From Gammaproteobacteria bacterium (GTDB lineage Bacteria; Pseudomonadota; Gammaproteobacteria; Pseudomonadales; Azotimanducaceae), in assembly GCA_028820495.1 (NCBI GenBank), contig JAPPIX010000042.1, forward strand, positions 21,490 to 77,929: 56,440 bases of DNA. The letters are read 5' to 3'. The number at the start of each line of letters is the position of its first letter. Position 1 is the stretch's first letter. This document shows positions 1 to 56,440 of this stretch, one piece after another. A model generated the notes under the pieces. That model did not search any database. It was given only the letters and a program-made list of their open reading frames with translations, and had not been told where the DNA came from. The translations under genes were made by a program, and so were the position numbers.

Positions 1-1047
1 CCCAATCGGGGCCGCCTGTGTGTATTCGGTGGGGGGGCCCCCCCCGCTCCGGGTATCCCGCTGGATTCTGACGGAGCGAGGGCGTCCCGCCCTCGATTTG
101 AAATCCTCCACGGCGTCGGCGACCACGCTGGCTTCGCCGCCGGAGCAGCACAGGACGCCGATCCGCGGCCCGTCGATGGGGCCGTGGACGTGCAGCACCT
201 TGAGGGCTTCCAGGAATTCGGGAATGCCCGTGGCGCGGGCGAAGCCCAGCCGCTGGAGAAAGGCGTTGGCACCGGCAGCGGAGCCGGCGATGGAGGCCGT
301 GTGGCTGAGCGTCGCCGCTTGGCCGCGGGCCGAGCGTCCGGCCTTCATCACCACGACCGGCACCCGGCGCTCTCGGGCGAGGCGAGACAGCGCCTCGAAG
401 CCGACGATGCTGTCGAACCCTTCAACGTGCAGGCCCAAGGCGCTGACGCGCTCATCGTCCAGCAGTGCGGTGGCCAAGGCCGATACGCCGAGTTGCGCTT
501 GATTGCCCGCCGTCGCCACATAGGCGATGGGTAGCCCCCGCTGCTGCATGGTCAGGCTGATGGCGATGTTGGAGGACTGGGTGATGATGGCAACCCCCCG
601 GCCATCCGCCGGAAGGCGCTGCCCACCGTGCTGGTCGGGCCACAGCGGCACGCCGTCGGCCAGGTTGAGCAGGCCGTAGCAGTTGGGGCCGACCAACGGC
701 ATGGTGCCCGCGGCCTGCAGCAGTTCTCGTTGCAGCGCGGCGCCGTCGCTGGCTTCCTGAAAGCCCGACGCGTAGCAGATGGCGCCCCCTGCGCCCCCCT
801 GGGAAAGCGCCGCCACGGCCTCGATTGCGGCGTGGCGGTTGACGCCCACGAAGGCCGCGTCCGGCGCTTGGGGCAAGTCCTCTATGGTGCGGAAGGCGCG
901 CCGTCCGGCCACTTCTTTGCGCTGCGGGTGAACCGGCCAGACTTCGCCACTGAAGGCCATGCGATCGCACTGCTCCACGACCCGGGCCGCGGCGAGGCCG
1001 CCGATGACGGCGATGCTCTTGGGGCGCAGCAGGCGGTTCAGATCCAT
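1..1047 (-). CDS. ADP-forming acyl-CoA synthetase / CoA ligase family protein, partial (runs off window start)
   Basis: The reading frame opens at an ATG at 1047 and stays open to base 1. The N-terminus (MDLNRLLRPKSIAVIGG) is the Rossmann-type CoA-binding domain of the acetyl-CoA synthetase (ADP-forming)/succinyl-CoA ligase-like family. It is followed by the ligase-CoA flavodoxin-like part (VGPNCYGLLNL near residue 120; ITQSSNIA near 155; LSHTASIAGS near 247). This family makes acyl-CoA from an acid, CoA and ATP; a C-terminal ATP-grasp domain would normally follow. The gene lies 16 bp after the acyl-CoA dehydrogenase, so the two probably form an operon. Odd: from about residue 315 family similarity stops and the frame runs through a copy of the dispersed hairpin repeat (77-96) and G/C homopolymers, so the gene may be truncated by that insertion or continue beyond the window. 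Family assignment is firm; integrity is unknown. Confidence 0.8.
   Translation of the reverse strand, partial: MDLNRLLRPKSIAVIGGLAAARVVEQCDRMAFSGEVWPVHPQRKEVAGRRAFRTIEDLPQAPDAAFVGVNRHAAIEAVAALSQGGAGGAICYASGFQEASDGAALQRELLQAAGTMPLVGPNCYGLLNLADGVPLWPDQHGGQRLPADGRGVAIITQSSNIAISLTMQQRGLPIAYVATAGNQAQLGVSALATALLDDERVSALGLHVEGFDSIVGFEALSRLARERRVPVVVMKAGRSARGQAATLSHTASIAGSAAGANAFLQRLGFARATGIPEFLEALKVLHVHGPIDGPRIGVLCCSGGEASVVADAVEDFKSRAGRPRSVRIQRDTRSGGGPPTEYTQAAPIG
77..96. repeat. Dispersed hairpin repeat (REP-like), copy 1
   Basis: This is a perfect inverted repeat CGAGGGC / GCCCTCG around a 5-base centre, flanked on one side by CGGAG. The same core occurs at 11669-11689 and as a doublet at 35697-35795, so it is a multi-copy element. 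Here it lies in frame inside the CoA ligase reading frame. Confidence 0.75.
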
Positions 1048-1063
1048 CGGGCGCAGCCGCCGT

Positions 1064-2224
1064 TCAGGAACCGAGCGGCCGCAGCAGGTCGCGGCCGATG
1101 ATGTGGCGTTGAATCTCCGAGGTGCCGTCCCAGATGCGCTCGACCCGGGCGTCGCGCCAAAAGCGCTCCAAGGGCAGGTCGCTCATCAGCCCCATGCCGC
1201 CATGGATCTGCAATGCCTCATCCGCCACCCGGGCCAGCATTTCCGAAGCGTAGAGCTTGGCCGAGGCGATTTCGCGGTTGGCCGGCAGGCCGGCGTCGAG
1301 ACGCCAGGCGGCAGCCAGGGTCAGCCAGTCGGCGGCGTCGATTTCGGTGATCATGTCGGCCAGCTTGAAGGAAACCCCTTGAAAGCGGCCGATGGGCTGG
1401 CCGAATTGACGGCGCTCGGCGGCGTGGCCGAGCGCCATGTCGAAGATGCGCCGGGCCCTGCCCGTGCACATGGCGGCCACCGTCAGGCGGCTGGCGTAGA
1501 GCCACTCGTCGGCCAGCTCGAAGCCGCGATGGGGTTCACCGAGCACCTGTGCCGACGACAGGCGGCAGTCGTCGAAGGCGAGGATGCAGTTGTGGTAGCC
1601 CCGGTGCGAGACCGAGGCGTAGCCGCGGCGAATCTCGAACCCCGGCGTTCCCCGATCCACCAGGAAGCAGGTGATGCGCTTTTTCGGGCCGCTGGCCGTC
1701 TGCTCCTCGCCGGTGGCGACGAACACGACCACGAAGTCGGCGATGTCGGCGTGGGAGATGAAGTGCTTGGTGCCGTTGACAATCCAGTCATCCCCGTCGG
1801 CGCGGGCGAAGCACTGCATGCCGCGCACGTCGGAGCCTGCGCCCGGCTCGGTCATCGCCAGCGCATCGAAGCGTTCGCCCCGTGCGGCGGGCAGCAGGTA
1901 GCGCTGCCGCTGCTCGGCGTTGCAACCCATGAGGATGCCGGAGGGCCGGCCCCAGAACACCGAGAGCGCCATGGAGGCCCGGCCCAGTTCGCGCTCCAGC
2001 AAGGTGAGGCCCAGATGGTCCAAGCCCCCGCCGCCCACGTCCTCGGGCAGGTTCGGGGCGAAGAAGCCGAGCTCGATCACCTTGCGCTTGATGGTCTCGC
2101 CGAGTTCGGCCGGCACCTCGCCGGTACGCTCCACAGCCTGCTCGTGGGGGTAAAGCTCCCGCTCCACGAAGGCGCGCACCGTGTCCACCACCAGTTGCTG
2201 CTCGCTTGTCAGTGCGAAGTCCAA
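1064..2224 (-). CDS. Acyl-CoA dehydrogenase
   Basis: This is a full-length 386-residue flavoprotein of the acyl-CoA dehydrogenase family, which oxidises acyl-CoA to enoyl-CoA in beta-oxidation-type pathways using FAD. The N-terminal helical domain contains LPEDVGGGGLD. The middle beta domain has the signature AMTEPGAGSDV and WIVNGTKHFIS. The C-terminal domain ends in QIHGGMGLMSD, RDARVERIWDGTSEIQR. At the position where medium-chain enzymes carry the catalytic glutamate (YEGT), this protein has Asp366 (WDGT); either aspartate serves as base or the base lies elsewhere, as in some subfamilies. It lies 16 bp upstream of the CoA ligase on the same strand, which suggests a shared acyl-CoA pathway. 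The substrate cannot be told from sequence. Confidence 0.92.
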   Translation of the reverse strand: MDFALTSEQQLVVDTVRAFVERELYPHEQAVERTGEVPAELGETIKRKVIELGFFAPNLPEDVGGGGLDHLGLTLLERELGRASMALSVFWGRPSGILMGCNAEQRQRYLLPAARGERFDALAMTEPGAGSDVRGMQCFARADGDDWIVNGTKHFISHADIADFVVVFVATGEEQTASGPKKRITCFLVDRGTPGFEIRRGYASVSHRGYHNCILAFDDCRLSSAQVLGEPHRGFELADEWLYASRLTVAAMCTGRARRIFDMALGHAAERRQFGQPIGRFQGVSFKLADMITEIDAADWLTLAAAWRLDAGLPANREIASAKLYASEMLARVADEALQIHGGMGLMSDLPLERFWRDARVERIWDGTSEIQRHIIGRDLLRPLGS

Positions 2225-2451
2225 GTGCCGTTCCCTTTATGGCCCTTGCGTGGCTAGATTACCGCTACTGGAATGGACAGGCCAAGGCGTTTGACGCCCC
2301 GCCAGCGACGTGTTGATGTTCCGCTGAGGTCAGGACGCGCCCCTTGATGCCTATGCTGCCCCAACGGGGACCACAGGGGTATCGGGCTTGGCTTTGGGGT
2401 GACTATCGCGTTGACGGTGTTCCGCCCCGATATACAATGTTTCGAGGTAGC

Positions 2452-2685
2452 ATGAAGTGGTGGAACGCAATCTGTCGGGAACGATGCAAACTGGTCAAGG
2501 AAGGATGTATGCGCGATGACTCGCCTCGGAGCACTTGGGAACTGTCGGAGAGGGGCATCGCGCATCTGGAAAAGTCTGTATCCGAATCGCCAGATCCATT
2601 TGTCGAGCATCTGCTTGCCATGCCCGATGTGGGCAACGATGCTGACTTTGATCGCGACCGGTCAGATTCTCGGCGACTCGAATAA
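2452..2685 (+). pseudogene. Possible remnant of a winged-helix (Mrr N-terminal-like) DNA-binding protein
   Basis: The 615-bp gap 2225-2839 contains no complete gene. A frame open from 2344 to 2685 has, from about 2452, the pattern W-x-A-x2-R followed by KLVKEG, then DDSPRSTWELSERG. This resembles the last helix and wing of the winged-helix domain at the N-terminus of Mrr-type restriction enzymes and HNH nucleases, where that domain is about 85-90 residues and is followed by a nuclease. No nuclease follows; the frame ends 40 residues later with a charged tail. I read it as a decayed fragment. The similarity was recognised by eye and needs a profile search. The rest of the gap, 2225-2451 and 2686-2839, shows nothing convincing. 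Confidence 0.4.
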
Positions 2686-2839
2686 GAAACCTCGTTGTAG
2701 TGACTCGCAACGCCAAGCACATGGAGCGGACCGGCACACCCCACATCGACCCCTTCCGAGGAGATTGAGTGCCGATGCGCCGTCCGCACTGTGCGGTTGG
2801 AATCCCGCCCTCACCAATTTCAACGCATAGGGAAACGCC

Positions 2840-4021
2840 ATGAACGAAGTGGTCATCGTCGATGCGGCCCGCTCCGCCGTGGGCAGGAAGGAAGGCTCGC
2901 TGGGCTGGGTGCATCCGTCGGACACCTTGGGCCCGGTCATGATGGGCCTGCTGGAGCGCAATGGGCTGCAATCCAGTCAAGTCGATCAGGTGGTGGGCGG
3001 TTGCATCAACAAGCTCGGCGCCCAGGGCATGAACGTCATCCGCACCGCCTGGCTCGCCCACGGCGGCGTCACCGAGACGCCGTGCATCACCATTGACGCC
3101 CAGTGCGGCTCCTCCCAGGAAGCCGCCATGCTGGCCCACAGCCTCATCAGGTCCGGCATGGCCGACGCGGTGATGGCCTGCGGCGTGGAGAACATGACGC
3201 GGCTCAGGATCGGCTCGGACTCCATTGGCCTGCCCAAGCCCTACGGCAAGCCGGTGGCGCGCAGCTACTTTGAGCACTTCGAGTTCACCAGCCAATTCGA
3301 GGGCGCGGAGCGGATGGCGGAGAAGTACCAAGTGACCCGCGGCGATGCGGACCGCTTTGGGCTGGACTCCCAGTTGCGGGCGGCCACGGCCCAGGACCAG
3401 GGCCGCTTCAAGGCGCAGATCATCCCCTTGGAGGTGCCGGTGTTCGACGACGAGGGCCAAAAGACCGGGGCGACCCAAGCCTTCGATACCGACGAGATTC
3501 CTCGCGACACCAGCTTGGAAGCGCTGGCCGGCTTGAAGCCGGTGGCCCGCGAAGACGGCATCCACACCGCCGGCACCTCCTCGCAGATCGCCGACGGGGC
3601 CGCTGCGGTGCTCATGATGAGCGCCGCCCACGCCGAGTCCTTGGGCGTAGCGCCCATGGCGCGAATCGTGGAGACGGCCTTGGTGGGCTGCGACCCCGTT
3701 CTGATGCTGGAAGGCCCGATCCCCGCCACTGAAAAGCTGCTGGCCGCCAGCGGCCTCGGCATCGATGACATCGACGTCTTCGAGGTCAACGAAGCCTTCG
3801 CCTCGGTGGTGCTGTCCTGGGCCAAGACCGTCGGCGCGGACCTCGCCAAGGTGAACCCCAACGGCGGCGCCATCTCCCTGGGCCATCCGCTGGGCGCCAC
3901 CGGCTGCTTCCTCATCACCAAGGCGGTGCATGAACTGCAGCGTTCGGGCGGCGACTACGGGCTGGTCAGCATGTGCTGTGGGGGTGGATTGGGCACGGGG
4001 ACGTTGGTGCAGCGGGTGTAG
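2840..4021 (+). CDS. Acetyl-CoA acetyltransferase / 3-ketoacyl-CoA thiolase family protein
   Basis: Intact 393-residue thiolase. It has the nucleophile cysteine in DAQCGSSQEA (Cys89), the NEAFA motif, the catalytic histidine in GHPLGATG (about His349) and the C-terminal cysteine motif MCCGGGLGTGT (Cys379/380). All catalytic residues of the family are present, so it should cleave or condense acyl-CoA thioesters. The sequence is closer to the steroid/branched-chain thiolase type than to a classical FadA, but the substrate is not certain. It is divergent from the acyl-CoA dehydrogenase-ligase operon. A half-copy lies at 5190-5794, beyond an intervening toxin-antitoxin pair. Confidence 0.92.
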   Translation: MNEVVIVDAARSAVGRKEGSLGWVHPSDTLGPVMMGLLERNGLQSSQVDQVVGGCINKLGAQGMNVIRTAWLAHGGVTETPCITIDAQCGSSQEAAMLAHSLIRSGMADAVMACGVENMTRLRIGSDSIGLPKPYGKPVARSYFEHFEFTSQFEGAERMAEKYQVTRGDADRFGLDSQLRAATAQDQGRFKAQIIPLEVPVFDDEGQKTGATQAFDTDEIPRDTSLEALAGLKPVAREDGIHTAGTSSQIADGAAAVLMMSAAHAESLGVAPMARIVETALVGCDPVLMLEGPIPATEKLLAASGLGIDDIDVFEVNEAFASVVLSWAKTVGADLAKVNPNGGAISLGHPLGATGCFLITKAVHELQRSGGDYGLVSMCCGGGLGTGTLVQRV

Positions 4022-4116
4022 GCATTCAATCGAACTCCAAGGTTCTCCCTGCCCAGCGGTTCCCCGTTGCGAAGGCTTCCGCGCATGGACTAGTAGACGC
4101 GGCGTGAAGATGCCAA

Positions 4117-4195
4117 TTCGCCCGCCTCGACTGGCGCGTTCGTCGCTACGTTCAGAAACCGGTACGAGTGGCGCCTTGCGCCGACCCGCCCTCGA
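4117..4195. repeat. Degenerate relative of the dispersed hairpin repeat
   Basis: In the 327-bp gap 4022-4348 the stretch near 4117-4130 (CGCCCGCCTCGACTGG) and the stretch 4170-4195, ending GACCCGCCCTCGA, resemble the dispersed CGAGGGCGGGAC element. The second copy also contains the dyad GGCGC-CTT-GCGCC. The match is imperfect, so this is probably an eroded copy. Confidence 0.4.
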
Positions 4196-4287
4196 TTGAG
4201 CGGCTACTCTAGAGAGAAGGTGCGGATCGCGCATCGATGAGCTGATTGGTCACCCTGCCGCCAAGCGATTTCGCCATAGCGCAAATG

Positions 4288-4326
4288 TTGAAAAAGACAG
4301 CACCTAGTGTTATAGATAGCGCACTA
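4288..4326 (+). promoter_or_regulatory. Sigma-70-like promoter and overlapping operator dyad of the toxin-antitoxin operon
   Basis: TTGAAA at 4288-4293 and TATAGA at 4311-4316 are separated by exactly 17 bases, a good sigma-70 arrangement. The inverted repeat TAGTG (4305-4309) / CACTA (4322-4326) is centred on the -10 element and extends as a partial palindrome. A repressor such as the HTH antitoxin at 4716-5033 could bind there and block the promoter. Autoregulation is inferred from the layout and from what is known of such antitoxins. Confidence 0.55.
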
Positions 4327-4348
4327 TGAGGCGCATTCGCGAGGCACT

Positions 4349-4738
4349 TTGCAGACGTTCAAGACCAAGGCGTTCTCCCGTTTTGCCGCTCGTGCCGGGC
4401 TGGATGATGCGGCGCTGTGCGAAGCCGTGGAGCGTGCCGGTGCGGGACTGGTCGACGCCGATCTGGGCGGTGGCGTCATCAAGCAGCGCATCGCTCGGAA
4501 GGGCGGCGGTCGATCCGGCGGATTCCGCACGATCGTGCTGTTTCGCCGAGACGAACTGGCGGTCTTCGTTTACGGATTCGCGAAGAGCGATCGGAAGAAC
4601 CTGCAGCCCGACGAGTTGACGGCGTTTCGAATGTTGGCAGACGAGTACCTTGGTCTGGACCGGGCAGGTCTCGCAGTGGCGCGTTCGGCTGGAGCAATAA
4701 TCGAGGTGAAATGCGATGACGAAGCAATACAAGAGTGA
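4349..4738 (+). CDS. Type II toxin of the RelE/HigB-like superfamily (YgjN/COG4737 type)
   Basis: The 129-residue protein has the pattern of small RelE-fold toxins encoded before an HTH antitoxin: FKTKAFSRFAARAGLDDAAL, then LGGGVIKQRIARKG and RTIVLFR, ending VFVYGFAKSDRKNL. Such proteins usually cleave mRNA at the ribosome. No ATG fits; a TTG at 4349 gives the expected N-terminus, 33 bases after the -10 box, so the leader is very short. The C-terminus overlaps the antitoxin start by 23 bases. The C-terminal half (after about residue 95) is less conserved. The pair sits between an intact thiolase and a truncated thiolase copy, which suggests it arrived by insertion. Toxin activity is inferred from family and context. 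Confidence 0.8.
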   Translation: MQTFKTKAFSRFAARAGLDDAALCEAVERAGAGLVDADLGGGVIKQRIARKGGGRSGGFRTIVLFRRDELAVFVYGFAKSDRKNLQPDELTAFRMLADEYLGLDRAGLAVARSAGAIIEVKCDDEAIQE

Positions 4739-5033
4739 GGCGCTGGCGGCTGCGCATGAGGCCGCGCTCGGACTTGCCCAGGCAGGGCTGATGCGGAAGC
4801 GCACCATGCGAGCGTTCGACGAGATGTGCCTTACGCCAGTGGAGGAGATGGCACCGGAGGACATTCGCGCGCTTCGGCTTCGGGAAAACGCGAGCCAAGC
4901 GGTGTTCGCGCGTTACCTCAACGTAACGACGGGCTTGGTGAGCCAGTGGGAGCGTGGAGAGAAGCGTCCGCGGGGTGCTTCTTTGAAGTTGCTGACGCTG
5001 GTTGAGAAAAACGGGTTGAGCGCGGTGGCGTGA
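4716..5033 (+). CDS. XRE-family HTH antitoxin (HigA/NadS-like)
   Basis: This 105-residue protein has a charged N-terminal part and a C-terminal helix-turn-helix: IRALRLRENASQAVFARYLN, then VTTGLVSQWERGEKRPRGAS. That is the signature of the XRE/HigA-type antitoxins that neutralise and autorepress RelE/HigB-type toxins. It overlaps the toxin gene by 23 bases, implying translational coupling. Antitoxin-second order is typical of HigBA-type operons. It likely binds the dyad over the promoter at 4288-4326. Family assignment is strong; the specific subfamily is less certain. Confidence 0.85.
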   Translation: MTKQYKSEALAAAHEAALGLAQAGLMRKRTMRAFDEMCLTPVEEMAPEDIRALRLRENASQAVFARYLNVTTGLVSQWERGEKRPRGASLKLLTLVEKNGLSAVA

Positions 5034-5189
5034 CGACCCGCACAGTTCGCGATATGGACGACGGGCGAGCGGCGCAGGCGAGCGGCGCGAGGTTGAGACT
5101 TGAGCGGATACTCGGCTCAATGGGGCAATTAGCGAAACCATTTGGGAACCGAAGCCTAATGCCGATCCAACTAGGGTCTGACCATCTCC

Positions 5190-5794
5190 CAAATCATTCC
5201 CTTGGAGGTGCCCTTCTTCGACAGCGAAGGCCAAAAGACCGGCGAGACTCAAGTCTTCGACACCGACGAAATCCCCCGTGACACCAGCCTTGAGGCGCTG
5301 GCCGGCTTGAAGCCGGTGGCCCGCGAAGAAGGCATCCACACGGCCGGCACCTCGTCGCAGATCGCCGATGGGACCGCAGCGGTGCTGATGATGAGCGCCG
5401 ACCGCGCCGAGTCCTTGGGCCTTGAGCCCATGGCGCGGATCGTGGAGACGGCTCTGGTGGGCTGCGACCCGGTGCTGATGCTGGAAGGGCCCACTCCGGC
5501 GACGGAAAAACTGTTGGACGCTAGTGGCCTCAGCATTGACGACATTGAAGTCTTCGAGGTCAATAGGGCCTTCGCCTCAGTGGTGCTGTCCTGGGCCAAG
5601 GCGGTGGGGCCGACCTCGCCAAGGTGAACCCCAACGGCGGCGCCATTGCCTTGGGTCATCTGCTGGGTGCTACGGGGTGCTTTCCGATAACCAAGGCGGT
5701 GCATGAACTGAAGCGTTCAGGCGGGGACTACGGGCCGGTCAACATGTGTTGTGGGGGTGGATTGGGTACGGGGACGTTGGTGGAGCGGATGTAG
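5190..5794 (+). pseudogene. Truncated, frameshifted copy of the thiolase at 2840-4021
   Basis: The region matches the second half of the upstream thiolase (about 3418-4021) almost base for base. The copy lacks the first half, including the active-site cysteine Cys89. NEAFA has become NRAFA, and a one-base deletion near 5608 (GTGGGGCCGAC against GTCGGCGCGGAC) puts GAIALGHLLGATGC and the CCGGG motif into another frame. The first copy-specific bases begin near 5190, just after the toxin-antitoxin unit. It cannot encode an active thiolase and is best read as a decayed tandem duplicate whose 5-prime half was lost. The gap 5034-5189 holds nothing recognisable. Confidence 0.9.
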
Positions 5795-5881
5795 GTGAGT
5801 CTGTCTCCACCGGCGATGAGTAAAGTGAGTCCAACTGGCAACTGGTGGACCAGTGGACGGTTAAGGCCATTGACGTCTTTT

Positions 5882-6424
5882 TCAAAACCTATCCGTTTCG
5901 GGCAATCCCAGAACATCCCATTTCTCGCGAAAGGGAGCCAGCCAACCTGTGCTATAGCGATCGATGATGTTCTTGCCCTCTTCTGTGATCGGCCTGATGT
6001 TGGAGTAGTCAGGTCTCAATCTACGCATGTCGGTGTCATTGCGTTGCTGACCTTGTTTTCCGGGAGTGTTCAGCCACGCACGGTGCGTGTCCCTTAGGCA
6101 ATCCGCCACCACGCTTGATGGCAAGATATGGGATACGGTCGGATCGGATGGTCGCTTGCCGACATCGACAAAGACATAATACAAATCGTCCGCTACCATG
6201 GTTTCGTGCTTGCGTTTCATATGCCAGCCTTTGTCACTTCCGATGTTACGGCGGGTCTTAACTTGGATGGCACATAGCTTCTCGTTGTTCTCGTCCGTGA
6301 CTAGGATGTCCATATTTGGTGCGCCGTCTGGAGCCAAAGCCGCGATCCAGCCTCGTCGCAGTAGCTGGCTGAGCACGTAGTATTCTCCTGCGGCACCCAC
6401 GATTGTCGGATTGATCTTAGGCAT
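5882..6424 (-). CDS. Putative PD-(D/E)XK-type nuclease, third gene of the YhaO-YhaN unit
   Basis: This 180-residue protein has the core of a restriction-like nuclease. GAAGEYYVLSQLLRRGW contains the early glutamate, NMDILV the catalytic aspartate, and IQVKTRR, with its Q-x-K ending, stands for the (D/E)XK part. Glutamine in place of the second acid is a known variant in Holliday-junction and restriction-type enzymes of this fold. The remaining 110 residues are basic and unlike anything I recognise. The start ATG overlaps the stop of the Rad50-like gene by 8 bases, so the two are translationally coupled. Its likely role is DNA cleavage with, or guided by, the ATPase and phosphoesterase upstream; that is inference. 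Alternative: a non-catalytic DNA-binding member of the fold. Confidence 0.65.
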   Translation of the reverse strand: MPKINPTIVGAAGEYYVLSQLLRRGWIAALAPDGAPNMDILVTDENNEKLCAIQVKTRRNIGSDKGWHMKRKHETMVADDLYYVFVDVGKRPSDPTVSHILPSSVVADCLRDTHRAWLNTPGKQGQQRNDTDMRRLRPDYSNIRPITEEGKNIIDRYSTGWLAPFREKWDVLGLPETDRF

Positions 6425-9400
6425 TTGAGATTGACGCGGTTGTCGCTAGGCCGGTTTCGAGCCAGCTCACAAACTGATTGACGTCGGCGGCATCGTCTTC
6501 GCTTGGTGGTGCAACGGCAACTAGTGTCTGACGGCAGCGCTCATGGGCAGACAGTATGCTCTCGTTGTCAGTGTATCCCTCATCGGCGAGCCATTGCTCG
6601 AGTTCGTCGGTTGTGGTCGTGCGGAAGCGCTTCAGGCGGCCTTGGCGGAGCGCGTTGATGAGTGCGATGCCGTCGCCTTGGAGTTCATCGGCGAGTTCAG
6701 CAGTCTGGTCGATGAATTTATCGGATACGGCACCACTTTGCTCAAGGACCGCTCGGTTGACGTGTCGGCCACGGCCTTGGCGCCAGAGGTCGGTCCAAGC
6801 TCTCGCGGCTTTGCATCGTTGCTCTAGGTGGCTGCGAACGCTGGCATCGGGAATGGCGCCCTCGGCGGCATTGCTGGAGAGCACGCTTTCAAGTTGACCA
6901 AGCGTTGTGATGCGCCACATGGCTATCAGGCTGTGAAGCAGTTCGAGATCGTCGCGTAGCAGTTGGAAGAGGTGGAGGCTGCCGGGCTCAAGACGTGGGT
7001 CGAAGTGCGGAACGCCAAGCGATACTGCGTAGGTTGCAGCATCCAATCCGTTTGGTGGTGGGATCGATGGTGGGGTTTCGATCTGGAAGTCGCCGGGTTC
7101 GAGCTGCTTTGTGTTGAAACGGAGTTCAGCCAAATCGACCATCGAGGGTTCGCTGCCTGTCGCCTGACGCCACAGGGCGCTCTCGTGGCGACGAGCGGAG
7201 AGATAGAAGATCTGCCGTTCGCCGGCTTCAGACAATCGCGTAAGTGACTTCGCCATCACGGCGAATCGGTTTTCGTCGCTGGTGGTGAGCGCCTCGTCGA
7301 GAAACAGCGGCAAGGACTCGCCGCCTTGTTCCAGAGCCTCGGTCCAAGCGAGGCGCAAGGAGAGCAGCAATTGCATGCGGGTGCCGGAGGAGAGTTTCTC
7401 CAAGGTTCTGAGTTGTCCTTGCTTGAGGTCGCGAGCGGCGAAGCGTTTGTCGTTGAGCAGTTCGAGTGCGAATTCATGTGCAGTGACCTGTTCGAATCGC
7501 TTCTTGGCTTGGCTTAGCAGTTTGGGCTCGTTCTCGCTTTTGTACTGATCTTCGACTTCATTGAGCAGGAGATTGGTCGCCTCGTGGCGCAGGGCATCGT
7601 CGCGCTTGTCTGCAAGGGTGGTTTCGGCGTTATCGAGTTCGCTGGTGGCCGTTTCGAGCTCGTGGCCTCGGCCCGCTTCGTCGAGCCGAGTGTTGATTCC
7701 CATGCGTTCTTCGATGAGCCCTGTGTGGGCCTCGGCCTTGCGCCGAGCGACCTCCAAGCCGTCATTCAGTTGCTCAATCTCGCCGCCTTCAACGGCTGCG
7801 ATGAATTCAGGGTGCTCAGCGAGCGTTGTGCGGAGGTTGCTTTCATCATGCTGCGCAATCCTCAGCTTTTCGCTGGTCTCCTTCCATGCGGCATGGCGCT
7901 CGATTCGGTTTTCCAACTCGCCGCGTTGGTGAGGTTCAAGAGCAATCTCGGCGAACAGACCTTGAGCGTCTTTCTCCACCCCTTCGATTTGAGTTTCCAG
8001 TGATTTGATTTCTTGCTGGCAGGAATTGACCTTGCTTTGTGCCTTGTTCGCAGCATCCACGCGCCCTTTGAGATGATTGAAGGCTATCCGCAGTTGTTGG
8101 ATGGCAGCGTTCGAGCTTGTGCAGTCAAGGGGTGGTGCGTCGGAGGTTCGCCACTGCTCCAAAAAGCCGCGCACTTCCTCAACCTGGGCGGCTATTTTGC
8201 TGTCGATCTGTTCAAGTGCCGAATTGCGTTTCTCGCACTGGCTGCGCGCTTGGTCCCACTTGTGCGCAACCTCGACCAGTCGGTGGAAGGGCGCTCCGGC
8301 TAGGTCTGGGTTGAAACCAATTGCCTTGGCCAGTTTGGATTTTTCCTCCTCCAACGCCTTGATGTCGGAACGCTTTCTCTCGATTTGCGTACGCAAATGA
8401 GGCGCACCCGAAGCCCGTTCCCTTTGTACGGTCAGTTCGTTCAGCCGGTGCTCAACGTAACGCCGTAGATGCTCTCCCACGGCTTCCGACGACCACTCAC
8501 CGGGGGGTTCCAGGCCGGTATTGGCGAACGCCTTCTTGGCTTCATCCATTGGAGACGGAGCCCGGTTGTTTTGCCTGGCTTGCTTCACTAGTGCCAAAAG
8601 CAGACCCAAAGCAGCGACCGCGACGGCCACCAAACCGCCCCAATTCTGCTGGACCAGGGCCACAAGGGCGGCAACGATGGCCAAGGCCGACGCGGTGAAC
8701 CAAGTGGCTACTGTTGTCTCCCGACCGGAAGTGTTGGGTTGTGCCATGGCAGCTAACCAAGCCCGCAAGGCGTGGGCGCCCGCACTAAGGCTGACGATCT
8801 CGGAGTCGTCGGGTGGCTCACCGGCCAGTTTGAGCTGTTGCTTGAGTTCGCGAAGATTGGCTTCGGCATCGACGAGCGGCTCGATGATCTTTCTTGCTTG
8901 GTCCAGACTGTCCGGGCTGAGGTTGGGTGGCTCTTCGCCACCGTTGAATTGGGCTTGGGCAACGGTTAGAGCGGCTTGCGCGTTGTTCGAGTCCTCTTCG
9001 GCGCGTGCGCGGAGGCTTGATTGAAGGTCGAGGGCGTTCAAGCGTTCCCCAATTCGGGACATGGTCTCGTCTTGTGGTGCAGACTCCGCTAACCCGCATT
9101 CTTGCCATTCCGCTTGGGTGGTTTGGAGTTGGTGCTGCTCCTTTTCAGCCCTTTTGCGCAATTTGTTCAGCGCCGTCTCATGGGCCTCTAATCGCTCCAG
9201 TTCATTGCCCTTCAGCTTGTCCATGTCGGGAGGGAACTGGTTAACCGTTGCTTGTTGGACCTCCCGCTCGCGAATGGCTTCATGCAAGGCTGCGGCTTGC
9301 TCGAGATGCGTGACCTTCTCACTGGCCTGTTTGGCGGCTTGTATGCGGTCTTCCAAGTCCTGCAACTTCGCTTCGTCGGCCTGCAGAGCGGCATAGCGTC

Positions 9401-9899
9401 GCTCCACCGTCCCGAGCTGCGCGCGGGCGTTCGACAGGGCGTTCTCCTCCCGTCTGCCCCAGCGGTTCCCCAATGGAGTGTGCAGTGCATCCAAGTCGAA
9501 GCCGCCACGCAAGGCCCGCCAAATCTCCTCCGCCAGAGCTTGATCGTTGCAATCATCCGTCAACAAGCTCTCCATCGACAGCCGGTACAGATTGATCTGG
9601 TCGCCGGATGGCAAATGCGGGGCCGTGGTGGCCTCTCCATCACGCATCCACAGGACTTGGCTGCCGTTGCGGCTCACTTTCCAATGGGTGCCATCGCTGT
9701 CGAACTCCGCTTCCAAGGACAGAGCGACTGGGTCCGTTTTCTGGATGGGTGCCAGCAGGTATTTCAGAGCACGGGCCAGGCTGCTCTTGCCGATGGCGTT
9801 CGGTCCGGTGACCAAGACGACGCCTGCGTCCGGCGGCTCGAAGGTGAATCCCGGTTCGATGCCCGGCAAGGCGTGAATCCTCAGGCGGCAGAGGCGCAT
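6417..9899 (-). CDS. Rad50/SbcC-like ATPase of the YhaN type with a membrane hairpin and C-terminal extension
   Basis: Start chosen at the ATG at 9899, giving MRLCRLRIHALPGIEPG, the normal beginning of the family; the frame is open 22 codons further but into the upstream gene. The 1160-residue protein has a Walker A motif GPNAIGKSS (32-40), long coiled-coil stretches on both sides of a predicted double membrane span (about 395-438, alanine/valine/leucine-rich), the ABC signature LSSGT (about 835) and a Walker B LPLFLDEAL (about 865). Rad50-type ATPases tether and remodel DNA ends together with an Mre11-type nuclease, here encoded by the upstream gene, which ends in TGATG overlap. Odd: about 260 residues follow the ATPase head where the family usually ends, with no motif I recognise. 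The membrane hairpin suggests action at the inner membrane. Confidence 0.85.
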   Translation of the reverse strand: MRLCRLRIHALPGIEPGFTFEPPDAGVVLVTGPNAIGKSSLARALKYLLAPIQKTDPVALSLEAEFDSDGTHWKVSRNGSQVLWMRDGEATTAPHLPSGDQINLYRLSMESLLTDDCNDQALAEEIWRALRGGFDLDALHTPLGNRWGRREENALSNARAQLGTVERRYAALQADEAKLQDLEDRIQAAKQASEKVTHLEQAAALHEAIREREVQQATVNQFPPDMDKLKGNELERLEAHETALNKLRKRAEKEQHQLQTTQAEWQECGLAESAPQDETMSRIGERLNALDLQSSLRARAEEDSNNAQAALTVAQAQFNGGEEPPNLSPDSLDQARKIIEPLVDAEANLRELKQQLKLAGEPPDDSEIVSLSAGAHALRAWLAAMAQPNTSGRETTVATWFTASALAIVAALVALVQQNWGGLVAVAVAALGLLLALVKQARQNNRAPSPMDEAKKAFANTGLEPPGEWSSEAVGEHLRRYVEHRLNELTVQRERASGAPHLRTQIERKRSDIKALEEEKSKLAKAIGFNPDLAGAPFHRLVEVAHKWDQARSQCEKRNSALEQIDSKIAAQVEEVRGFLEQWRTSDAPPLDCTSSNAAIQQLRIAFNHLKGRVDAANKAQSKVNSCQQEIKSLETQIEGVEKDAQGLFAEIALEPHQRGELENRIERHAAWKETSEKLRIAQHDESNLRTTLAEHPEFIAAVEGGEIEQLNDGLEVARRKAEAHTGLIEERMGINTRLDEAGRGHELETATSELDNAETTLADKRDDALRHEATNLLLNEVEDQYKSENEPKLLSQAKKRFEQVTAHEFALELLNDKRFAARDLKQGQLRTLEKLSSGTRMQLLLSLRLAWTEALEQGGESLPLFLDEALTTSDENRFAVMAKSLTRLSEAGERQIFYLSARRHESALWRQATGSEPSMVDLAELRFNTKQLEPGDFQIETPPSIPPPNGLDAATYAVSLGVPHFDPRLEPGSLHLFQLLRDDLELLHSLIAMWRITTLGQLESVLSSNAAEGAIPDASVRSHLEQRCKAARAWTDLWRQGRGRHVNRAVLEQSGAVSDKFIDQTAELADELQGDGIALINALRQGRLKRFRTTTTDELEQWLADEGYTDNESILSAHERCRQTLVAVAPPSEDDAADVNQFVSWLETGLATTASISNA

Positions 9900-11164
9900 C
9901 AGGCCAACTCTGCGGATTGCGCAATCAGTTGGTCGAGGGCTCGGTACCCGGCCTCGGTCAGCCACTCCACAGGGTCGGGATCGACGGGCTCCAACGCGCT
10001 CCAGACAGGCTTGTCGGCCTCTTGGGCGAACCGGGCCTTCGCCAAGGCCACCAAACGATCCCGGTCCGGGTGGCCTTCGGGCTGCTGTAGCCAGAGCAGC
10101 CGTTGCGCAAGCAGGCCAAGAGCATCCTCCCGCTCGGCGAGTTGCTCCAACTCGATTTCCGGCCGGGTGTAGGCGCTAAGCGATTCGATGAAGTAGTGCC
10201 GATTACCTGTGCCCGTATAGATGGCATCCCGGTCCTCTTGGGAGACTTGATCCAGTGCTGCATTGCCAAATCGGGTGCGCCCGGTGAAGCGCAAGTCCAG
10301 TGCCACGGCTTCGGGCGCGAGATTGGGGTCAATGAAACCCGCATCGATTTTCTGAAGGCTCGCGATGATCTTGCTCTTCGCATCGGCGGCTTCGTCGATT
10401 CCTCCGATGTCCACCTCCCGTCGTTCCCAGCGCAAGGGCGCCAAGGGCAATTGAGCCACCTCCGCCAAAGTTCCTCCTGCAACCGTGATCAGCCAAGGGC
10501 CGCGCACGCCGGACTCCTTGCGGCTCAAGCCGGACAGGCTGCCGAGATAACCGCTAGGCGCTGGGGCGGTGAGGGCATCTGGCTTGTGAATGTGGCCGAG
10601 CAACCAGCCGTCCAGGCCAGCTCGCGCCAGTTCGGCACTGGTTACTGGGGCGTAGGGGCTTGCCCCTGCGTTGCGGTCACAGTGCAGAAGGCCCAGATTG
10701 AGACCTTTCTGGCGGTCGAAGGGAACGTTTGGCAGGGGACTTTGTTGCACCCGAGGTTGCGGAAACGACCAGCCCCAAAGGGTGAGCGACTCGGTGCCCT
10801 GCTCAAGGGTCCAAGGCTCCCATTGCCCACCCTTGCCGAGCAGCTTGAACTCGGGGATATCGTCTGCCAGCCGGGGCAAGACCTTGACATCGTGGTTTCC
10901 CGCTACGCCCACCACATCGATGCCCGCTTCGGTGAGCGTCCTTACGCCCCCCGCCAGCTCCCGGTAGGCTTCAAAGAAGTCGTCCTCCTTTTCGACCACG
11001 TCGCCCGCCAGCGCCACGGCCCGCACCTCCGTCTCTAGCGCGGCTTCCACCGTGCGCCGCCAAGCTCCCGCGGGTCCGAGTTCGCGTGCCCGGTCCACCA
11101 GCCCAGGCGGCAGGCGCGACGGTCGCCTACCTAAGTGCATGTCGCCGACAGCTAGAATCTTCAT
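9899..11164 (-). CDS. Mre11/SbcD-like metallophosphoesterase (YhaO type)
   Basis: This 421-residue protein has all five calcineurin-like phosphoesterase motifs: GDMHLG (Asp8, His10), GDVVEKE (Asp55), GNHD (Asn90, His91), a histidine in LLHCD, and GHIHKPD. These residues bind two metal ions for phosphodiester cleavage. The C-terminal half probably caps or contacts the ATPase. Its stop overlaps the ATG of the Rad50-like gene (TGATG), so it should be made in step with it, as for SbcD and SbcC. Known function of the family is DNA end processing; some YhaO/YhaN-type pairs have been linked to DNA damage tolerance. It is 23 bp downstream of a HicB-like gene on the same strand. Length and motif set are normal. 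Confidence 0.88.
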   Translation of the reverse strand: MKILAVGDMHLGRRPSRLPPGLVDRARELGPAGAWRRTVEAALETEVRAVALAGDVVEKEDDFFEAYRELAGGVRTLTEAGIDVVGVAGNHDVKVLPRLADDIPEFKLLGKGGQWEPWTLEQGTESLTLWGWSFPQPRVQQSPLPNVPFDRQKGLNLGLLHCDRNAGASPYAPVTSAELARAGLDGWLLGHIHKPDALTAPAPSGYLGSLSGLSRKESGVRGPWLITVAGGTLAEVAQLPLAPLRWERREVDIGGIDEAADAKSKIIASLQKIDAGFIDPNLAPEAVALDLRFTGRTRFGNAALDQVSQEDRDAIYTGTGNRHYFIESLSAYTRPEIELEQLAEREDALGLLAQRLLWLQQPEGHPDRDRLVALAKARFAQEADKPVWSALEPVDPDPVEWLTEAGYRALDQLIAQSAELA

Positions 11165-11187
11165 ACTGATCGGATGTTGGTTGGAGC

Positions 11188-11787
11188 TTATGCCGCCAGC
11201 GTCGAGACGGTTAGCCGTTGCCCCAAGACACGGAGTGCTTTTTCAATTTGGCCAATGTGTGAACGGTGATCGAGGTCGATTAGCCGCCACACCGCGCCTT
11301 CGGAAAGACCGAGCTGGGCGGCTAGGGCCGTGTTACTGATCTTCTTTGCAAGCATGGTGACATAGAGTGCGACCTTCGCGGCAGCCAACGCCGGTAGTGT
11401 GATCATGGGCCTTCCGTGGGCCGGAGTGGGCCGAGGTATGGCACACCGCGCCGCGACATAGCCACCGAGGGCGGCGACCAGGCAGTCTTGAGCCTGCGCC
11501 ATCGCGTCACTCTCCGTCTCCCCTTCCGTCAATGCCTCTGGGATATCCGGAAAGGACACAAGGATCGTTCCATCCTCCTGCGGAGCCAATTCGACCGGCC
11601 AAGCGACACTCGGTAGCTCAGCTTGCCTTAGGCTAGGCGTTGGGTCCGGCGCTCTAGCGAGCGCCGGATCGAGGGCGGGACGCCCTCGGTCCGAAGCGCC
11701 TCGCCCGGTTCCGGCTGCATCCTCCTGGAGCGACGGCGTTCCGCTCTCGACTGAGGCTTGATGGCGACGTGGGTCAGACCGAGCCAC
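11188..11787 (-). CDS. Solitary HicB-like protein with C-terminal HTH; N-terminus built from repeat DNA
   Basis: From about residue 62 the protein is a HicB antitoxin: WPVELAPQEDGTILVSFPD, then the RNase H-like fold continues through IPEALTEGETESDAM. A HTH-type C-terminus follows (ISNTALAAQLGLSEGAVWRL). HicB normally neutralises the HicA mRNA nuclease and represses its own operon; no hicA is visible. The frame starts at a GTG at 11787, and its first 60 codons are encoded by the dispersed hairpin repeat (11645-11760), so the original start was probably lost and the protein is either extended or not made. It could be a free-standing regulator of the phosphoesterase-ATPase-nuclease genes 23 bp downstream; this is inferred from position only. 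Confidence 0.7.
   Translation of the reverse strand: MARSDPRRHQASVESGTPSLQEDAAGTGRGASDRGRPALDPALARAPDPTPSLRQAELPSVAWPVELAPQEDGTILVSFPDIPEALTEGETESDAMAQAQDCLVAALGGYVAARCAIPRPTPAHGRPMITLPALAAAKVALYVTMLAKKISNTALAAQLGLSEGAVWRLIDLDHRSHIGQIEKALRVLGQRLTVSTLAA
11645..11760. repeat. Dispersed hairpin repeat, copy 2, with an extra perfect hairpin
   Basis: The core CGAGGGCGGGACGCCCTCG lies within 11669-11689. Just before it is a perfect 10-bp stem, TCCGGCGCTC (11645-11654) / GAGCGCCGGA (11659-11668), with a 4-base loop. A weaker inverted copy of the core is at about 11731-11755 (GGAGCGACGGCGTTCCGCTC). The unit encodes the N-terminal part of the HicB-like reading frame. Confidence 0.7.
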
Positions 11788-11823
11788 TACCTGACACTCC
11801 GTTTCATTCTGTCGTTTCCCTGT

Positions 11824-11856
11824 TCAGATCATACCGCTGACGGCGAGAATCCTCAT
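11824..11856 (-). other. Ten-codon ORF overlapping the GST stop that echoes the start of the phosphoesterase gene
   Basis: The GST gene ends in ATGA; the ATG begins MRILAVSGMI then a stop. The phosphoesterase gene at 11164 begins MKILAVGDMH. Over the first 27 bases the two differ at six positions. It looks like the remnant of an older start of the phosphoesterase gene, once overlapping GST, now separated by the HicB-like gene and the repeat. Chance similarity over such a short stretch cannot be excluded. Confidence 0.4.
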
Positions 11857-12467
11857 GCCGCCATCGCTACCTGATAGCCCGACCGGCTCTCCAAGTCCGC
11901 CATGTAGCGCCAGGCGGCAGGGGCGCTTGCTTCGGTCAGCAGCCCGAGCAGCTTGGCGACCATGAGGGTCCAGGCCATGATGATGTCGGCGTTGGTGAAT
12001 TCGTCGCCGAGCAGGTAGGCGTTGTCGGTCAGGTGGCGGTCGGTTGCGTCAAGGCAGGGTTCGGCGCGCAGCCGGGCGTCGGCCACCACGCCCGGGATGC
12101 GCTGTTCCGGGGGGCGTAGGCGTTCGTGGTGCACCCAGTCGCCTAAGGGGCGGGCGAAACTGGATTCGGCGAACCAGCACCATTGCTGGTAGCGGGCCGC
12201 TTCGGTGGTGCCGGGCGGGGGCTGCAGGCGGCCTTCGCCGTAGCGGTCGAGCAGGTATTGGTTGATGGCGCAGGATTCGAAGATGGTGACCTCGCCGTCG
12301 GTCATCACCGGCACCTTGCCTTGGGGGTGCTTGGCGCGCCACTCCGGGCTTTGCCGGTAGGCGGGGGAGAAGTCGATGGCGACCGCCTCGTAGGGCAGGC
12401 CGAGCTCTTCGCACAGCCAGATGTTGCGCACCGAGCGGGTGCCCTTGGCGTGATAAATGCGGATCAT
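11853..12467 (-). CDS. Glutathione S-transferase family protein
   Basis: This 204-residue protein starts at the ATG at 12467 (MIRIYHAKGTRSVRNIWLCE); an ATG 5 codons earlier is possible. The N-terminal thioredoxin-like domain has the glutathione-binding pattern GKVPVMTDG with the following FESCAINQYL. The all-helical C-terminal domain ends LLGDEFTNADIIMAWTLM, the usual N-capping region of the family. Such enzymes conjugate or reduce electrophiles with glutathione. It is the first gene of the minus-strand run that continues into the HicB-like and phosphoesterase genes, with 65 bp before HicB. Substrate unknown. Confidence 0.88.
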   Translation of the reverse strand: MIRIYHAKGTRSVRNIWLCEELGLPYEAVAIDFSPAYRQSPEWRAKHPQGKVPVMTDGEVTIFESCAINQYLLDRYGEGRLQPPPGTTEAARYQQWCWFAESSFARPLGDWVHHERLRPPEQRIPGVVADARLRAEPCLDATDRHLTDNAYLLGDEFTNADIIMAWTLMVAKLLGLLTEASAPAAWRYMADLESRSGYQVAMAA

Positions 12468-12582
12468 CTCGATTGTTTCCAAGGCAATTCCCGATCCCGC
12501 CGCTATACTAGCTCGCTTTTCCCTTAGGCGGGCAATCCAACGAGGTGATGCCCCAAATCAATGCGCGGGAGGTCGGCTGGCG

Positions 12583-12600
12583 CAAGTGTTGACACATTTG
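12583..12600 (+). promoter_or_regulatory. Operator-like dyad upstream of malate synthase
   Basis: CAAGTGTTGACACATTTG is a near-perfect dyad (6 of 7 pairs around TGAC) 39 bases before the malate synthase start. It contains TTGACA, a possible -35 element, but I see no matching -10 box. It could be a repressor site; low confidence. Confidence 0.3.
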
Positions 12601-12638
12601 AAAACCACTTCCCGCGATCAGGAAATCAAGGAGGTTCG

Positions 12639-14822
12639 ATGACGGCAAGGGTGGCTCGCGGTGGCTTGCAGGTGGCCGCGGAACTGGACGAGTTGGTGAA
12701 TGAACGCATGCTGCCCGGCACGGGCGTGGATGGCGATGCCTTTTGGGCGGGTTTTGAGGCCGCTCTCGATGAGTTGGGGCCGCTGAATCGCTCGCTCCTG
12801 GCGAAGCGGGAGGCCTTGCAGGAGAAGATCGACGCTTGGCATCTGGCCCGCAGGGGCCAGCCGCTCGATGCGCAGGCGTACCGCGCTTTCCTTGAGGAAA
12901 TCGGCTATCTCGTCCCCCAGCCGGGCGAGTTCACCATCGCCACGGACAGCGTCGATCCGGAAATCGCCGTTCTGGCGGGGCCGCAACTGGTGGTGCCGGT
13001 GATGAACGCCCGCTATGCGTTGAACGCGGCCAACGCCCGCTGGGGCAGCCTCTACGACGCCCTGTACGGCACCGACGTGCTGCCGGAGACGCCAGGCCGC
13101 GAGAAGGGCAGCAGCTACAACCCGGCGCGGGGCGAATTGGTCATCGAGCGGGCCGCCGAGTTTCTCGACGAGACCGTGCCCTTGGCGGGCGCCAGCCACA
13201 AGGACGTGCGCCTGTACGGCATCGGCCAGGGCGAGGGCGGCAATGGCCTGCGCGCCGTGCTGGCGGACGGCGGCAACACTGGCCTCGCCGACCCCAGCCA
13301 ATTTCGGGGTCACGTGGGGGAGGATGAGCCGAGCGTCATCCTGCTGCGCCACCACGGCCTGCACATCGAGATTCAGATCGACCGCAGCCACGATGTGGGC
13401 GCCGCCCATCCGGCGGGCGTCAAGGACGTGGTGCTCGAGTCGGCGGTCACCACCATTCAAGACTGCGAAGACTCGGTGACGGCGGTGGACGCGGAGGATA
13501 AGTGCCTAGTGTACGGCAATTGGCTGGGCCTGATGAAGGGCGATCTCGATGAGCGCCTGGAAAAGGGCGGGCGCAGCATCGTGCGGCGGCTGAACCCAGA
13601 CCGGGCCTACACGGGCAGCGACGGCGAACCCCTGACGCTGCCAGGGCGCAGCCTCATGCTGGTGCGCAACGTCGGCCATCTGATGACCTCCGATGCGGTG
13701 CTCGACAGCGCCGGCAGCGAGGTGCCGGAAGGCTTCCTGGACGCTTTCCTGACAGCCTTGGCGGCGGTCCACGACCTGCAAGGCGATGGGCCGGTGCGCA
13801 ACTCCCGCACGGGCAGCGTTTACATCGTCAAGCCGAAGATGCACGGACCGGAGGAAGTGGCGCTCACGGCCGCGCTGTTCAGCCAAGTGGAGGATACGTT
13901 GGGGCTTAAGCCGAACACGTTGAAGATCGGCGTCATGGACGAGGAGCGGCGCACCACGGTGAACCTGGCCGCCTGCGTCTTCGAGGCGCGGGAGCGCATC
14001 GTCTTCATCAACACCGGCTTCCTGGACCGCACGGGCGATGAAATCCACACCAGCATGCAGGCCGGCCCCTTCCTGCCCAAGGAGACCATCAAGGCGCAGC
14101 CTTGGATCGCCGCCTATGAGGACGCCAACGTCGATGTCGGCTTGGCCAGCGGATTTCGCGGCCACGCCCAAATCGGCAAGGGCATGTGGCCGAAGCCGGA
14201 CGAGATGGCGGAAATGCTCACCGCCAAGATCGGCCATCCCAAGGCGGGCGCCAACACGGCCTGGGTGCCGTCGCCCACTGCGGCCACCCTGCACGCCATG
14301 CACTACCACCAGGTTGACGTGGGCGGGCGGCAAGCGGAACTGGAGTCGCGCACCCCGGCCAGCCTCGATGACATCCTGCGCATCCCGCTGTTGGCGGGGG
14401 AGAACCTCTCCGCCGAGCAGGTGCAGGCCGAGCTCGACAACAACGCCCAGGGCATTCTCGGCTACGTCGTGCGCTGGATCGATCAAGGCGTCGGCTGCTC
14501 CAAGGTGCCCGACATCAACGACGTGGGGTTGATGGAGGACCGCGCCACCTGCCGGATCTCCAGCCAGCACATGGCTAACTGGCTGCACCACGGCGTATGC
14601 AGTGAAGCGCAGGTTCAGGAGACCTTCGAGCGCATGGCGGCGGTGGTCGATGGCCAGAACGCGGGCGACCCCGCCTACCGCAACATGGCGCCGAACTTTG
14701 CGGACAGCATCGCCTTTCAGGCGGCGAAGGACCTGGTGTTCAAGGGGCTGGTCCAGCCGAGCGGCTACACCGAGCCGATCCTGCACGCCCGGCGGCGGGA
14801 GGCCAAGGCGAGCCATGATTAA
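12639..14822 (+). CDS. glcB: Malate synthase G
   Basis: Start at the ATG at 12639 because AAGGAGG lies 6 bases upstream; the frame is open earlier. The 727-residue length matches the monomeric isoform G. It joins glyoxylate and acetyl-CoA to malate in the glyoxylate pathway. The catalytic arginine is in [10 protein letters not shown] (about residue 342), the catalytic base aspartate in [14 protein letters not shown] (about 634), and [10 protein letters not shown] carries the conserved cysteine. [10 protein letters not shown] and [12 protein letters not shown] are also family hallmarks. The last 8 bases overlap the next gene. With the acyl-CoA enzymes nearby, it would let the cell grow on two-carbon units. 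Confidence 0.97.
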
Positions 14823-15474
14823 GCTCTACGTCTTCTTGACCTCGGCAACGGGCACCGACCCGTTCCGCCACCGGGGCGCAGCGGCGCTGGCCGAACTGCA
14901 CCGGGTGGCGCCGACGGCGATGGAGTACGTGCAGACTCGCGCCAGCGACCGGCAGCTCACCGACGATCCGCCGCCGTTTGCCGGTGCCGCCGAGTTTCGC
15001 TTCGACTACGCGGCGCCCGCCGTTGACGCCGCTGCCAATGTGGCAGCTCTGGCCAACTTGTGGGCGGATGGCGTGAGCGTCGCCGGGGTGGTGGTCGGCC
15101 ACGAGCGCACCATCATGCGACTGCCCGCCCACGCACACGGTCAAGGCATCAAGGGGGTGTTCCCCTTCGACCGCAAGCCGGGCCTCAGCATCGACTACTT
15201 CCAAAACTATTGGTGGCGCACCCACGGACCCATTGCCGCGCGCACCGAAGGCGCTCTGGCGTATTTCCAGTGCCATCCCTTGTGTCAGCTCTACGAAGAC
15301 GGAAGGCCCGGCTTCGACGGCGTCACTGAACTGCACTGGCCGGACTTCGCGGCTGCTGAAGCCGCCATGGCGTCGCGCCAAATGCGCGAGGATCAGTCCC
15401 AGGATGCGCAGAACTTTGCCGAAGCCGGCACGGTGCAGCTATTCATGGCGGAGGAGGAGATGGTGCAACCATAA
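14815..15474 (+). CDS. EthD domain-containing protein
   Basis: Start at the ATG at 14815 that overlaps the malate synthase stop (ATGATTAA); 219 residues. The C-terminal half has the EthD/dimeric alpha-beta barrel pattern [18 protein letters not shown] followed by THGPIA, and the N-terminal half looks like a weaker second copy of the fold. Members of this family help or carry out small-molecule oxidations and lactone chemistry, but the exact role is usually unknown. Its stop is directly followed by the ATG of the next gene, so glcB, this gene and the dehydrogenase are probably one operon. Confidence 0.7.
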
Positions 15475-16455
15475 ATGAAGGTCGGTTTCATTGGTTTGGG
15501 CAACGTCGGCGCCAAGTTGGCCGACAGTCTGTTGCGCAACGGCTTCGACTTGACGGTCAGGGACATCGACCAGGCCGCCGCTGCGCCGTTGCTGAGGTCC
15601 GGAGCATCATGGGGCGACTCGGGAAGGCGGGTCGCGCAGGGCAGCGACGTGATCGTCACCTGTCTGCCGTCCCCGGAGGTCTCGGCGCAGGTTCTCGAAG
15701 AGCCCGACGGCATCCTCGCGGGAATTTCCGAGGGCAAGATCTGGCTCGAGGCGTCCACCACCTCGGTCGATGAAGTGCAGCGCCTCGGCGCCTTGGTGGC
15801 GGCCAAGGGCGGTTTGGCCTTGGATACGCCCGTTTCCGGGGGCTGCCACCGGGCGGCCACAGGCAACATTTCGGTCTTTGCCGGCGGCGAGCGCGGTGCC
15901 TTCGAGCAAGTGCTGCCCGTGCTGACGGCCATGGGGCGACAGGTTGTTCACACGGGTGCGCTGGGCACGGCGTCGGTGCTTAAGGTCATCACCAACTACC
16001 TCGCAGGCGTACACCTGCTTTCCACTGGCGAAGCGTTCATGGTCGCCAAGCAAGCGGGCATCGACTTAGGCGTCGCCTACCAAGCAATTCGTGTGAGTTC
16101 CGGGAACTCGTTTGTCCATGAAACCGAGGGACAACTGGTTCTCAACGGCAGCTATAACGTCAACTTCACCATGGATCACGAAGTTAAAGACTTGAGCTTG
16201 TTTGATGAACTGGGCAGGTCATTGGGCATACCCTTGGAACTGTCCCCGGTTTGCGTCGCCATGGTGCGCGACGCGCTACGCCGCTACGGGCCGCGGGCAT
16301 GGTCCACTCAGGCGGTGAAACGGCTTGAGGATGATTGCGGCGTCAGCTTGCGTGCACCAGGTTTCCCCGCGTCCTTGACCGACGATGAACCCGAAGCACT
16401 GGGCGCGGAAGTGATGATTCAGCGTCGCGCCCAGGAGCAAGCCGTTCAACCTTGA
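15475..16455 (+). CDS. NAD(P)-binding 3-hydroxyacid (beta-hydroxyisobutyrate) dehydrogenase-like protein
   Basis: This 326-residue protein has the Rossmann motif GFIGLGNVG at the N-terminus, the substrate-binding DTPVSGGCHRAATG (near 122) and the catalytic lysine Lys170 in GTASVLKVITNYLAG. This is the beta-hydroxyacid dehydrogenase family, which oxidises 3-hydroxyisobutyrate, tartronate semialdehyde or related acids. The ATG follows the EthD stop with no gap. Association with malate synthase would fit tartronate semialdehyde/glyoxylate metabolism, but this is inference. It is somewhat longer than the usual 290-300 residues, the extra length lying at the C-terminus. Confidence 0.88.
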   Translation: MKVGFIGLGNVGAKLADSLLRNGFDLTVRDIDQAAAAPLLRSGASWGDSGRRVAQGSDVIVTCLPSPEVSAQVLEEPDGILAGISEGKIWLEASTTSVDEVQRLGALVAAKGGLALDTPVSGGCHRAATGNISVFAGGERGAFEQVLPVLTAMGRQVVHTGALGTASVLKVITNYLAGVHLLSTGEAFMVAKQAGIDLGVAYQAIRVSSGNSFVHETEGQLVLNGSYNVNFTMDHEVKDLSLFDELGRSLGIPLELSPVCVAMVRDALRRYGPRAWSTQAVKRLEDDCGVSLRAPGFPASLTDDEPEALGAEVMIQRRAQEQAVQP

Positions 16456-16473
16456 TCCGATAGACCTTGGTTG

Positions 16474-16941
16474 TCAGCTTCCAGGGCTTTGGCAGTGGCT
16501 TTGGCGCAGGAGTTTGCGACGGTGGGAACTGAAATCCTCGGTCACGTTTGTAGAGTAAACCCTGCCTCGTGGATTCGGGACTAGATCGCGGTCCCTGAAA
16601 TCGTCTGTTAACGCACCGTCGTTGGAGTACAGGAGTCGGGCGCCGCTGATCTGAGCCAGCGCGATGATGTGGGAGTCGTTGGACCGGCACTCTTTTTTGT
16701 CTTCGAGCTGGCGTTGCAGTTGGGCGACTTGGTTGTCATTGATCAAGGTGGTCCTGCCCGCCAAAGTTGCTTGTTGCCACCACGCCTGAAATGTGTTGTT
16801 GCCGTCAAGTTCTCTCTTGTTTTGGCCTCCCGACACCAAATGCCCTTTCGAATCCAGCCAGTTGAGGAAGCCCTTGCCAGCAGGCGTCCGCTTGTTGCCG
16901 AAAACTTCAGCGCAAACGTCGTTGTCGAGGATGGCGCACAT
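16474..16941 (-). CDS. PIN-like domain protein, partner of the adjoining ATPase
   Basis: This 155-residue protein starts at the ATG at 16941, which overlaps the stop of the upstream ATPase (TGATG). The fold is suggested by AILDNDVCAEVFG (early Asp), RSNDSHIIALAQISGARLL (the middle Asp-x-His-Ile-Ile-Ala-Leu-Ala motif) and YSNDGALTDDF (late acids). PIN-fold proteins are metal-dependent RNases or DNases. The C-terminus after about residue 120 is basic. The gene ends 18 bp from the convergent dehydrogenase gene. Base composition looks more A/T-rich than its neighbours, suggesting transfer. The pair resembles two-gene defence modules with a sensor ATPase and a nuclease effector; that role is inferred. 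Confidence 0.65.
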   Translation of the reverse strand: MCAILDNDVCAEVFGNKRTPAGKGFLNWLDSKGHLVSGGQNKRELDGNNTFQAWWQQATLAGRTTLINDNQVAQLQRQLEDKKECRSNDSHIIALAQISGARLLYSNDGALTDDFRDRDLVPNPRGRVYSTNVTEDFSSHRRKLLRQSHCQSPGS

Positions 16942-18302
16942 CAGAGGTTGATTGACCTGCGGGTCTCCGCCATGAAGAACTGACGATAGCTGTCCGGTGC
17001 GCCGCGGATGTTGCCTTCTTGGTCGATTCTCAGCGAGTGGATGCGAACATCGATGTTGCCACGCTCGAAGTACAGGATGGACACGTTCTCGGGCTTTAGC
17101 TTGGTCGTCCCGTCGCGCACGTCCATGCGGATGCGGTCGATTAGGTGGTCGCTGTGGGTTTCCACCAATAGCTGGCGACCTTGGCTGGCAAGCTGGCAAA
17201 ACAGGGTGCCCAGGGCGGCTTGGGCGCTGGGGTGCAGATGCACTTCCGGCTGTTGCAGCAGAAAAGTCTTGGCTGAATCCTTGCGGAAGAGCTCGGTTAG
17301 GATGGGCAGTGCTTGGCTGACGCCATATCCCACGTCGATGAAGTTCCGATTTGGGCCTTTGGCTGTTGCGGAAGCCTTTCTGATCTGCACTTGAAAGGGC
17401 TCGCTATCCCGTCTCCCCAGTGGCTTGATGTTGATTTCATCGAACAAGCCTGAATCCTGTCCGAACTTCTCCAAACTCGTCTTCATCGACTCCCATGCTT
17501 TGCGCTCACGGAAAAAGATGTCCGCCAAATACATGGGCACATAACTGCCCTCTGAGTCGAAGGCATAGGGTGATGGATCGTAGGTTCGATGAGGCTTGGA
17601 TCGCACGGGCGCGGCGGCGAACAGTGGACCTCCGTAAGCCAGCGGTGAGCGTCCGCCCCAACGGGCCACGCGCACAAGACGCTCAATCCGCCTGATTTGC
17701 CTCGGAGTCGGGGTTGGCTTGCCATCGCTCTCCGGCAAGATGTCTTCACCGCTACGGATGTCCCGCAGAAAAGTGGACCATCCCCACAGTGCAAGAGGCG
17801 GTGGATTCCGGTCTTCGTCGTCCCCTTCCAAACCTGAGTTGGTTTGCCACGTCCAAACATCTAGGCCTTCGCCAAATTCAACCTTGTCTGGATCAAATCT
17901 CTCACTTATCCATGCCCTTTCGCTTTGCCATTGACGGTATCTCAGGACTGGAACGGTGCCTTGGCGTACAAATTCCAAGTCCATCTTGTAGGGCAAGGCG
18001 ATTCGGTTGGACTTGCTGCCACGAAGTACATGGGATCCACTAAATCCGGCTGCAAATTCCGCAGCCCTTCCCCCTCGCCCGCCCCGATGGTGGGCAATCT
18101 CGTCAAAGCTGCCCAAGTCGTAGGGTTCGTCCTTGAAGTTGTACTCCCACTTCCCAGCGAAGATCGCGTTCAGTGCGCGAACCATCGCCAAGAAAGAGGT
18201 TTTGCCCGTGCTGTTTTCCCCAACCAACAACGTTAGCGGGGCCAATCGGGCGGTTTGCTGCTCCCGGAAGCACCGGAAGTTCTCTAACCGAACTTCATCC
18301 AT
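16941..18302 (-). CDS. AAA/ABC-type ATPase of the OLD-like DUF3696 family
   Basis: This 453-residue ATPase has Walker A GENSTGKTS (28-36), the signature-like stretch DVGYGVSQALPILTEL, Walker B FLLQQPEVHLHPSAQ and the switch ETHSDHLIDRIR. The last 60 residues fit the DUF3696 C-terminus. There is no TOPRIM domain, unlike true OLD nucleases, so cleavage would have to come from the PIN-like protein encoded just downstream and overlapping at TGATG. It lies 139 bp after mutS on the same strand without a clear promoter. Such ATPases sense or grip DNA and gate a partner effector in several phage-defence systems. The specific activity here is not known. Confidence 0.85.
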   Translation of the reverse strand: MDEVRLENFRCFREQQTARLAPLTLLVGENSTGKTSFLAMVRALNAIFAGKWEYNFKDEPYDLGSFDEIAHHRGGRGGRAAEFAAGFSGSHVLRGSKSNRIALPYKMDLEFVRQGTVPVLRYRQWQSERAWISERFDPDKVEFGEGLDVWTWQTNSGLEGDDEDRNPPPLALWGWSTFLRDIRSGEDILPESDGKPTPTPRQIRRIERLVRVARWGGRSPLAYGGPLFAAAPVRSKPHRTYDPSPYAFDSEGSYVPMYLADIFFRERKAWESMKTSLEKFGQDSGLFDEINIKPLGRRDSEPFQVQIRKASATAKGPNRNFIDVGYGVSQALPILTELFRKDSAKTFLLQQPEVHLHPSAQAALGTLFCQLASQGRQLLVETHSDHLIDRIRMDVRDGTTKLKPENVSILYFERGNIDVRIHSLRIDQEGNIRGAPDSYRQFFMAETRRSINL

Positions 18303-18441
18303 GACTTACGTAATCCCGTCGCATTCGAAGCCGCTGACGTTGGGCCGATGACATTGGCTTGGTGGCGAGGCGTTCAAATGTTCCATGTATAGCCATGCTA
18401 ACGCTCGCCGTAGCCTTCGGGCAATCGCCGAGACTTGGTTG

Positions 18442-20997
18442 CTAAAGCGCCTTCAACTCAAACAACAGTTCAAGCGCCTGCATGGGAGTGAGGGTGTCTG
18501 GGTCAATCGACTCCAAGCGGGTCCGCAAAGGATCCTCGGGCGCCTCTTCCACCGGGGGCTGAACGAACAAGTCGCCTTGGTTGGCGTTGGCGGCCGGTTG
18601 GGATTCGAGTTCCCGTAGCCGGGCCCGCGCCTTGTTGAGCACGGTGGCGGGCACGCCGGCCAGCCGGGCCACCTGGATGCCGTAGCTTTGGCTGGCGGGG
18701 CCAGGCCGCACTTCGTGCAGGAAGACCACCTGGTCCTTGTATTCGGCGGCGGTGAGATGCACGTTGGCGGTGGCGGGCAGGCTCGCGGCCAAGCCGGTCA
18801 ACTCGAAGTAGTGGGTGGCGAACAGCGTGAAGGCGCGGCGCGACTCGGCGAGGTGCTGGGCGGTGGCGGCGGCTAGCGCCAAGCCGTCGTAGGTGCTGGT
18901 GCCGCGCCCGATTTCATCGAGCAGGACTAGGCTTCGGTCCGTGGCGCTGTGCAGGATGTTGGCCGTCTCGGTCATCTCCACCATGAACGTGGAGCGTCCG
19001 CCGCTGAGGTCGTCGGCAGCGCCGATGCGGGTGAAGATGCGATCCACCGGGCCGATGGTGGCCGCCGCCGCCGGCACGTAGCTGCCGGTGCAGGCGAGCA
19101 GCACGATGAGCGCAGTTTGACGCATGTAGGTCGATTTGCCGCCCATGTTGGGGCCGGTGATGATGAGCATGCGCTGACGGTCGTTCAGGTCGAGATCGTT
19201 GGGCACGAAGGGTTCGCTCAGTGCCTCGCGCACCATCGGGTGCCAACCGCCGCTGATGGAGAAACCGGGCTGGCTGGTGAAGCGGGGGGCCGCAAAGCCC
19301 AGGCGCTGCGCCCGTTCCGCGAAGGTGGCGAGCACGTCCAGCTCGGCCAGGGCTTCGGCGGCGCGGCGCAGGGGCGCGGCTTCGGCGGCGAGTTCGACGA
19401 GCAGGGCGTCGTAGAGCGACTTTTCGAGTTGCAGGGCGCGGGCGCGGCTGGTCAAGGCCCGGTCCTCGAAGGACTTCAGTGCCGGGGTGATGTAGCGTTC
19501 GGCGTTCTTCAGCGTTTGGCGGCGAACGTATTCGGCAGGAACCGTGCCGGCTGCGGCCTTGGACGTCTCGATGTAGTAGCCATGCACCCGGTTGTAGCCC
19601 ACCTTGAGGTTGGCGATGCCGGTGCGCTCGCGTTCGCCGGCCTCCAGTTCCCGAAGCCAGTCGGCAGCCCGCTCGGTGAGGCTGCGCAGCTCGTCGAGTT
19701 CCGCATGGTAGCCGCTGGCGATCACGCCGCCATCGCGGATCGTGGCGGGCGGCGACTCGACCACCGCCCGGTCGAGCAGGTCCCGGACGCTTGGAAAGTC
19801 CGGCATCCGCTGCGCCAGTTCCGCGAGATGGGGGGCGTCCAGGGATTCGATCACTGCCCTGATGCCGGGGATTTGGTGGAGGGCGGTGCGCAATCGCGAC
19901 AGGTCCCGGGGCGGTGCCGACTGCAGGGCGATGCGGGAGACGATGCGCTCCATGTCCCCCACTTCCTCAAGGCGCTTGCGCAGATCGTCCCGTTGGTCGG
20001 CCTCAAGCAGGGCGGTGACGGCGTTTTGGCGCAGGCTGATGACCGCCTCGACGGTGGACGGCGCGTTCAGCCAGCGGCGTAGCAGGCGCGCCCCCATGGC
20101 GGTTCGCGTGCTGTTCATCAGCGCGAACAGGGTGCCGGATTCGCTGCCGTCCGTGCGCCGGTCAATCTCCAGGTTGCGGCGGCTGTGGGGGTCGAGCTTG
20201 AGGAATTCGCCCTTGGCCACGGGGGTGATGCGATCGATGTAGGTCAAGTTCTGGCAGTGGGTGGCTTGGGCGTACTTCAGCACAGCGGCGGCGGCGCCGA
20301 TGGCCGGGTCGTCGGGTGCCAAGCCGAAGCCGCGCAAGTCGGCGGTGCCCAAATGCCCGCAGAGGAAGCGAAAGCCGAGGTCCGCATCGAAGCGCAGGCC
20401 GTCCAGCGCCTGTTGGGGCAGGTCGCTCAACGCCTCAAGCTCCACTGACGTGAGGATTTCCGCCGGTTCCAGCCGTGCGATCTCGGCCCGCAGATCGTCT
20501 TCGCCGTCGATGGTTTGGGTGGCCAGTTCGCCGCGGCCTAGGTTGAGGATGGCCATGCCGTAGCGCCTTGGCACGCCCCGGCCCAAGGGGGCCAGCCCCA
20601 GCAGCGTGCTGTCGCTGGCGTTTTCGAGCAGCGCCTCCTCGGTCACGGTGCCCGGCGTCACGATGCGTTGCACTCGGCGCTCCACCGGCCCCTTGGCCGT
20701 TGCCGGATCGCCGATCTGCTCGCAGATGGCGACCGAGACGCCTAGGCGCACCAGCTTGGCGAGATAGCTTTCGACGGCGTGAAAGGGCACGCCGCACATG
20801 GGAATCGGTGCTCCGTTGGAGTGGCCGCGGCTGGTCAGGGTGATGTCGAGAAGCTGCGCCGCCCGCTTGGCGTCGTCATAGAAGAGCTCGTAGAAATCGC
20901 CCATGCGGTAAAACAGCAGGTGTTCGGCGTGTTCGGCCTTGATGCTGAGGTACTGCTGCATCATGGGCGTGTGGCGGGGGTGGTCCATGAGCGCCAT
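18442..20997 (-). CDS. mutS: DNA mismatch repair protein MutS
   Basis: This 851-residue MutS begins at the ATG at 20997 ([17 protein letters not shown]); an ATG at 20988 is the alternative, and the frame runs open a further 43 codons upstream into repeat DNA. The mismatch-reading FYE motif (Phe35, Glu37) is intact. The ATPase has [11 protein letters not shown] (about 616), [12 protein letters not shown] and THYFELT. It recognises base mismatches and loops and recruits MutL. Length is normal. It is divergent from recA, with a foldback element between them; cinA, often found between mutS and recA in this group, is absent. Confidence 0.97.
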
Positions 20998-21035
20998 TTT
21001 CACCCAAAGGACGGATAGTGGCGAATCTTTGGAGT

Positions 21036-21233
21036 GAGTGGGTGCACGGCGCGGGCATCCGGCACACCAGGCGGGGTGTTTTCGAAGGACGGACAGCACA
21101 GGTTGTTCGACAAACCGGCCCCGCAAGCCAGTTGCGGGGCGTCGTCACCTGCCGAAGCGGTGCTTCGGCTCGGGCTTGCGCCCGACCGGTGGCGACCCTA
21201 ACAGTGCCGGATACCCGCACCGCGCACCCACTC
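21036..21233. repeat. 198-bp foldback element with internal hairpins between mutS and recA
   Basis: The outer arms 21036-21065 and 21204-21233 are 30-bp inverted repeats with only four mismatches. Between them are GCCCCGCAA / TTGCGGGGC (21118-21126 / 21132-21140), GCCGAAGC / GCTTCGGC (21151-21158 / 21162-21169) and TCGGGC / GCCCGA (21170-21175 / 21180-21185); the last two are enclosed by GTCGTCACC (21141-21149) pairing with GGTGGCGAC (21189-21197) at 8 of 9. No protein-coding gene is apparent. The gap 20998-21470 otherwise holds the recA promoter region; I saw no clear LexA box (CTGT-8-ACAG) in 21234-21470. Confidence 0.75.
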
Positions 21234-21470
21234 GCGGAGAATCACCATCGCCAGATGGCGACCATTCAGCCGCGAGGAGGACTTCCTGCGCCGGGCCGAC
21301 GCGCTGCTCCCAAAGTGACCTTGCTGGGGTGGTGAGCGCGATGGCTGTGCGACATCGGCTCCGGGGGCTGTAAGCGATCACCTATTTCGCCCGAGCGCCG
21401 CTTTAGGTGTTGCCTTTGGGGCTTGCGGCATATACGGTCAAACCTTCTTTTCAACGGCTTGGAAATCGCC

Positions 21471-22550
21471 ATGGCGAAGGTAACTTCCGCGACCGCAGAC
21501 GCGGCGCGCAGCGGCAATCGGGAACGGGCTTTGAGCGCCGCCCTCACGCAGATAGAGCGCCAGTTCGGCAAGGGCTCGATGATGCGGCTTGGCGACCGGG
21601 AGCGGGTCGCCATCCCCTCCATATCCACCGGTTCCTTGGGGCTCGACGTGGCCTTGGGCATCGGCGGGCTGCCCCGGGGCCGCGTGGTCGAGATCTACGG
21701 CCCGGAGTCGTCCGGCAAGACCACGCTCACCCTGCAGGTGATCGCCGAGGCCCAGAAGGCTGGCGGCGTGTGCGCCTTCATCGATGCGGAGCACGCCTTG
21801 GACCCCATCTACGCGGAGTCCCTGGGCGTGGATACGGAAGACCTGCTCGTCTCGCAGCCGGATACCGGGGAGCAGGCGCTGGAAATCGCCGACATGATCG
21901 TGCGCTCCGGGGCGGTGGACGTGGTGGTGATCGATTCGGTGGCGGCGCTCACCCCCAAGGCCGAAATCGAGGGTGAGATGGGCGACTCGCACGTCGGCTT
22001 GCAGGCCCGCCTGATGAGCCAGGCCCTGCGCAAGATGACCGGCTCCATCAAGCACTCCAACACGCTGGTGATTTTCATCAACCAGATTCGAATGAAGATC
22101 GGCGTGATGTTCGGCTCGCCGGAAACCACCACCGGCGGCAACGCGCTGAAGTTCTACTCCTCGGTCCGCTTGGACATCCGCCGCATTGGCGCCGTCAAGG
22201 ACGGCGATGAGGTCATCGGCAACGAAACCCGGGTCAAGGTGGTCAAGAACAAGGTGGCGCCGCCGTTTCGGCAAACCGAATTCCAGATTCTCTACGCCAA
22301 GGGCATCAACCGCATGGGCGAAATCCTGGAGCTCGGCGTGCAGCAGGGCATCATCGAAAAGTCCGGTGCCTGGTACGCCTACAACGCCGAGCGCATCGGT
22401 CAAGGCCGCAAGAATGCCGGTGATTTCCTGGAAGCCCATCCGGAGATCTGCTCCGAGGTGGAGGCCTCCATACGGCGCCAGTTGCTTCCGGAGCAGGGTG
22501 CTGACGAAGCCGCCGAAGAAGCCGATGCCCTATCCGGCGCGGCCAGCTAG
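21471..22550 (+). CDS. recA: Recombinase RecA
   Basis: Start at the ATG at 21471 ([15 protein letters not shown]). The 359-residue protein has Walker [10 protein letters not shown] (near residue 77), Walker [13 protein letters not shown], the L1/L2 DNA-binding loops ([35 protein letters not shown]) and the MAW region [12 protein letters not shown]. It binds single-stranded DNA, drives strand exchange and triggers LexA cleavage. recX follows after 23 bp, as is usual in the group. Length and motifs are normal. Confidence 0.98.
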
Positions 22551-22573
22551 AAGGGGCAGCGTCAAAGCAAGTC

Positions 22574-23059
22574 ATGGCCGACGCTCTGGCCGAAGAGCAT
22601 GATCGGGCGCAAGGTTTGGCCTTGCGCCTGCTGGGGCAGCGTGAGCATGGCCGCGCCGAACTGCAGGCCAAGCTAACCGCCAAGGGGTGCCCTGCGGCGG
22701 TGGCCGCCGAAGTGCTTGAAGGCTTGCAGGAGAACGGTGCCCAAAGCGATGAGCGCTTTGCCGCCGCGCTCGCCCGCCGCCGTGTCGAGCGGGGATATGG
22801 GCCCTTGTACATTCGTGCGGAGCTCAAGGACCGCCAAGTGGACGAAGGCTTGGCGGAAGACGCGTTGAACCAGCCACCCGCCTACTGGTCGGAAGTGGCG
22901 GCCCGAGCCTTGGCCAAGAAGTTTCCCAACCGGGATGAAGGCGGCAGGGGTGCCACTGCCAAGGGCGCCAGCTACGGCGCTCAAGCCCGCTTTCTCTCCC
23001 GCCGAGGGTTCCCTTCCGAACTGATCTACCGCCTGCTTGAATCAAGGGATCTGCTTTAG
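22574..23059 (+). CDS. recX: RecA regulatory protein RecX
   Basis: This 161-residue protein shows the repeated three-helix units of RecX: ALRLLGQREHGRAELQAKL, DERFAAALARRRVERGYGP and a third C-terminal repeat with ARFLSRRGFPSELIYRLL. RecX binds along the RecA filament and inhibits its growth. It follows recA by 23 bp and probably shares its transcript; alaS begins 51 bp later. Length is typical. Confidence 0.93.
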   Translation: MADALAEEHDRAQGLALRLLGQREHGRAELQAKLTAKGCPAAVAAEVLEGLQENGAQSDERFAAALARRRVERGYGPLYIRAELKDRQVDEGLAEDALNQPPAYWSEVAARALAKKFPNRDEGGRGATAKGASYGAQARFLSRRGFPSELIYRLLESRDLL

Positions 23060-23110
23060 GGGCACCGCGCCCCAAGCTATACTTGCCGCCTTTTCCGCAG
23101 GCGAGTTCCC

Positions 23111-25719
<2,609 letters not shown>

Positions 25720-25720
<1 letters not shown>

Positions 25721-25983
25721 TGCTCCATCCGGTTGACAATTGCGCATCAGTGGCAGCGGGAGCGTTCCGGGCAAGGCGCGGTCGCGCAGACGTAGGCGCA
25801 CTACTTCAAGCGGCCGCAACGCGGTCCGGGGCGCTCCCGCTGCCACCCGAAGGGCGCGTCCACAAGCGCCCATCTGCTTTGTTGTCGGCCCTTGACGTAT
25901 GGCGGGATACGACTGCGGGCCTCCGCCGCGCATCTGGACGCTTGTGGACGCGCTGATGCGTAATTGTCAACCGGATGGAGCAC
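25720..25983. promoter_or_regulatory. 264-bp three-way-junction foldback element that contains the lysC ribosome-binding site
   Basis: Outer arms 25720-25750 and 25953-25983 pair at 30 of 31 positions. Inside, 25750-25764 pairs perfectly with 25832-25846 (15 bp), and 25854-25868 pairs perfectly with 25939-25953 (15 bp). The outer stem ends where each inner stem begins; only the 7 bases 25847-25853 join the inner stems. This is a compact three-way junction. The third arm carries smaller stems (CGTAT/ATACG and GGCCC/GGGCC). The right outer arm holds GGATGGAG, the likely lysC ribosome-binding site. Whether it acts as RNA or is an inserted foldback DNA is unknown. Confidence 0.7.
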
Positions 25984-25987
25984 TCGC

Positions 25988-27214
25988 ATGACTCTCATCG
26001 TTCAGAAGTACGGCGGCACCAGCGTCGGCAGCATCGACAAGATTCGTGCGGTTGCCAAGCGCGTGGGGGATGCGCGTGAGGCTGGGCACGAGGTGATCGT
26101 CGTGCTTTCGGCGATGGCCGGTGAGACCGATCGGCTGCAGGACCTCGGTTCGTCGATTTCGGCGCGGCCAGCACCGGAGGAGATGGACGTGCTGCTGGCC
26201 GCCGGGGAGCAGGCGTCAATTGCCCTGTTGGCCATGGCGCTCAAGGACCTCGGCCATCCCAGCCGTTCCTACTTGGCGCACCAGGTGGGCATCCGTACGG
26301 ACGCCGACCACCAGCGGGCCCGGATTGAACAGATCGATACATCCGCCTTGCGCGAATCGTTGGCTGCGGGAGTGACGCCGGTGGTGGCGGGCTTTCAAGG
26401 CATCGAAGGGTCTTCGGGCCGGCTCACCACCTTGGGTCGCGGCGGTTCGGACACCACCGCGGTCGCCGTGGCGGCGGCGGTTGAGGCGCACGAGTGCCAA
26501 ATCTGCACCGACGTGGACGGCGTGTACACGGCCGATCCGAGGATCGTGGCCGACGCCCGCCGCCTCGATCACGTCACCTTCGAGGAGATGTTCGAACTGG
26601 CCAGCCTCGGCTCCAAGGTGCTGCATCCCCGGTCCGTTGAGTTCGCCGGCAAGTACGCGGTGCCGCTGCGCGTGCTGTCGAGTTTCGCGGCGGGCGGCGG
26701 CACCCTCATCACCGTGGAGAGCGAATCTATGGAACAGCCCATCGTGTCCGGCATTGCCCATGCGCGCGACGAAGCCAAGATCACCATGTCCGGGGTGCCG
26801 GACGTGCCCGGCGTCGCGTCGAAGATCCTCGGCCCGGTGGGCCGCGCGCCCATCGAGGTGGACATGATCGTGCAGAACACCGGCGCCGACGGCCTGACCG
26901 ACTTCACCTTCACGGTGAAGCGCGGCGACTATGCGAGGACCTTGGAGTTGGTGCAGCCGGTTTGCTCGGAACTCGGAGCCCGCTCGGTCTCCGGCGATGA
27001 CCAGATCGCCAAGGTGTCGGTGGTCGGCGTCGGCATGCGCTCCCACGCTGGCGTCGCGATGCGGGTGTTCGACACCTTGGCAGCGGAGAACATCAACATT
27101 CAGATGATCTCCACCTCGGAAATAAAAATCTCGGTCGTCGTTGCCGAGCGCTACATGGAGCTTGCGGTGCGGGCGTTGCATGCGGCCTTTGAACTCGACG
27201 ATCCGAAGGATTGA
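25988..27214 (+). CDS. lysC: Aspartate kinase
   Basis: This 408-residue protein starts at the ATG at 25988 (MTLIVQKYGGTSVG). It has the kinase motifs KYGGTSVGS, RLTTLGRGGSDTTAVA and CQICTDVDGVYTADPR, and two C-terminal ACT domains (about 265 onward) that bind lysine and/or threonine for feedback control. It phosphorylates aspartate, the first step to lysine, methionine and threonine. The ribosome-binding site lies inside the foldback element upstream. csrA and a tRNA-Ser, often found after lysC in this group, are missing; a MaoC-like gene follows after 3 bp. Confidence 0.97.
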   Translation: MTLIVQKYGGTSVGSIDKIRAVAKRVGDAREAGHEVIVVLSAMAGETDRLQDLGSSISARPAPEEMDVLLAAGEQASIALLAMALKDLGHPSRSYLAHQVGIRTDADHQRARIEQIDTSALRESLAAGVTPVVAGFQGIEGSSGRLTTLGRGGSDTTAVAVAAAVEAHECQICTDVDGVYTADPRIVADARRLDHVTFEEMFELASLGSKVLHPRSVEFAGKYAVPLRVLSSFAAGGGTLITVESESMEQPIVSGIAHARDEAKITMSGVPDVPGVASKILGPVGRAPIEVDMIVQNTGADGLTDFTFTVKRGDYARTLELVQPVCSELGARSVSGDDQIAKVSVVGVGMRSHAGVAMRVFDTLAAENINIQMISTSEIKISVVVAERYMELAVRALHAAFELDDPKD

Positions 27215-27217
27215 ACC

Positions 27218-28084
27218 ATGCCCTATGACGCGACGCTGGTGGGCCAATCCACGGAACCCATCCTTCATGAGGTGGATGCCCGGTGGATCATGTCCTATGC
27301 GGCAGGGCTCAACGACTTCAACCCGGCCTACTTGGGCACCGATCGCGCCAAGGTGGTGGCCCATCCGCTGTTTCCGGTCTGCCTGGAGTGGCCGACCATC
27401 CTGAGCAGCCGGCACATGCCCGGCTACGACACCCTGACGCCTGCCGAGGCGGCCCGGAGCGTCCATGCCGCGCATGATCTGCACATCTTGCGGCCCATTG
27501 CGGAAGGCGAAACCTTGACCACGCAAGCGACCGTCACTGGCATGGAGGCCATCAAGCCAGGCGTCGCCGTCACCACCCGGCTTGACACCCGCAGCGCGGA
27601 AGGCGAATTGGTGGCCCGCACTTGGCAACTCGGCATCGCCAGAGGGGTCGCCCTCAACGGCGCAGGCAGGGAGTCCGAGCCGCCGCCGCCCCGCCCGTCG
27701 CTGCCATCGCCGTGGCGCCAACCCCAGCGCTTGCCCATCCCCGTCGCGGCCAATGCCGCCCATGTTTACACGGAGTGCGCGCGCATCTGGAACCCCATCC
27801 ACACCGACCGACGGGTGGCGTTGGCGGCTGGCTTGCCGGACATCATCCTGCACGGCACGGCGACCTTGGCGCTGGCTGTCTCCAAGCTGGTCGATGAGTT
27901 CTTTGATGGGGAGCCCGGCCGAGTGCGACGCATCGGCGGCCACTTCAGGGCCTTGGTGTTGATGCCTTCGACCATTGTCCTTGAAGTGCTCGGACAATCC
28001 GCGGACACCCTGTTCTTTCAGGTGTTGACCGCCAACGCGGAGCCTGCCGTCAGCCAAGGCTTCCTGAGCCACGGCGGGGAATGA
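27218..28084 (+). CDS. MaoC-like / FAS1-type acyl-CoA dehydratase
   Basis: This 288-residue protein has a double hot-dog layout. The C-terminal domain contains the hydratase-2 motif RIWNPIHTDRRVALAAGLP followed by IILHGTATLA, where Asp and His carry out hydration of enoyl-CoA. The N-terminal domain resembles the FAS1-type half without the active residues. A proline-rich linker lies near residues 150-170. The gene is 3 bp after lysC and overlaps selO at ATGA, so it is probably in the lysC transcript. Substrate unknown; the many acyl-CoA genes in the window suggest a fatty or branched acyl-CoA. Confidence 0.82.
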   Translation: MPYDATLVGQSTEPILHEVDARWIMSYAAGLNDFNPAYLGTDRAKVVAHPLFPVCLEWPTILSSRHMPGYDTLTPAEAARSVHAAHDLHILRPIAEGETLTTQATVTGMEAIKPGVAVTTRLDTRSAEGELVARTWQLGIARGVALNGAGRESEPPPPRPSLPSPWRQPQRLPIPVAANAAHVYTECARIWNPIHTDRRVALAAGLPDIILHGTATLALAVSKLVDEFFDGEPGRVRRIGGHFRALVLMPSTIVLEVLGQSADTLFFQVLTANAEPAVSQGFLSHGGE

Positions 28085-29700
28085 GCCCCATGGCCGGTCT
28101 CTCGGCGCTAGCTTTTGACAATCGATTCACCCGCGAACTGCCGGCGGACCCCATCACCGGCAGCGCTCGCCGGCAGATTCGCGGTGCGCTGTATTCGCGG
28201 GTGTCGCCGACGCCGGTGGTGGCGCCGGAACTGCTCGCCTACGCCATCGAAGTGGCCGAGTTGATCGGCCTTTCGGAGCGGGACTGCGCATCGGATGCCT
28301 TTGCGCAGGTGTTTTCCGGCAATCGGGTGCTGGCCGACATGGACCCCCACGCCACCTGCTATGGCGGTCACCAGTTCGGCAACTGGGCAGGCCAGCTCGG
28401 CGATGGCCGAGCCATCAATCTTGGCGAGGTGATCGGGCCCGATGGCCGTCAAACCTTGCAGCTCAAGGGCGCAGGGCCGACCCCCTATGCCCGCACCGCC
28501 GACGGCTTGGCGGTGCTGCGCTCCTCGGTGCGCGAATTCCTGTGCAGCGAGGCCATGCACCACCTCGGCGTTCCCACCACGCGGGCGCTGAGCTTGGCGC
28601 TGACCGGCGAACGCGTCGTGCGGGACATCCTCTACGACGGGCACCCGGCACCGGAGCCGGGTGCCGTGGTGTGTCGGGTGGCGCCCTCGTTCACCCGCTT
28701 TGGCCACTTCCAGATGCTCGCCGCCCGAGGCGAAGCGGACTTGTTGCGGGCGTTCTTCGACTACACGGTCGCGGCGGACTTTCCCCATCTCCTAGATGGC
28801 CGCTCCGCCGATGATGCAAAGCTCCCCTTGGCTTGGTTCACCGAGGTCTGTGAACGCACCGCCGCCATGGTGGCGCACTGGATGCGGGTGGGATTCGTCC
28901 ACGGGGTGATGAACACGGACAACATGTCGGTGCTTGGCTTGACCATCGACTACGGCCCCTACGGCTGGCTCGAGGACTACGACCCAAACTGGACGCCGAA
29001 CACCACCGATGCCGCCGGACGCCGCTATCGCTTCGCCCACCAGCCAGCCATCGCCCAATGGAACCTGCTGCAGCTGGCCAACGCCATCTACCCCTTGGTC
29101 GGCGAGGCGCCGCCCTTGGAGCAGGCCCTCAAGGACTTCGAAGTCAGCTACATGGCCCATTGGCGCGCCATGATGAGCGCCAAGCTCGGCTTTGCATCCC
29201 TCACCGAAGCGGATACCCCCCTGCTTGATGAGCTTGACGCTGTTCTCCAACTGACCGAAACCGACATGACCTTGTTCTACCGTGCCTTGGTCGATTTGTC
29301 GCCCGATCAACTGGACCAGGATCCGCTGGGCGATGGCGCTGGGCCGGTGGATCGTCTGATGCACGCCTACTACCGGCCGGACGAAGTGGCCGGCGAGCGG
29401 CGCGAGCGCATCGATGCGTGGCTGCGCGCCTACCTGATGCGCACAAGACAGGAAGGCCGCCCCGCCGACGAGCGCCGGGTGGCCATGAACGCGGTCAATC
29501 CAAAGTACGTGCTGCGCAACTACTTGGCGCAACTGGCCATCGACAAGGCGGAGGCGGGCGATCCGTCGCTGATCCACGAGCTTCAGGATGTGCTCCGCCG
29601 CCCCTACACCGAGCAGTCCGGCAAGGACCAATTCGCGGAAAAGCGCCCGGAATGGGCCCGCACCCGGGTGGGCTGCTCGCAGCTCTCCTGCAGTTCCTAA
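28081..29700 (+). CDS. selO: Protein adenylyltransferase SelO (YdiU family)
   Basis: This 539-residue pseudokinase-fold protein transfers AMP to serine, threonine or tyrosine. It has GGHQFGNWAGQLGDGRA, LKGAGPTPYAR, SSVREFLCSEAMHHLG, HGVMNTDNMSVLGLTIDYGP (metal and nucleotide binding, near 275) and the redox-linked C-terminal QLSCSS with cysteine in place of selenocysteine. It is longer than the usual 480-490 residues. The ATG at 28081 overlaps the MaoC stop as ATGA; an ATG at 28090 is an alternative. Known members respond to oxidative stress. Confidence 0.95.
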   Translation: MSPMAGLSALAFDNRFTRELPADPITGSARRQIRGALYSRVSPTPVVAPELLAYAIEVAELIGLSERDCASDAFAQVFSGNRVLADMDPHATCYGGHQFGNWAGQLGDGRAINLGEVIGPDGRQTLQLKGAGPTPYARTADGLAVLRSSVREFLCSEAMHHLGVPTTRALSLALTGERVVRDILYDGHPAPEPGAVVCRVAPSFTRFGHFQMLAARGEADLLRAFFDYTVAADFPHLLDGRSADDAKLPLAWFTEVCERTAAMVAHWMRVGFVHGVMNTDNMSVLGLTIDYGPYGWLEDYDPNWTPNTTDAAGRRYRFAHQPAIAQWNLLQLANAIYPLVGEAPPLEQALKDFEVSYMAHWRAMMSAKLGFASLTEADTPLLDELDAVLQLTETDMTLFYRALVDLSPDQLDQDPLGDGAGPVDRLMHAYYRPDEVAGERRERIDAWLRAYLMRTRQEGRPADERRVAMNAVNPKYVLRNYLAQLAIDKAEAGDPSLIHELQDVLRRPYTEQSGKDQFAEKRPEWARTRVGCSQLSCSS

Positions 29701-29720
29701 ACCAACTCGAAGGAAACTCC

Positions 29721-30200
29721 ATGACCACACTCAACGAGATTGCCCCATCCTTCGTCGAAATGGCGCACCGCATCGTCTGGTGCGCCGCGGCGACGGTGGA
29801 TGCCAAGGGGCGCCCGCGCTCCCGGGTGCTGCATCCCATTTGGCAGTGGGACGGCGCCGAACTGACTGGTTGGATCGCCACCGGCCCCACGCCCATCAAG
29901 CGGGCGCACCTGTCGGCGAGCCCGCACCTTTCCTGCAACTACTGGTCGCCGAACCAGGACACCTGTGTCGCTGAATGCCATGCGGACTGGGCGTTCGATG
30001 ACGCCACCCGGCAGATGGTCTGGGACCTGTTCGCCAACGGCCCGGCGCCGGTCGGCTACGACCCCGCCATCATTCCTGGCTGGGACAATGCCGCATCGCC
30101 GGGCTTCGCGGCGCTCAAGCTGCGCCCTTGGCGCATCCGCGTGATGGCAGGGGACGTGATGATGAAGGGCGAAGGCGCGCCCTTGGTTTGGCAAGAATGA
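29721..30200 (+). CDS. Pyridoxamine 5-prime-phosphate oxidase family protein
   Basis: Start at the ATG at 29721, with AAGGAAACTCC upstream. The 159-residue protein is a split beta-barrel, flavin-binding type: WCAAATVDAKGRPRSRVLHP, then GWIATGPTPIKRAHLSASPH and SCNYWSPNQDTC. Many such proteins bind FMN or F420 or have general stress roles rather than making pyridoxal phosphate. It follows selO by 20 bp and is probably the last gene of that run. The exact cofactor is not decided by sequence. Confidence 0.78.
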   Translation: MTTLNEIAPSFVEMAHRIVWCAAATVDAKGRPRSRVLHPIWQWDGAELTGWIATGPTPIKRAHLSASPHLSCNYWSPNQDTCVAECHADWAFDDATRQMVWDLFANGPAPVGYDPAIIPGWDNAASPGFAALKLRPWRIRVMAGDVMMKGEGAPLVWQE

Positions 30201-30332
30201 CCTTGGCTCTAGCCGAGCCCCAAGGGGGTCGGCAGGGCGAAGTCTGAAAGGCGCTTGGGACATTGACTCTAGGGCGCCAATGGGGGCGGTGCTAGAATTG
30301 AGGCGGCGTTGCAATGAGACTCTGGCATTGAC

Positions 30333-30734
30333 GTGAAGCGGCCAAAACCCATTCCAAACCCGAGTCGGGGTCAGTCCGATCTGGACTTGGCGGCGAAATC
30401 AGCGATCTATGTCGGAAGTGAGGAGCACAAGACCAAGCGTTGGTGGGGTGGTCTGCCTGGTGCGCGAAAGCGAAAGGATGGCCGGATTCAGCGTCCCAAG
30501 AAGCAGCGCACGACGGTGTGTCATCTGGTAACGGAAGAAGACCAAAAAAGGGCTACCCTCTGGATCAGGGATGCGATCCGCAATGGGCAATGCCGATATG
30601 TTGACGGAGACGGCCTTTTCCCTAAGCACGTCTGGCATACCAACGGTGATGGTGCGCATTGGCGGGGTCTTTGCGTGAACTCTGAAAAGGGCGAGTACAA
30701 GGGGTGGCCTGTAACGGCGGAGGAAATGCCATGA
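30333..30734 (+). CDS. Hypothetical protein, first gene of an unknown two-gene unit
   Basis: This 133-residue protein begins at a GTG (30333) and is not recognised. It is rich in Lys, Arg, Trp and Gly in the first half (TKRWWGGLPGARKRKDGR), then has LVTEEDQKRATLWIRDAIRNG followed by CRYVDGDGLFPKHVWH. There is no signal peptide and no membrane span. It ends with ATGA overlapping the ATG of the next gene, so the two proteins are probably made together. The basic half could bind nucleic acid. It might be a toxin, antitoxin or defence component, but nothing proves this. Composition is less G+C-rich than the metabolic genes around it. Confidence 0.6.
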   Translation: MKRPKPIPNPSRGQSDLDLAAKSAIYVGSEEHKTKRWWGGLPGARKRKDGRIQRPKKQRTTVCHLVTEEDQKRATLWIRDAIRNGQCRYVDGDGLFPKHVWHTNGDGAHWRGLCVNSEKGEYKGWPVTAEEMP

Positions 30735-32023
30735 GATTTTCCCTCGAATGGCACGATGATGCGCCCAATGCATCGGCTGAGGAACGGGCAACCATTGCCG
30801 ATGTGCAAGTATTCGTGGGTGAAGTGAACGTTTGTGAGCATTTCAGCGGGCAAGCGTCTGGTTTGCGCCGGCCATCAGGTGAAGCAACTGTGTCCGCCTA
30901 TCCCATTGCGGAAGCCCTTGCGTTCGAATGGTGGCGCCTTTTCGGCCGTCGCGACGACGATTTTCAACTCTTCAAGCATCGCTGCGGCTACGCCCTTCCC
31001 GATTTGCGCATGAAATACGATGGCGAGCGATTCGCCGTGACATGCAGGGCGAAGGAGTATGCTAATCCGCCGGCGTTGTTCTATCGCAGTGCTCGGGAGT
31101 TGTTGTCGAAGGATTTGGCCGAGTCGGAGATCGGTGGTTTGGTTGGTCAGGTCTTGGAGCGTTTGCAAGCATCCCGCGTGTCGCAATCGGCGCTCAGGTT
31201 GCGTTGGGAGCGGGTTCGCACCTCGATTGAGGATGCCGACGAGCGGGCGTTTTGCGAGGCCGCAGGGGCGATGGGCCTTGATCCTTATGCGCTGTCGGAT
31301 CAGGCCGCTGACTTCATTGAGCAGGCTGGCGCCTTGTTGGAAGGCGAGGCCCTGCTGGAGTTTCTTTCGGGATTGCCCTTGACAGGAGAAACGGCGAGTC
31401 GATTCAACGACCTGCTGAACTGGATGGGAGGTTGTGAAGCTCGCCCTCGCTACAAGTCTCGGCTGCCCTTGGTTGAGGACATGCGGCAAAATTCGAGCAG
31501 GCCAAGTGAGCGCGCCGGGCCTGAACCACCATGGGCGAGGGGCTATCGTTGTGCTCGTTGGGTGCGCGTCGCGCTCAATGCAGGGCCGGGCGAACGTTTT
31601 CGTTCAGTAAGCACCTTGGCTCGTCGCTTGGATGCGCCAAATTTCAGTTCGGCCGCACCCATTTCAGGTATCCGCGCCCTTGTGCGATTTGACCAAGACG
31701 ATGTGCGGGTCCATCTAGGTGGCGGCCATCAAGCGAGGCACCGCCCCGAGAGCGCTTTGTTTGCGTTCGGTCGAGCTGTGGGTGACGCCATCGGCAACCC
31801 CTTGGTTGCTCGATCAGTTGTCAACGACCTCCACGACGCCTCGCGTCAAGCGTTGGGGAGGGCGTTTGCCGCTGAGTTCCTCGCTCCTGTTGAGGAAATT
31901 CTCTCCATGCGCGAAGACGGCAAGGACACGGCCTCCATTGCTGCGGAGTTCGGCGTTTCGGAGGAAGTCGTGGAGCGGCAGTTGCAGAACCGCCACCGCA
32001 TTGAGGAAGCTTGTGCGGCATGA
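30731..32023 (+). CDS. ImmA/IrrE-like protein lacking the HExxH motif; second gene of the unit
   Basis: Start at the ATG overlapping the previous stop (ATGA); 430 residues. The last 100 residues resemble the end of the ImmA/IrrE peptidase family: SRQALGRAFAAEFLAP and then IAAEFGVSEEVVERQLQNR. In active members an HExxH metal site lies before this; here no HExxH is present, so it is probably not a peptidase. The first 300 residues have no motif I know; 45-60 and 85-110 look folded with several Trp and Phe. ImmA/IrrE proteins sense stress and relieve repressors in phages and mobile elements, so a sensing role beside the partner gene is possible. Confidence 0.65.
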   Translation: MRFSLEWHDDAPNASAEERATIADVQVFVGEVNVCEHFSGQASGLRRPSGEATVSAYPIAEALAFEWWRLFGRRDDDFQLFKHRCGYALPDLRMKYDGERFAVTCRAKEYANPPALFYRSARELLSKDLAESEIGGLVGQVLERLQASRVSQSALRLRWERVRTSIEDADERAFCEAAGAMGLDPYALSDQAADFIEQAGALLEGEALLEFLSGLPLTGETASRFNDLLNWMGGCEARPRYKSRLPLVEDMRQNSSRPSERAGPEPPWARGYRCARWVRVALNAGPGERFRSVSTLARRLDAPNFSSAAPISGIRALVRFDQDDVRVHLGGGHQARHRPESALFAFGRAVGDAIGNPLVARSVVNDLHDASRQALGRAFAAEFLAPVEEILSMREDGKDTASIAAEFGVSEEVVERQLQNRHRIEEACAA

Positions 32024-32043
32024 CACGTTGGAGCCGACTTGGG

Positions 32044-32373
32044 CTAGAACTGCTCGCCCTGCGCTCGGCGGGCCATTAGGGCTTGCAGGTCCACGGTCGC
32101 TGGCTCGCCGCGAGCGAGGATGTGCTCAAGGCGGGAACTTAGGAAGTCGTCCCATGCGGGGTGGGGCAGGATGTAGAGCCGGTCCTCTTCGATGGATTGG
32201 GCCACGGCTTCGGCAATTGCGGCGGGCGACTTGCCCTGTTCGAGCATGGCGCGGGCGGCCACAATCCTTTCAGAAGCCCCCTCTGCAGCTTGGTCGCGCA
32301 GCTCGGACGGGCGATTGCGCTCGGCGTCGTAGATTTGGGTGTTGACGAAGTCCGGGCACAGCACCGAGGCACC
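32044..32373 (-). pseudogene. C-terminal fragment of a short-chain dehydrogenase/reductase
   Basis: The frame encodes GASVLCPDFVNTQIYDAERNRP and the following helix and C-terminus of a short-chain dehydrogenase. The N-terminal Rossmann domain and the catalytic Ser-Tyr-Lys triad are missing: the sequence upstream (32374-32511) is unrelated and overlaps the end of the beta-barrel-like gene. It cannot be an active enzyme. It is a remnant, probably left by recombination at this accessory locus. Confidence 0.75.
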
Positions 32374-32450
32374 GGTGGCGGCATCTCTAGCCCGACTTGT
32401 CTGGGCGCTAGTCGATGATGCGTAACACTTCGATGCCCAAGGCCACCTTG

Positions 32451-33086
32451 TCAGAATCGTTGGGGCTTGACGCTGGCCCGCAAGGTGAAGTCGATCATTG
32501 AGTTGTTCCAAGTGCCTTCCTCAAGCACGGTCCAGCTGCGCCGGTAGCCCATCGACACCGTTAGCCGGTTGGTGAATGACCAATTGACGTTTGAGCCTAG
32601 GTTGTACTGAAACCGCGTGTGGCTCTCGGTTGTTTCAAAAAACGTTTGGCCGTCATCGAGCCGGTAGCTTTGGCGCTGCTTGCCGTTGTCGATGCCGATG
32701 CCTCCCCCGGCGCTGAGCGAGAATCTGCCGCGCTGGTAAAGCGTTCTGTGGCTGTTGAGCGAAAAGGAAAGGGAGCGGTAGCCGTATGTGATTGAGTATG
32801 GCAATCCCGGATAGGTGGTTGACGTTTCGGAGTCGCTGAACCTGACGTCAATGGACAGGTTGGTTTTCGGCGTGAACTGTCGGCCTATCGAGGCATGGAC
32901 GCTGCGCCAGCTTGTGCTTTGGTCGCCAAACTCGTTGTTGCTGAACGTGGACAGGCTGCCGCCAAGCGTCCCGTAGAAGCGGTCGAGCGGCTTTGGGCCG
33001 CCTTCCTCCGGAGAGGCTATGGCCAAGCATGGAAGGGTGGCCGCCAGCACGGCGGCCGCCCTTGAGGCTTTTAGTGTTGTCGGCAA
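32451..33086 (-). CDS. Exported beta-barrel-like outer membrane protein
   Basis: I chose a TTG start at 33086, overlapping the upstream stop by 16 bases; it gives PTTLKASRAAAVLAATLPC followed by LAIA-SPEEGG, a good signal peptide. The frame is open 81 codons further but into the upstream gene. The mature part (about 185 residues) alternates hydrophobic and polar residues in strand-like repeats with aromatic ends (SLSTFSNNEFG; YSITYGYRSLSFSLNSH; FTLRASVKPQRF ending in Phe), typical of an outer membrane barrel. Family not recognised. It is likely co-translated with the Cys-rich exported protein before it. Confidence 0.65.
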   Translation of the reverse strand: MPTTLKASRAAAVLAATLPCLAIASPEEGGPKPLDRFYGTLGGSLSTFSNNEFGDQSTSWRSVHASIGRQFTPKTNLSIDVRFSDSETSTTYPGLPYSITYGYRSLSFSLNSHRTLYQRGRFSLSAGGGIGIDNGKQRQSYRLDDGQTFFETTESHTRFQYNLGSNVNWSFTNRLTVSMGYRRSWTVLEEGTWNNSMIDFTLRASVKPQRF

Positions 33087-33667
33087 CCTGGGTTGTCGGC
33101 GCAAGGTGGGTTGATCGGTTGAGTTGGACCCGGCAAGGGATTGATTGGAGGTGGCGCGACGCATTGCCCGGTGGTTTGCCCTCTGACGTGGCCAAGTGGG
33201 CAGGTTGTGGGTACGCAATAGACGCTGGTTCCATTTTGCCAGCGCATTTGGCCGACTGGGCAACGGAAGCATGATTGGGAAACGGGATCCCATATTTGTC
33301 CGCTTCCAACGCAGCTTTGTATGCGCCATTGCCTTTCTCGCTTTTCGCGGTCGTGCCTGACTTGTGCTGCCAGTGCTTCGGTGTAGCGGTCGTCTGGGCA
33401 GGTTGCGCCGAGTGCTGCTTTGAATGTGAATTTTTTGATAGAGCCTGCTATTGGATTGAAAGTGTAGATGGTGCAGGTCAGCCCAATTGCTTCTAGTTGG
33501 CCGTCTTTACAGTCTTGGTAACCTTTGGGATTGTCCGGCAGGAGGGAAGCGCAAGGGTCAGCAGTAAGGTCCATTTGCTGGCGGTCTTGGTTCTGGTCTG
33601 CGATTGATAGCACTGGCAGGGCTGCCGCCAGCGTGGCCCATAGTAGGGCGGTTGCTGCTTTTTTCAT
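33071..33667 (-). CDS. Exported cysteine-rich protein of unknown function
   Basis: This 198-residue protein begins with a clear signal peptide (MKKAATALLWATLAAALPVLSIA, cut before DQNQ). The mature protein has about a dozen Cys residues, with a run in the C-terminal part (CFRCPVGQMRW; CVPTTCPLGHVRGQ) followed by a Pro-rich tail. Such a pattern suggests disulphide-linked modules in the periplasm or outside. The gene overlaps the beta-barrel gene by 16 bases. No family recognised. Its upstream 204 bp (33668-33871) hold a perfect hairpin at 33803-33826. Confidence 0.65.
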   Translation of the reverse strand: MKKAATALLWATLAAALPVLSIADQNQDRQQMDLTADPCASLLPDNPKGYQDCKDGQLEAIGLTCTIYTFNPIAGSIKKFTFKAALGATCPDDRYTEALAAQVRHDREKRERQWRIQSCVGSGQIWDPVSQSCFRCPVGQMRWQNGTSVYCVPTTCPLGHVRGQTTGQCVAPPPINPLPGPTQPINPPCADNPGCRQH

Positions 33668-33802
33668 GTTCAGGTCTCGTTGCGTTGTTGAATCCCGGTG
33701 GGAACCGGGCTAACGCAAAGTCACCTGAACAGTTGTTGGACTTCTCGCCTATTTGCCGGGCCGGGTAGCTACTCCCTTCCCTTGATGGCTTTTGTATTCA
33801 GC

Positions 33803-33826
33803 GAGCAACCCGGCATCGGGTTGCTC
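33803..33826. terminator. Perfect 10-bp hairpin, terminator-like
   Basis: GAGCAACCCG (33803-33812) pairs perfectly with CGGGTTGCTC (33817-33826) around GCAT. It lies just after the small membrane protein gene at 33872-34060 on the minus strand, where it may end the transcript. No T-tract follows on either side. Confidence 0.4.
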
Positions 33827-33871
33827 AGGGATCTTTGCGTTCCTACATTGGAGCATATTGGGTGCGGTACG

Positions 33872-34060
33872 TCAATTGACTTTGATGAATGGTGAAAGCC
33901 AAGTCTGGGACAGCCACAGAATTATTGATGCGATGAAGGCTAGGAGCCAGAGTATTGGCCAGCGCTGCTTGAAGCGCTTTTCCCATCCCGGTGCTTTCTT
34001 GATGAATTTCCATGCCTTTTGTGCAGTGGAGGCTATCGAGGTCTTTGATTGTGCGTCCAT
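33872..34060 (-). CDS. Small single-span membrane protein
   Basis: The 62-residue frame from the ATG at 34060 has a basic N-terminal part (KAWKFIKKAPGWEKRFKQRW) and one hydrophobic span (PILWLLAFIASIILWL). No family recognised. It lies 35 bp after a second small one-span frame, which suggests a small cluster of membrane peptides. Real but uncertain; an earlier start at 34117 would overlap the previous frame. Confidence 0.4.
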   Translation of the reverse strand: MDAQSKTSIASTAQKAWKFIKKAPGWEKRFKQRWPILWLLAFIASIILWLSQTWLSPFIKVN

Positions 34061-34094
34061 GCTTGGTTGTCCTATTTGGGTGAGCCTTCGTCCT

Positions 34095-34223
34095 TCAGCT
34101 GAAAAGGACTCCGTCACCTATTCGCAGCGCGACTAGCGCGACTACAAGGGCGATCATTGCTAGAAGGTGTATAAGTCGCTTGAGTATCTTGTTGGTTGTG
34201 GAGGTCTTTAGTTGGTTTCCCAT
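34095..34223 (-). CDS. Small single-span membrane peptide
   Basis: The 42-residue frame (MGNQLKTSTTNKILKRLIHL followed by LAMIALVVALVALRIGDG) has a basic start and one strongly hydrophobic span, with an upstream GGGAGAGAAGCGATG. The frame overlaps the C-terminal part of the DUF1640-like frame, so only one of the two may be real over 34114-34223. I give it because the ribosome-binding site and span are convincing. Confidence 0.35.
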   Translation of the reverse strand: MGNQLKTSTTNKILKRLIHLLAMIALVVALVALRIGDGVLFS

Positions 34224-34548
34224 CGCTTCTCTCCCTTCCCGGCAGGCCGGGGAATCCCCCCGATGCGTAGCCTTCGCCCGCAAACAGGCGCCGTAGAAAG
34301 AACATGATGGCCGTGTTCAGGCCGAGCAAGGCTGCGGCCACCAACCCGGCAATGCTGAGCGCCCGCGTTGTCATGCTGTTAAGCACGTCCGCTTTTAGTT
34401 CCGCCAGTGCCGCCTTGAGGTCGGCCTTGGTGGCCAAGTCGCCTTGGGCGCTTTGAACCACGGCGGCGACTGTTTCCACCTGCTCGCGCTTGAAGCCGCA
34501 GCCTTCAAGCTGCTTGGGCGCCTGCAAGGTGTCGAATGCGCTGGCCAC
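34114..34548 (-). CDS. DUF1640/CCDC90-like coiled-coil membrane protein
   Basis: GTG start at 34548 chosen because GGAGG lies 5 bases upstream. Residues 1-65 match the pattern of DUF1640 (FDTLQAPKQLEGCGFKREQ, then GDLATKADLKAALAELKADV), a helical coiled coil. One membrane span follows (ALSIAGLVAAALLGLNTAIMF). Proteins of this family in bacteria are short and of unknown function. The C-terminal 55 residues are low-complexity and overlap a separate small membrane frame, so the true stop may not be meaningful. The 356-bp gap to xthA (34549-34904) holds an A/T-rich stretch (34740-34790) and nothing else I recognise. Confidence 0.6.
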   Translation of the reverse strand: MASAFDTLQAPKQLEGCGFKREQVETVAAVVQSAQGDLATKADLKAALAELKADVLNSMTTRALSIAGLVAAALLGLNTAIMFFLRRLFAGEGYASGGFPGLPGRERSDGKPTKDLHNQQDTQATYTPSSNDRPCSRASRAANR

Positions 34549-34904
34549 GGGTGCCTCCAATGCGAATATCCGGCAACGCTGGGACTGATTGCGATCAATT
34601 CTAGCATCGGAGCGGCCAAGTTTGGCAACGCCGAGGAACTACTGGCAATGGCACAACGGGCCTTCGGTGGACTGGCGAAATGGTTCCGGGAAACGATGCC
34701 ATACGCACCCTCAGTTAAGGGACTGAGTGAGGGACGGATTCAATGGTATGTCCAAAAAAATACAGCTAAATCAAATTATTAAAGGCATTAGAGGTCTTCC
34801 CTGCAAAGTCCTTCATGATGTTGTTCCCTTGTTGGTGGTTTGTGGGTCGTTGAGGAGGGGCTCAAACCGCGTCAGTATAGTGGTCGCCTGGGAGGCATGC
34901 CCAA

Positions 34905-35672
34905 ATGCGCATCTTGAGTTGGAATGTCAATGGCCTGCGCGCCTGCACCCGCAAGGGCTTTCGCGGCTTTTTGGCCGAATGCGGCGCTGACGTCTTGGCC
35001 TTGCAGGAAGTGCGGGCCTTTCCCGAGCAGCTCGACGCCGATGTGCGGGCGCCGGAGGGCTGGCATGTGGCATTCGCCCCAGCGGAGCGACCGGGCTACA
35101 GCGGCGTGGCGCTGTACAGCCGCGAGGTGCCGGATCGCATTGAAACCGAGCTTGAGCCGCGCTTTGACGTGGAGGGCCGCTTCATCGCGGCCCACTTTGG
35201 CCGCTTGGTGGTAGCGAGCGTCTATTTCCCCAAGGGCAGCGGCCGGGAGCGGGACAACAGCCGCGTGCCCTACAAGCTCGACTTCTACCGCGCTGTGTTT
35301 GATCGCGTTGAACACCTGCGCCGCCGGGGGCCGGTGTTCGTCGCTGGCGACTACAACACCGCCCACGAGGCCATCGACCTGGCCCGGCCCAAGGGCAACG
35401 TGAAGAACAGCGGCTTCCTGCCGGAGGAGCGGGATGAGATCAGCCGCTGGCTCGACGCCGGTTGGGTGGACACCTTCCGCGCCCGCCACCCCGAAGCGCC
35501 TGGCCACTACACTTGGTGGCGGCAGTTCGGCGGCGCTCGGGAACGCAACGTCGGCTGGCGCATCGACTACGTCCTGGCCTCGCCGTCGGCGGATAAACGG
35601 GTGCAACGGGCCTTCATATGGCCGGACGCAACAGGCTCAGATCATTGCCCGGTCGGCGTGGACATCGCCTAG
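34905..35672 (+). CDS. xthA: Exodeoxyribonuclease III / AP endonuclease
   Basis: This 255-residue protein has the exonuclease III motifs: WNVNGLRA at the N-terminus, LQEVRAF (metal-binding Glu), VFVAGDYNTAHEAIDLARP (Asp and Asn), WRIDYVLAS and SDHCPVGVDI (catalytic Asp and His). It cuts at abasic sites and removes 3-prime blocks in base excision repair. Length is normal. The start ATG at 34905 has GGGAGGC upstream. It is a single gene; a hairpin-repeat doublet lies after its stop. Confidence 0.95.
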   Translation: MRILSWNVNGLRACTRKGFRGFLAECGADVLALQEVRAFPEQLDADVRAPEGWHVAFAPAERPGYSGVALYSREVPDRIETELEPRFDVEGRFIAAHFGRLVVASVYFPKGSGRERDNSRVPYKLDFYRAVFDRVEHLRRRGPVFVAGDYNTAHEAIDLARPKGNVKNSGFLPEERDEISRWLDAGWVDTFRARHPEAPGHYTWWRQFGGARERNVGWRIDYVLASPSADKRVQRAFIWPDATGSDHCPVGVDIA

Positions 35673-35696
35673 CTCGGTTGGCACATCAAGATTCAA

Positions 35697-35795
35697 TCGA
35701 GGGCGGGACGCCCTCGCTCCGGGGACGCCGCTTGGGCCGGGCGACGACGCTTGGGCAGGGCTGGGCGCCCCGGAGCGAGGGCATCTTGCCCTCGA
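35697..35795. repeat. Dispersed hairpin repeat, inverted doublet (BIME-like)
   Basis: Two copies of the core face each other: 35697-35724 and 35768-35795 are 28-bp inverted repeats with three mismatches, separated by 43 bases. Each arm itself contains CGAGGGC / GCCCTCG. It lies in the xthA-ligase gap 35673-35901, which holds nothing else of note. Confidence 0.8.
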
Positions 35796-35901
35796 AATGA
35801 TGGGGACTGGATGCCGGTCCCCGACACTGGCGCGGTTAGCTCTCGAAATGGGGTCCGAAACTCGTTAAGTTGAGCCCGACAACGCAGTAGAAGGCTGGTT
35901 C

Positions 35902-37440
35902 ATGGATGTGCGCACGTTGATGCGGCGGGCGGCGGATCATTACGGCAATCTGGAGGCCGTGGTGCACGGCGAGCGCCGCTTGACGTTCCAGGAATCCTGG
36001 CGACGCTCGCTGCGGCTGGCCAACGCCATGCTCGCCGCCGGCCTCAAGCCCAGCGACCGAGTCGGGGTGCTGGAGGACAACTCCATTGAGGCGGCGGATC
36101 TCTTCGGTGCGGCGGCGGCAGCCAATCTGGTGCGGGTGCCGCTCTATCCGCGCAACGGGCAGGAAGCGCACCGGCACATGCTTGGCCACACCGGTTGTCG
36201 GTTGTTGATCGTCAACGAGGCCTATCGGGACGAAGTGGCCGGCTTGGCGGATGAACTGCCCGACCTGGCCCATGTCTGGGTGCGTGACGCTGGCTATGAA
36301 AGCTGGCTGGCCGACCAATCGGATGCGGATCCGAATCCCGACATCGGTGAGGACGACCTGTTCATCATCCGCCACACCGGCGGCACCACCGGAAAGTCCA
36401 AGGGCGTCGCCTACACCCACCGGGCTTGGCTGGCGGCTGGGCGGGATTGGTTCTACACCTTTCCGCCGGTGGAGCCCGGCGATAGATGCCTGCACCTGGG
36501 TCCCATCTCCCACGGCTCGGGATACCAGTACCTGCCCATGTGGCTGGCGGGCGGCTGCAACCTGATGCTCGATCACTTCGACGTGCAGGAGACCCTGGAC
36601 GTGATGGAACGCGAACGCATCGCCTTTGGCTTCATGGTGCCGACCATGGTTAACGCCATCGTGCAGGACAACAGCGCCCGCGGGCGCGACTTTTCCGGCT
36701 TGAAGTGCATTCTGATTGGTGCGGCGCCGATCCAGGACGCCACCGCCTTGGCCGCTCGCGAGGTCTTTGGCGACGTGCTCTACCAAGGCTATGGCCAAAC
36801 GGAGGTGCTGCCCGTGTCGATGATGGGGCCGCGCCAGTGGTTCGCCCAGGTCGAGGGCTCAACGCCGCTGCGAGCCTGTGGGCTGGCGCTGCCCTTCGCC
36901 GAGGTGGCGATCTGGGATGAACGCAACCAGCCGCTGCCGGCCAACGAGGTGGGTGAGATCGTGGCCAAGTCCGACGGCATGATGACCGGCTTTTGGAACA
37001 ACGAGGAGGCGAGCCGAGAGCGCTTGGTCGACGGCTGGGTGAAGACCGGGGACTTGGGACGCATCGATGCCAACGGCTATCTCTACGTGGTGGACCGGGC
37101 CGATGACATGATCATCTCCGGCGGCTTCAACATCTGGCCGGCGGAAATCGAGAACGCCATCGCCCATCATCCGGCGGTGGTTGAGGTGGCCGCCTTTGGC
37201 GTCCCTCACCCCAAGTGGGGCGAAACGCCGCACGCCGTTTGCGTGGTCAAGGAGGATGGCGACCTGACCGCTGACGAAGTCATCGACATGGCGGCGCGGG
37301 AACTTGGCTCCTACAAGAAGCCCGGCGGCGTCACCATCACCACCAAGCCCCTGCCCAAGAGTCCGGTGGGCAAGATCAAGCGCAAAGACCTGCGCGAACC
37401 CTTCTGGGCCGGGCAGGACCGGCGGGTTTCGGGGAGTTGA
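35902..37440 (+). CDS. AMP-forming acyl-CoA synthetase (fatty-acid CoA ligase family)
   Basis: This 512-residue ligase of the ANL superfamily has the P-loop HTGGTTGKSKGV (near residue 160), the YGQTE motif (near 297), KTGDLGRID and the C-terminal hinge PKSPVGKIKRKDLR with the catalytic lysine. It activates a carboxylic acid to acyl-CoA through an acyl-AMP. Substrate is not told by sequence; the acyl-CoA enzymes near the window start suggest fatty or aromatic acids. Start at the ATG at 35902 gives the usual N-terminus. Confidence 0.93.
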   Translation: MDVRTLMRRAADHYGNLEAVVHGERRLTFQESWRRSLRLANAMLAAGLKPSDRVGVLEDNSIEAADLFGAAAAANLVRVPLYPRNGQEAHRHMLGHTGCRLLIVNEAYRDEVAGLADELPDLAHVWVRDAGYESWLADQSDADPNPDIGEDDLFIIRHTGGTTGKSKGVAYTHRAWLAAGRDWFYTFPPVEPGDRCLHLGPISHGSGYQYLPMWLAGGCNLMLDHFDVQETLDVMERERIAFGFMVPTMVNAIVQDNSARGRDFSGLKCILIGAAPIQDATALAAREVFGDVLYQGYGQTEVLPVSMMGPRQWFAQVEGSTPLRACGLALPFAEVAIWDERNQPLPANEVGEIVAKSDGMMTGFWNNEEASRERLVDGWVKTGDLGRIDANGYLYVVDRADDMIISGGFNIWPAEIENAIAHHPAVVEVAAFGVPHPKWGETPHAVCVVKEDGDLTADEVIDMAARELGSYKKPGGVTITTKPLPKSPVGKIKRKDLREPFWAGQDRRVSGS

Positions 37441-37510
37441 GCAGGGCCTTCGCCTTGCTCCAAGTTAGCGATGCCGCACGTTGCATGGGTTTATTTGCTA
37501 TTCTCGAACC

Positions 37511-38647
37511 ATGACCTTGCAGCCGATAGTCAATCCATTCGTGCCTGGCTGGGGTCAGGTGCCGCCCCACTTGGCAGGCAGGGAGGTTGAGAAGAGGGCG
37601 TTAAAGGGGCTGCTGGCTTACCTGAGAGCGGGAAGAGGCTCGCCTCGTGGCGTGGTTTTGTCCGGCCCCAGAGGCAATGGCAAAACGGTGCTTATGCGCT
37701 GGTTCATGGCGGAAGTCGAGGCGAGTGCGGAAGGGTTGGACCCGGTTTGGCTGACACCCTCAGGTGCGCGAAGTCTGGATGACTTGGCCACCGTCCTAGT
37801 GCCCCCGCGCCGGTTCAGATCCCTGCGTCCTCGCAAGCTCTCCTTTTCCATCGGCATTGGGCGGCTGGGCTGGGAACTCGGCGACCGCCCGAGTTCGTTG
37901 ACGCAGCTTTTGGTTGAACGATGCCAGCAACGTCCCTTGGTTTTGCTGCTTGACGAAGCCCACACCTTGACCAAAGAGGTCGGCCAAGCCTTGCTCAACG
38001 CCAGCCAAATGGTGAGCGCGGAAGCGCCCTTTCTGTTGGTTATGGCGGGCACCCCGGGCCTGCAAGCACACCTGAACGCTATGTCTGCCACCTTTTGGAC
38101 CCGGGGCGAGAAAATCGGCGTTGGCTTGTTGGACGAGTCGGCTGCTGCAGAAGCCTTGACTCGCCCGTTTGCCGAGTACGGCTCCCCGACAACGTTTGAC
38201 GATGGTGCCTTGCGAGAGGTGGTTGCCGAGAGTCAGAGCTACCCCTATTTCCTGCAGCTATTTGGTGCCGCCTTGTGGGAGGCGGCCCATGAAAGAGGCG
38301 CAACCAAGATCGATGCGGCATTGGTGGCACAGGCCAAGGTGCGTTTTGGCGTTGAACGATCTGCCTACTACGAAGGCCGTCGCGACGAGTTGAAGCGTGG
38401 CGGGTTGTTGGGCGTCGCGGCTCATCTGGCGCAGACGTTCCGCAACAAGGCGCACTTCCGGGAACATGAACTTGATGCCGCAATCGCCGCCGAACCGCTG
38501 TCTGAAGGCTCCTCCCGTGACGCGGATGAATGCAGAGACGGCTTGGCCGATCTAGGTTACGTCTGGAAGGCACCTGGTGACGAGGACCGCTGGCGACCGG
38601 GCATTCCCAGCTTGATGACTTATGTGCTCGATCATGCTGGGCGCTGA
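37511..38647 (+). CDS. AAA ATPase (ORC1/STAND-like), paralogue of the ATPase at 45813-47237
   Basis: Start at the ATG at 37511; 378 residues. Walker A is GPRGNGKTVLMRWF (near 53) and Walker B LVLLLDEAHTL (near 142), followed by a sensor-1 LVMAGTPGLQ. The C-terminal third is a winged-helix-like region ending DLGYVWKAPG, then WRPGIPSLMTYVLDH. The same ending pattern occurs in the minus-strand ATPase at 45813-47237, so the two are related. Such stand-alone ATPases resemble initiator or sensor ATPases of mobile elements. Function unknown. It sits between metabolic genes without a partner. Confidence 0.75.
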   Translation: MTLQPIVNPFVPGWGQVPPHLAGREVEKRALKGLLAYLRAGRGSPRGVVLSGPRGNGKTVLMRWFMAEVEASAEGLDPVWLTPSGARSLDDLATVLVPPRRFRSLRPRKLSFSIGIGRLGWELGDRPSSLTQLLVERCQQRPLVLLLDEAHTLTKEVGQALLNASQMVSAEAPFLLVMAGTPGLQAHLNAMSATFWTRGEKIGVGLLDESAAAEALTRPFAEYGSPTTFDDGALREVVAESQSYPYFLQLFGAALWEAAHERGATKIDAALVAQAKVRFGVERSAYYEGRRDELKRGGLLGVAAHLAQTFRNKAHFREHELDAAIAAEPLSEGSSRDADECRDGLADLGYVWKAPGDEDRWRPGIPSLMTYVLDHAGR

Positions 38648-38768
38648 TGCCAATCGGAGCGACGATTGGACGGATGCCTGATTGGGAACCGGGCTAAGCC
38701 GTCCCCGGCCCGCTTTGGTAGAGTGCGTCCCTGCTTTTGCATCTTGAATCACAGGGGGAATGCGAATC

Positions 38769-40433
38769 ATGGCTCATGACTTGGTAGTGCGTGGCGGGCA
38801 GCTCGTGGACGGCGCGGGGGGTGAACCCCGGCTTGGCGATCTGGCCATTGATGACGGGCTGATCACGGCGGTCGGTGAAGTTTCGGAGCGGGGCAGGCGG
38901 GAAATCGATGCCCAAGGGCACATGGTGACGCCCGGCTTTGTCGATATCCACACCCATCTCGACGCGCAGATCGGCTGGGACCCCGACCTGACGCCGGTGA
39001 GCTGGCATGGCGTCACCACGGCGCTGATGGGCAACTGCGGGGTCACCTTCGCCCCCTGCAGGCCCGCCGACAAGGAACTGCTGGCGGGCATGATGGAGAC
39101 CGTGGAGGACATCCCCAAGCACGCCATTCTGACGGGCCTGTCCTGGGATTGGGAGGACTACGGCGGCTACTTGGACGCCATCGACCGCCTGAACCCCGCC
39201 ATCAACATCGCCGGCATGGTCGGCCACTGCGCGGTGCGCTTCTACGTCATGGGCGAGCGGGCGGTGGAGGAGCAGGCCAGCGAGGACGAAAAGCGGCAAA
39301 TGGCCGACATCGTTGCCCACTCCATCGACCAGGGCGCGGTGGGCTTCTCCACCAACCGCTATCCGCCCCATGTGCTGCCGGACGGCCGTTCCATCCCCGG
39401 CACTTTCGCTGACCCCGACGAACTGATGCAGATCGCCAAGGCCATTGCGCCGCGCAATGCGCTGATGCAGAACGTGCTCGACTTCTCCGACCGGGCGTTC
39501 AGCGCTGGCCTGCTGCGCGACATGGCCCGCACCACGGGCAGCCGGGTGTTGTTCAGCTTCGGGGTTTCCGCCAATCCGGCGTCCGGCAAGACGGCGGCTC
39601 GGTTCGTCGAAGGGCTGTGCGAAGGGGGCTTGGACATCACCGCCATCTCCCAGCCCCGGGGTTCCGGATTCGTCCTGTCGCTGCAGTCCATGCTGCCGGT
39701 CAAGGGTTCGACCTGGAAAAAGCTCTCCGCCATGGACCTCGCCGGTCGGCTGGCGGCCATCCAGGACGCCGAGACCCATGCCGCCCTGGTTGCGGAAGCC
39801 AAGGCGCCGGACGCGACGCGCATTCCGATGGACCAGGTCTTCTTCATGGGCACTGGCGAGGTGCCGGATTACACCGCCAAGGACGAGCAAAACCTGCAGG
39901 CGATGGCGGACGCCGCTGGCGAGCATTGGTCGGAGACCTTCCTGCGGCTCTCCAAGGAGACCCAGGGCCAGGGACTGTTTACGTTGCGCATGTTCAACCG
40001 CAGCCTTGAGGCCTTGGCCGACCTTTTCAAGAGCGAACGGGTGTTCCCCAGCTTGGGCGATGCTGGCGCCCACGTCTCGCAGATCATGGATGCGGGCTGG
40101 GCCACCTTCGTGCTCTCCCATTGGGTGCGCAAAACCGGTCTTTACAGCATGGGCGAGGCAGTGCGCCGCCTGACTTCAGCGCCGGCGCGCATCGTCGGCC
40201 TGAAGGATCGGGGGGTGTTGGCGCCGGGCCTGCGTGCGGACGTGAACGTCTTCGATGCCGATACGGTGGCCGAGTGCCAGCCGCAACTGGTGCATGACTT
40301 CCCCGGCGGCGCCCCGCGCTTCATTCAGCGCGCCAAGGGCTATCGCGCCACCATCGTCAACGGCGAGGTCAGCGTTCTGGAGGGCGAGCACACCGGCGCC
40401 CGGGCCGGCCGCGTCCTGCGCCACTCTCCCTGA
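38769..40433 (+). CDS. N-acyl-D-amino-acid deacylase-type amidohydrolase
   Basis: A 554-residue amidohydrolase. Start at the ATG at 38769 (MAHDLVVRGGQLVDGAGG) is preferred because AGGGGGA lies 11 bases before it; an ATG at 38760 is the alternative. Motifs: TPGFVDIHTHLD (metal-binding His-x-His), GNCGVTFAPC, NIAGMVGHCAVR and LGDAGAHVSQIMDAGW (late Asp and His). The family includes D-aminoacylases and dihydroorotase-like enzymes that cut amide bonds with zinc. The exact substrate is not decided. The gene is followed by a terminator-like hairpin at 40496-40518. Confidence 0.85.
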   Translation: MAHDLVVRGGQLVDGAGGEPRLGDLAIDDGLITAVGEVSERGRREIDAQGHMVTPGFVDIHTHLDAQIGWDPDLTPVSWHGVTTALMGNCGVTFAPCRPADKELLAGMMETVEDIPKHAILTGLSWDWEDYGGYLDAIDRLNPAINIAGMVGHCAVRFYVMGERAVEEQASEDEKRQMADIVAHSIDQGAVGFSTNRYPPHVLPDGRSIPGTFADPDELMQIAKAIAPRNALMQNVLDFSDRAFSAGLLRDMARTTGSRVLFSFGVSANPASGKTAARFVEGLCEGGLDITAISQPRGSGFVLSLQSMLPVKGSTWKKLSAMDLAGRLAAIQDAETHAALVAEAKAPDATRIPMDQVFFMGTGEVPDYTAKDEQNLQAMADAAGEHWSETFLRLSKETQGQGLFTLRMFNRSLEALADLFKSERVFPSLGDAGAHVSQIMDAGWATFVLSHWVRKTGLYSMGEAVRRLTSAPARIVGLKDRGVLAPGLRADVNVFDADTVAECQPQLVHDFPGGAPRFIQRAKGYRATIVNGEVSVLEGEHTGARAGRVLRHSP

Positions 40434-40495
40434 ACCAAGCGCAGAAACAGAGACTCGAAAAAAGCCCTCTTGTAAAAAAGGGGTGGATTTGTTCA

Positions 40496-40518
40496 GCCGC
40501 AGTTCAGTAAACTGCGGC
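40496..40518 (+). terminator. Terminator-like hairpin after the amidohydrolase
   Basis: GCCGCAGTT (40496-40504) pairs perfectly with AACTGCGGC (40510-40518) around CAGTA. There is no T-run, so it may not act as an intrinsic terminator alone. Confidence 0.4.
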
Positions 40519-40611
40519 CACACTCTTCAACATGAAGTTTGCCCGGCGGCAATCGGTGCCGGCGGGCGATCAAGAGTGGGCAGGTGCCTTCTCGGAGGTA
40601 TGGAGGTTTGA

Positions 40612-40809
40612 ATGATTCGGCTGCATAGCAATCTTGAAGCTTGCGATGCGTCCGTTCCTGCGTCAGTGATGGCAAAGAAGACCAAAGTGACGCAGGGCGA
40701 AAGGCAGCAGGACTTGCCAAGCCGGTATAATTCTTGCACCTACCTACCTACCTACCTACCTACCTACCTACCTACCTACCTACCTACCTACCTATTGTTG
40801 GCTGAATAG
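40612..40809 (+). CDS. Small ORF containing a tetranucleotide repeat tract (possible phase-variable peptide)
   Basis: The 65-codon frame starts at an ATG with two GGAGGT sequences upstream (40594-40599 and 40602-40607). The first 42 residues are polar (MIRLHSNLEACDASVPASVM); the last part is YLPT repeated from the (ACCT)14 tract, ending YLLLAE. Because each repeat unit is 4 bases, gain or loss of a unit changes the frame and its end. No family recognised. It may be a real switchable peptide or a chance frame around a repeat. Confidence 0.35.
   Translation: MIRLHSNLEACDASVPASVMAKKTKVTQGERQQDLPSRYNSCTYLPTYLPTYLPTYLPTYLLLAE
40738..40793. repeat. Tetranucleotide microsatellite, (ACCT)14
   Basis: Fourteen perfect tandem copies of ACCT (56 bases), followed by A and T. 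Perfect tracts of this size are prone to slipped-strand changes. The gap 40434-41164 contains this tract, the small ORF above, a hairpin at 40812-40829 (GGCGCGA/TCGCGCC) and no other gene I can support. Confidence 0.95.
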
Positions 40810-41164
40810 CCGGCGCGACCTTTCGCGCCAAACGTCGCAGCGGACGCGGCGCTGCAGTCGTTCTCGCCGTCGGTCGAGTTGGCGCGCGCTTGCCGCGGTT
40901 CGACTTCCGAATGCCTTCAATGTGGTTGGTTGCGGCCTTCGGGCAGGGTAAGAAGCCGTGCCCGCAATTCGGTCAGGCAGCACCGTTGAAGCGCCGTTTC
41001 GTGGCCAGCCCGTCGTCGCGGCGCCACTTCAATTCCTCCAGCCACACCCCCTTGTCCGCAAGGCAGCCGCGTTCTCGTCCTTTGCCGGGGGTGGCAGGCG
41101 CTTCGAACCCTTCAAGAAACTGGGGCGTCAATCCACGCCTCGGGCAATCACAAGGAGAAAACCA

Positions 41165-41419
41165 ATGCATAGAGCAATCACGATGGCGGCTTTTGCCTTT
41201 ATGTTGGCCGCCTGCGGACCACCGTCCGTGGAGGAACTCATCGAGGATCCGGAGATGTTCGCCGAGGTCGCGGAGGAGTGCCAAATTGAAATCGCGCAAG
41301 GCAAACCCCGGTCGGAGCTATGCCGCAACGCGCAAAAGGCCGCGGAGACCATGATGAACAACGTTATGAAGGAAGCGCTGAAACCATTCAACCAGGCGCT
41401 TGAGGGATTCTTGAAGTGA
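41165..41419 (+). CDS. EexN-family-like lipoprotein
   Basis: The 84-residue protein starts at the ATG at 41165 with AAGGAGAAAACC upstream. The signal ends in a lipobox LAACG, so the mature protein is lipid-anchored at Cys17. The mature part (VEELIEDPEMFAEVAEEC; KPRSELCRNAQKAAETMM) fits EexN entry-exclusion lipoproteins, with the two spaced cysteines and CRNA pattern. In conjugative elements EexN stops redundant entry of plasmids. No conjugation genes are visible here, so it may be a stray or adapted surface protein. It starts the surface island. Confidence 0.7.
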   Translation: MHRAITMAAFAFMLAACGPPSVEELIEDPEMFAEVAEECQIEIAQGKPRSELCRNAQKAAETMMNNVMKEALKPFNQALEGFLK

Positions 41420-41457
41420 GCAGCAACAAACTGTCACAAGACCAAGGAGGAAAATTC

Positions 41458-41817
41458 ATGTCGGAAGTTAACAACACCAATTCTTCGTCCCAATCGATTG
41501 CGCTAGGCGTTTACGTCCTGTACGTGATTGGTGCGTTCAGCGGGATCTTCTGGTTGGGCGGGCTGATTCTCGCGTATGTGTTCCGCGGAAAACCGGGGAA
41601 TTCCCAATTGGCGTCGAAACACTTCGAGCATCAGGTTCGGTTCGGCGTCAAGCTGTTGATTGTGGGCGTTGTGGCGGCGGCGCTGGCCATTCTGCTCACG
41701 ATCACCCTGATCGGGGCATTCATCGCATGGGTCCCGCTGCTCGTGTGGCTTCTGTGGGCGCTTGTCGTCGCCGTCAAGGGCTTGGCGGCTCTGGTGGGCG
41801 ATCGGGAGCCAAGCTGA
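41458..41817 (+). CDS. DUF4870-like small membrane protein
   Basis: I chose the ATG at 41458 because AAGGAGG lies 9 bases upstream; a GTG at 41416 overlapping the lipoprotein stop is possible. The 119-residue protein has three hydrophobic segments: IALGVYVLYVIGAFSGIFWL, VKLLIVGVVAAALAILLTIT and LIGAFIAWVPLLVWLLWALV, with HFEHQVRF between the first and second, the layout of DUF4870-type proteins. Function is unknown. A terminator-like hairpin lies 46 bp downstream. Confidence 0.72.
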   Translation: MSEVNNTNSSSQSIALGVYVLYVIGAFSGIFWLGGLILAYVFRGKPGNSQLASKHFEHQVRFGVKLLIVGVVAAALAILLTITLIGAFIAWVPLLVWLLWALVVAVKGLAALVGDREPS

Positions 41818-41862
41818 TGGACGGCGCAGGTGGGTTCCCGGCGGGCGGTCCCCTACGGTGCT

Positions 41863-41881
41863 GCCGGAAACGGCGATTTTT
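41863..41881 (+). terminator. Candidate intrinsic terminator
   Basis: GCCG-GAAA-CGGC (41863-41874, a stable GNRA loop) followed by GA and TTTTT (41877-41881). The stem is short. It would end the transcript of the lipoprotein and membrane protein genes. Confidence 0.4.
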
Positions 41882-42102
41882 GGCCTCGATTCCAATGGGC
41901 TCCAGCCTAGCGCGAAGTCTTGTCCGCTTACCCAGCGCACTCAAGGGGCCAATGAGTGCAACGAACGAGACAGGCCTGAAGGGAGTGGCCAGGAGCCGGG
42001 TGAGGAGAAGGCGCACAAGGCAGCGGAGCAAGCGAGCGCCAACTAGTTGATGAAGGCATCACCAAGAATCGTTGCAACCCAAGAACAAGGAGTGTCTGCG
42101 AC

Positions 42103-44799
42103 ATGAGGCAGAACCAGCCAAAGAGGGCATCGCCAAGGTTCGTAAAACAGCTCGCGCTTCGCTTTAGCCCGAATGCTCACTTGCGCTGCTGGGTGATGGC
42201 GCTCGCAACCCTATCGATCCTAGCCATCCCGAACTTGAACGCAACCGCGGCCAAGCCTTCCAAGGCCTCGGCCGCTAACGAGGTTTTGAGTGAACGCAGG
42301 GACTACGCGCGTTCGGATGAGATGCGCCGCCCGGTCTTGAACGGCTCGGGTTCGGTAGCGCCCAAGGTCATGCGGGTGCCCGATGACAACGGGGACCACC
42401 TCATCCCTCTGTTCATAGCCGCCTTCCATCCGACCCAGCAGAGCTTCGTGCGCATCATCAACCTTTCCGAACGCCCCGGCTTCGCCGAGGTGACGGCCAT
42501 AGACGATGCCGGCTTGGAGTTCGGGCCCGTGCGGGTGGACCTGCCCGCGTTGGGGGCACGGCAATTCAGTGCCGATGACATGGAGATGGGCAATCGCAGC
42601 AAGCTCACCGGCTCAACCGGGCGGCCCTCGGAGGGAAACTGGCGGTTGAAGGTCGAGGCCAGCGTGGCGGTGGAAGCCTTGGGCTACATTCGAACCACGG
42701 ACGGCTTCGTGACCAGCATGAACGAGGTTGCTCGATCTTGGGACGCCCATCGGTTTCACGAGATACCCATCTTCAATCCTGCCGGCAACCGCAACCAGCA
42801 AAGCAAGCTCCGCTTGATCAATCCTCTGGACAAAACCGTTGAAGTGACGATTCTGGCATGGGACGACCGGGGCCGAACCTCTCAAGTTGAGGGCAGCTTG
42901 CCGCCCAACGGCGTTGACCTGCTGACCGCTCAGGAACTGGAGGCCGGTCCGCTCGGTTGGAGCGGCGCACTCGGCGACGGCGCTGGGAAGTGGCGGCTGG
43001 AGGTGCAGTCCAGCGACCGGATTTACGCGATGAGCTTGCTGGAGGACCCGACCGGCCACCTCGCCAACCTATCGTCATCAGAGCGCTACAACGTTGGGCA
43101 GCAAAGCCCCTTGACCTCCGGCGGCCGCATCAGGCTGCTTCGCCCCGCCTCCCATCCGCTTCAGGAAGGCTTCATCCGGGTGGTCAACCGCTCTGACGAG
43201 GCCGGCAGCGTGACCATCAGGGCCTTCGATGACGCTGGGGTTGAGTTCGGCCCCGTCACGCTGGACCTGCCAGCACAGGGTGCGAGGGGCTTCAACTCCG
43301 GAGACTTGGAGTTCGGCAACAGCAGCAAGCTGGACGGAGCCACCGGGAACCCCACGGCCGGCGATTGGCGCCTCGTGCTTGAGTCGGATCTCGACATAGC
43401 CGCGTTCAGCTACGTCCGAACGTCCCGGGGGTTCCTCACCAGCCTCAACGAAGGGCCAAGCATTTCGGACGACCGGCACTACATCCCGTTCTTCAACCCG
43501 GGCAGCAACCACAACCAACGAAGCTTGCTGCGGCTGGAGAACTACGGCGACGGCGAAGAGCCGGTGTCGATCAGGGGCATTGACGACGAAGGCCGGGAAT
43601 CCATCGTGGCCATCTACGGCACCCTGCCTCCCGGCGAGGCGACAACGCTGTCGGCGGCGGAGCTTGAGCAAGGCCCCAGCGGCTGGCGTGGGTCGCTGGG
43701 AGACGGCACGGGCAAGTGGCGCTTGGTCGTTGAAGGGCGGAACATCCTTGCCATGGGCCTGCTTGAGGACCCCAACGGCTACATCACCAACCTCTCCACG
43801 TCATTCGCCTTGGCCGGCGAGATCGACACCTTGGCTGACAACTTGGCGCCTCCGCCGCAATCATCCGCCGGGGTGCTCCGGACCAACGTGGACGCCCATA
43901 CGGAAACCACCGCTGACTTCACGATCGACCTCATCGCGCTCCGCCCGGATTCTCGCTTGGCGCCGCTGCGGGGTTCGGATCTGGAAGTGGATTCCTGGGT
44001 CACGTCGGACGGCGCCAACGTCGAGTTTGAGCAGATGGGTGTACAGAGGCAAAGGCAATCGGGCCTTGGACCCTATTCGGCCACCTTGCTGTTTGACCAA
44101 AGCGGCAGCGTTCGCCGTACAGACCCCCGTGACGCCCGGATATCCGCGGCGAGGACTTTTCTGGGAAACCTCTCCCAAGACGATGAGGCGTCCCTGTTGG
44201 CGTTTGCCTCCGGCGGGCTGTTCGGACTGGGGCGACCGCTGACTCCCTACGTTAGGGTGTTCCGGGACCTTTCGGGCAGAAGGTGGACCAACAACTCTCA
44301 AGGCTTCGACGCTTCGCTTGCGGACCTTGCCAATGCCGAGAACGGCAGTACGCCACTTTACGATTCGATCATCACCGCACTTGAGTTCACGGAGCAGGAG
44401 GCCAGCAACGCCAACCAGGCCGTGCTGGTGTTCACGGACGGTCAAGACAACGCTGGCCGGCATTTCTTGGAGGACGCAATCGACGCCTCAGTCTCCGCCG
44501 GCATTCCCCTGCACACCATCGCGCTTTCGGACAGCGTGGACTTCGGCGTGCTTTCCGCGTTGGCCGGCCAGACCGGCGGTTCCCTGACCTACGCCACAAA
44601 TGCGAGCGAGTTGATTTCCTACTACGGCGCCTTGGGGTCTTTTCTGTCCGGCGCGTCAACTTTCTACCGCACCAAGTGGCGCGTGACCTTGTCAGGGGGA
44701 ACCTTCCGTTTCCAGTCCGGCACATCGTTCAGGAGCGGCGTGTTGGTTGCGCTCTCCGACGGCGTTAAGTGGATCCCGTTTTACGTTCGCATTCCCTAG
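42103..44799 (+). CDS. Large exported protein with A-B-A-B repeated beta modules and a C-terminal VWA domain
   Basis: This 898-residue protein has a long N-region and a hydrophobic signal (VMALATLSILAIPNLNATAA). Residues about 100-210 (module A), 215-325 (B), 340-455 (A again) and 460-570 (B again) form two pairs: A has FVRIINLSERPG / FIRVVNRSDEAG and DDAGLEFGPV / DDAGVEFGPV; B has IPIFNPAGNRNQQS / IPFFNPGSNHNQRS and SLLEDPTGHLANLS / GLLEDPNGYITNLS. The VWA domain follows, with the MIDAS DQSGS (Asp near 665), GSTPLYD (near 748) and FTDGQDN (near 777). VWA domains bind ligands through a metal. It probably lies at the cell surface or is secreted and may act as an adhesin; that is inferred. Confidence 0.75.
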   Translation: MRQNQPKRASPRFVKQLALRFSPNAHLRCWVMALATLSILAIPNLNATAAKPSKASAANEVLSERRDYARSDEMRRPVLNGSGSVAPKVMRVPDDNGDHLIPLFIAAFHPTQQSFVRIINLSERPGFAEVTAIDDAGLEFGPVRVDLPALGARQFSADDMEMGNRSKLTGSTGRPSEGNWRLKVEASVAVEALGYIRTTDGFVTSMNEVARSWDAHRFHEIPIFNPAGNRNQQSKLRLINPLDKTVEVTILAWDDRGRTSQVEGSLPPNGVDLLTAQELEAGPLGWSGALGDGAGKWRLEVQSSDRIYAMSLLEDPTGHLANLSSSERYNVGQQSPLTSGGRIRLLRPASHPLQEGFIRVVNRSDEAGSVTIRAFDDAGVEFGPVTLDLPAQGARGFNSGDLEFGNSSKLDGATGNPTAGDWRLVLESDLDIAAFSYVRTSRGFLTSLNEGPSISDDRHYIPFFNPGSNHNQRSLLRLENYGDGEEPVSIRGIDDEGRESIVAIYGTLPPGEATTLSAAELEQGPSGWRGSLGDGTGKWRLVVEGRNILAMGLLEDPNGYITNLSTSFALAGEIDTLADNLAPPPQSSAGVLRTNVDAHTETTADFTIDLIALRPDSRLAPLRGSDLEVDSWVTSDGANVEFEQMGVQRQRQSGLGPYSATLLFDQSGSVRRTDPRDARISAARTFLGNLSQDDEASLLAFASGGLFGLGRPLTPYVRVFRDLSGRRWTNNSQGFDASLADLANAENGSTPLYDSIITALEFTEQEASNANQAVLVFTDGQDNAGRHFLEDAIDASVSAGIPLHTIALSDSVDFGVLSALAGQTGGSLTYATNASELISYYGALGSFLSGASTFYRTKWRVTLSGGTFRFQSGTSFRSGVLVALSDGVKWIPFYVRIP

Positions 44800-44951
44800 C
44801 CCAAATGATCCACCAAAGCAGTATAGGAGCGGCGGCGTGCCCAAAATTCCGCGGCGGGCGCAGCGGAGCGTCGATACCCATCCGGTCTCCACCTGCCGAG
44901 AGCGGATTCAGTTGAGCCTTCATCCAACTTCACGTTTTAGGAAATGAACCA

Positions 44952-45745
44952 ATGACCAATCCATCCGAATCGAAACGCACGCACAGCCAATGGATAGTGG
45001 TGGCCTGCCTTGTCACTGCCTTGGCTGGCTCGTAGCCACCGAACCAACGCCGCAAGCGACAAGGAACGCCCCCGTCTTCGACTACACGCCCCCGGAATCG
45101 GACCGCGGCAACGTGGACATCACCCTGGCGGTGGTGGGGTCCCGATTTGAGGCCCCGGCGCCGGTTTTCTGGACTTTCGCCGCGAACATGTCTAAGGACT
45201 TCGTCGAAGTGCTGAACGCCATCGGCTTTCGCGTGCAAGGCCCCTTCGACTCCTACGATCAAATGACCTTCCCGCAAAAGGAGGGCAGCGAGCTGATACT
45301 GTCGGCGGAGTATGACTTCAGCTACGACACATCGGCATTGCAAGCGACCTCGGACACCGGCGGAGCGCTTTTGGGCGCACTGATTTTTGGGTCCCAATCC
45401 TCCAGTGACAGCCCCAGATACCGGTTTTCCGGCCCCGTCACGGTCAGGTCCCGCGTCACGCTCGTTCTGTACGAGAGCCTCTCAAGAGAGCGCATGTGGA
45501 CCAAGAGCCTCAGCTTCGAGCCCATTCAGGTGGCTCTGCAGGGCACTTACGCCTTCCCGGACAGGAGTCTGCCAAGCTTGGAGGCGATCCTCAGCCAGGA
45601 GGACCAGTTCTACAACGATCTTTCCACGCAGCTTGAGGCAAGGTACCAGGAGGCGATGCGCAGCACCTATGCCTATCTCGACCCCAAGGAAGTGGCGATG
45701 GTCTCCAGGCAGGCGGACAGCCTGAGGCAGCGCAAGCGGTACTAG
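44952..45745 (+). pseudogene. HpaA-like lipoprotein gene with a frameshift at the lipobox cysteine
   Basis: The ATG at 44952 encodes the signal MTNPSESKRTHSQWIVVACL followed by VTALAGS and a stop at 45033. One base missing near 45030 explains this: adding it gives LAG-C-VATEPTPQ, a perfect lipobox, joined to the frame that runs to 45745. That frame (about 237 residues) matches the HpaA/neuraminyllactose-binding hemagglutinin family: VEVLNAIGFRVQGPFDSYDQ with MTFPQKEG and a helical C-terminus. It is either a damaged gene, a sequencing error or a switched-off state. It lies in the same island as the VWA protein. Confidence 0.7.
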
Positions 45746-45812
45746 CGTTCTTGGTCGGATGTTCCCTTCGCGCCAATCCGCATCCGGGTGAAGTGGCCGG
45801 GTGCGTTGGCTC

Positions 45813-47237
45813 CTAGGGCAATGGGCCGTCGGCCTCGTCCTCAAGTGATTCGTCGTCTGGGATGATGCGAGTCAAGTCCTCATCCAGGGCACTGACGGTG
45901 CTGTGGTAGTCGGGCTTGGCCCTCGACTGGTAGATGGATTCCACGTAGTCGAAGAAGCTCGGCAGGCCAAGCTCCCATTGCTGATTGCTGCCGGAACTGT
46001 CCCAGATGTACCCCAGATGGCGGAAGTAACGGGATGCGCCTTCCGGGGAGTGAGCGGCACGCTGGCCTTCGGGAGGATGGGCCAGGCCGGAAGCCACTGC
46101 TCGGTTGGCTAGGTTGGAATAGATCGCACGGTCGGGCGCGGCTTGGGACCATCGCCACAGAATGCCCAATTGACGGGCGCACCCGGTCAGCCCCTGCCCG
46201 TCCAGCGCACTCCAGGCTCGGCCGTAGCGGGCTTCGACCCCAGCTCGGAAGTCCGACAGGGCAGCGCTTTGGGGGCCGAAGTCCACGGATGGCCTGCGCC
46301 GGTCGATGCCCTGTGCGTTGCGCAGTCCGCATAGGCCCAGCAGCTGTGTGAAGTAGGGGCTGCCCCGGCACGACAGAGCGGCTTCGGCCAAATCCGACTC
46401 CCGGAAGCCCACCCCCAAAGTCCGCAAGGGCACCGCTACGGCGCGTTCGCATTCGGCATCCGTTAGGTTTCCGACGGGAACTAGCCGGTCTTCGGAAGCC
46501 CGGTCGAGCACCCATGTTGCTTGGCACTCCGGGTCTTCAAGGATGTCTAGCAGATCTGGGGTTCCGGCTAGGGCCACCGCAATTGGCGTTCTTCTTCCGT
46601 TGAGGCGTTGCGCGGAGCTGAGCAAGTCTCCCAATACATTCGGGGCGCTGGCATGAGCCTCATCCAAGGCGATCAACAAGGGTCGGTTGTCCAGCGACTC
46701 ACTGACGGCTTGCAGCATAACGTCTACTGGGCCGGGTTCGAGCGCTCCGCCTGGTGCCTTTTCGGACACTTCCCGATCGATCCCAGTTCGGCCGACGCCC
46801 AAGCCGCCTCGGGTCCGGGTGATTCTCTCAGGGTTGGGCTCCATCTGATTGCGCAGCAGCCCGTGAAGGCCCTCGACGGTCCTCAAGCTGCCCCCGGTGC
46901 CGCTGATGACGCGAACGCCCTTGCGCGTCATGCCTTCAGAGAAGGCGTCGAGCAGAGCCGTCTTCCCGCAGCCGCGAGGGCCGTAGAGCAGGGAGACGAT
47001 GTGGCTGCGGAACTCGTCCCCACTTCCCGTCAACTCCGCACCCAACTGGTTCAGCTTCCCGATGTGACGCTCCCGGCCCACCATCAGGAGGGGGCGGCTC
47101 GATGACCCCGCCGGAAAGATGCTCCTGAAGTTGCTTGCACGAAGGGACCTTTGCCCGAGCTTGACATCTTCCTTGGTCAACTCGGTTCGGGAGACCCAAT
47201 CGAAGGCGTCAATGGCCAAGAGTTGCTGCCCCGCCAT
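45813..47237 (-). CDS. AAA ATPase related to the one at 37511-38647
   Basis: This 474-residue protein has an extra N-terminal 45 residues, Walker A GPRGCGKTALLDAF (near 86), Walker B LLIALDEAHAS (near 190) and sensor AVALAGTPDLLDIL. The C-terminal region ends YFRHLGYIWDSSG and then LGLPSFFDYVESIY, the same pattern as the ATPase at 37511-38647 (DLGYVWKAPG, GIPSLMTYV). Both are likely members of one ORC/STAND-like family. The tail of 40 residues is acidic. It is convergent with the HpaA-like gene. Function unknown. Confidence 0.75.
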   Translation of the reverse strand: MAGQQLLAIDAFDWVSRTELTKEDVKLGQRSLRASNFRSIFPAGSSSRPLLMVGRERHIGKLNQLGAELTGSGDEFRSHIVSLLYGPRGCGKTALLDAFSEGMTRKGVRVISGTGGSLRTVEGLHGLLRNQMEPNPERITRTRGGLGVGRTGIDREVSEKAPGGALEPGPVDVMLQAVSESLDNRPLLIALDEAHASAPNVLGDLLSSAQRLNGRRTPIAVALAGTPDLLDILEDPECQATWVLDRASEDRLVPVGNLTDAECERAVAVPLRTLGVGFRESDLAEAALSCRGSPYFTQLLGLCGLRNAQGIDRRRPSVDFGPQSAALSDFRAGVEARYGRAWSALDGQGLTGCARQLGILWRWSQAAPDRAIYSNLANRAVASGLAHPPEGQRAAHSPEGASRYFRHLGYIWDSSGSNQQWELGLPSFFDYVESIYQSRAKPDYHSTVSALDEDLTRIIPDDESLEDEADGPLP

Positions 47238-47316
47238 GGTTTGCCGGATGATTATAGGGCTTATCCATTGGGCGTCAGTAGCCGTACTTCGACCGGGTGT
47301 CGGCCGCGCTCAACGG

Positions 47317-48126
47317 CTAATCCCGCGCTTCCGGCGACGCCACCCACTTGAGGGCGTTTTCCAGCAGCTTCCTGAAGTTCGGATTGTCAAAGGCCGTCGG
47401 GCCGTCGCCGACGTCGGACGCCACCACCGGGCTGGCCTCCACGGTGTGCGCCCAGACCATCAAGTCGCTGCCGGGGGGGTGATTCCAGTTGGCTTGCTCC
47501 TCGGGCGGGGCCAAGGGCGGCGGGGTGAAGTTCTCGGCGACGAAGTCGTAGTCACCGCGCATTAGGGGTGTCACCCCTTGCTCGAAGCCCGCGGTCTTCA
47601 AGTAGATTTCGTCGGTGATCTCGAAGCCGTCCTCAAGGCCCTTCAAGACCGGGTGTTCGCATTGCGGAACCAGCTTCAAGGTGGGGTTTGGGTGGGGGCC
47701 GTGACCACCCCGGTACCCGGAACCGGGCACGGTTTCGCCGTCGAGCTCCCCGGACTGCAGCATGAACGAGGAGCCGGAGATGCGCCGCCACAAGGGCCAG
47801 AGCGGCCAGGACACGGTGGCGTGGTTGAGCAGCACCAAGCCGCTGCCGCGCTCGACGAGGGCCTCGATGCTGGCGCGGTAGTCGTCGGGGGGCAGGCCGG
47901 TGTCGCCCGCGCCGTCGTGCAGCAGGCCGATGCCGGGGATGCCGGACATGTCGTAAAACAGCACGCAGTCGTAGTTGCCGACGTGCTCGGGCTTCAGGAC
48001 CACTTGGGCGGCGGGCTGCTCGACCAGGGTGGCGGTCACGCCGGGCATGTCCGCGAACATCGCCAGAAAGCGGTTGTGGTCGTAGTCGTGGCCCTTGCTG
48101 ACGATGAGAACGTAAACGCTATCCAT
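47317..48126 (-). CDS. ThuA-like domain protein
   Basis: Start at the ATG at 48126 (MDSVYVLIVSKGHDYDHNRF); 269 residues. It has the glutamine amidotransferase-like fold of the trehalose-utilisation ThuA family: YDCVLFYDMSGIPG, SGLVLLNHATVSWP and a late HTVEASPVVASDVG. Members bind sugar-type ligands or act in sugar-acid metabolism; function is usually unknown. It is divergent from the SnoaL-like gene, with 72 bp between the starts, so the two may share a control region. Confidence 0.8.
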   Translation of the reverse strand: MDSVYVLIVSKGHDYDHNRFLAMFADMPGVTATLVEQPAAQVVLKPEHVGNYDCVLFYDMSGIPGIGLLHDGAGDTGLPPDDYRASIEALVERGSGLVLLNHATVSWPLWPLWRRISGSSFMLQSGELDGETVPGSGYRGGHGPHPNPTLKLVPQCEHPVLKGLEDGFEITDEIYLKTAGFEQGVTPLMRGDYDFVAENFTPPPLAPPEEQANWNHPPGSDLMVWAHTVEASPVVASDVGDGPTAFDNPNFRKLLENALKWVASPEARD

Positions 48127-48198
48127 GGACGGCTTCCTTGTTAGCATATGGCTTGGATTCAAAAGCGTTCAAAAGAGCATAACCCAAGGGAGGGAAAC

Positions 48199-48651
48199 AT
48201 GGACCCGATGCAGGAACTGGCCGAAATCGAGGCCATCAAGAATGTGCGCATCCAGTACTCGCACTACTTCGATGGCCAGCATGTCGATGCGCTGGCGGAC
48301 CTATTCACGGAGGATGCAGTCTGCGAGTTTGGCCCGGACTATGGCGGCGACTGGGTGGGCAAGGCCCAGATTCGCGAGAATTTCCAGCAGTGGTCCCTCG
48401 GCGAGGGCGACCCCTACAGCGTCCTGCACGCGGTGACCAACCCGCTCATCCGCCTGATCGACGAAACCACCGCCCACGGTCGTTGGTACCTGCTGGACCT
48501 GCGCACCACCGAGGGGGTGGACAATCCGCTGATCCTGTTCGGCATCTACGACGACGTCTATTGCAAGGTGGACGGCAACTGGCTGATCCACCGCACCCGC
48601 ATCGACTTTCTGTGGCCGAAACGACACATGGGTGAGACTCGCAGCCTGTAA
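48199..48651 (+). CDS. SnoaL/NTF2-like polyketide-cyclase-type protein
   Basis: Start at the ATG at 48199 with GGGAGGGAAAC upstream. The 150-residue protein has the NTF2-like cone fold pattern: QELAEIEAIKNVRIQYSHYF then DALADLFTEDAVCEFGPDYG, and WLIHRTRIDFLWP near the end. The conserved Tyr-Tyr/Asp-His pattern of SnoaL dehydratases and hydroxylases is partly present. Such proteins often act on small polycyclic or steroid-like molecules. Substrate unknown. Confidence 0.78.
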   Translation: MDPMQELAEIEAIKNVRIQYSHYFDGQHVDALADLFTEDAVCEFGPDYGGDWVGKAQIRENFQQWSLGEGDPYSVLHAVTNPLIRLIDETTAHGRWYLLDLRTTEGVDNPLILFGIYDDVYCKVDGNWLIHRTRIDFLWPKRHMGETRSL

Positions 48652-48779
48652 GGCAGGCTAGGGCCGTTCGAAGGCGCAACGCGCGCCTCAATTCGTTGGG
48701 CACTCAATCTGGAGAACCCGTTGGATCGACCGGCCCGGGGGTAGAATGCCCGCTCCTTGCCTGCCCGTTGGCAACGCCC

Positions 48780-51316
<2,537 letters not shown>

Positions 51317-51341
51317 TGCCCTGAGTTCGAAGGGGTAGTTG

Positions 51342-53237
51342 ATGGTTGGCGAGCGCCTGCTCGGCTTGTCCCCGGCGAAGCAGCGGGCACCGAACACCTA
51401 CCCTTTAGGCCGCTACCTGTTCGTGCTGGTCGTGGTCACGCTTGGCGCGCTGTACGCCGCGCCCAACGTCTTTGCGCCGGACCCGGCGCTGCAGGTCAAG
51501 CCGGAGGATCCTGATCGCGGCTTCAGTGCCGCCGCGCTGGAGCAAGCCAGCACGGCCTTGGCGGAAGCCGGCATCACTTTGAAGGCCGCTGAGCTGGAGG
51601 ACGGTTCCGGGTTTCTGCGCTTGGTGAACGACGGCGACCAACTGCGGGCCCGGGAAGTGGTCATGCAGGCGCTCGCCGGCGGTGAGGACCACCACATCGT
51701 CGCCTTGACCCGGGCCTCCACCACGCCCCAATGGCTGGCGGACCTTGGCGCCACGCCGATGTCGCTGGGGCTTGACCTATCCGGCGGCGTCCACCTGCTG
51801 CTGCAGGTCGATATGGAGAAGTTCGTCGGCGACCGCATGAGGAGCATGGAGGAGACCGCCCGCGATGCCCTGGTGGCGGCGCGCATCCGCTACGTGGGCC
51901 GCAATTGGGTGGACGGCACCGAGCTGCGCATCCCGTTTCAGAGCGCCGCCCTGCGCGACGAGGCGGCGGAGTTGCTAACCGAGCAGTTCGAGGGCTTTGA
52001 AATTTCCGAGACCGACGTCGATGGCCGCCCGGCGCTCGAATTTACCATGGTGGATGAGTACCTGCGCCAACTGGAAGACGCGGCCATCTCCCAAAACCTG
52101 CAAAGCCTGCGCAACCGGGTCAACGAACTGGGTGTTTCCGAGCCGCTGGTGCAGCGCCTGGGCCGGGAGCGCATCGTGCTCGACCTGCCGGGCATCCAGG
52201 ACAGCGCCGAAGCCAAGCGGATCATCAACAAGTTCGCCAACCTGGAGTTCCGCTTGGTGGCCATGCCCGGCGACCGCGCCTCGCAGACCGAGACCCTGGA
52301 CTACCGGGGCACCCCGACCACCCTGCTGCGGCGCAACATCGTCACCGGCGACCAGGTCACTTCCGCCAGCCAGGACTACGACCCGGAAACCAGCCTGCCC
52401 CAGGTGAGCATCGGCCTCGACAGCGATGGCGGCCAGCGCATGAACGACGCCACCAAGGACAACGTGGGCCGCTCCATGGCCATCATCTTCATTGAGCAGA
52501 AGCCGCGGGCCCGCACGGTGATGGTGGATGGCGAGGAGGTGATTGAGCGCTACACGGTGGAGGAGCGCCGCCTGATCAGCGTGGCCACCATTCAGTCGGC
52601 CTTGGGCTACAACTTCCGCATCACCGGCCTGGAACTCGGCGAGGCGCGCGACCTGGCCCTGCTGCTGCGCTCCGGGGCGCTGGCCGCACCCATGTACATC
52701 GTCGAGGAGCGCACCGTCGGCGCCAGCCTCGGCGATGAGAACATCGAGCGCGGCCAGCAGTCGGTGGTGGTCGGCTTCATCTTGGTGATGATCTTCATGC
52801 TCATCTACTACCGTGGCTTCGGGCTGGCCGCCAACCTGGCGCTGATCGCCAACCTGACGCTGCTGGTGGCCGTCATGTCGGTCTTGGGCGCCACCCTCAC
52901 CCTGCCCGGCATAGCCGGCATCGTGCTCACCGTGGGCATGGCGGTGGACGCCAACGTGCTGATCTTTTCGCGCATCCGCGAGGAATTGAAGCAGCGGGCG
53001 CCGCAGCAGGCCATCGCCGCCGGCTTCGACCGCGCCCTGCTGACCATTCTCGACGCCAACATCACCACCTTCTTCGTGGCGATCATCCTCTTTTCCATCG
53101 GCAGCGGTCCCGTCAAGGGCTTCGCCGTGACCTTGGCGGTGGGCATCGTCACCTCGGTGTTCACCGCCATCATGGGCACCCGGGCGCTGGTCAACCTGAT
53201 GTACGGTGGCCGCAACTTGAAGGCCGTAAAAATATGA
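51342..53237 (+). CDS. secD: Protein translocase subunit SecD
   Basis: Start at the ATG at 51342; a TTG one codon earlier is less likely. The 631-residue protein has the N-terminal span (YLFVLVVVTLGALYAAPNVF), the D1 motif PMSLGLDLSGGVHLLLQVD, the periplasmic P1 domain, and five C-terminal spans with AAPMYIVEERTVGASLG and VGMAVDANVLIFSRIREEL. SecDF uses the proton gradient to pull exported proteins through the membrane. It overlaps secF by 4 bases. Confidence 0.96.
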   Translation: MVGERLLGLSPAKQRAPNTYPLGRYLFVLVVVTLGALYAAPNVFAPDPALQVKPEDPDRGFSAAALEQASTALAEAGITLKAAELEDGSGFLRLVNDGDQLRAREVVMQALAGGEDHHIVALTRASTTPQWLADLGATPMSLGLDLSGGVHLLLQVDMEKFVGDRMRSMEETARDALVAARIRYVGRNWVDGTELRIPFQSAALRDEAAELLTEQFEGFEISETDVDGRPALEFTMVDEYLRQLEDAAISQNLQSLRNRVNELGVSEPLVQRLGRERIVLDLPGIQDSAEAKRIINKFANLEFRLVAMPGDRASQTETLDYRGTPTTLLRRNIVTGDQVTSASQDYDPETSLPQVSIGLDSDGGQRMNDATKDNVGRSMAIIFIEQKPRARTVMVDGEEVIERYTVEERRLISVATIQSALGYNFRITGLELGEARDLALLLRSGALAAPMYIVEERTVGASLGDENIERGQQSVVVGFILVMIFMLIYYRGFGLAANLALIANLTLLVAVMSVLGATLTLPGIAGIVLTVGMAVDANVLIFSRIREELKQRAPQQAIAAGFDRALLTILDANITTFFVAIILFSIGSGPVKGFAVTLAVGIVTSVFTAIMGTRALVNLMYGGRNLKAVKI

Positions 53238-54160
53238 AGTTCCCGGAGTTCAATTTCGACTTCATGGGCCGCCGCAAGCTGGCGGGGAGCCTGTCGATCG
53301 GCTTGATCGTGCTGTCGCTGGCCTCCTTGACCGTCAACGGCCTGAATTTGGGCCTCGACTTCACTGGCGGCACCTTGGTGGACGTCGACTTTCCCGAGAG
53401 CGCTGACCTCGAAGCGCTGCGCGGCCAGCTCGACGACGCTGGCTTCGTCAACGGCGTGGTGCAGCTCTTCGGCTCCGAGTCGGAAGTGCGGATCCGCATG
53501 CCGCCCCAAGCGGGCGGCGATCCGGCGGGCCTCGGCGATCGCATTCTGGACACCATTCGCCAGCAGACTCCCGGCGCCGAGATGCGTCAGTCAAATTTTG
53601 TCGGCCCGGTGGTGGGGGACGAGCTGACAGAGAGCGCCGGGCTCGCCATTCTCACCGCCTTGGCGGTGGTGATGCTCTACATCCTGTTCCGCTTCACCAA
53701 GCAGTTCTCGGTTGGCGCCGTGGTGGCCCTGGCCCATGACGTCACCTTGGTGCTGGGCCTGTTCTCCCTCGTGCAGTGGACCTTCGACCTGGCCGTGGTG
53801 GCGGCGGTGCTGGCGGTGGTGGGCTACTCGCTTAACGACACCATCGTGGTTTCGGACCGGATTCGGGAGAATTTCCGCACCCTGCGCAAGGGCGCGCCCG
53901 TCGAGGTCGTCAACCGCTCCCTCAACCAGACCCTGGGCCGCACCTTGGTGACCTCCATGACCACCCTGTTCGTGCTGCTGGCGCTGCTGATTGCTGGTGG
54001 CGAGGGGATCCGCGGCTTTGCCGCAGCGCTCACCTTTGGCGTGGTGATCGGCACCTACTCGTCAATCTACATTGCCGCCAACATGTTGTTGGTGATGAAC
54101 ATCTCCCGCGAAGACCTGGTGGTGCCGGAGAAGGAGAGCGCCAAGGAGTCCTATCCTTGA
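53234..54160 (+). CDS. secF: Protein translocase subunit SecF
   Basis: This 308-residue protein has an N-terminal span, GLDFTGGTLVDVDF, VGPVVGDELTESAGLAILTA and the C-terminal spans with VGYSLNDTIVVSDRIRENFR and TSMTTLFVLLALLIAGGE. It pairs with SecD. It overlaps secD at ATATGA and is the last gene of the queuosine-Sec run. Confidence 0.96.
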   Translation: MKFPEFNFDFMGRRKLAGSLSIGLIVLSLASLTVNGLNLGLDFTGGTLVDVDFPESADLEALRGQLDDAGFVNGVVQLFGSESEVRIRMPPQAGGDPAGLGDRILDTIRQQTPGAEMRQSNFVGPVVGDELTESAGLAILTALAVVMLYILFRFTKQFSVGAVVALAHDVTLVLGLFSLVQWTFDLAVVAAVLAVVGYSLNDTIVVSDRIRENFRTLRKGAPVEVVNRSLNQTLGRTLVTSMTTLFVLLALLIAGGEGIRGFAAALTFGVVIGTYSSIYIAANMLLVMNISREDLVVPEKESAKESYP

Positions 54161-54173
54161 GCCGGGGATGGCT

Positions 54174-54224
54174 GAACTGCGGATAACGGGTGTGGGAAGT
54201 AGCCTCTGCTGCTGCCCGCAGTTC
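54174..54224. terminator. Inverted repeat between secF and vapC
   Basis: GAACTGCGG (54174-54182) pairs with CCGCAGTTC (54216-54224) around a 33-base loop, in the 72-bp gap between two convergent genes. It may be a two-way terminator; it has no T-run. Confidence 0.3.
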
Positions 54225-54232
54225 CTGTGGGT

Positions 54233-54643
54233 CTAGTGAAGAAAACTCTTTTCGCGCAGTGTCGGCACCACGTTCGCGATGCGTCGGAAATCCTGGTCAT
54301 TGTGCAAGAGTGTCAGGTCAGACTCGATGGCACTTTGAGCGATCAGGCAGTCGATGGATGAGCGAACGGTCACGCCGCGAAGTCGGCAGTTGAGATAGAT
54401 GCGGGCCGCTGCTGCATGGCTGTTTGCCGACTGCTCAAAGTTCACAAACCGCTGTCCGTTGAAATAGTCCTGCAAGCGCTCGAACGCAGTGCTGCCGCGG
54501 GCACCTTGCAGGATCTCCATGTAGATGAGTGGCGTAATGCTGACGGCTAGGGGGTTCGACAGCAAATCGCGTAGAAAGTGGACATGCGCCTCATCCCTGC
54601 CGCGAATGTAGTCGATCCACACCGACGTATCCACCAAGTACAT
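54233..54643 (-). CDS. vapC: PIN-domain toxin VapC
   Basis: Start at the ATG at 54643 (MYLVDTSVWIDYIRG); a TTG at 54652 is an alternative. The 136-residue protein has the PIN acids in MYLVDTS (Asp5), YMEILQG (Glu43), SSIDCLIAQ (Asp98) and HNDQDF (Asp116/118). It should cut RNA, for example tRNA, when freed from its antitoxin. It lies 5 bases after vapB. Toxicity is inferred from the family. Confidence 0.88.
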   Translation of the reverse strand: MYLVDTSVWIDYIRGRDEAHVHFLRDLLSNPLAVSITPLIYMEILQGARGSTAFERLQDYFNGQRFVNFEQSANSHAAAARIYLNCRLRGVTVRSSIDCLIAQSAIESDLTLLHNDQDFRRIANVVPTLREKSFLH

Positions 54644-54648
54644 CGCGC

Positions 54649-54852
54649 TCAAACACCAGCGTGGCGAAGCGCTTTGTGATCGTATTTCGGATCGAGCAGA
54701 TTGGACCCTTCGAGCTCCCTTAGATCAAGCCGCTTACGGTTGGCCACGAACTCCAGCAGCGCTTGATGCACTAGGGCTTTTTTGGTTTTGATTCGACTTA
54801 ACTGTTGCGCTTCCTGCACTAGGCTTTGGTCGAGTTCAATGTTGGTACGCAC
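54649..54852 (-). CDS. vapB: Antitoxin VapB
   Basis: The GTG at 54852 is chosen as start because the family begins with RTNIELD-type sequence and AGAGGT lies about 10 bases upstream; the frame runs open further to 54912. The 67-residue protein has the ribbon-helix-helix-like RTNIELDQSLVQEAQQLSRI, then TKKALVHQALLEFVANRKR and a C-terminal toxin-binding tail. It binds VapC and represses its own operon. The upstream TATACACATCGACATACACA stretch (54871-54890) is a possible operator. It is divergent in function from the Sec run but lies beside it. Confidence 0.85.
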   Translation of the reverse strand: MRTNIELDQSLVQEAQQLSRIKTKKALVHQALLEFVANRKRLDLRELEGSNLLDPKYDHKALRHAGV

Positions 54853-54929
54853 TTGCCCACACCTCTGTTTGTGTATGTCGATGTGTATAGCAGGCCCGCC
54901 ACCAAGCGTCAACGATCAGGTCACCGTCG

Positions 54930-55718
54930 TCAAGCGACGTGCCGCCGCAGGCAGGCCACCATCAGCTTGAAGCAGCGGGGGTTGGCCGCCACGATGTCGC
55001 CGCTCTCGAAGTGCCGCTCCCCGCCTTCAAGATCGGAAACGAAGCCGCCGGCCTCCCTGACCAGCAGCGATCCGGCGGCGATGTCCCAAGGGGCCAATCC
55101 CATTTCCCAGAAGCCGTCGAGCCGTCCGCTGGCCACGTAGGCCAGGTCCAGGGCGGCCGAGCCTTGGCGGCGGATGTTTCGGCAACTATCGGTGAATTCG
55201 GCGACCGCGGCGTTGAAGACGCCCAGTCGGCCCCGGGCGCCGGGCGGCAGCCCGGTGGCGACCACGGCATCGCCTAAGCGGTGCGTGGCGCTGACCCGGA
55301 TGCGCTTGCCGTTGAGTTGCGCGCCGGTGCCCCGGCTCGCCACCCACTCCTCGTTGCGCACCGGATCGACGATCACGGCGTGCTCGATTTGCCGTCCGCG
55401 CCGCGCTGCGATGGAGATGGCGAAGTGGGGAATCCCCTGCAGGTAGTTGAGCGTCCCATCCAGCGGATCGATGAGCCAGGTGAATTCGGCGTCGGCGCGG
55501 TCTTCGCCGCTGCCTTCCTCGGCCAGCACCCCATGGTCCGGGTAGGCGTCGAGCAGGGTATCGACGATGACCCGCTCCGCCTGCCGGTCGATGCTGGAGA
55601 CGAAGTCGTTGGGGGCCTTTTCCTCCACCTTGAGCTCATCGAGCCGGTCCATGGCCTGCAGGAGGATTGGTGAGGCGCGGCGGGCGGCCCGCAACGCCAT
55701 GTTGGCCATCGGCTGCAT
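54930..55718 (-). CDS. suhB: Inositol-1-monophosphatase family protein SuhB
   Basis: Start at the ATG at 55718 (MQPMANMALRAARRA); 262 residues. Metal and phosphate motifs: LAEEGSG (Glu), WLIDPLDGTLNYLQG (Asp-x-Leu-Asp-Gly-Thr) and WDIAAGSLLVREAGG. The sequence RRQGSAALDLAYVASGRLDGFWE is also typical. SuhB dephosphorylates inositol monophosphate and is part of the ribosomal antitermination complex in gammaproteobacteria. It is divergent from trmJ with 21 bp between starts, the classical arrangement. Confidence 0.95.
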   Translation of the reverse strand: MQPMANMALRAARRASPILLQAMDRLDELKVEEKAPNDFVSSIDRQAERVIVDTLLDAYPDHGVLAEEGSGEDRADAEFTWLIDPLDGTLNYLQGIPHFAISIAARRGRQIEHAVIVDPVRNEEWVASRGTGAQLNGKRIRVSATHRLGDAVVATGLPPGARGRLGVFNAAVAEFTDSCRNIRRQGSAALDLAYVASGRLDGFWEMGLAPWDIAAGSLLVREAGGFVSDLEGGERHFESGDIVAANPRCFKLMVACLRRHVA

Positions 55719-55739
55719 GGCCGGGTAGCCTACTGCAAT

Positions 55740-56440
55740 ATGAGCCTGAACAACATCCGCATCGTGCTGGTGGCGACCAGCCATCCGGGCAACATCGGCG
55801 CCGCCGCTCGAGCCATGAAGACCATGGGGCTGTCACAACTGGTGTTGGTCAATCCCCTGCGCTATCCCGACCCCCAGGCCGAGTGGCGGGCGGCTGCGGC
55901 CACCGACGTGCTGGACCAGTGCCGGGTTTGCGCGAGCCTCGATGAGGCGATCGCGGATTGCCATTGGGTGGTTGGCACCAGCGCCCGGCCAAGGCGCATC
56001 CCCTGGCCGGTGGCGGACGTCCGCGCCTCGGCGCAGAAGCTGCTCGCCGAAGCCGCCGCCGGCCAAGTGGCGGTGCTGTTCGGGCGCGAGGCGGATGGCT
56101 TAAGCAACGAGGAGCTGCAACGCTGCAACGCGCATCTGCGCATTCCCGCCTCGCCGGACTATCCATCCTTGAACCTGGCCATGGCCGTGCAGGTTGTCGC
56201 TTACGAACTCTTTGCCGCCCAAGCGGCGCCGGCCGAACCCGAATGGGACCGGCCCCCGGCCACCGCTGCCGAAGTTGAAGCCATGCTGGCCCACTTGGAG
56301 CGGCTGCTGGTGGCTGCGGACTTCCTCGACCCCGACAACCCCGGCCAAACCCTGACCCGCCTTCGCCGCCTCGCTGCCCGCGCCGGCTTGGACCAGACCG
56401 AAGTGCGGATGCTGCGCGGGATCGCCACCCAGTTGGAAAA
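55740..56440 (+). CDS. trmJ: tRNA (cytidine/uridine-2-prime-O-)-methyltransferase TrmJ, partial (runs off window end)
   Basis: Start at the ATG at 55740. The frame stays open to the end, 233 codons. It has the SPOUT-class motifs IRIVLVATSHPGNIGAAARA, VAVLFGREADGLSNEEL and IPASPDYPSLNLAMAVQVVA, the knot that binds SAM. It methylates the ribose of nucleotide 32 in tRNA. The C-terminal few residues lie beyond the window. The divergent suhB confirms the call. Confidence 0.95.
   Translation, partial: MSLNNIRIVLVATSHPGNIGAAARAMKTMGLSQLVLVNPLRYPDPQAEWRAAAATDVLDQCRVCASLDEAIADCHWVVGTSARPRRIPWPVADVRASAQKLLAEAAAGQVAVLFGREADGLSNEELQRCNAHLRIPASPDYPSLNLAMAVQVVAYELFAAQAAPAEPEWDRPPATAAEVEAMLAHLERLLVAADFLDPDNPGQTLTRLRRLAARAGLDQTEVRMLRGIATQLE

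What the first reader, a model, noticed from the sequence alone, without database searches (positions are those of the whole stretch)
25720..25983. A 264-bp three-way junction between alaS and lysC that would bury the lysC ribosome-binding site
Three stems meet with almost no unpaired bases: an outer stem of 31 bp with one mismatch and two inner stems of 15 perfect bp. It starts directly after the alaS stop and ends 5 bases before the lysC ATG. GGATGGAG in the right arm is base-paired with CTCCATCC in the left arm, so transcripts coming from alaS would hide the lysC start, while transcripts starting inside would not. It does not match the L-box lysine riboswitch that I know. It could be a novel leader RNA or a foldback DNA element that settled here.
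Basis: partly seen in the sequence, partly recalled or inferred. Interest (0 to 1): 0.78.

Follow-up and report, generated by a model that had tools for sequence, protein, structure and literature searches.

The report
Mobile two-hairpin DNA element before lysC
A 266-base foldback element lies between alaS and lysC here but is missing from the same spot in close relatives; it belongs to a large family in this bacterial class whose hairpin heads keep their structure while the outer ends differ from copy to copy, likely so that unrelated transposases can move it.

Summary
The structure is real: 25719-25984, outer arms of 32 bp with one mismatch, fold z = -13.4. It is not an ancestral lysC leader. 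None of 8 same-genus relatives has it at alaS-lysC, and this genome holds further copies. Ends, target and length fit insertion at the TA of the alaS stop codon (TAA in the closest relative, TAG here) by an IS630-type transposase. IS630 genes with similar ends occur in this genome and in a relative, but many carriers show none.

The wider result is new to me. Both inner hairpins end in a conserved structured "head". The head model matches 113 of 369 sampled genomes of the class, and inverted head pairs at a fixed distance recur. Heads covary strongly. Outer stems are mostly self-complementary within a copy yet differ between copies. Two copies in this genome share 200 of 202 core bases but only 18 of 32 bases in each arm. 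Ends of two unrelated transposase families (IS630, IS5) match such outer stems. Wobble pairs outnumber A-C mismatches, which suggests selection on one folded strand.

The lysC ribosome-binding site is predicted to be buried in read-through RNA; any effect on lysC is untested.

The parts
23111..25720 (+). alaS; its stop codon TAG (25718-25720) is completed by the element
   Evidence: ORF; Pfam tRNA-synt_2c; relative G008 has TAA here
25719..25750 (+). left outer arm (IS630-type terminal inverted repeat), AGTGCTCCATCCGG...CATCAG
   Evidence: similar ends in many copies
25751..25764 (+). 5' side of inner stem A
25767..25829 (+). head A, conserved structured hairpin head in sense orientation
   Evidence: model R1 match G000:C326:47256-47318, 69 bits; this head is one of the 16 the model was built from
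25832..25845 (+). 3' side of inner stem A
25846..25854 (+). central mini-hairpin CCCGAAGGG (CCCNNNGGG in 30 of 36 genomes)
25855..25868 (+). 5' side of inner stem B
25871..25936 (-). head B, the same kind of head, inverted relative to head A
   Evidence: model R1 match G000:C326:47361-47424 minus, 66 bits (also among the 16)
25939..25952 (+). 3' side of inner stem B
25953..25984 (+). right outer arm; carries GGATGGAG (25973-25980), the likely lysC ribosome-binding site
25988..27214 (+). lysC, aspartate kinase
   Evidence: Pfam AA_kinase and ACT domains

Best explanation
This is one copy of a multi-copy foldback element (a MITE, a transposon without its own transposase) that likely inserted at the TA of the alaS stop codon and is likely moved by an IS630-type transposase acting in trans. 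Shown: further copies in this genome; no element at this junction in 8 same-genus relatives; a length-exact fit to a TA target; outer arms resembling the ends of IS630 elements; two inverted hairpin heads at a fixed distance, whose base pairs covary across the class. Inferred: because nearly every such end starts with G after TA, insertion into a TAA or TAG stop re-forms TAG and spares the upstream gene. Inferred: cores and outer arms recombine as modules, so that one chassis can be carried by unrelated transposases (IS630, IS5). Inferred: the heads work as one folded strand (RNA or single-stranded DNA). Inferred and weakly supported: at this locus the right arm supplies the lysC ribosome-binding site, which the fold hides unless a ribosome finishing alaS opens the left arm.
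For: Copies: 5 other places in this genome match the element, two of them perhaps the two ends of one copy, and there is a second subfamily. Empty sites: 0 of 8 same-genus relatives have the element at alaS-lysC; 4 of 4 G000 copies examined are absent from the orthologous place in G008. TA target: alaS GCCTAAGATG becomes CTTA[element]TCGCATG; gpsA CCTAAACATCC becomes CGTA[element]TAGGCATCC, both length-exact (gpsA by Pfam). TIR and transposase: L091 IS630 in G000; L344 IS630 in G021, first 14 bases identical to G021 foldback ends; L350 broken IS5-family gene in G221, one end identical over 19 bases to G221 foldback ends. Stop codons: 28 of 80 ends close at least 100 open codons with TAG (29 with the window's own alaS end, mis-indexed in that script), against 8 and 17 in the other frames. 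Modules: L001 and L002 share 200/202 core bases but 18/32 in each arm; L012 and L023 share 29/32 in each arm but 149/207 in the core. Covariation: 18 of 19 head pairs change on both sides, score 0.786 against 0.190 in shuffles.
Against: The window's right flank reads TC, not TA, and the two bases after it also differ from G008. IS630 genes (PF13358) were found in only 4 of 12 genomes carrying foldbacks or head matches; G004, with 29 end matches, has none, so the present mover of many copies is unknown. L091's end agrees with the window's arm at only 14 of the first 24 bases. No transposition was observed. L159's junction aligns with gaps in G008, and L294's site in G008, though without the element, carries CTAGTGCCTCGT, like the TIR. 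Ribosome-at-stop folding frees the ribosome-binding region only to 0.10-0.46.
Confidence: 0.85

Rival explanations
1. It is a cis-regulatory leader RNA of lysC that controls translation by hiding and releasing the ribosome-binding site in response to a signal.
For: The ribosome-binding site is paired in the predicted read-through RNA; GGAG lies 7 bases before the lysC ATG.
Against: 8 of 8 same-genus relatives lack it at lysC; copies of the element sit at unrelated genes, e.g. after gpsA and before an FtsX-like permease gene; no Rfam match.
Confidence: 0.07
2. A REP/BIME-type palindrome moved by a tyrosine (RAYT) transposase, the heads being its recognition hairpins, and the TIR-like ends secondary.
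For: Two inverted structured hairpins at fixed distance resemble a REP dimer; the heads show strand-specific wobble.
Against: No conserved GTAG or CGTC tag in the head consensus; outer stems of about 32-36 bp, many ending at TA, resemble IS630 or IS5 ends where a transposase was found.
Confidence: 0.06
3. The heads have no function; arm complementarity is kept only by DNA repair copying one arm onto the other in a foldback, and covariation is a by-product.
For: It would explain concordant multi-base changes in both arms of one copy, e.g. L023 against L030.
Against: Invariant bases that the predicted fold leaves unpaired in the heads and G-T far above A-C (33 to 3 in heads, 23 to 5 in inner arms) are not expected of a strand-symmetric repair process.
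Confidence: 0.2

Closest known systems
RUP of Streptococcus pneumoniae (MITE proposed to be moved by IS630-Spn1)
   Same: Short, multi-copy, intergenic, no transposase gene, TIRs like IS630-Spn1, TA target (passages of PMC2229807).
   Different: RUP is 107 bp and pneumococcal, with a 9-bp contiguous TIR in that review's table; here 266 bp, two conserved heads, fixed geometry, class-wide, outer stems of several types.
MITEPlu5/ERIC of enterobacteria
   Same: TA-flanked MITE, strong secondary structure, ends like some IS630 elements (passages of PMC6267812).
   Different: 123 bp with highly similar copies; no two-headed core or exchange of ends in the passages seen.
CIR elements of Caulobacter/Brucella
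   Same: Intergenic repeats predicted to form two hairpin arms joined by a linker (passage of PMC2229807).
   Different: About 110 bp, no outer stem described, GANTC motif in a loop, other bacteria.
GTAG/CGTC-tagged REP dimers
   Same: Inverted pairs of palindromes (passages of PMC3733652).
   Different: 20-40 bp units with unpaired tags at one end; here the ends are paired TIRs and the conserved parts are the hairpin heads.
QMITE1/QMITE2 of Coxiella burnetii
   Same: Gammaproteobacterial MITEs with strong predicted folds (passages of PMC5896051).
   Different: QMITE1 is reported there as without relatives in other genomes; not compared by sequence here.

Membership tests
IS630-associated MITE | short, multi-copy, no transposase gene of its own | tested here: met
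   266 bp, too short for a transposase gene; 5 other places in G000
IS630-associated MITE | TA target duplication | tested here: inconclusive
   Length-exact at two empty sites, TA on both sides in L002; the window's right side reads TC
IS630-associated MITE | terminal repeats shared with an IS630 element of the same host | tested here: inconclusive
   G021: first 14 bases identical. G000: 14 of 24 with L091. No IS630 gene in G004
IS630-associated MITE | absence at orthologous sites in relatives | tested here: met
   window junction: 0 of 8 relatives have it; 4 of 4 G000 copies examined absent in G008
IS630-associated MITE | mobilised by the transposase | not testable with these tools
   needs an experiment
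RUP | 107-bp pneumococcal sequence | tested here: not met
   266 bp, and named relatives are gammaproteobacteria; works like RUP but is no member
L-box lysine riboswitch | match to the Rfam covariance model | tested here: not met
   no family at gathering score in the window
REP/BIME (RAYT) | GTAG or CGTC tag at one end of the palindrome | tested here: not met
   no such conserved columns in A2; element ends are paired
REP/BIME (RAYT) | RAYT gene in the genome | not tested
   no search run

The most novel reading that the evidence does not exclude
A class-wide family of modular mobile elements: one two-headed hairpin chassis, kept as a strand-specific fold, that swaps its whole outer stem between the ends of unrelated transposase families (IS630, IS5 and others) and so parasitises whichever transposase is at hand, and that lands in stop codons while rebuilding them as TAG. 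At operon junctions its foldback brings the upstream stop codon next to the downstream start and so would keep the two genes translationally coupled.
Probability: 0.5. Interest if true: 0.82.

Novelty: new variant of a known kind. Interest (0 to 1): 0.66.

Why it matters
MITEs are usually seen as shrunken copies of one insertion sequence in one species. Here a conserved structured head matches 113 of 369 sampled genomes of the class, and elements with two such heads carry different, mostly self-matching outer ends (29 of 35 scored) that in the cases found resemble the ends of two unrelated transposase families. That makes it testable whether a small element can change transposase, and what the folded heads do. 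Neither the window nor 20 loci carrying such heads have an Rfam match at gathering score.

Tried and rejected
Plasmid and phage collections with the window's element: no match. Viral contigs with the genus end pattern: none. Other family members against plasmids: no match for L165 and L183; the Azotobacter member against phages: none. An IS between the paired GGGAGCC-type ends at G221:C1:4642065-4643416: the only ORF of 120 aa or more is an AraC-type regulator flanked by element pieces. Autonomous elements for G308 ends and for other G000 ends: the two candidate stretches that I took (L340, L339) hold a trypsin-like protease gene, an AbgT transporter gene and a tRNA-synthetase gene, no transposase among the ORFs scanned. 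PF01609 genes: none in G492 and G370; those in G168, G074, G249 and G308 showed no pair of GGGAGCC-type ends, one end-like site in L351. Promoter near lysC: none. Literature: no paper found that describes this family. Searches were made; passages of five papers were seen, no paper in full; subscription journals and ISfinder are not covered.

Limits of the counts. The tallies include the window's own genome, come from overlapping samples, use strict filters and score a capped number of candidates per genome. The 94 loci are 34 best hits returned plus 60 that I picked for spread. For one search I took 46 loci with a pair of heads; L182, L185 and L251 had a partly matched partner and were left out, the rest are single, weak or cut by contig ends. 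One search used one locus for each of 36 genomes (35 scored for outer arms, of which 6 fell below 24/28); its inner-arm control was run on the first head only. A2 holds 49 of the 145 head matches, from 46 genomes. The hits were found with an RNA model, which favours paired heads and scores G-U as a pair; the inner arms lie outside that model. One search used 40 elements picked by hand for clear ends. In one search the labelled ribosome-binding ranges are shifted by one base (the long one covers 25972-25982). In one search three relatives (G006, G001, G005) were printed on the wrong side; one search repeated them.

Full report
WHAT IS THERE. Window 25719-25984 is a 266-base nested palindrome between alaS and lysC: outer arms of 32 bp with one mismatch, two inner hairpins and a central CCCGAAGGG mini-hairpin. 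Its folding energy is far below 200 shuffles (z -13.4). The alaS stop TAG (25718-25720) overlaps the left end. GGATGGAG in the right arm is complementary to the left arm and lies just upstream of the lysC ATG (25988).

IT IS A MOBILE ELEMENT. The window's own genome (a 418-contig assembly) has five further places that match the element. Four of them lie at contig ends, as expected for repeats, and two (C26, C387) may be the ends of one copy. A pattern of the outer arm, with up to 3 mismatches, finds 7 forward and 5 reverse matches in this genome and up to 20 and 27 in a relative, against 0-2 per strand for the reversed control. At the alaS-lysC junction none of the 8 same-genus relatives searched has the element. 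In G008 (LysC 99% identical) it reads GCC TAA G ATG; in G006 CTAAGATG and in G007 CTGAGATG. Three other G000 copies were checked through joined flanks, and all three are absent from G008. For the gpsA copy (L002; Pfam) and the window copy the length fits a TA duplication exactly. In both, the neighbouring TAA stop of G008 is TAG in G000. Insertion rather than loss is inferred by parsimony. In a scan of named genomes the genus end pattern occurs in seven metagenome bins (26 stretches), all titled as gammaproteobacteria, Pseudomonadales or Candidatus Azophilus lithoversatilis. That most of these are sponge symbionts is recall, not a tool result.

WHAT MOVES IT. G000 has a 1222-bp element with ends AGTACTCCGTCAATCAGATAGT and CTAG at both sides that encodes an IS630-family transposase in two frames. 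Its end agrees with the window's arm at 14 of the first 24 bases. G021 has an IS630 element whose end TAGTGCTCCGTCAA is identical over 14 bases to foldback ends in that genome. G221 has foldbacks with GGGAGCCTCTGAATAA ends and a broken IS5-family gene between GGGAACCTCTGATCAA and GGGAGCCTCTGAATAA. Against this, 8 of 12 genomes carrying foldbacks or head matches show no IS630 gene, so for most copies the transposase is not identified.

THE FAMILY. The two inner hairpins carry a homologous head. A covariance model of 16 heads matches 59 of 194 genomes sampled from the order and 113 of 369 sampled from the class, often in several copies. In 46 of the 94 loci examined I took the heads as an inverted pair; these span 165-171 bases. 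In one locus from each of 36 genomes the centre is CCCNNNGGG in 30. The outer arms are complementary at 24 or more of 28 bases in 29 of 35, against 12 of 1190 pairings of arms from different genomes. The inner arms match at 10 or more of 12 bases in 35 and 33 of 36, against 23 of 1260 in a control on the first head. So stems keep length and, mostly, complementarity while their sequence changes. Named carriers are plasmids of Azotobacter chroococcum, Pseudomonas aeruginosa PA83 and Halomonas sp. PA16-9, and one viral contig carries what reads as a full copy.

STRUCTURE UNDER SELECTION. In an unfitted alignment of 49 heads, 18 of 19 pairs have changes on both sides; 95.9% of cells pair (66.0% in shuffles) and the covariation score is 0.786 against 0.190, sd 0.014. 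Sliding the partner destroys the signal. G-T cells outnumber A-C cells 33 to 3 in the heads (leaving out one G-T column) and 23 to 5 in the inner arms of 46 heads, which the model did not use (p = 0.0009 for the latter). This points to one folded strand, RNA or single-stranded DNA. As the heads are inverted, each strand of the element carries one head in the favoured orientation.

MODULES. L001 and L002, in the same genome, share 200 of 202 core bases, but each arm agrees at only 18 of 32 bases while matching its partner arm. L012 and L023 show the reverse: arms 29 of 32, core 149 of 207. Exchange of outer stems is the simplest reading; the mechanism is unknown.

EFFECT AT lysC. In read-through RNA the region 25972-25982 is unpaired with mean probability 0.007. 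With a ribosome-sized block at the alaS stop it rises to 0.10-0.46 without a steady trend in the length blocked. No sigma-70-like promoter was found. A coupling role is thus only a hypothesis. A similar placement, between the stop of one gene and the start of the next on the same strand, is seen in the P. aeruginosa plasmid.

STOP CODONS. Of 80 ends in 40 elements chosen for clear ends, 28 close at least 100 open codons with TAG (29 with the window's alaS end, which that script mis-indexed by one base), against 8 and 17 in the other frames. In the same 80 ends 66 boundary codons read TAG; L192 gives TAA at both ends.

KNOWN OR NEW. MITEs proposed to be moved by IS630 elements are known (RUP, MITEPlu5/ERIC; passages of PMC2229807 and PMC6267812). 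I found no description of this two-headed family or of exchange of ends in the searches listed. Rfam 15 has no match at gathering score in the window or in 20 loci.

Noticed in passing
L093, L094, L096 (G004), L084 and L086 (G006), L112 (G021): 46-bp 'solo' palindromes made of the outer arm alone, most next to TA; consistent with deletion between ATCAG repeats.
   Followed up: partly
L363 (G008:C142): The element-free site orthologous to the G000:C372 copy carries CTAGTGCCTCGT, the start of that copy's TIR; either a remnant or a target that resembles the end.
   Followed up: no
L078-L083, L085, L089, L090 and others: Many single TIR-like ends for which no good partner was found within the stretch fetched; some look shared between G000 and G008.
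   Followed up: no
L376 401-670 (P. aeruginosa PA83 plasmid NZ_CP017294): A family member fills the gap between an acyl-CoA dehydrogenase gene and a CaiB/BaiF gene on the same strand.
   Followed up: partly
L378 (Azotobacter chroococcum HR1 plasmid NZ_CP066311): A family member lies next to an annotated IS630 family transposase gene.
   Followed up: no
L375 (IMGVR_UViG_2811995032_000003): What reads as a full family member in a viral contig.
   Followed up: no
L114, L119 (G021): Chimeric short elements whose two arms come from different end subfamilies.
   Followed up: no
window 25852-25871: A terminator-like match inside the element on the + strand.
   Followed up: no
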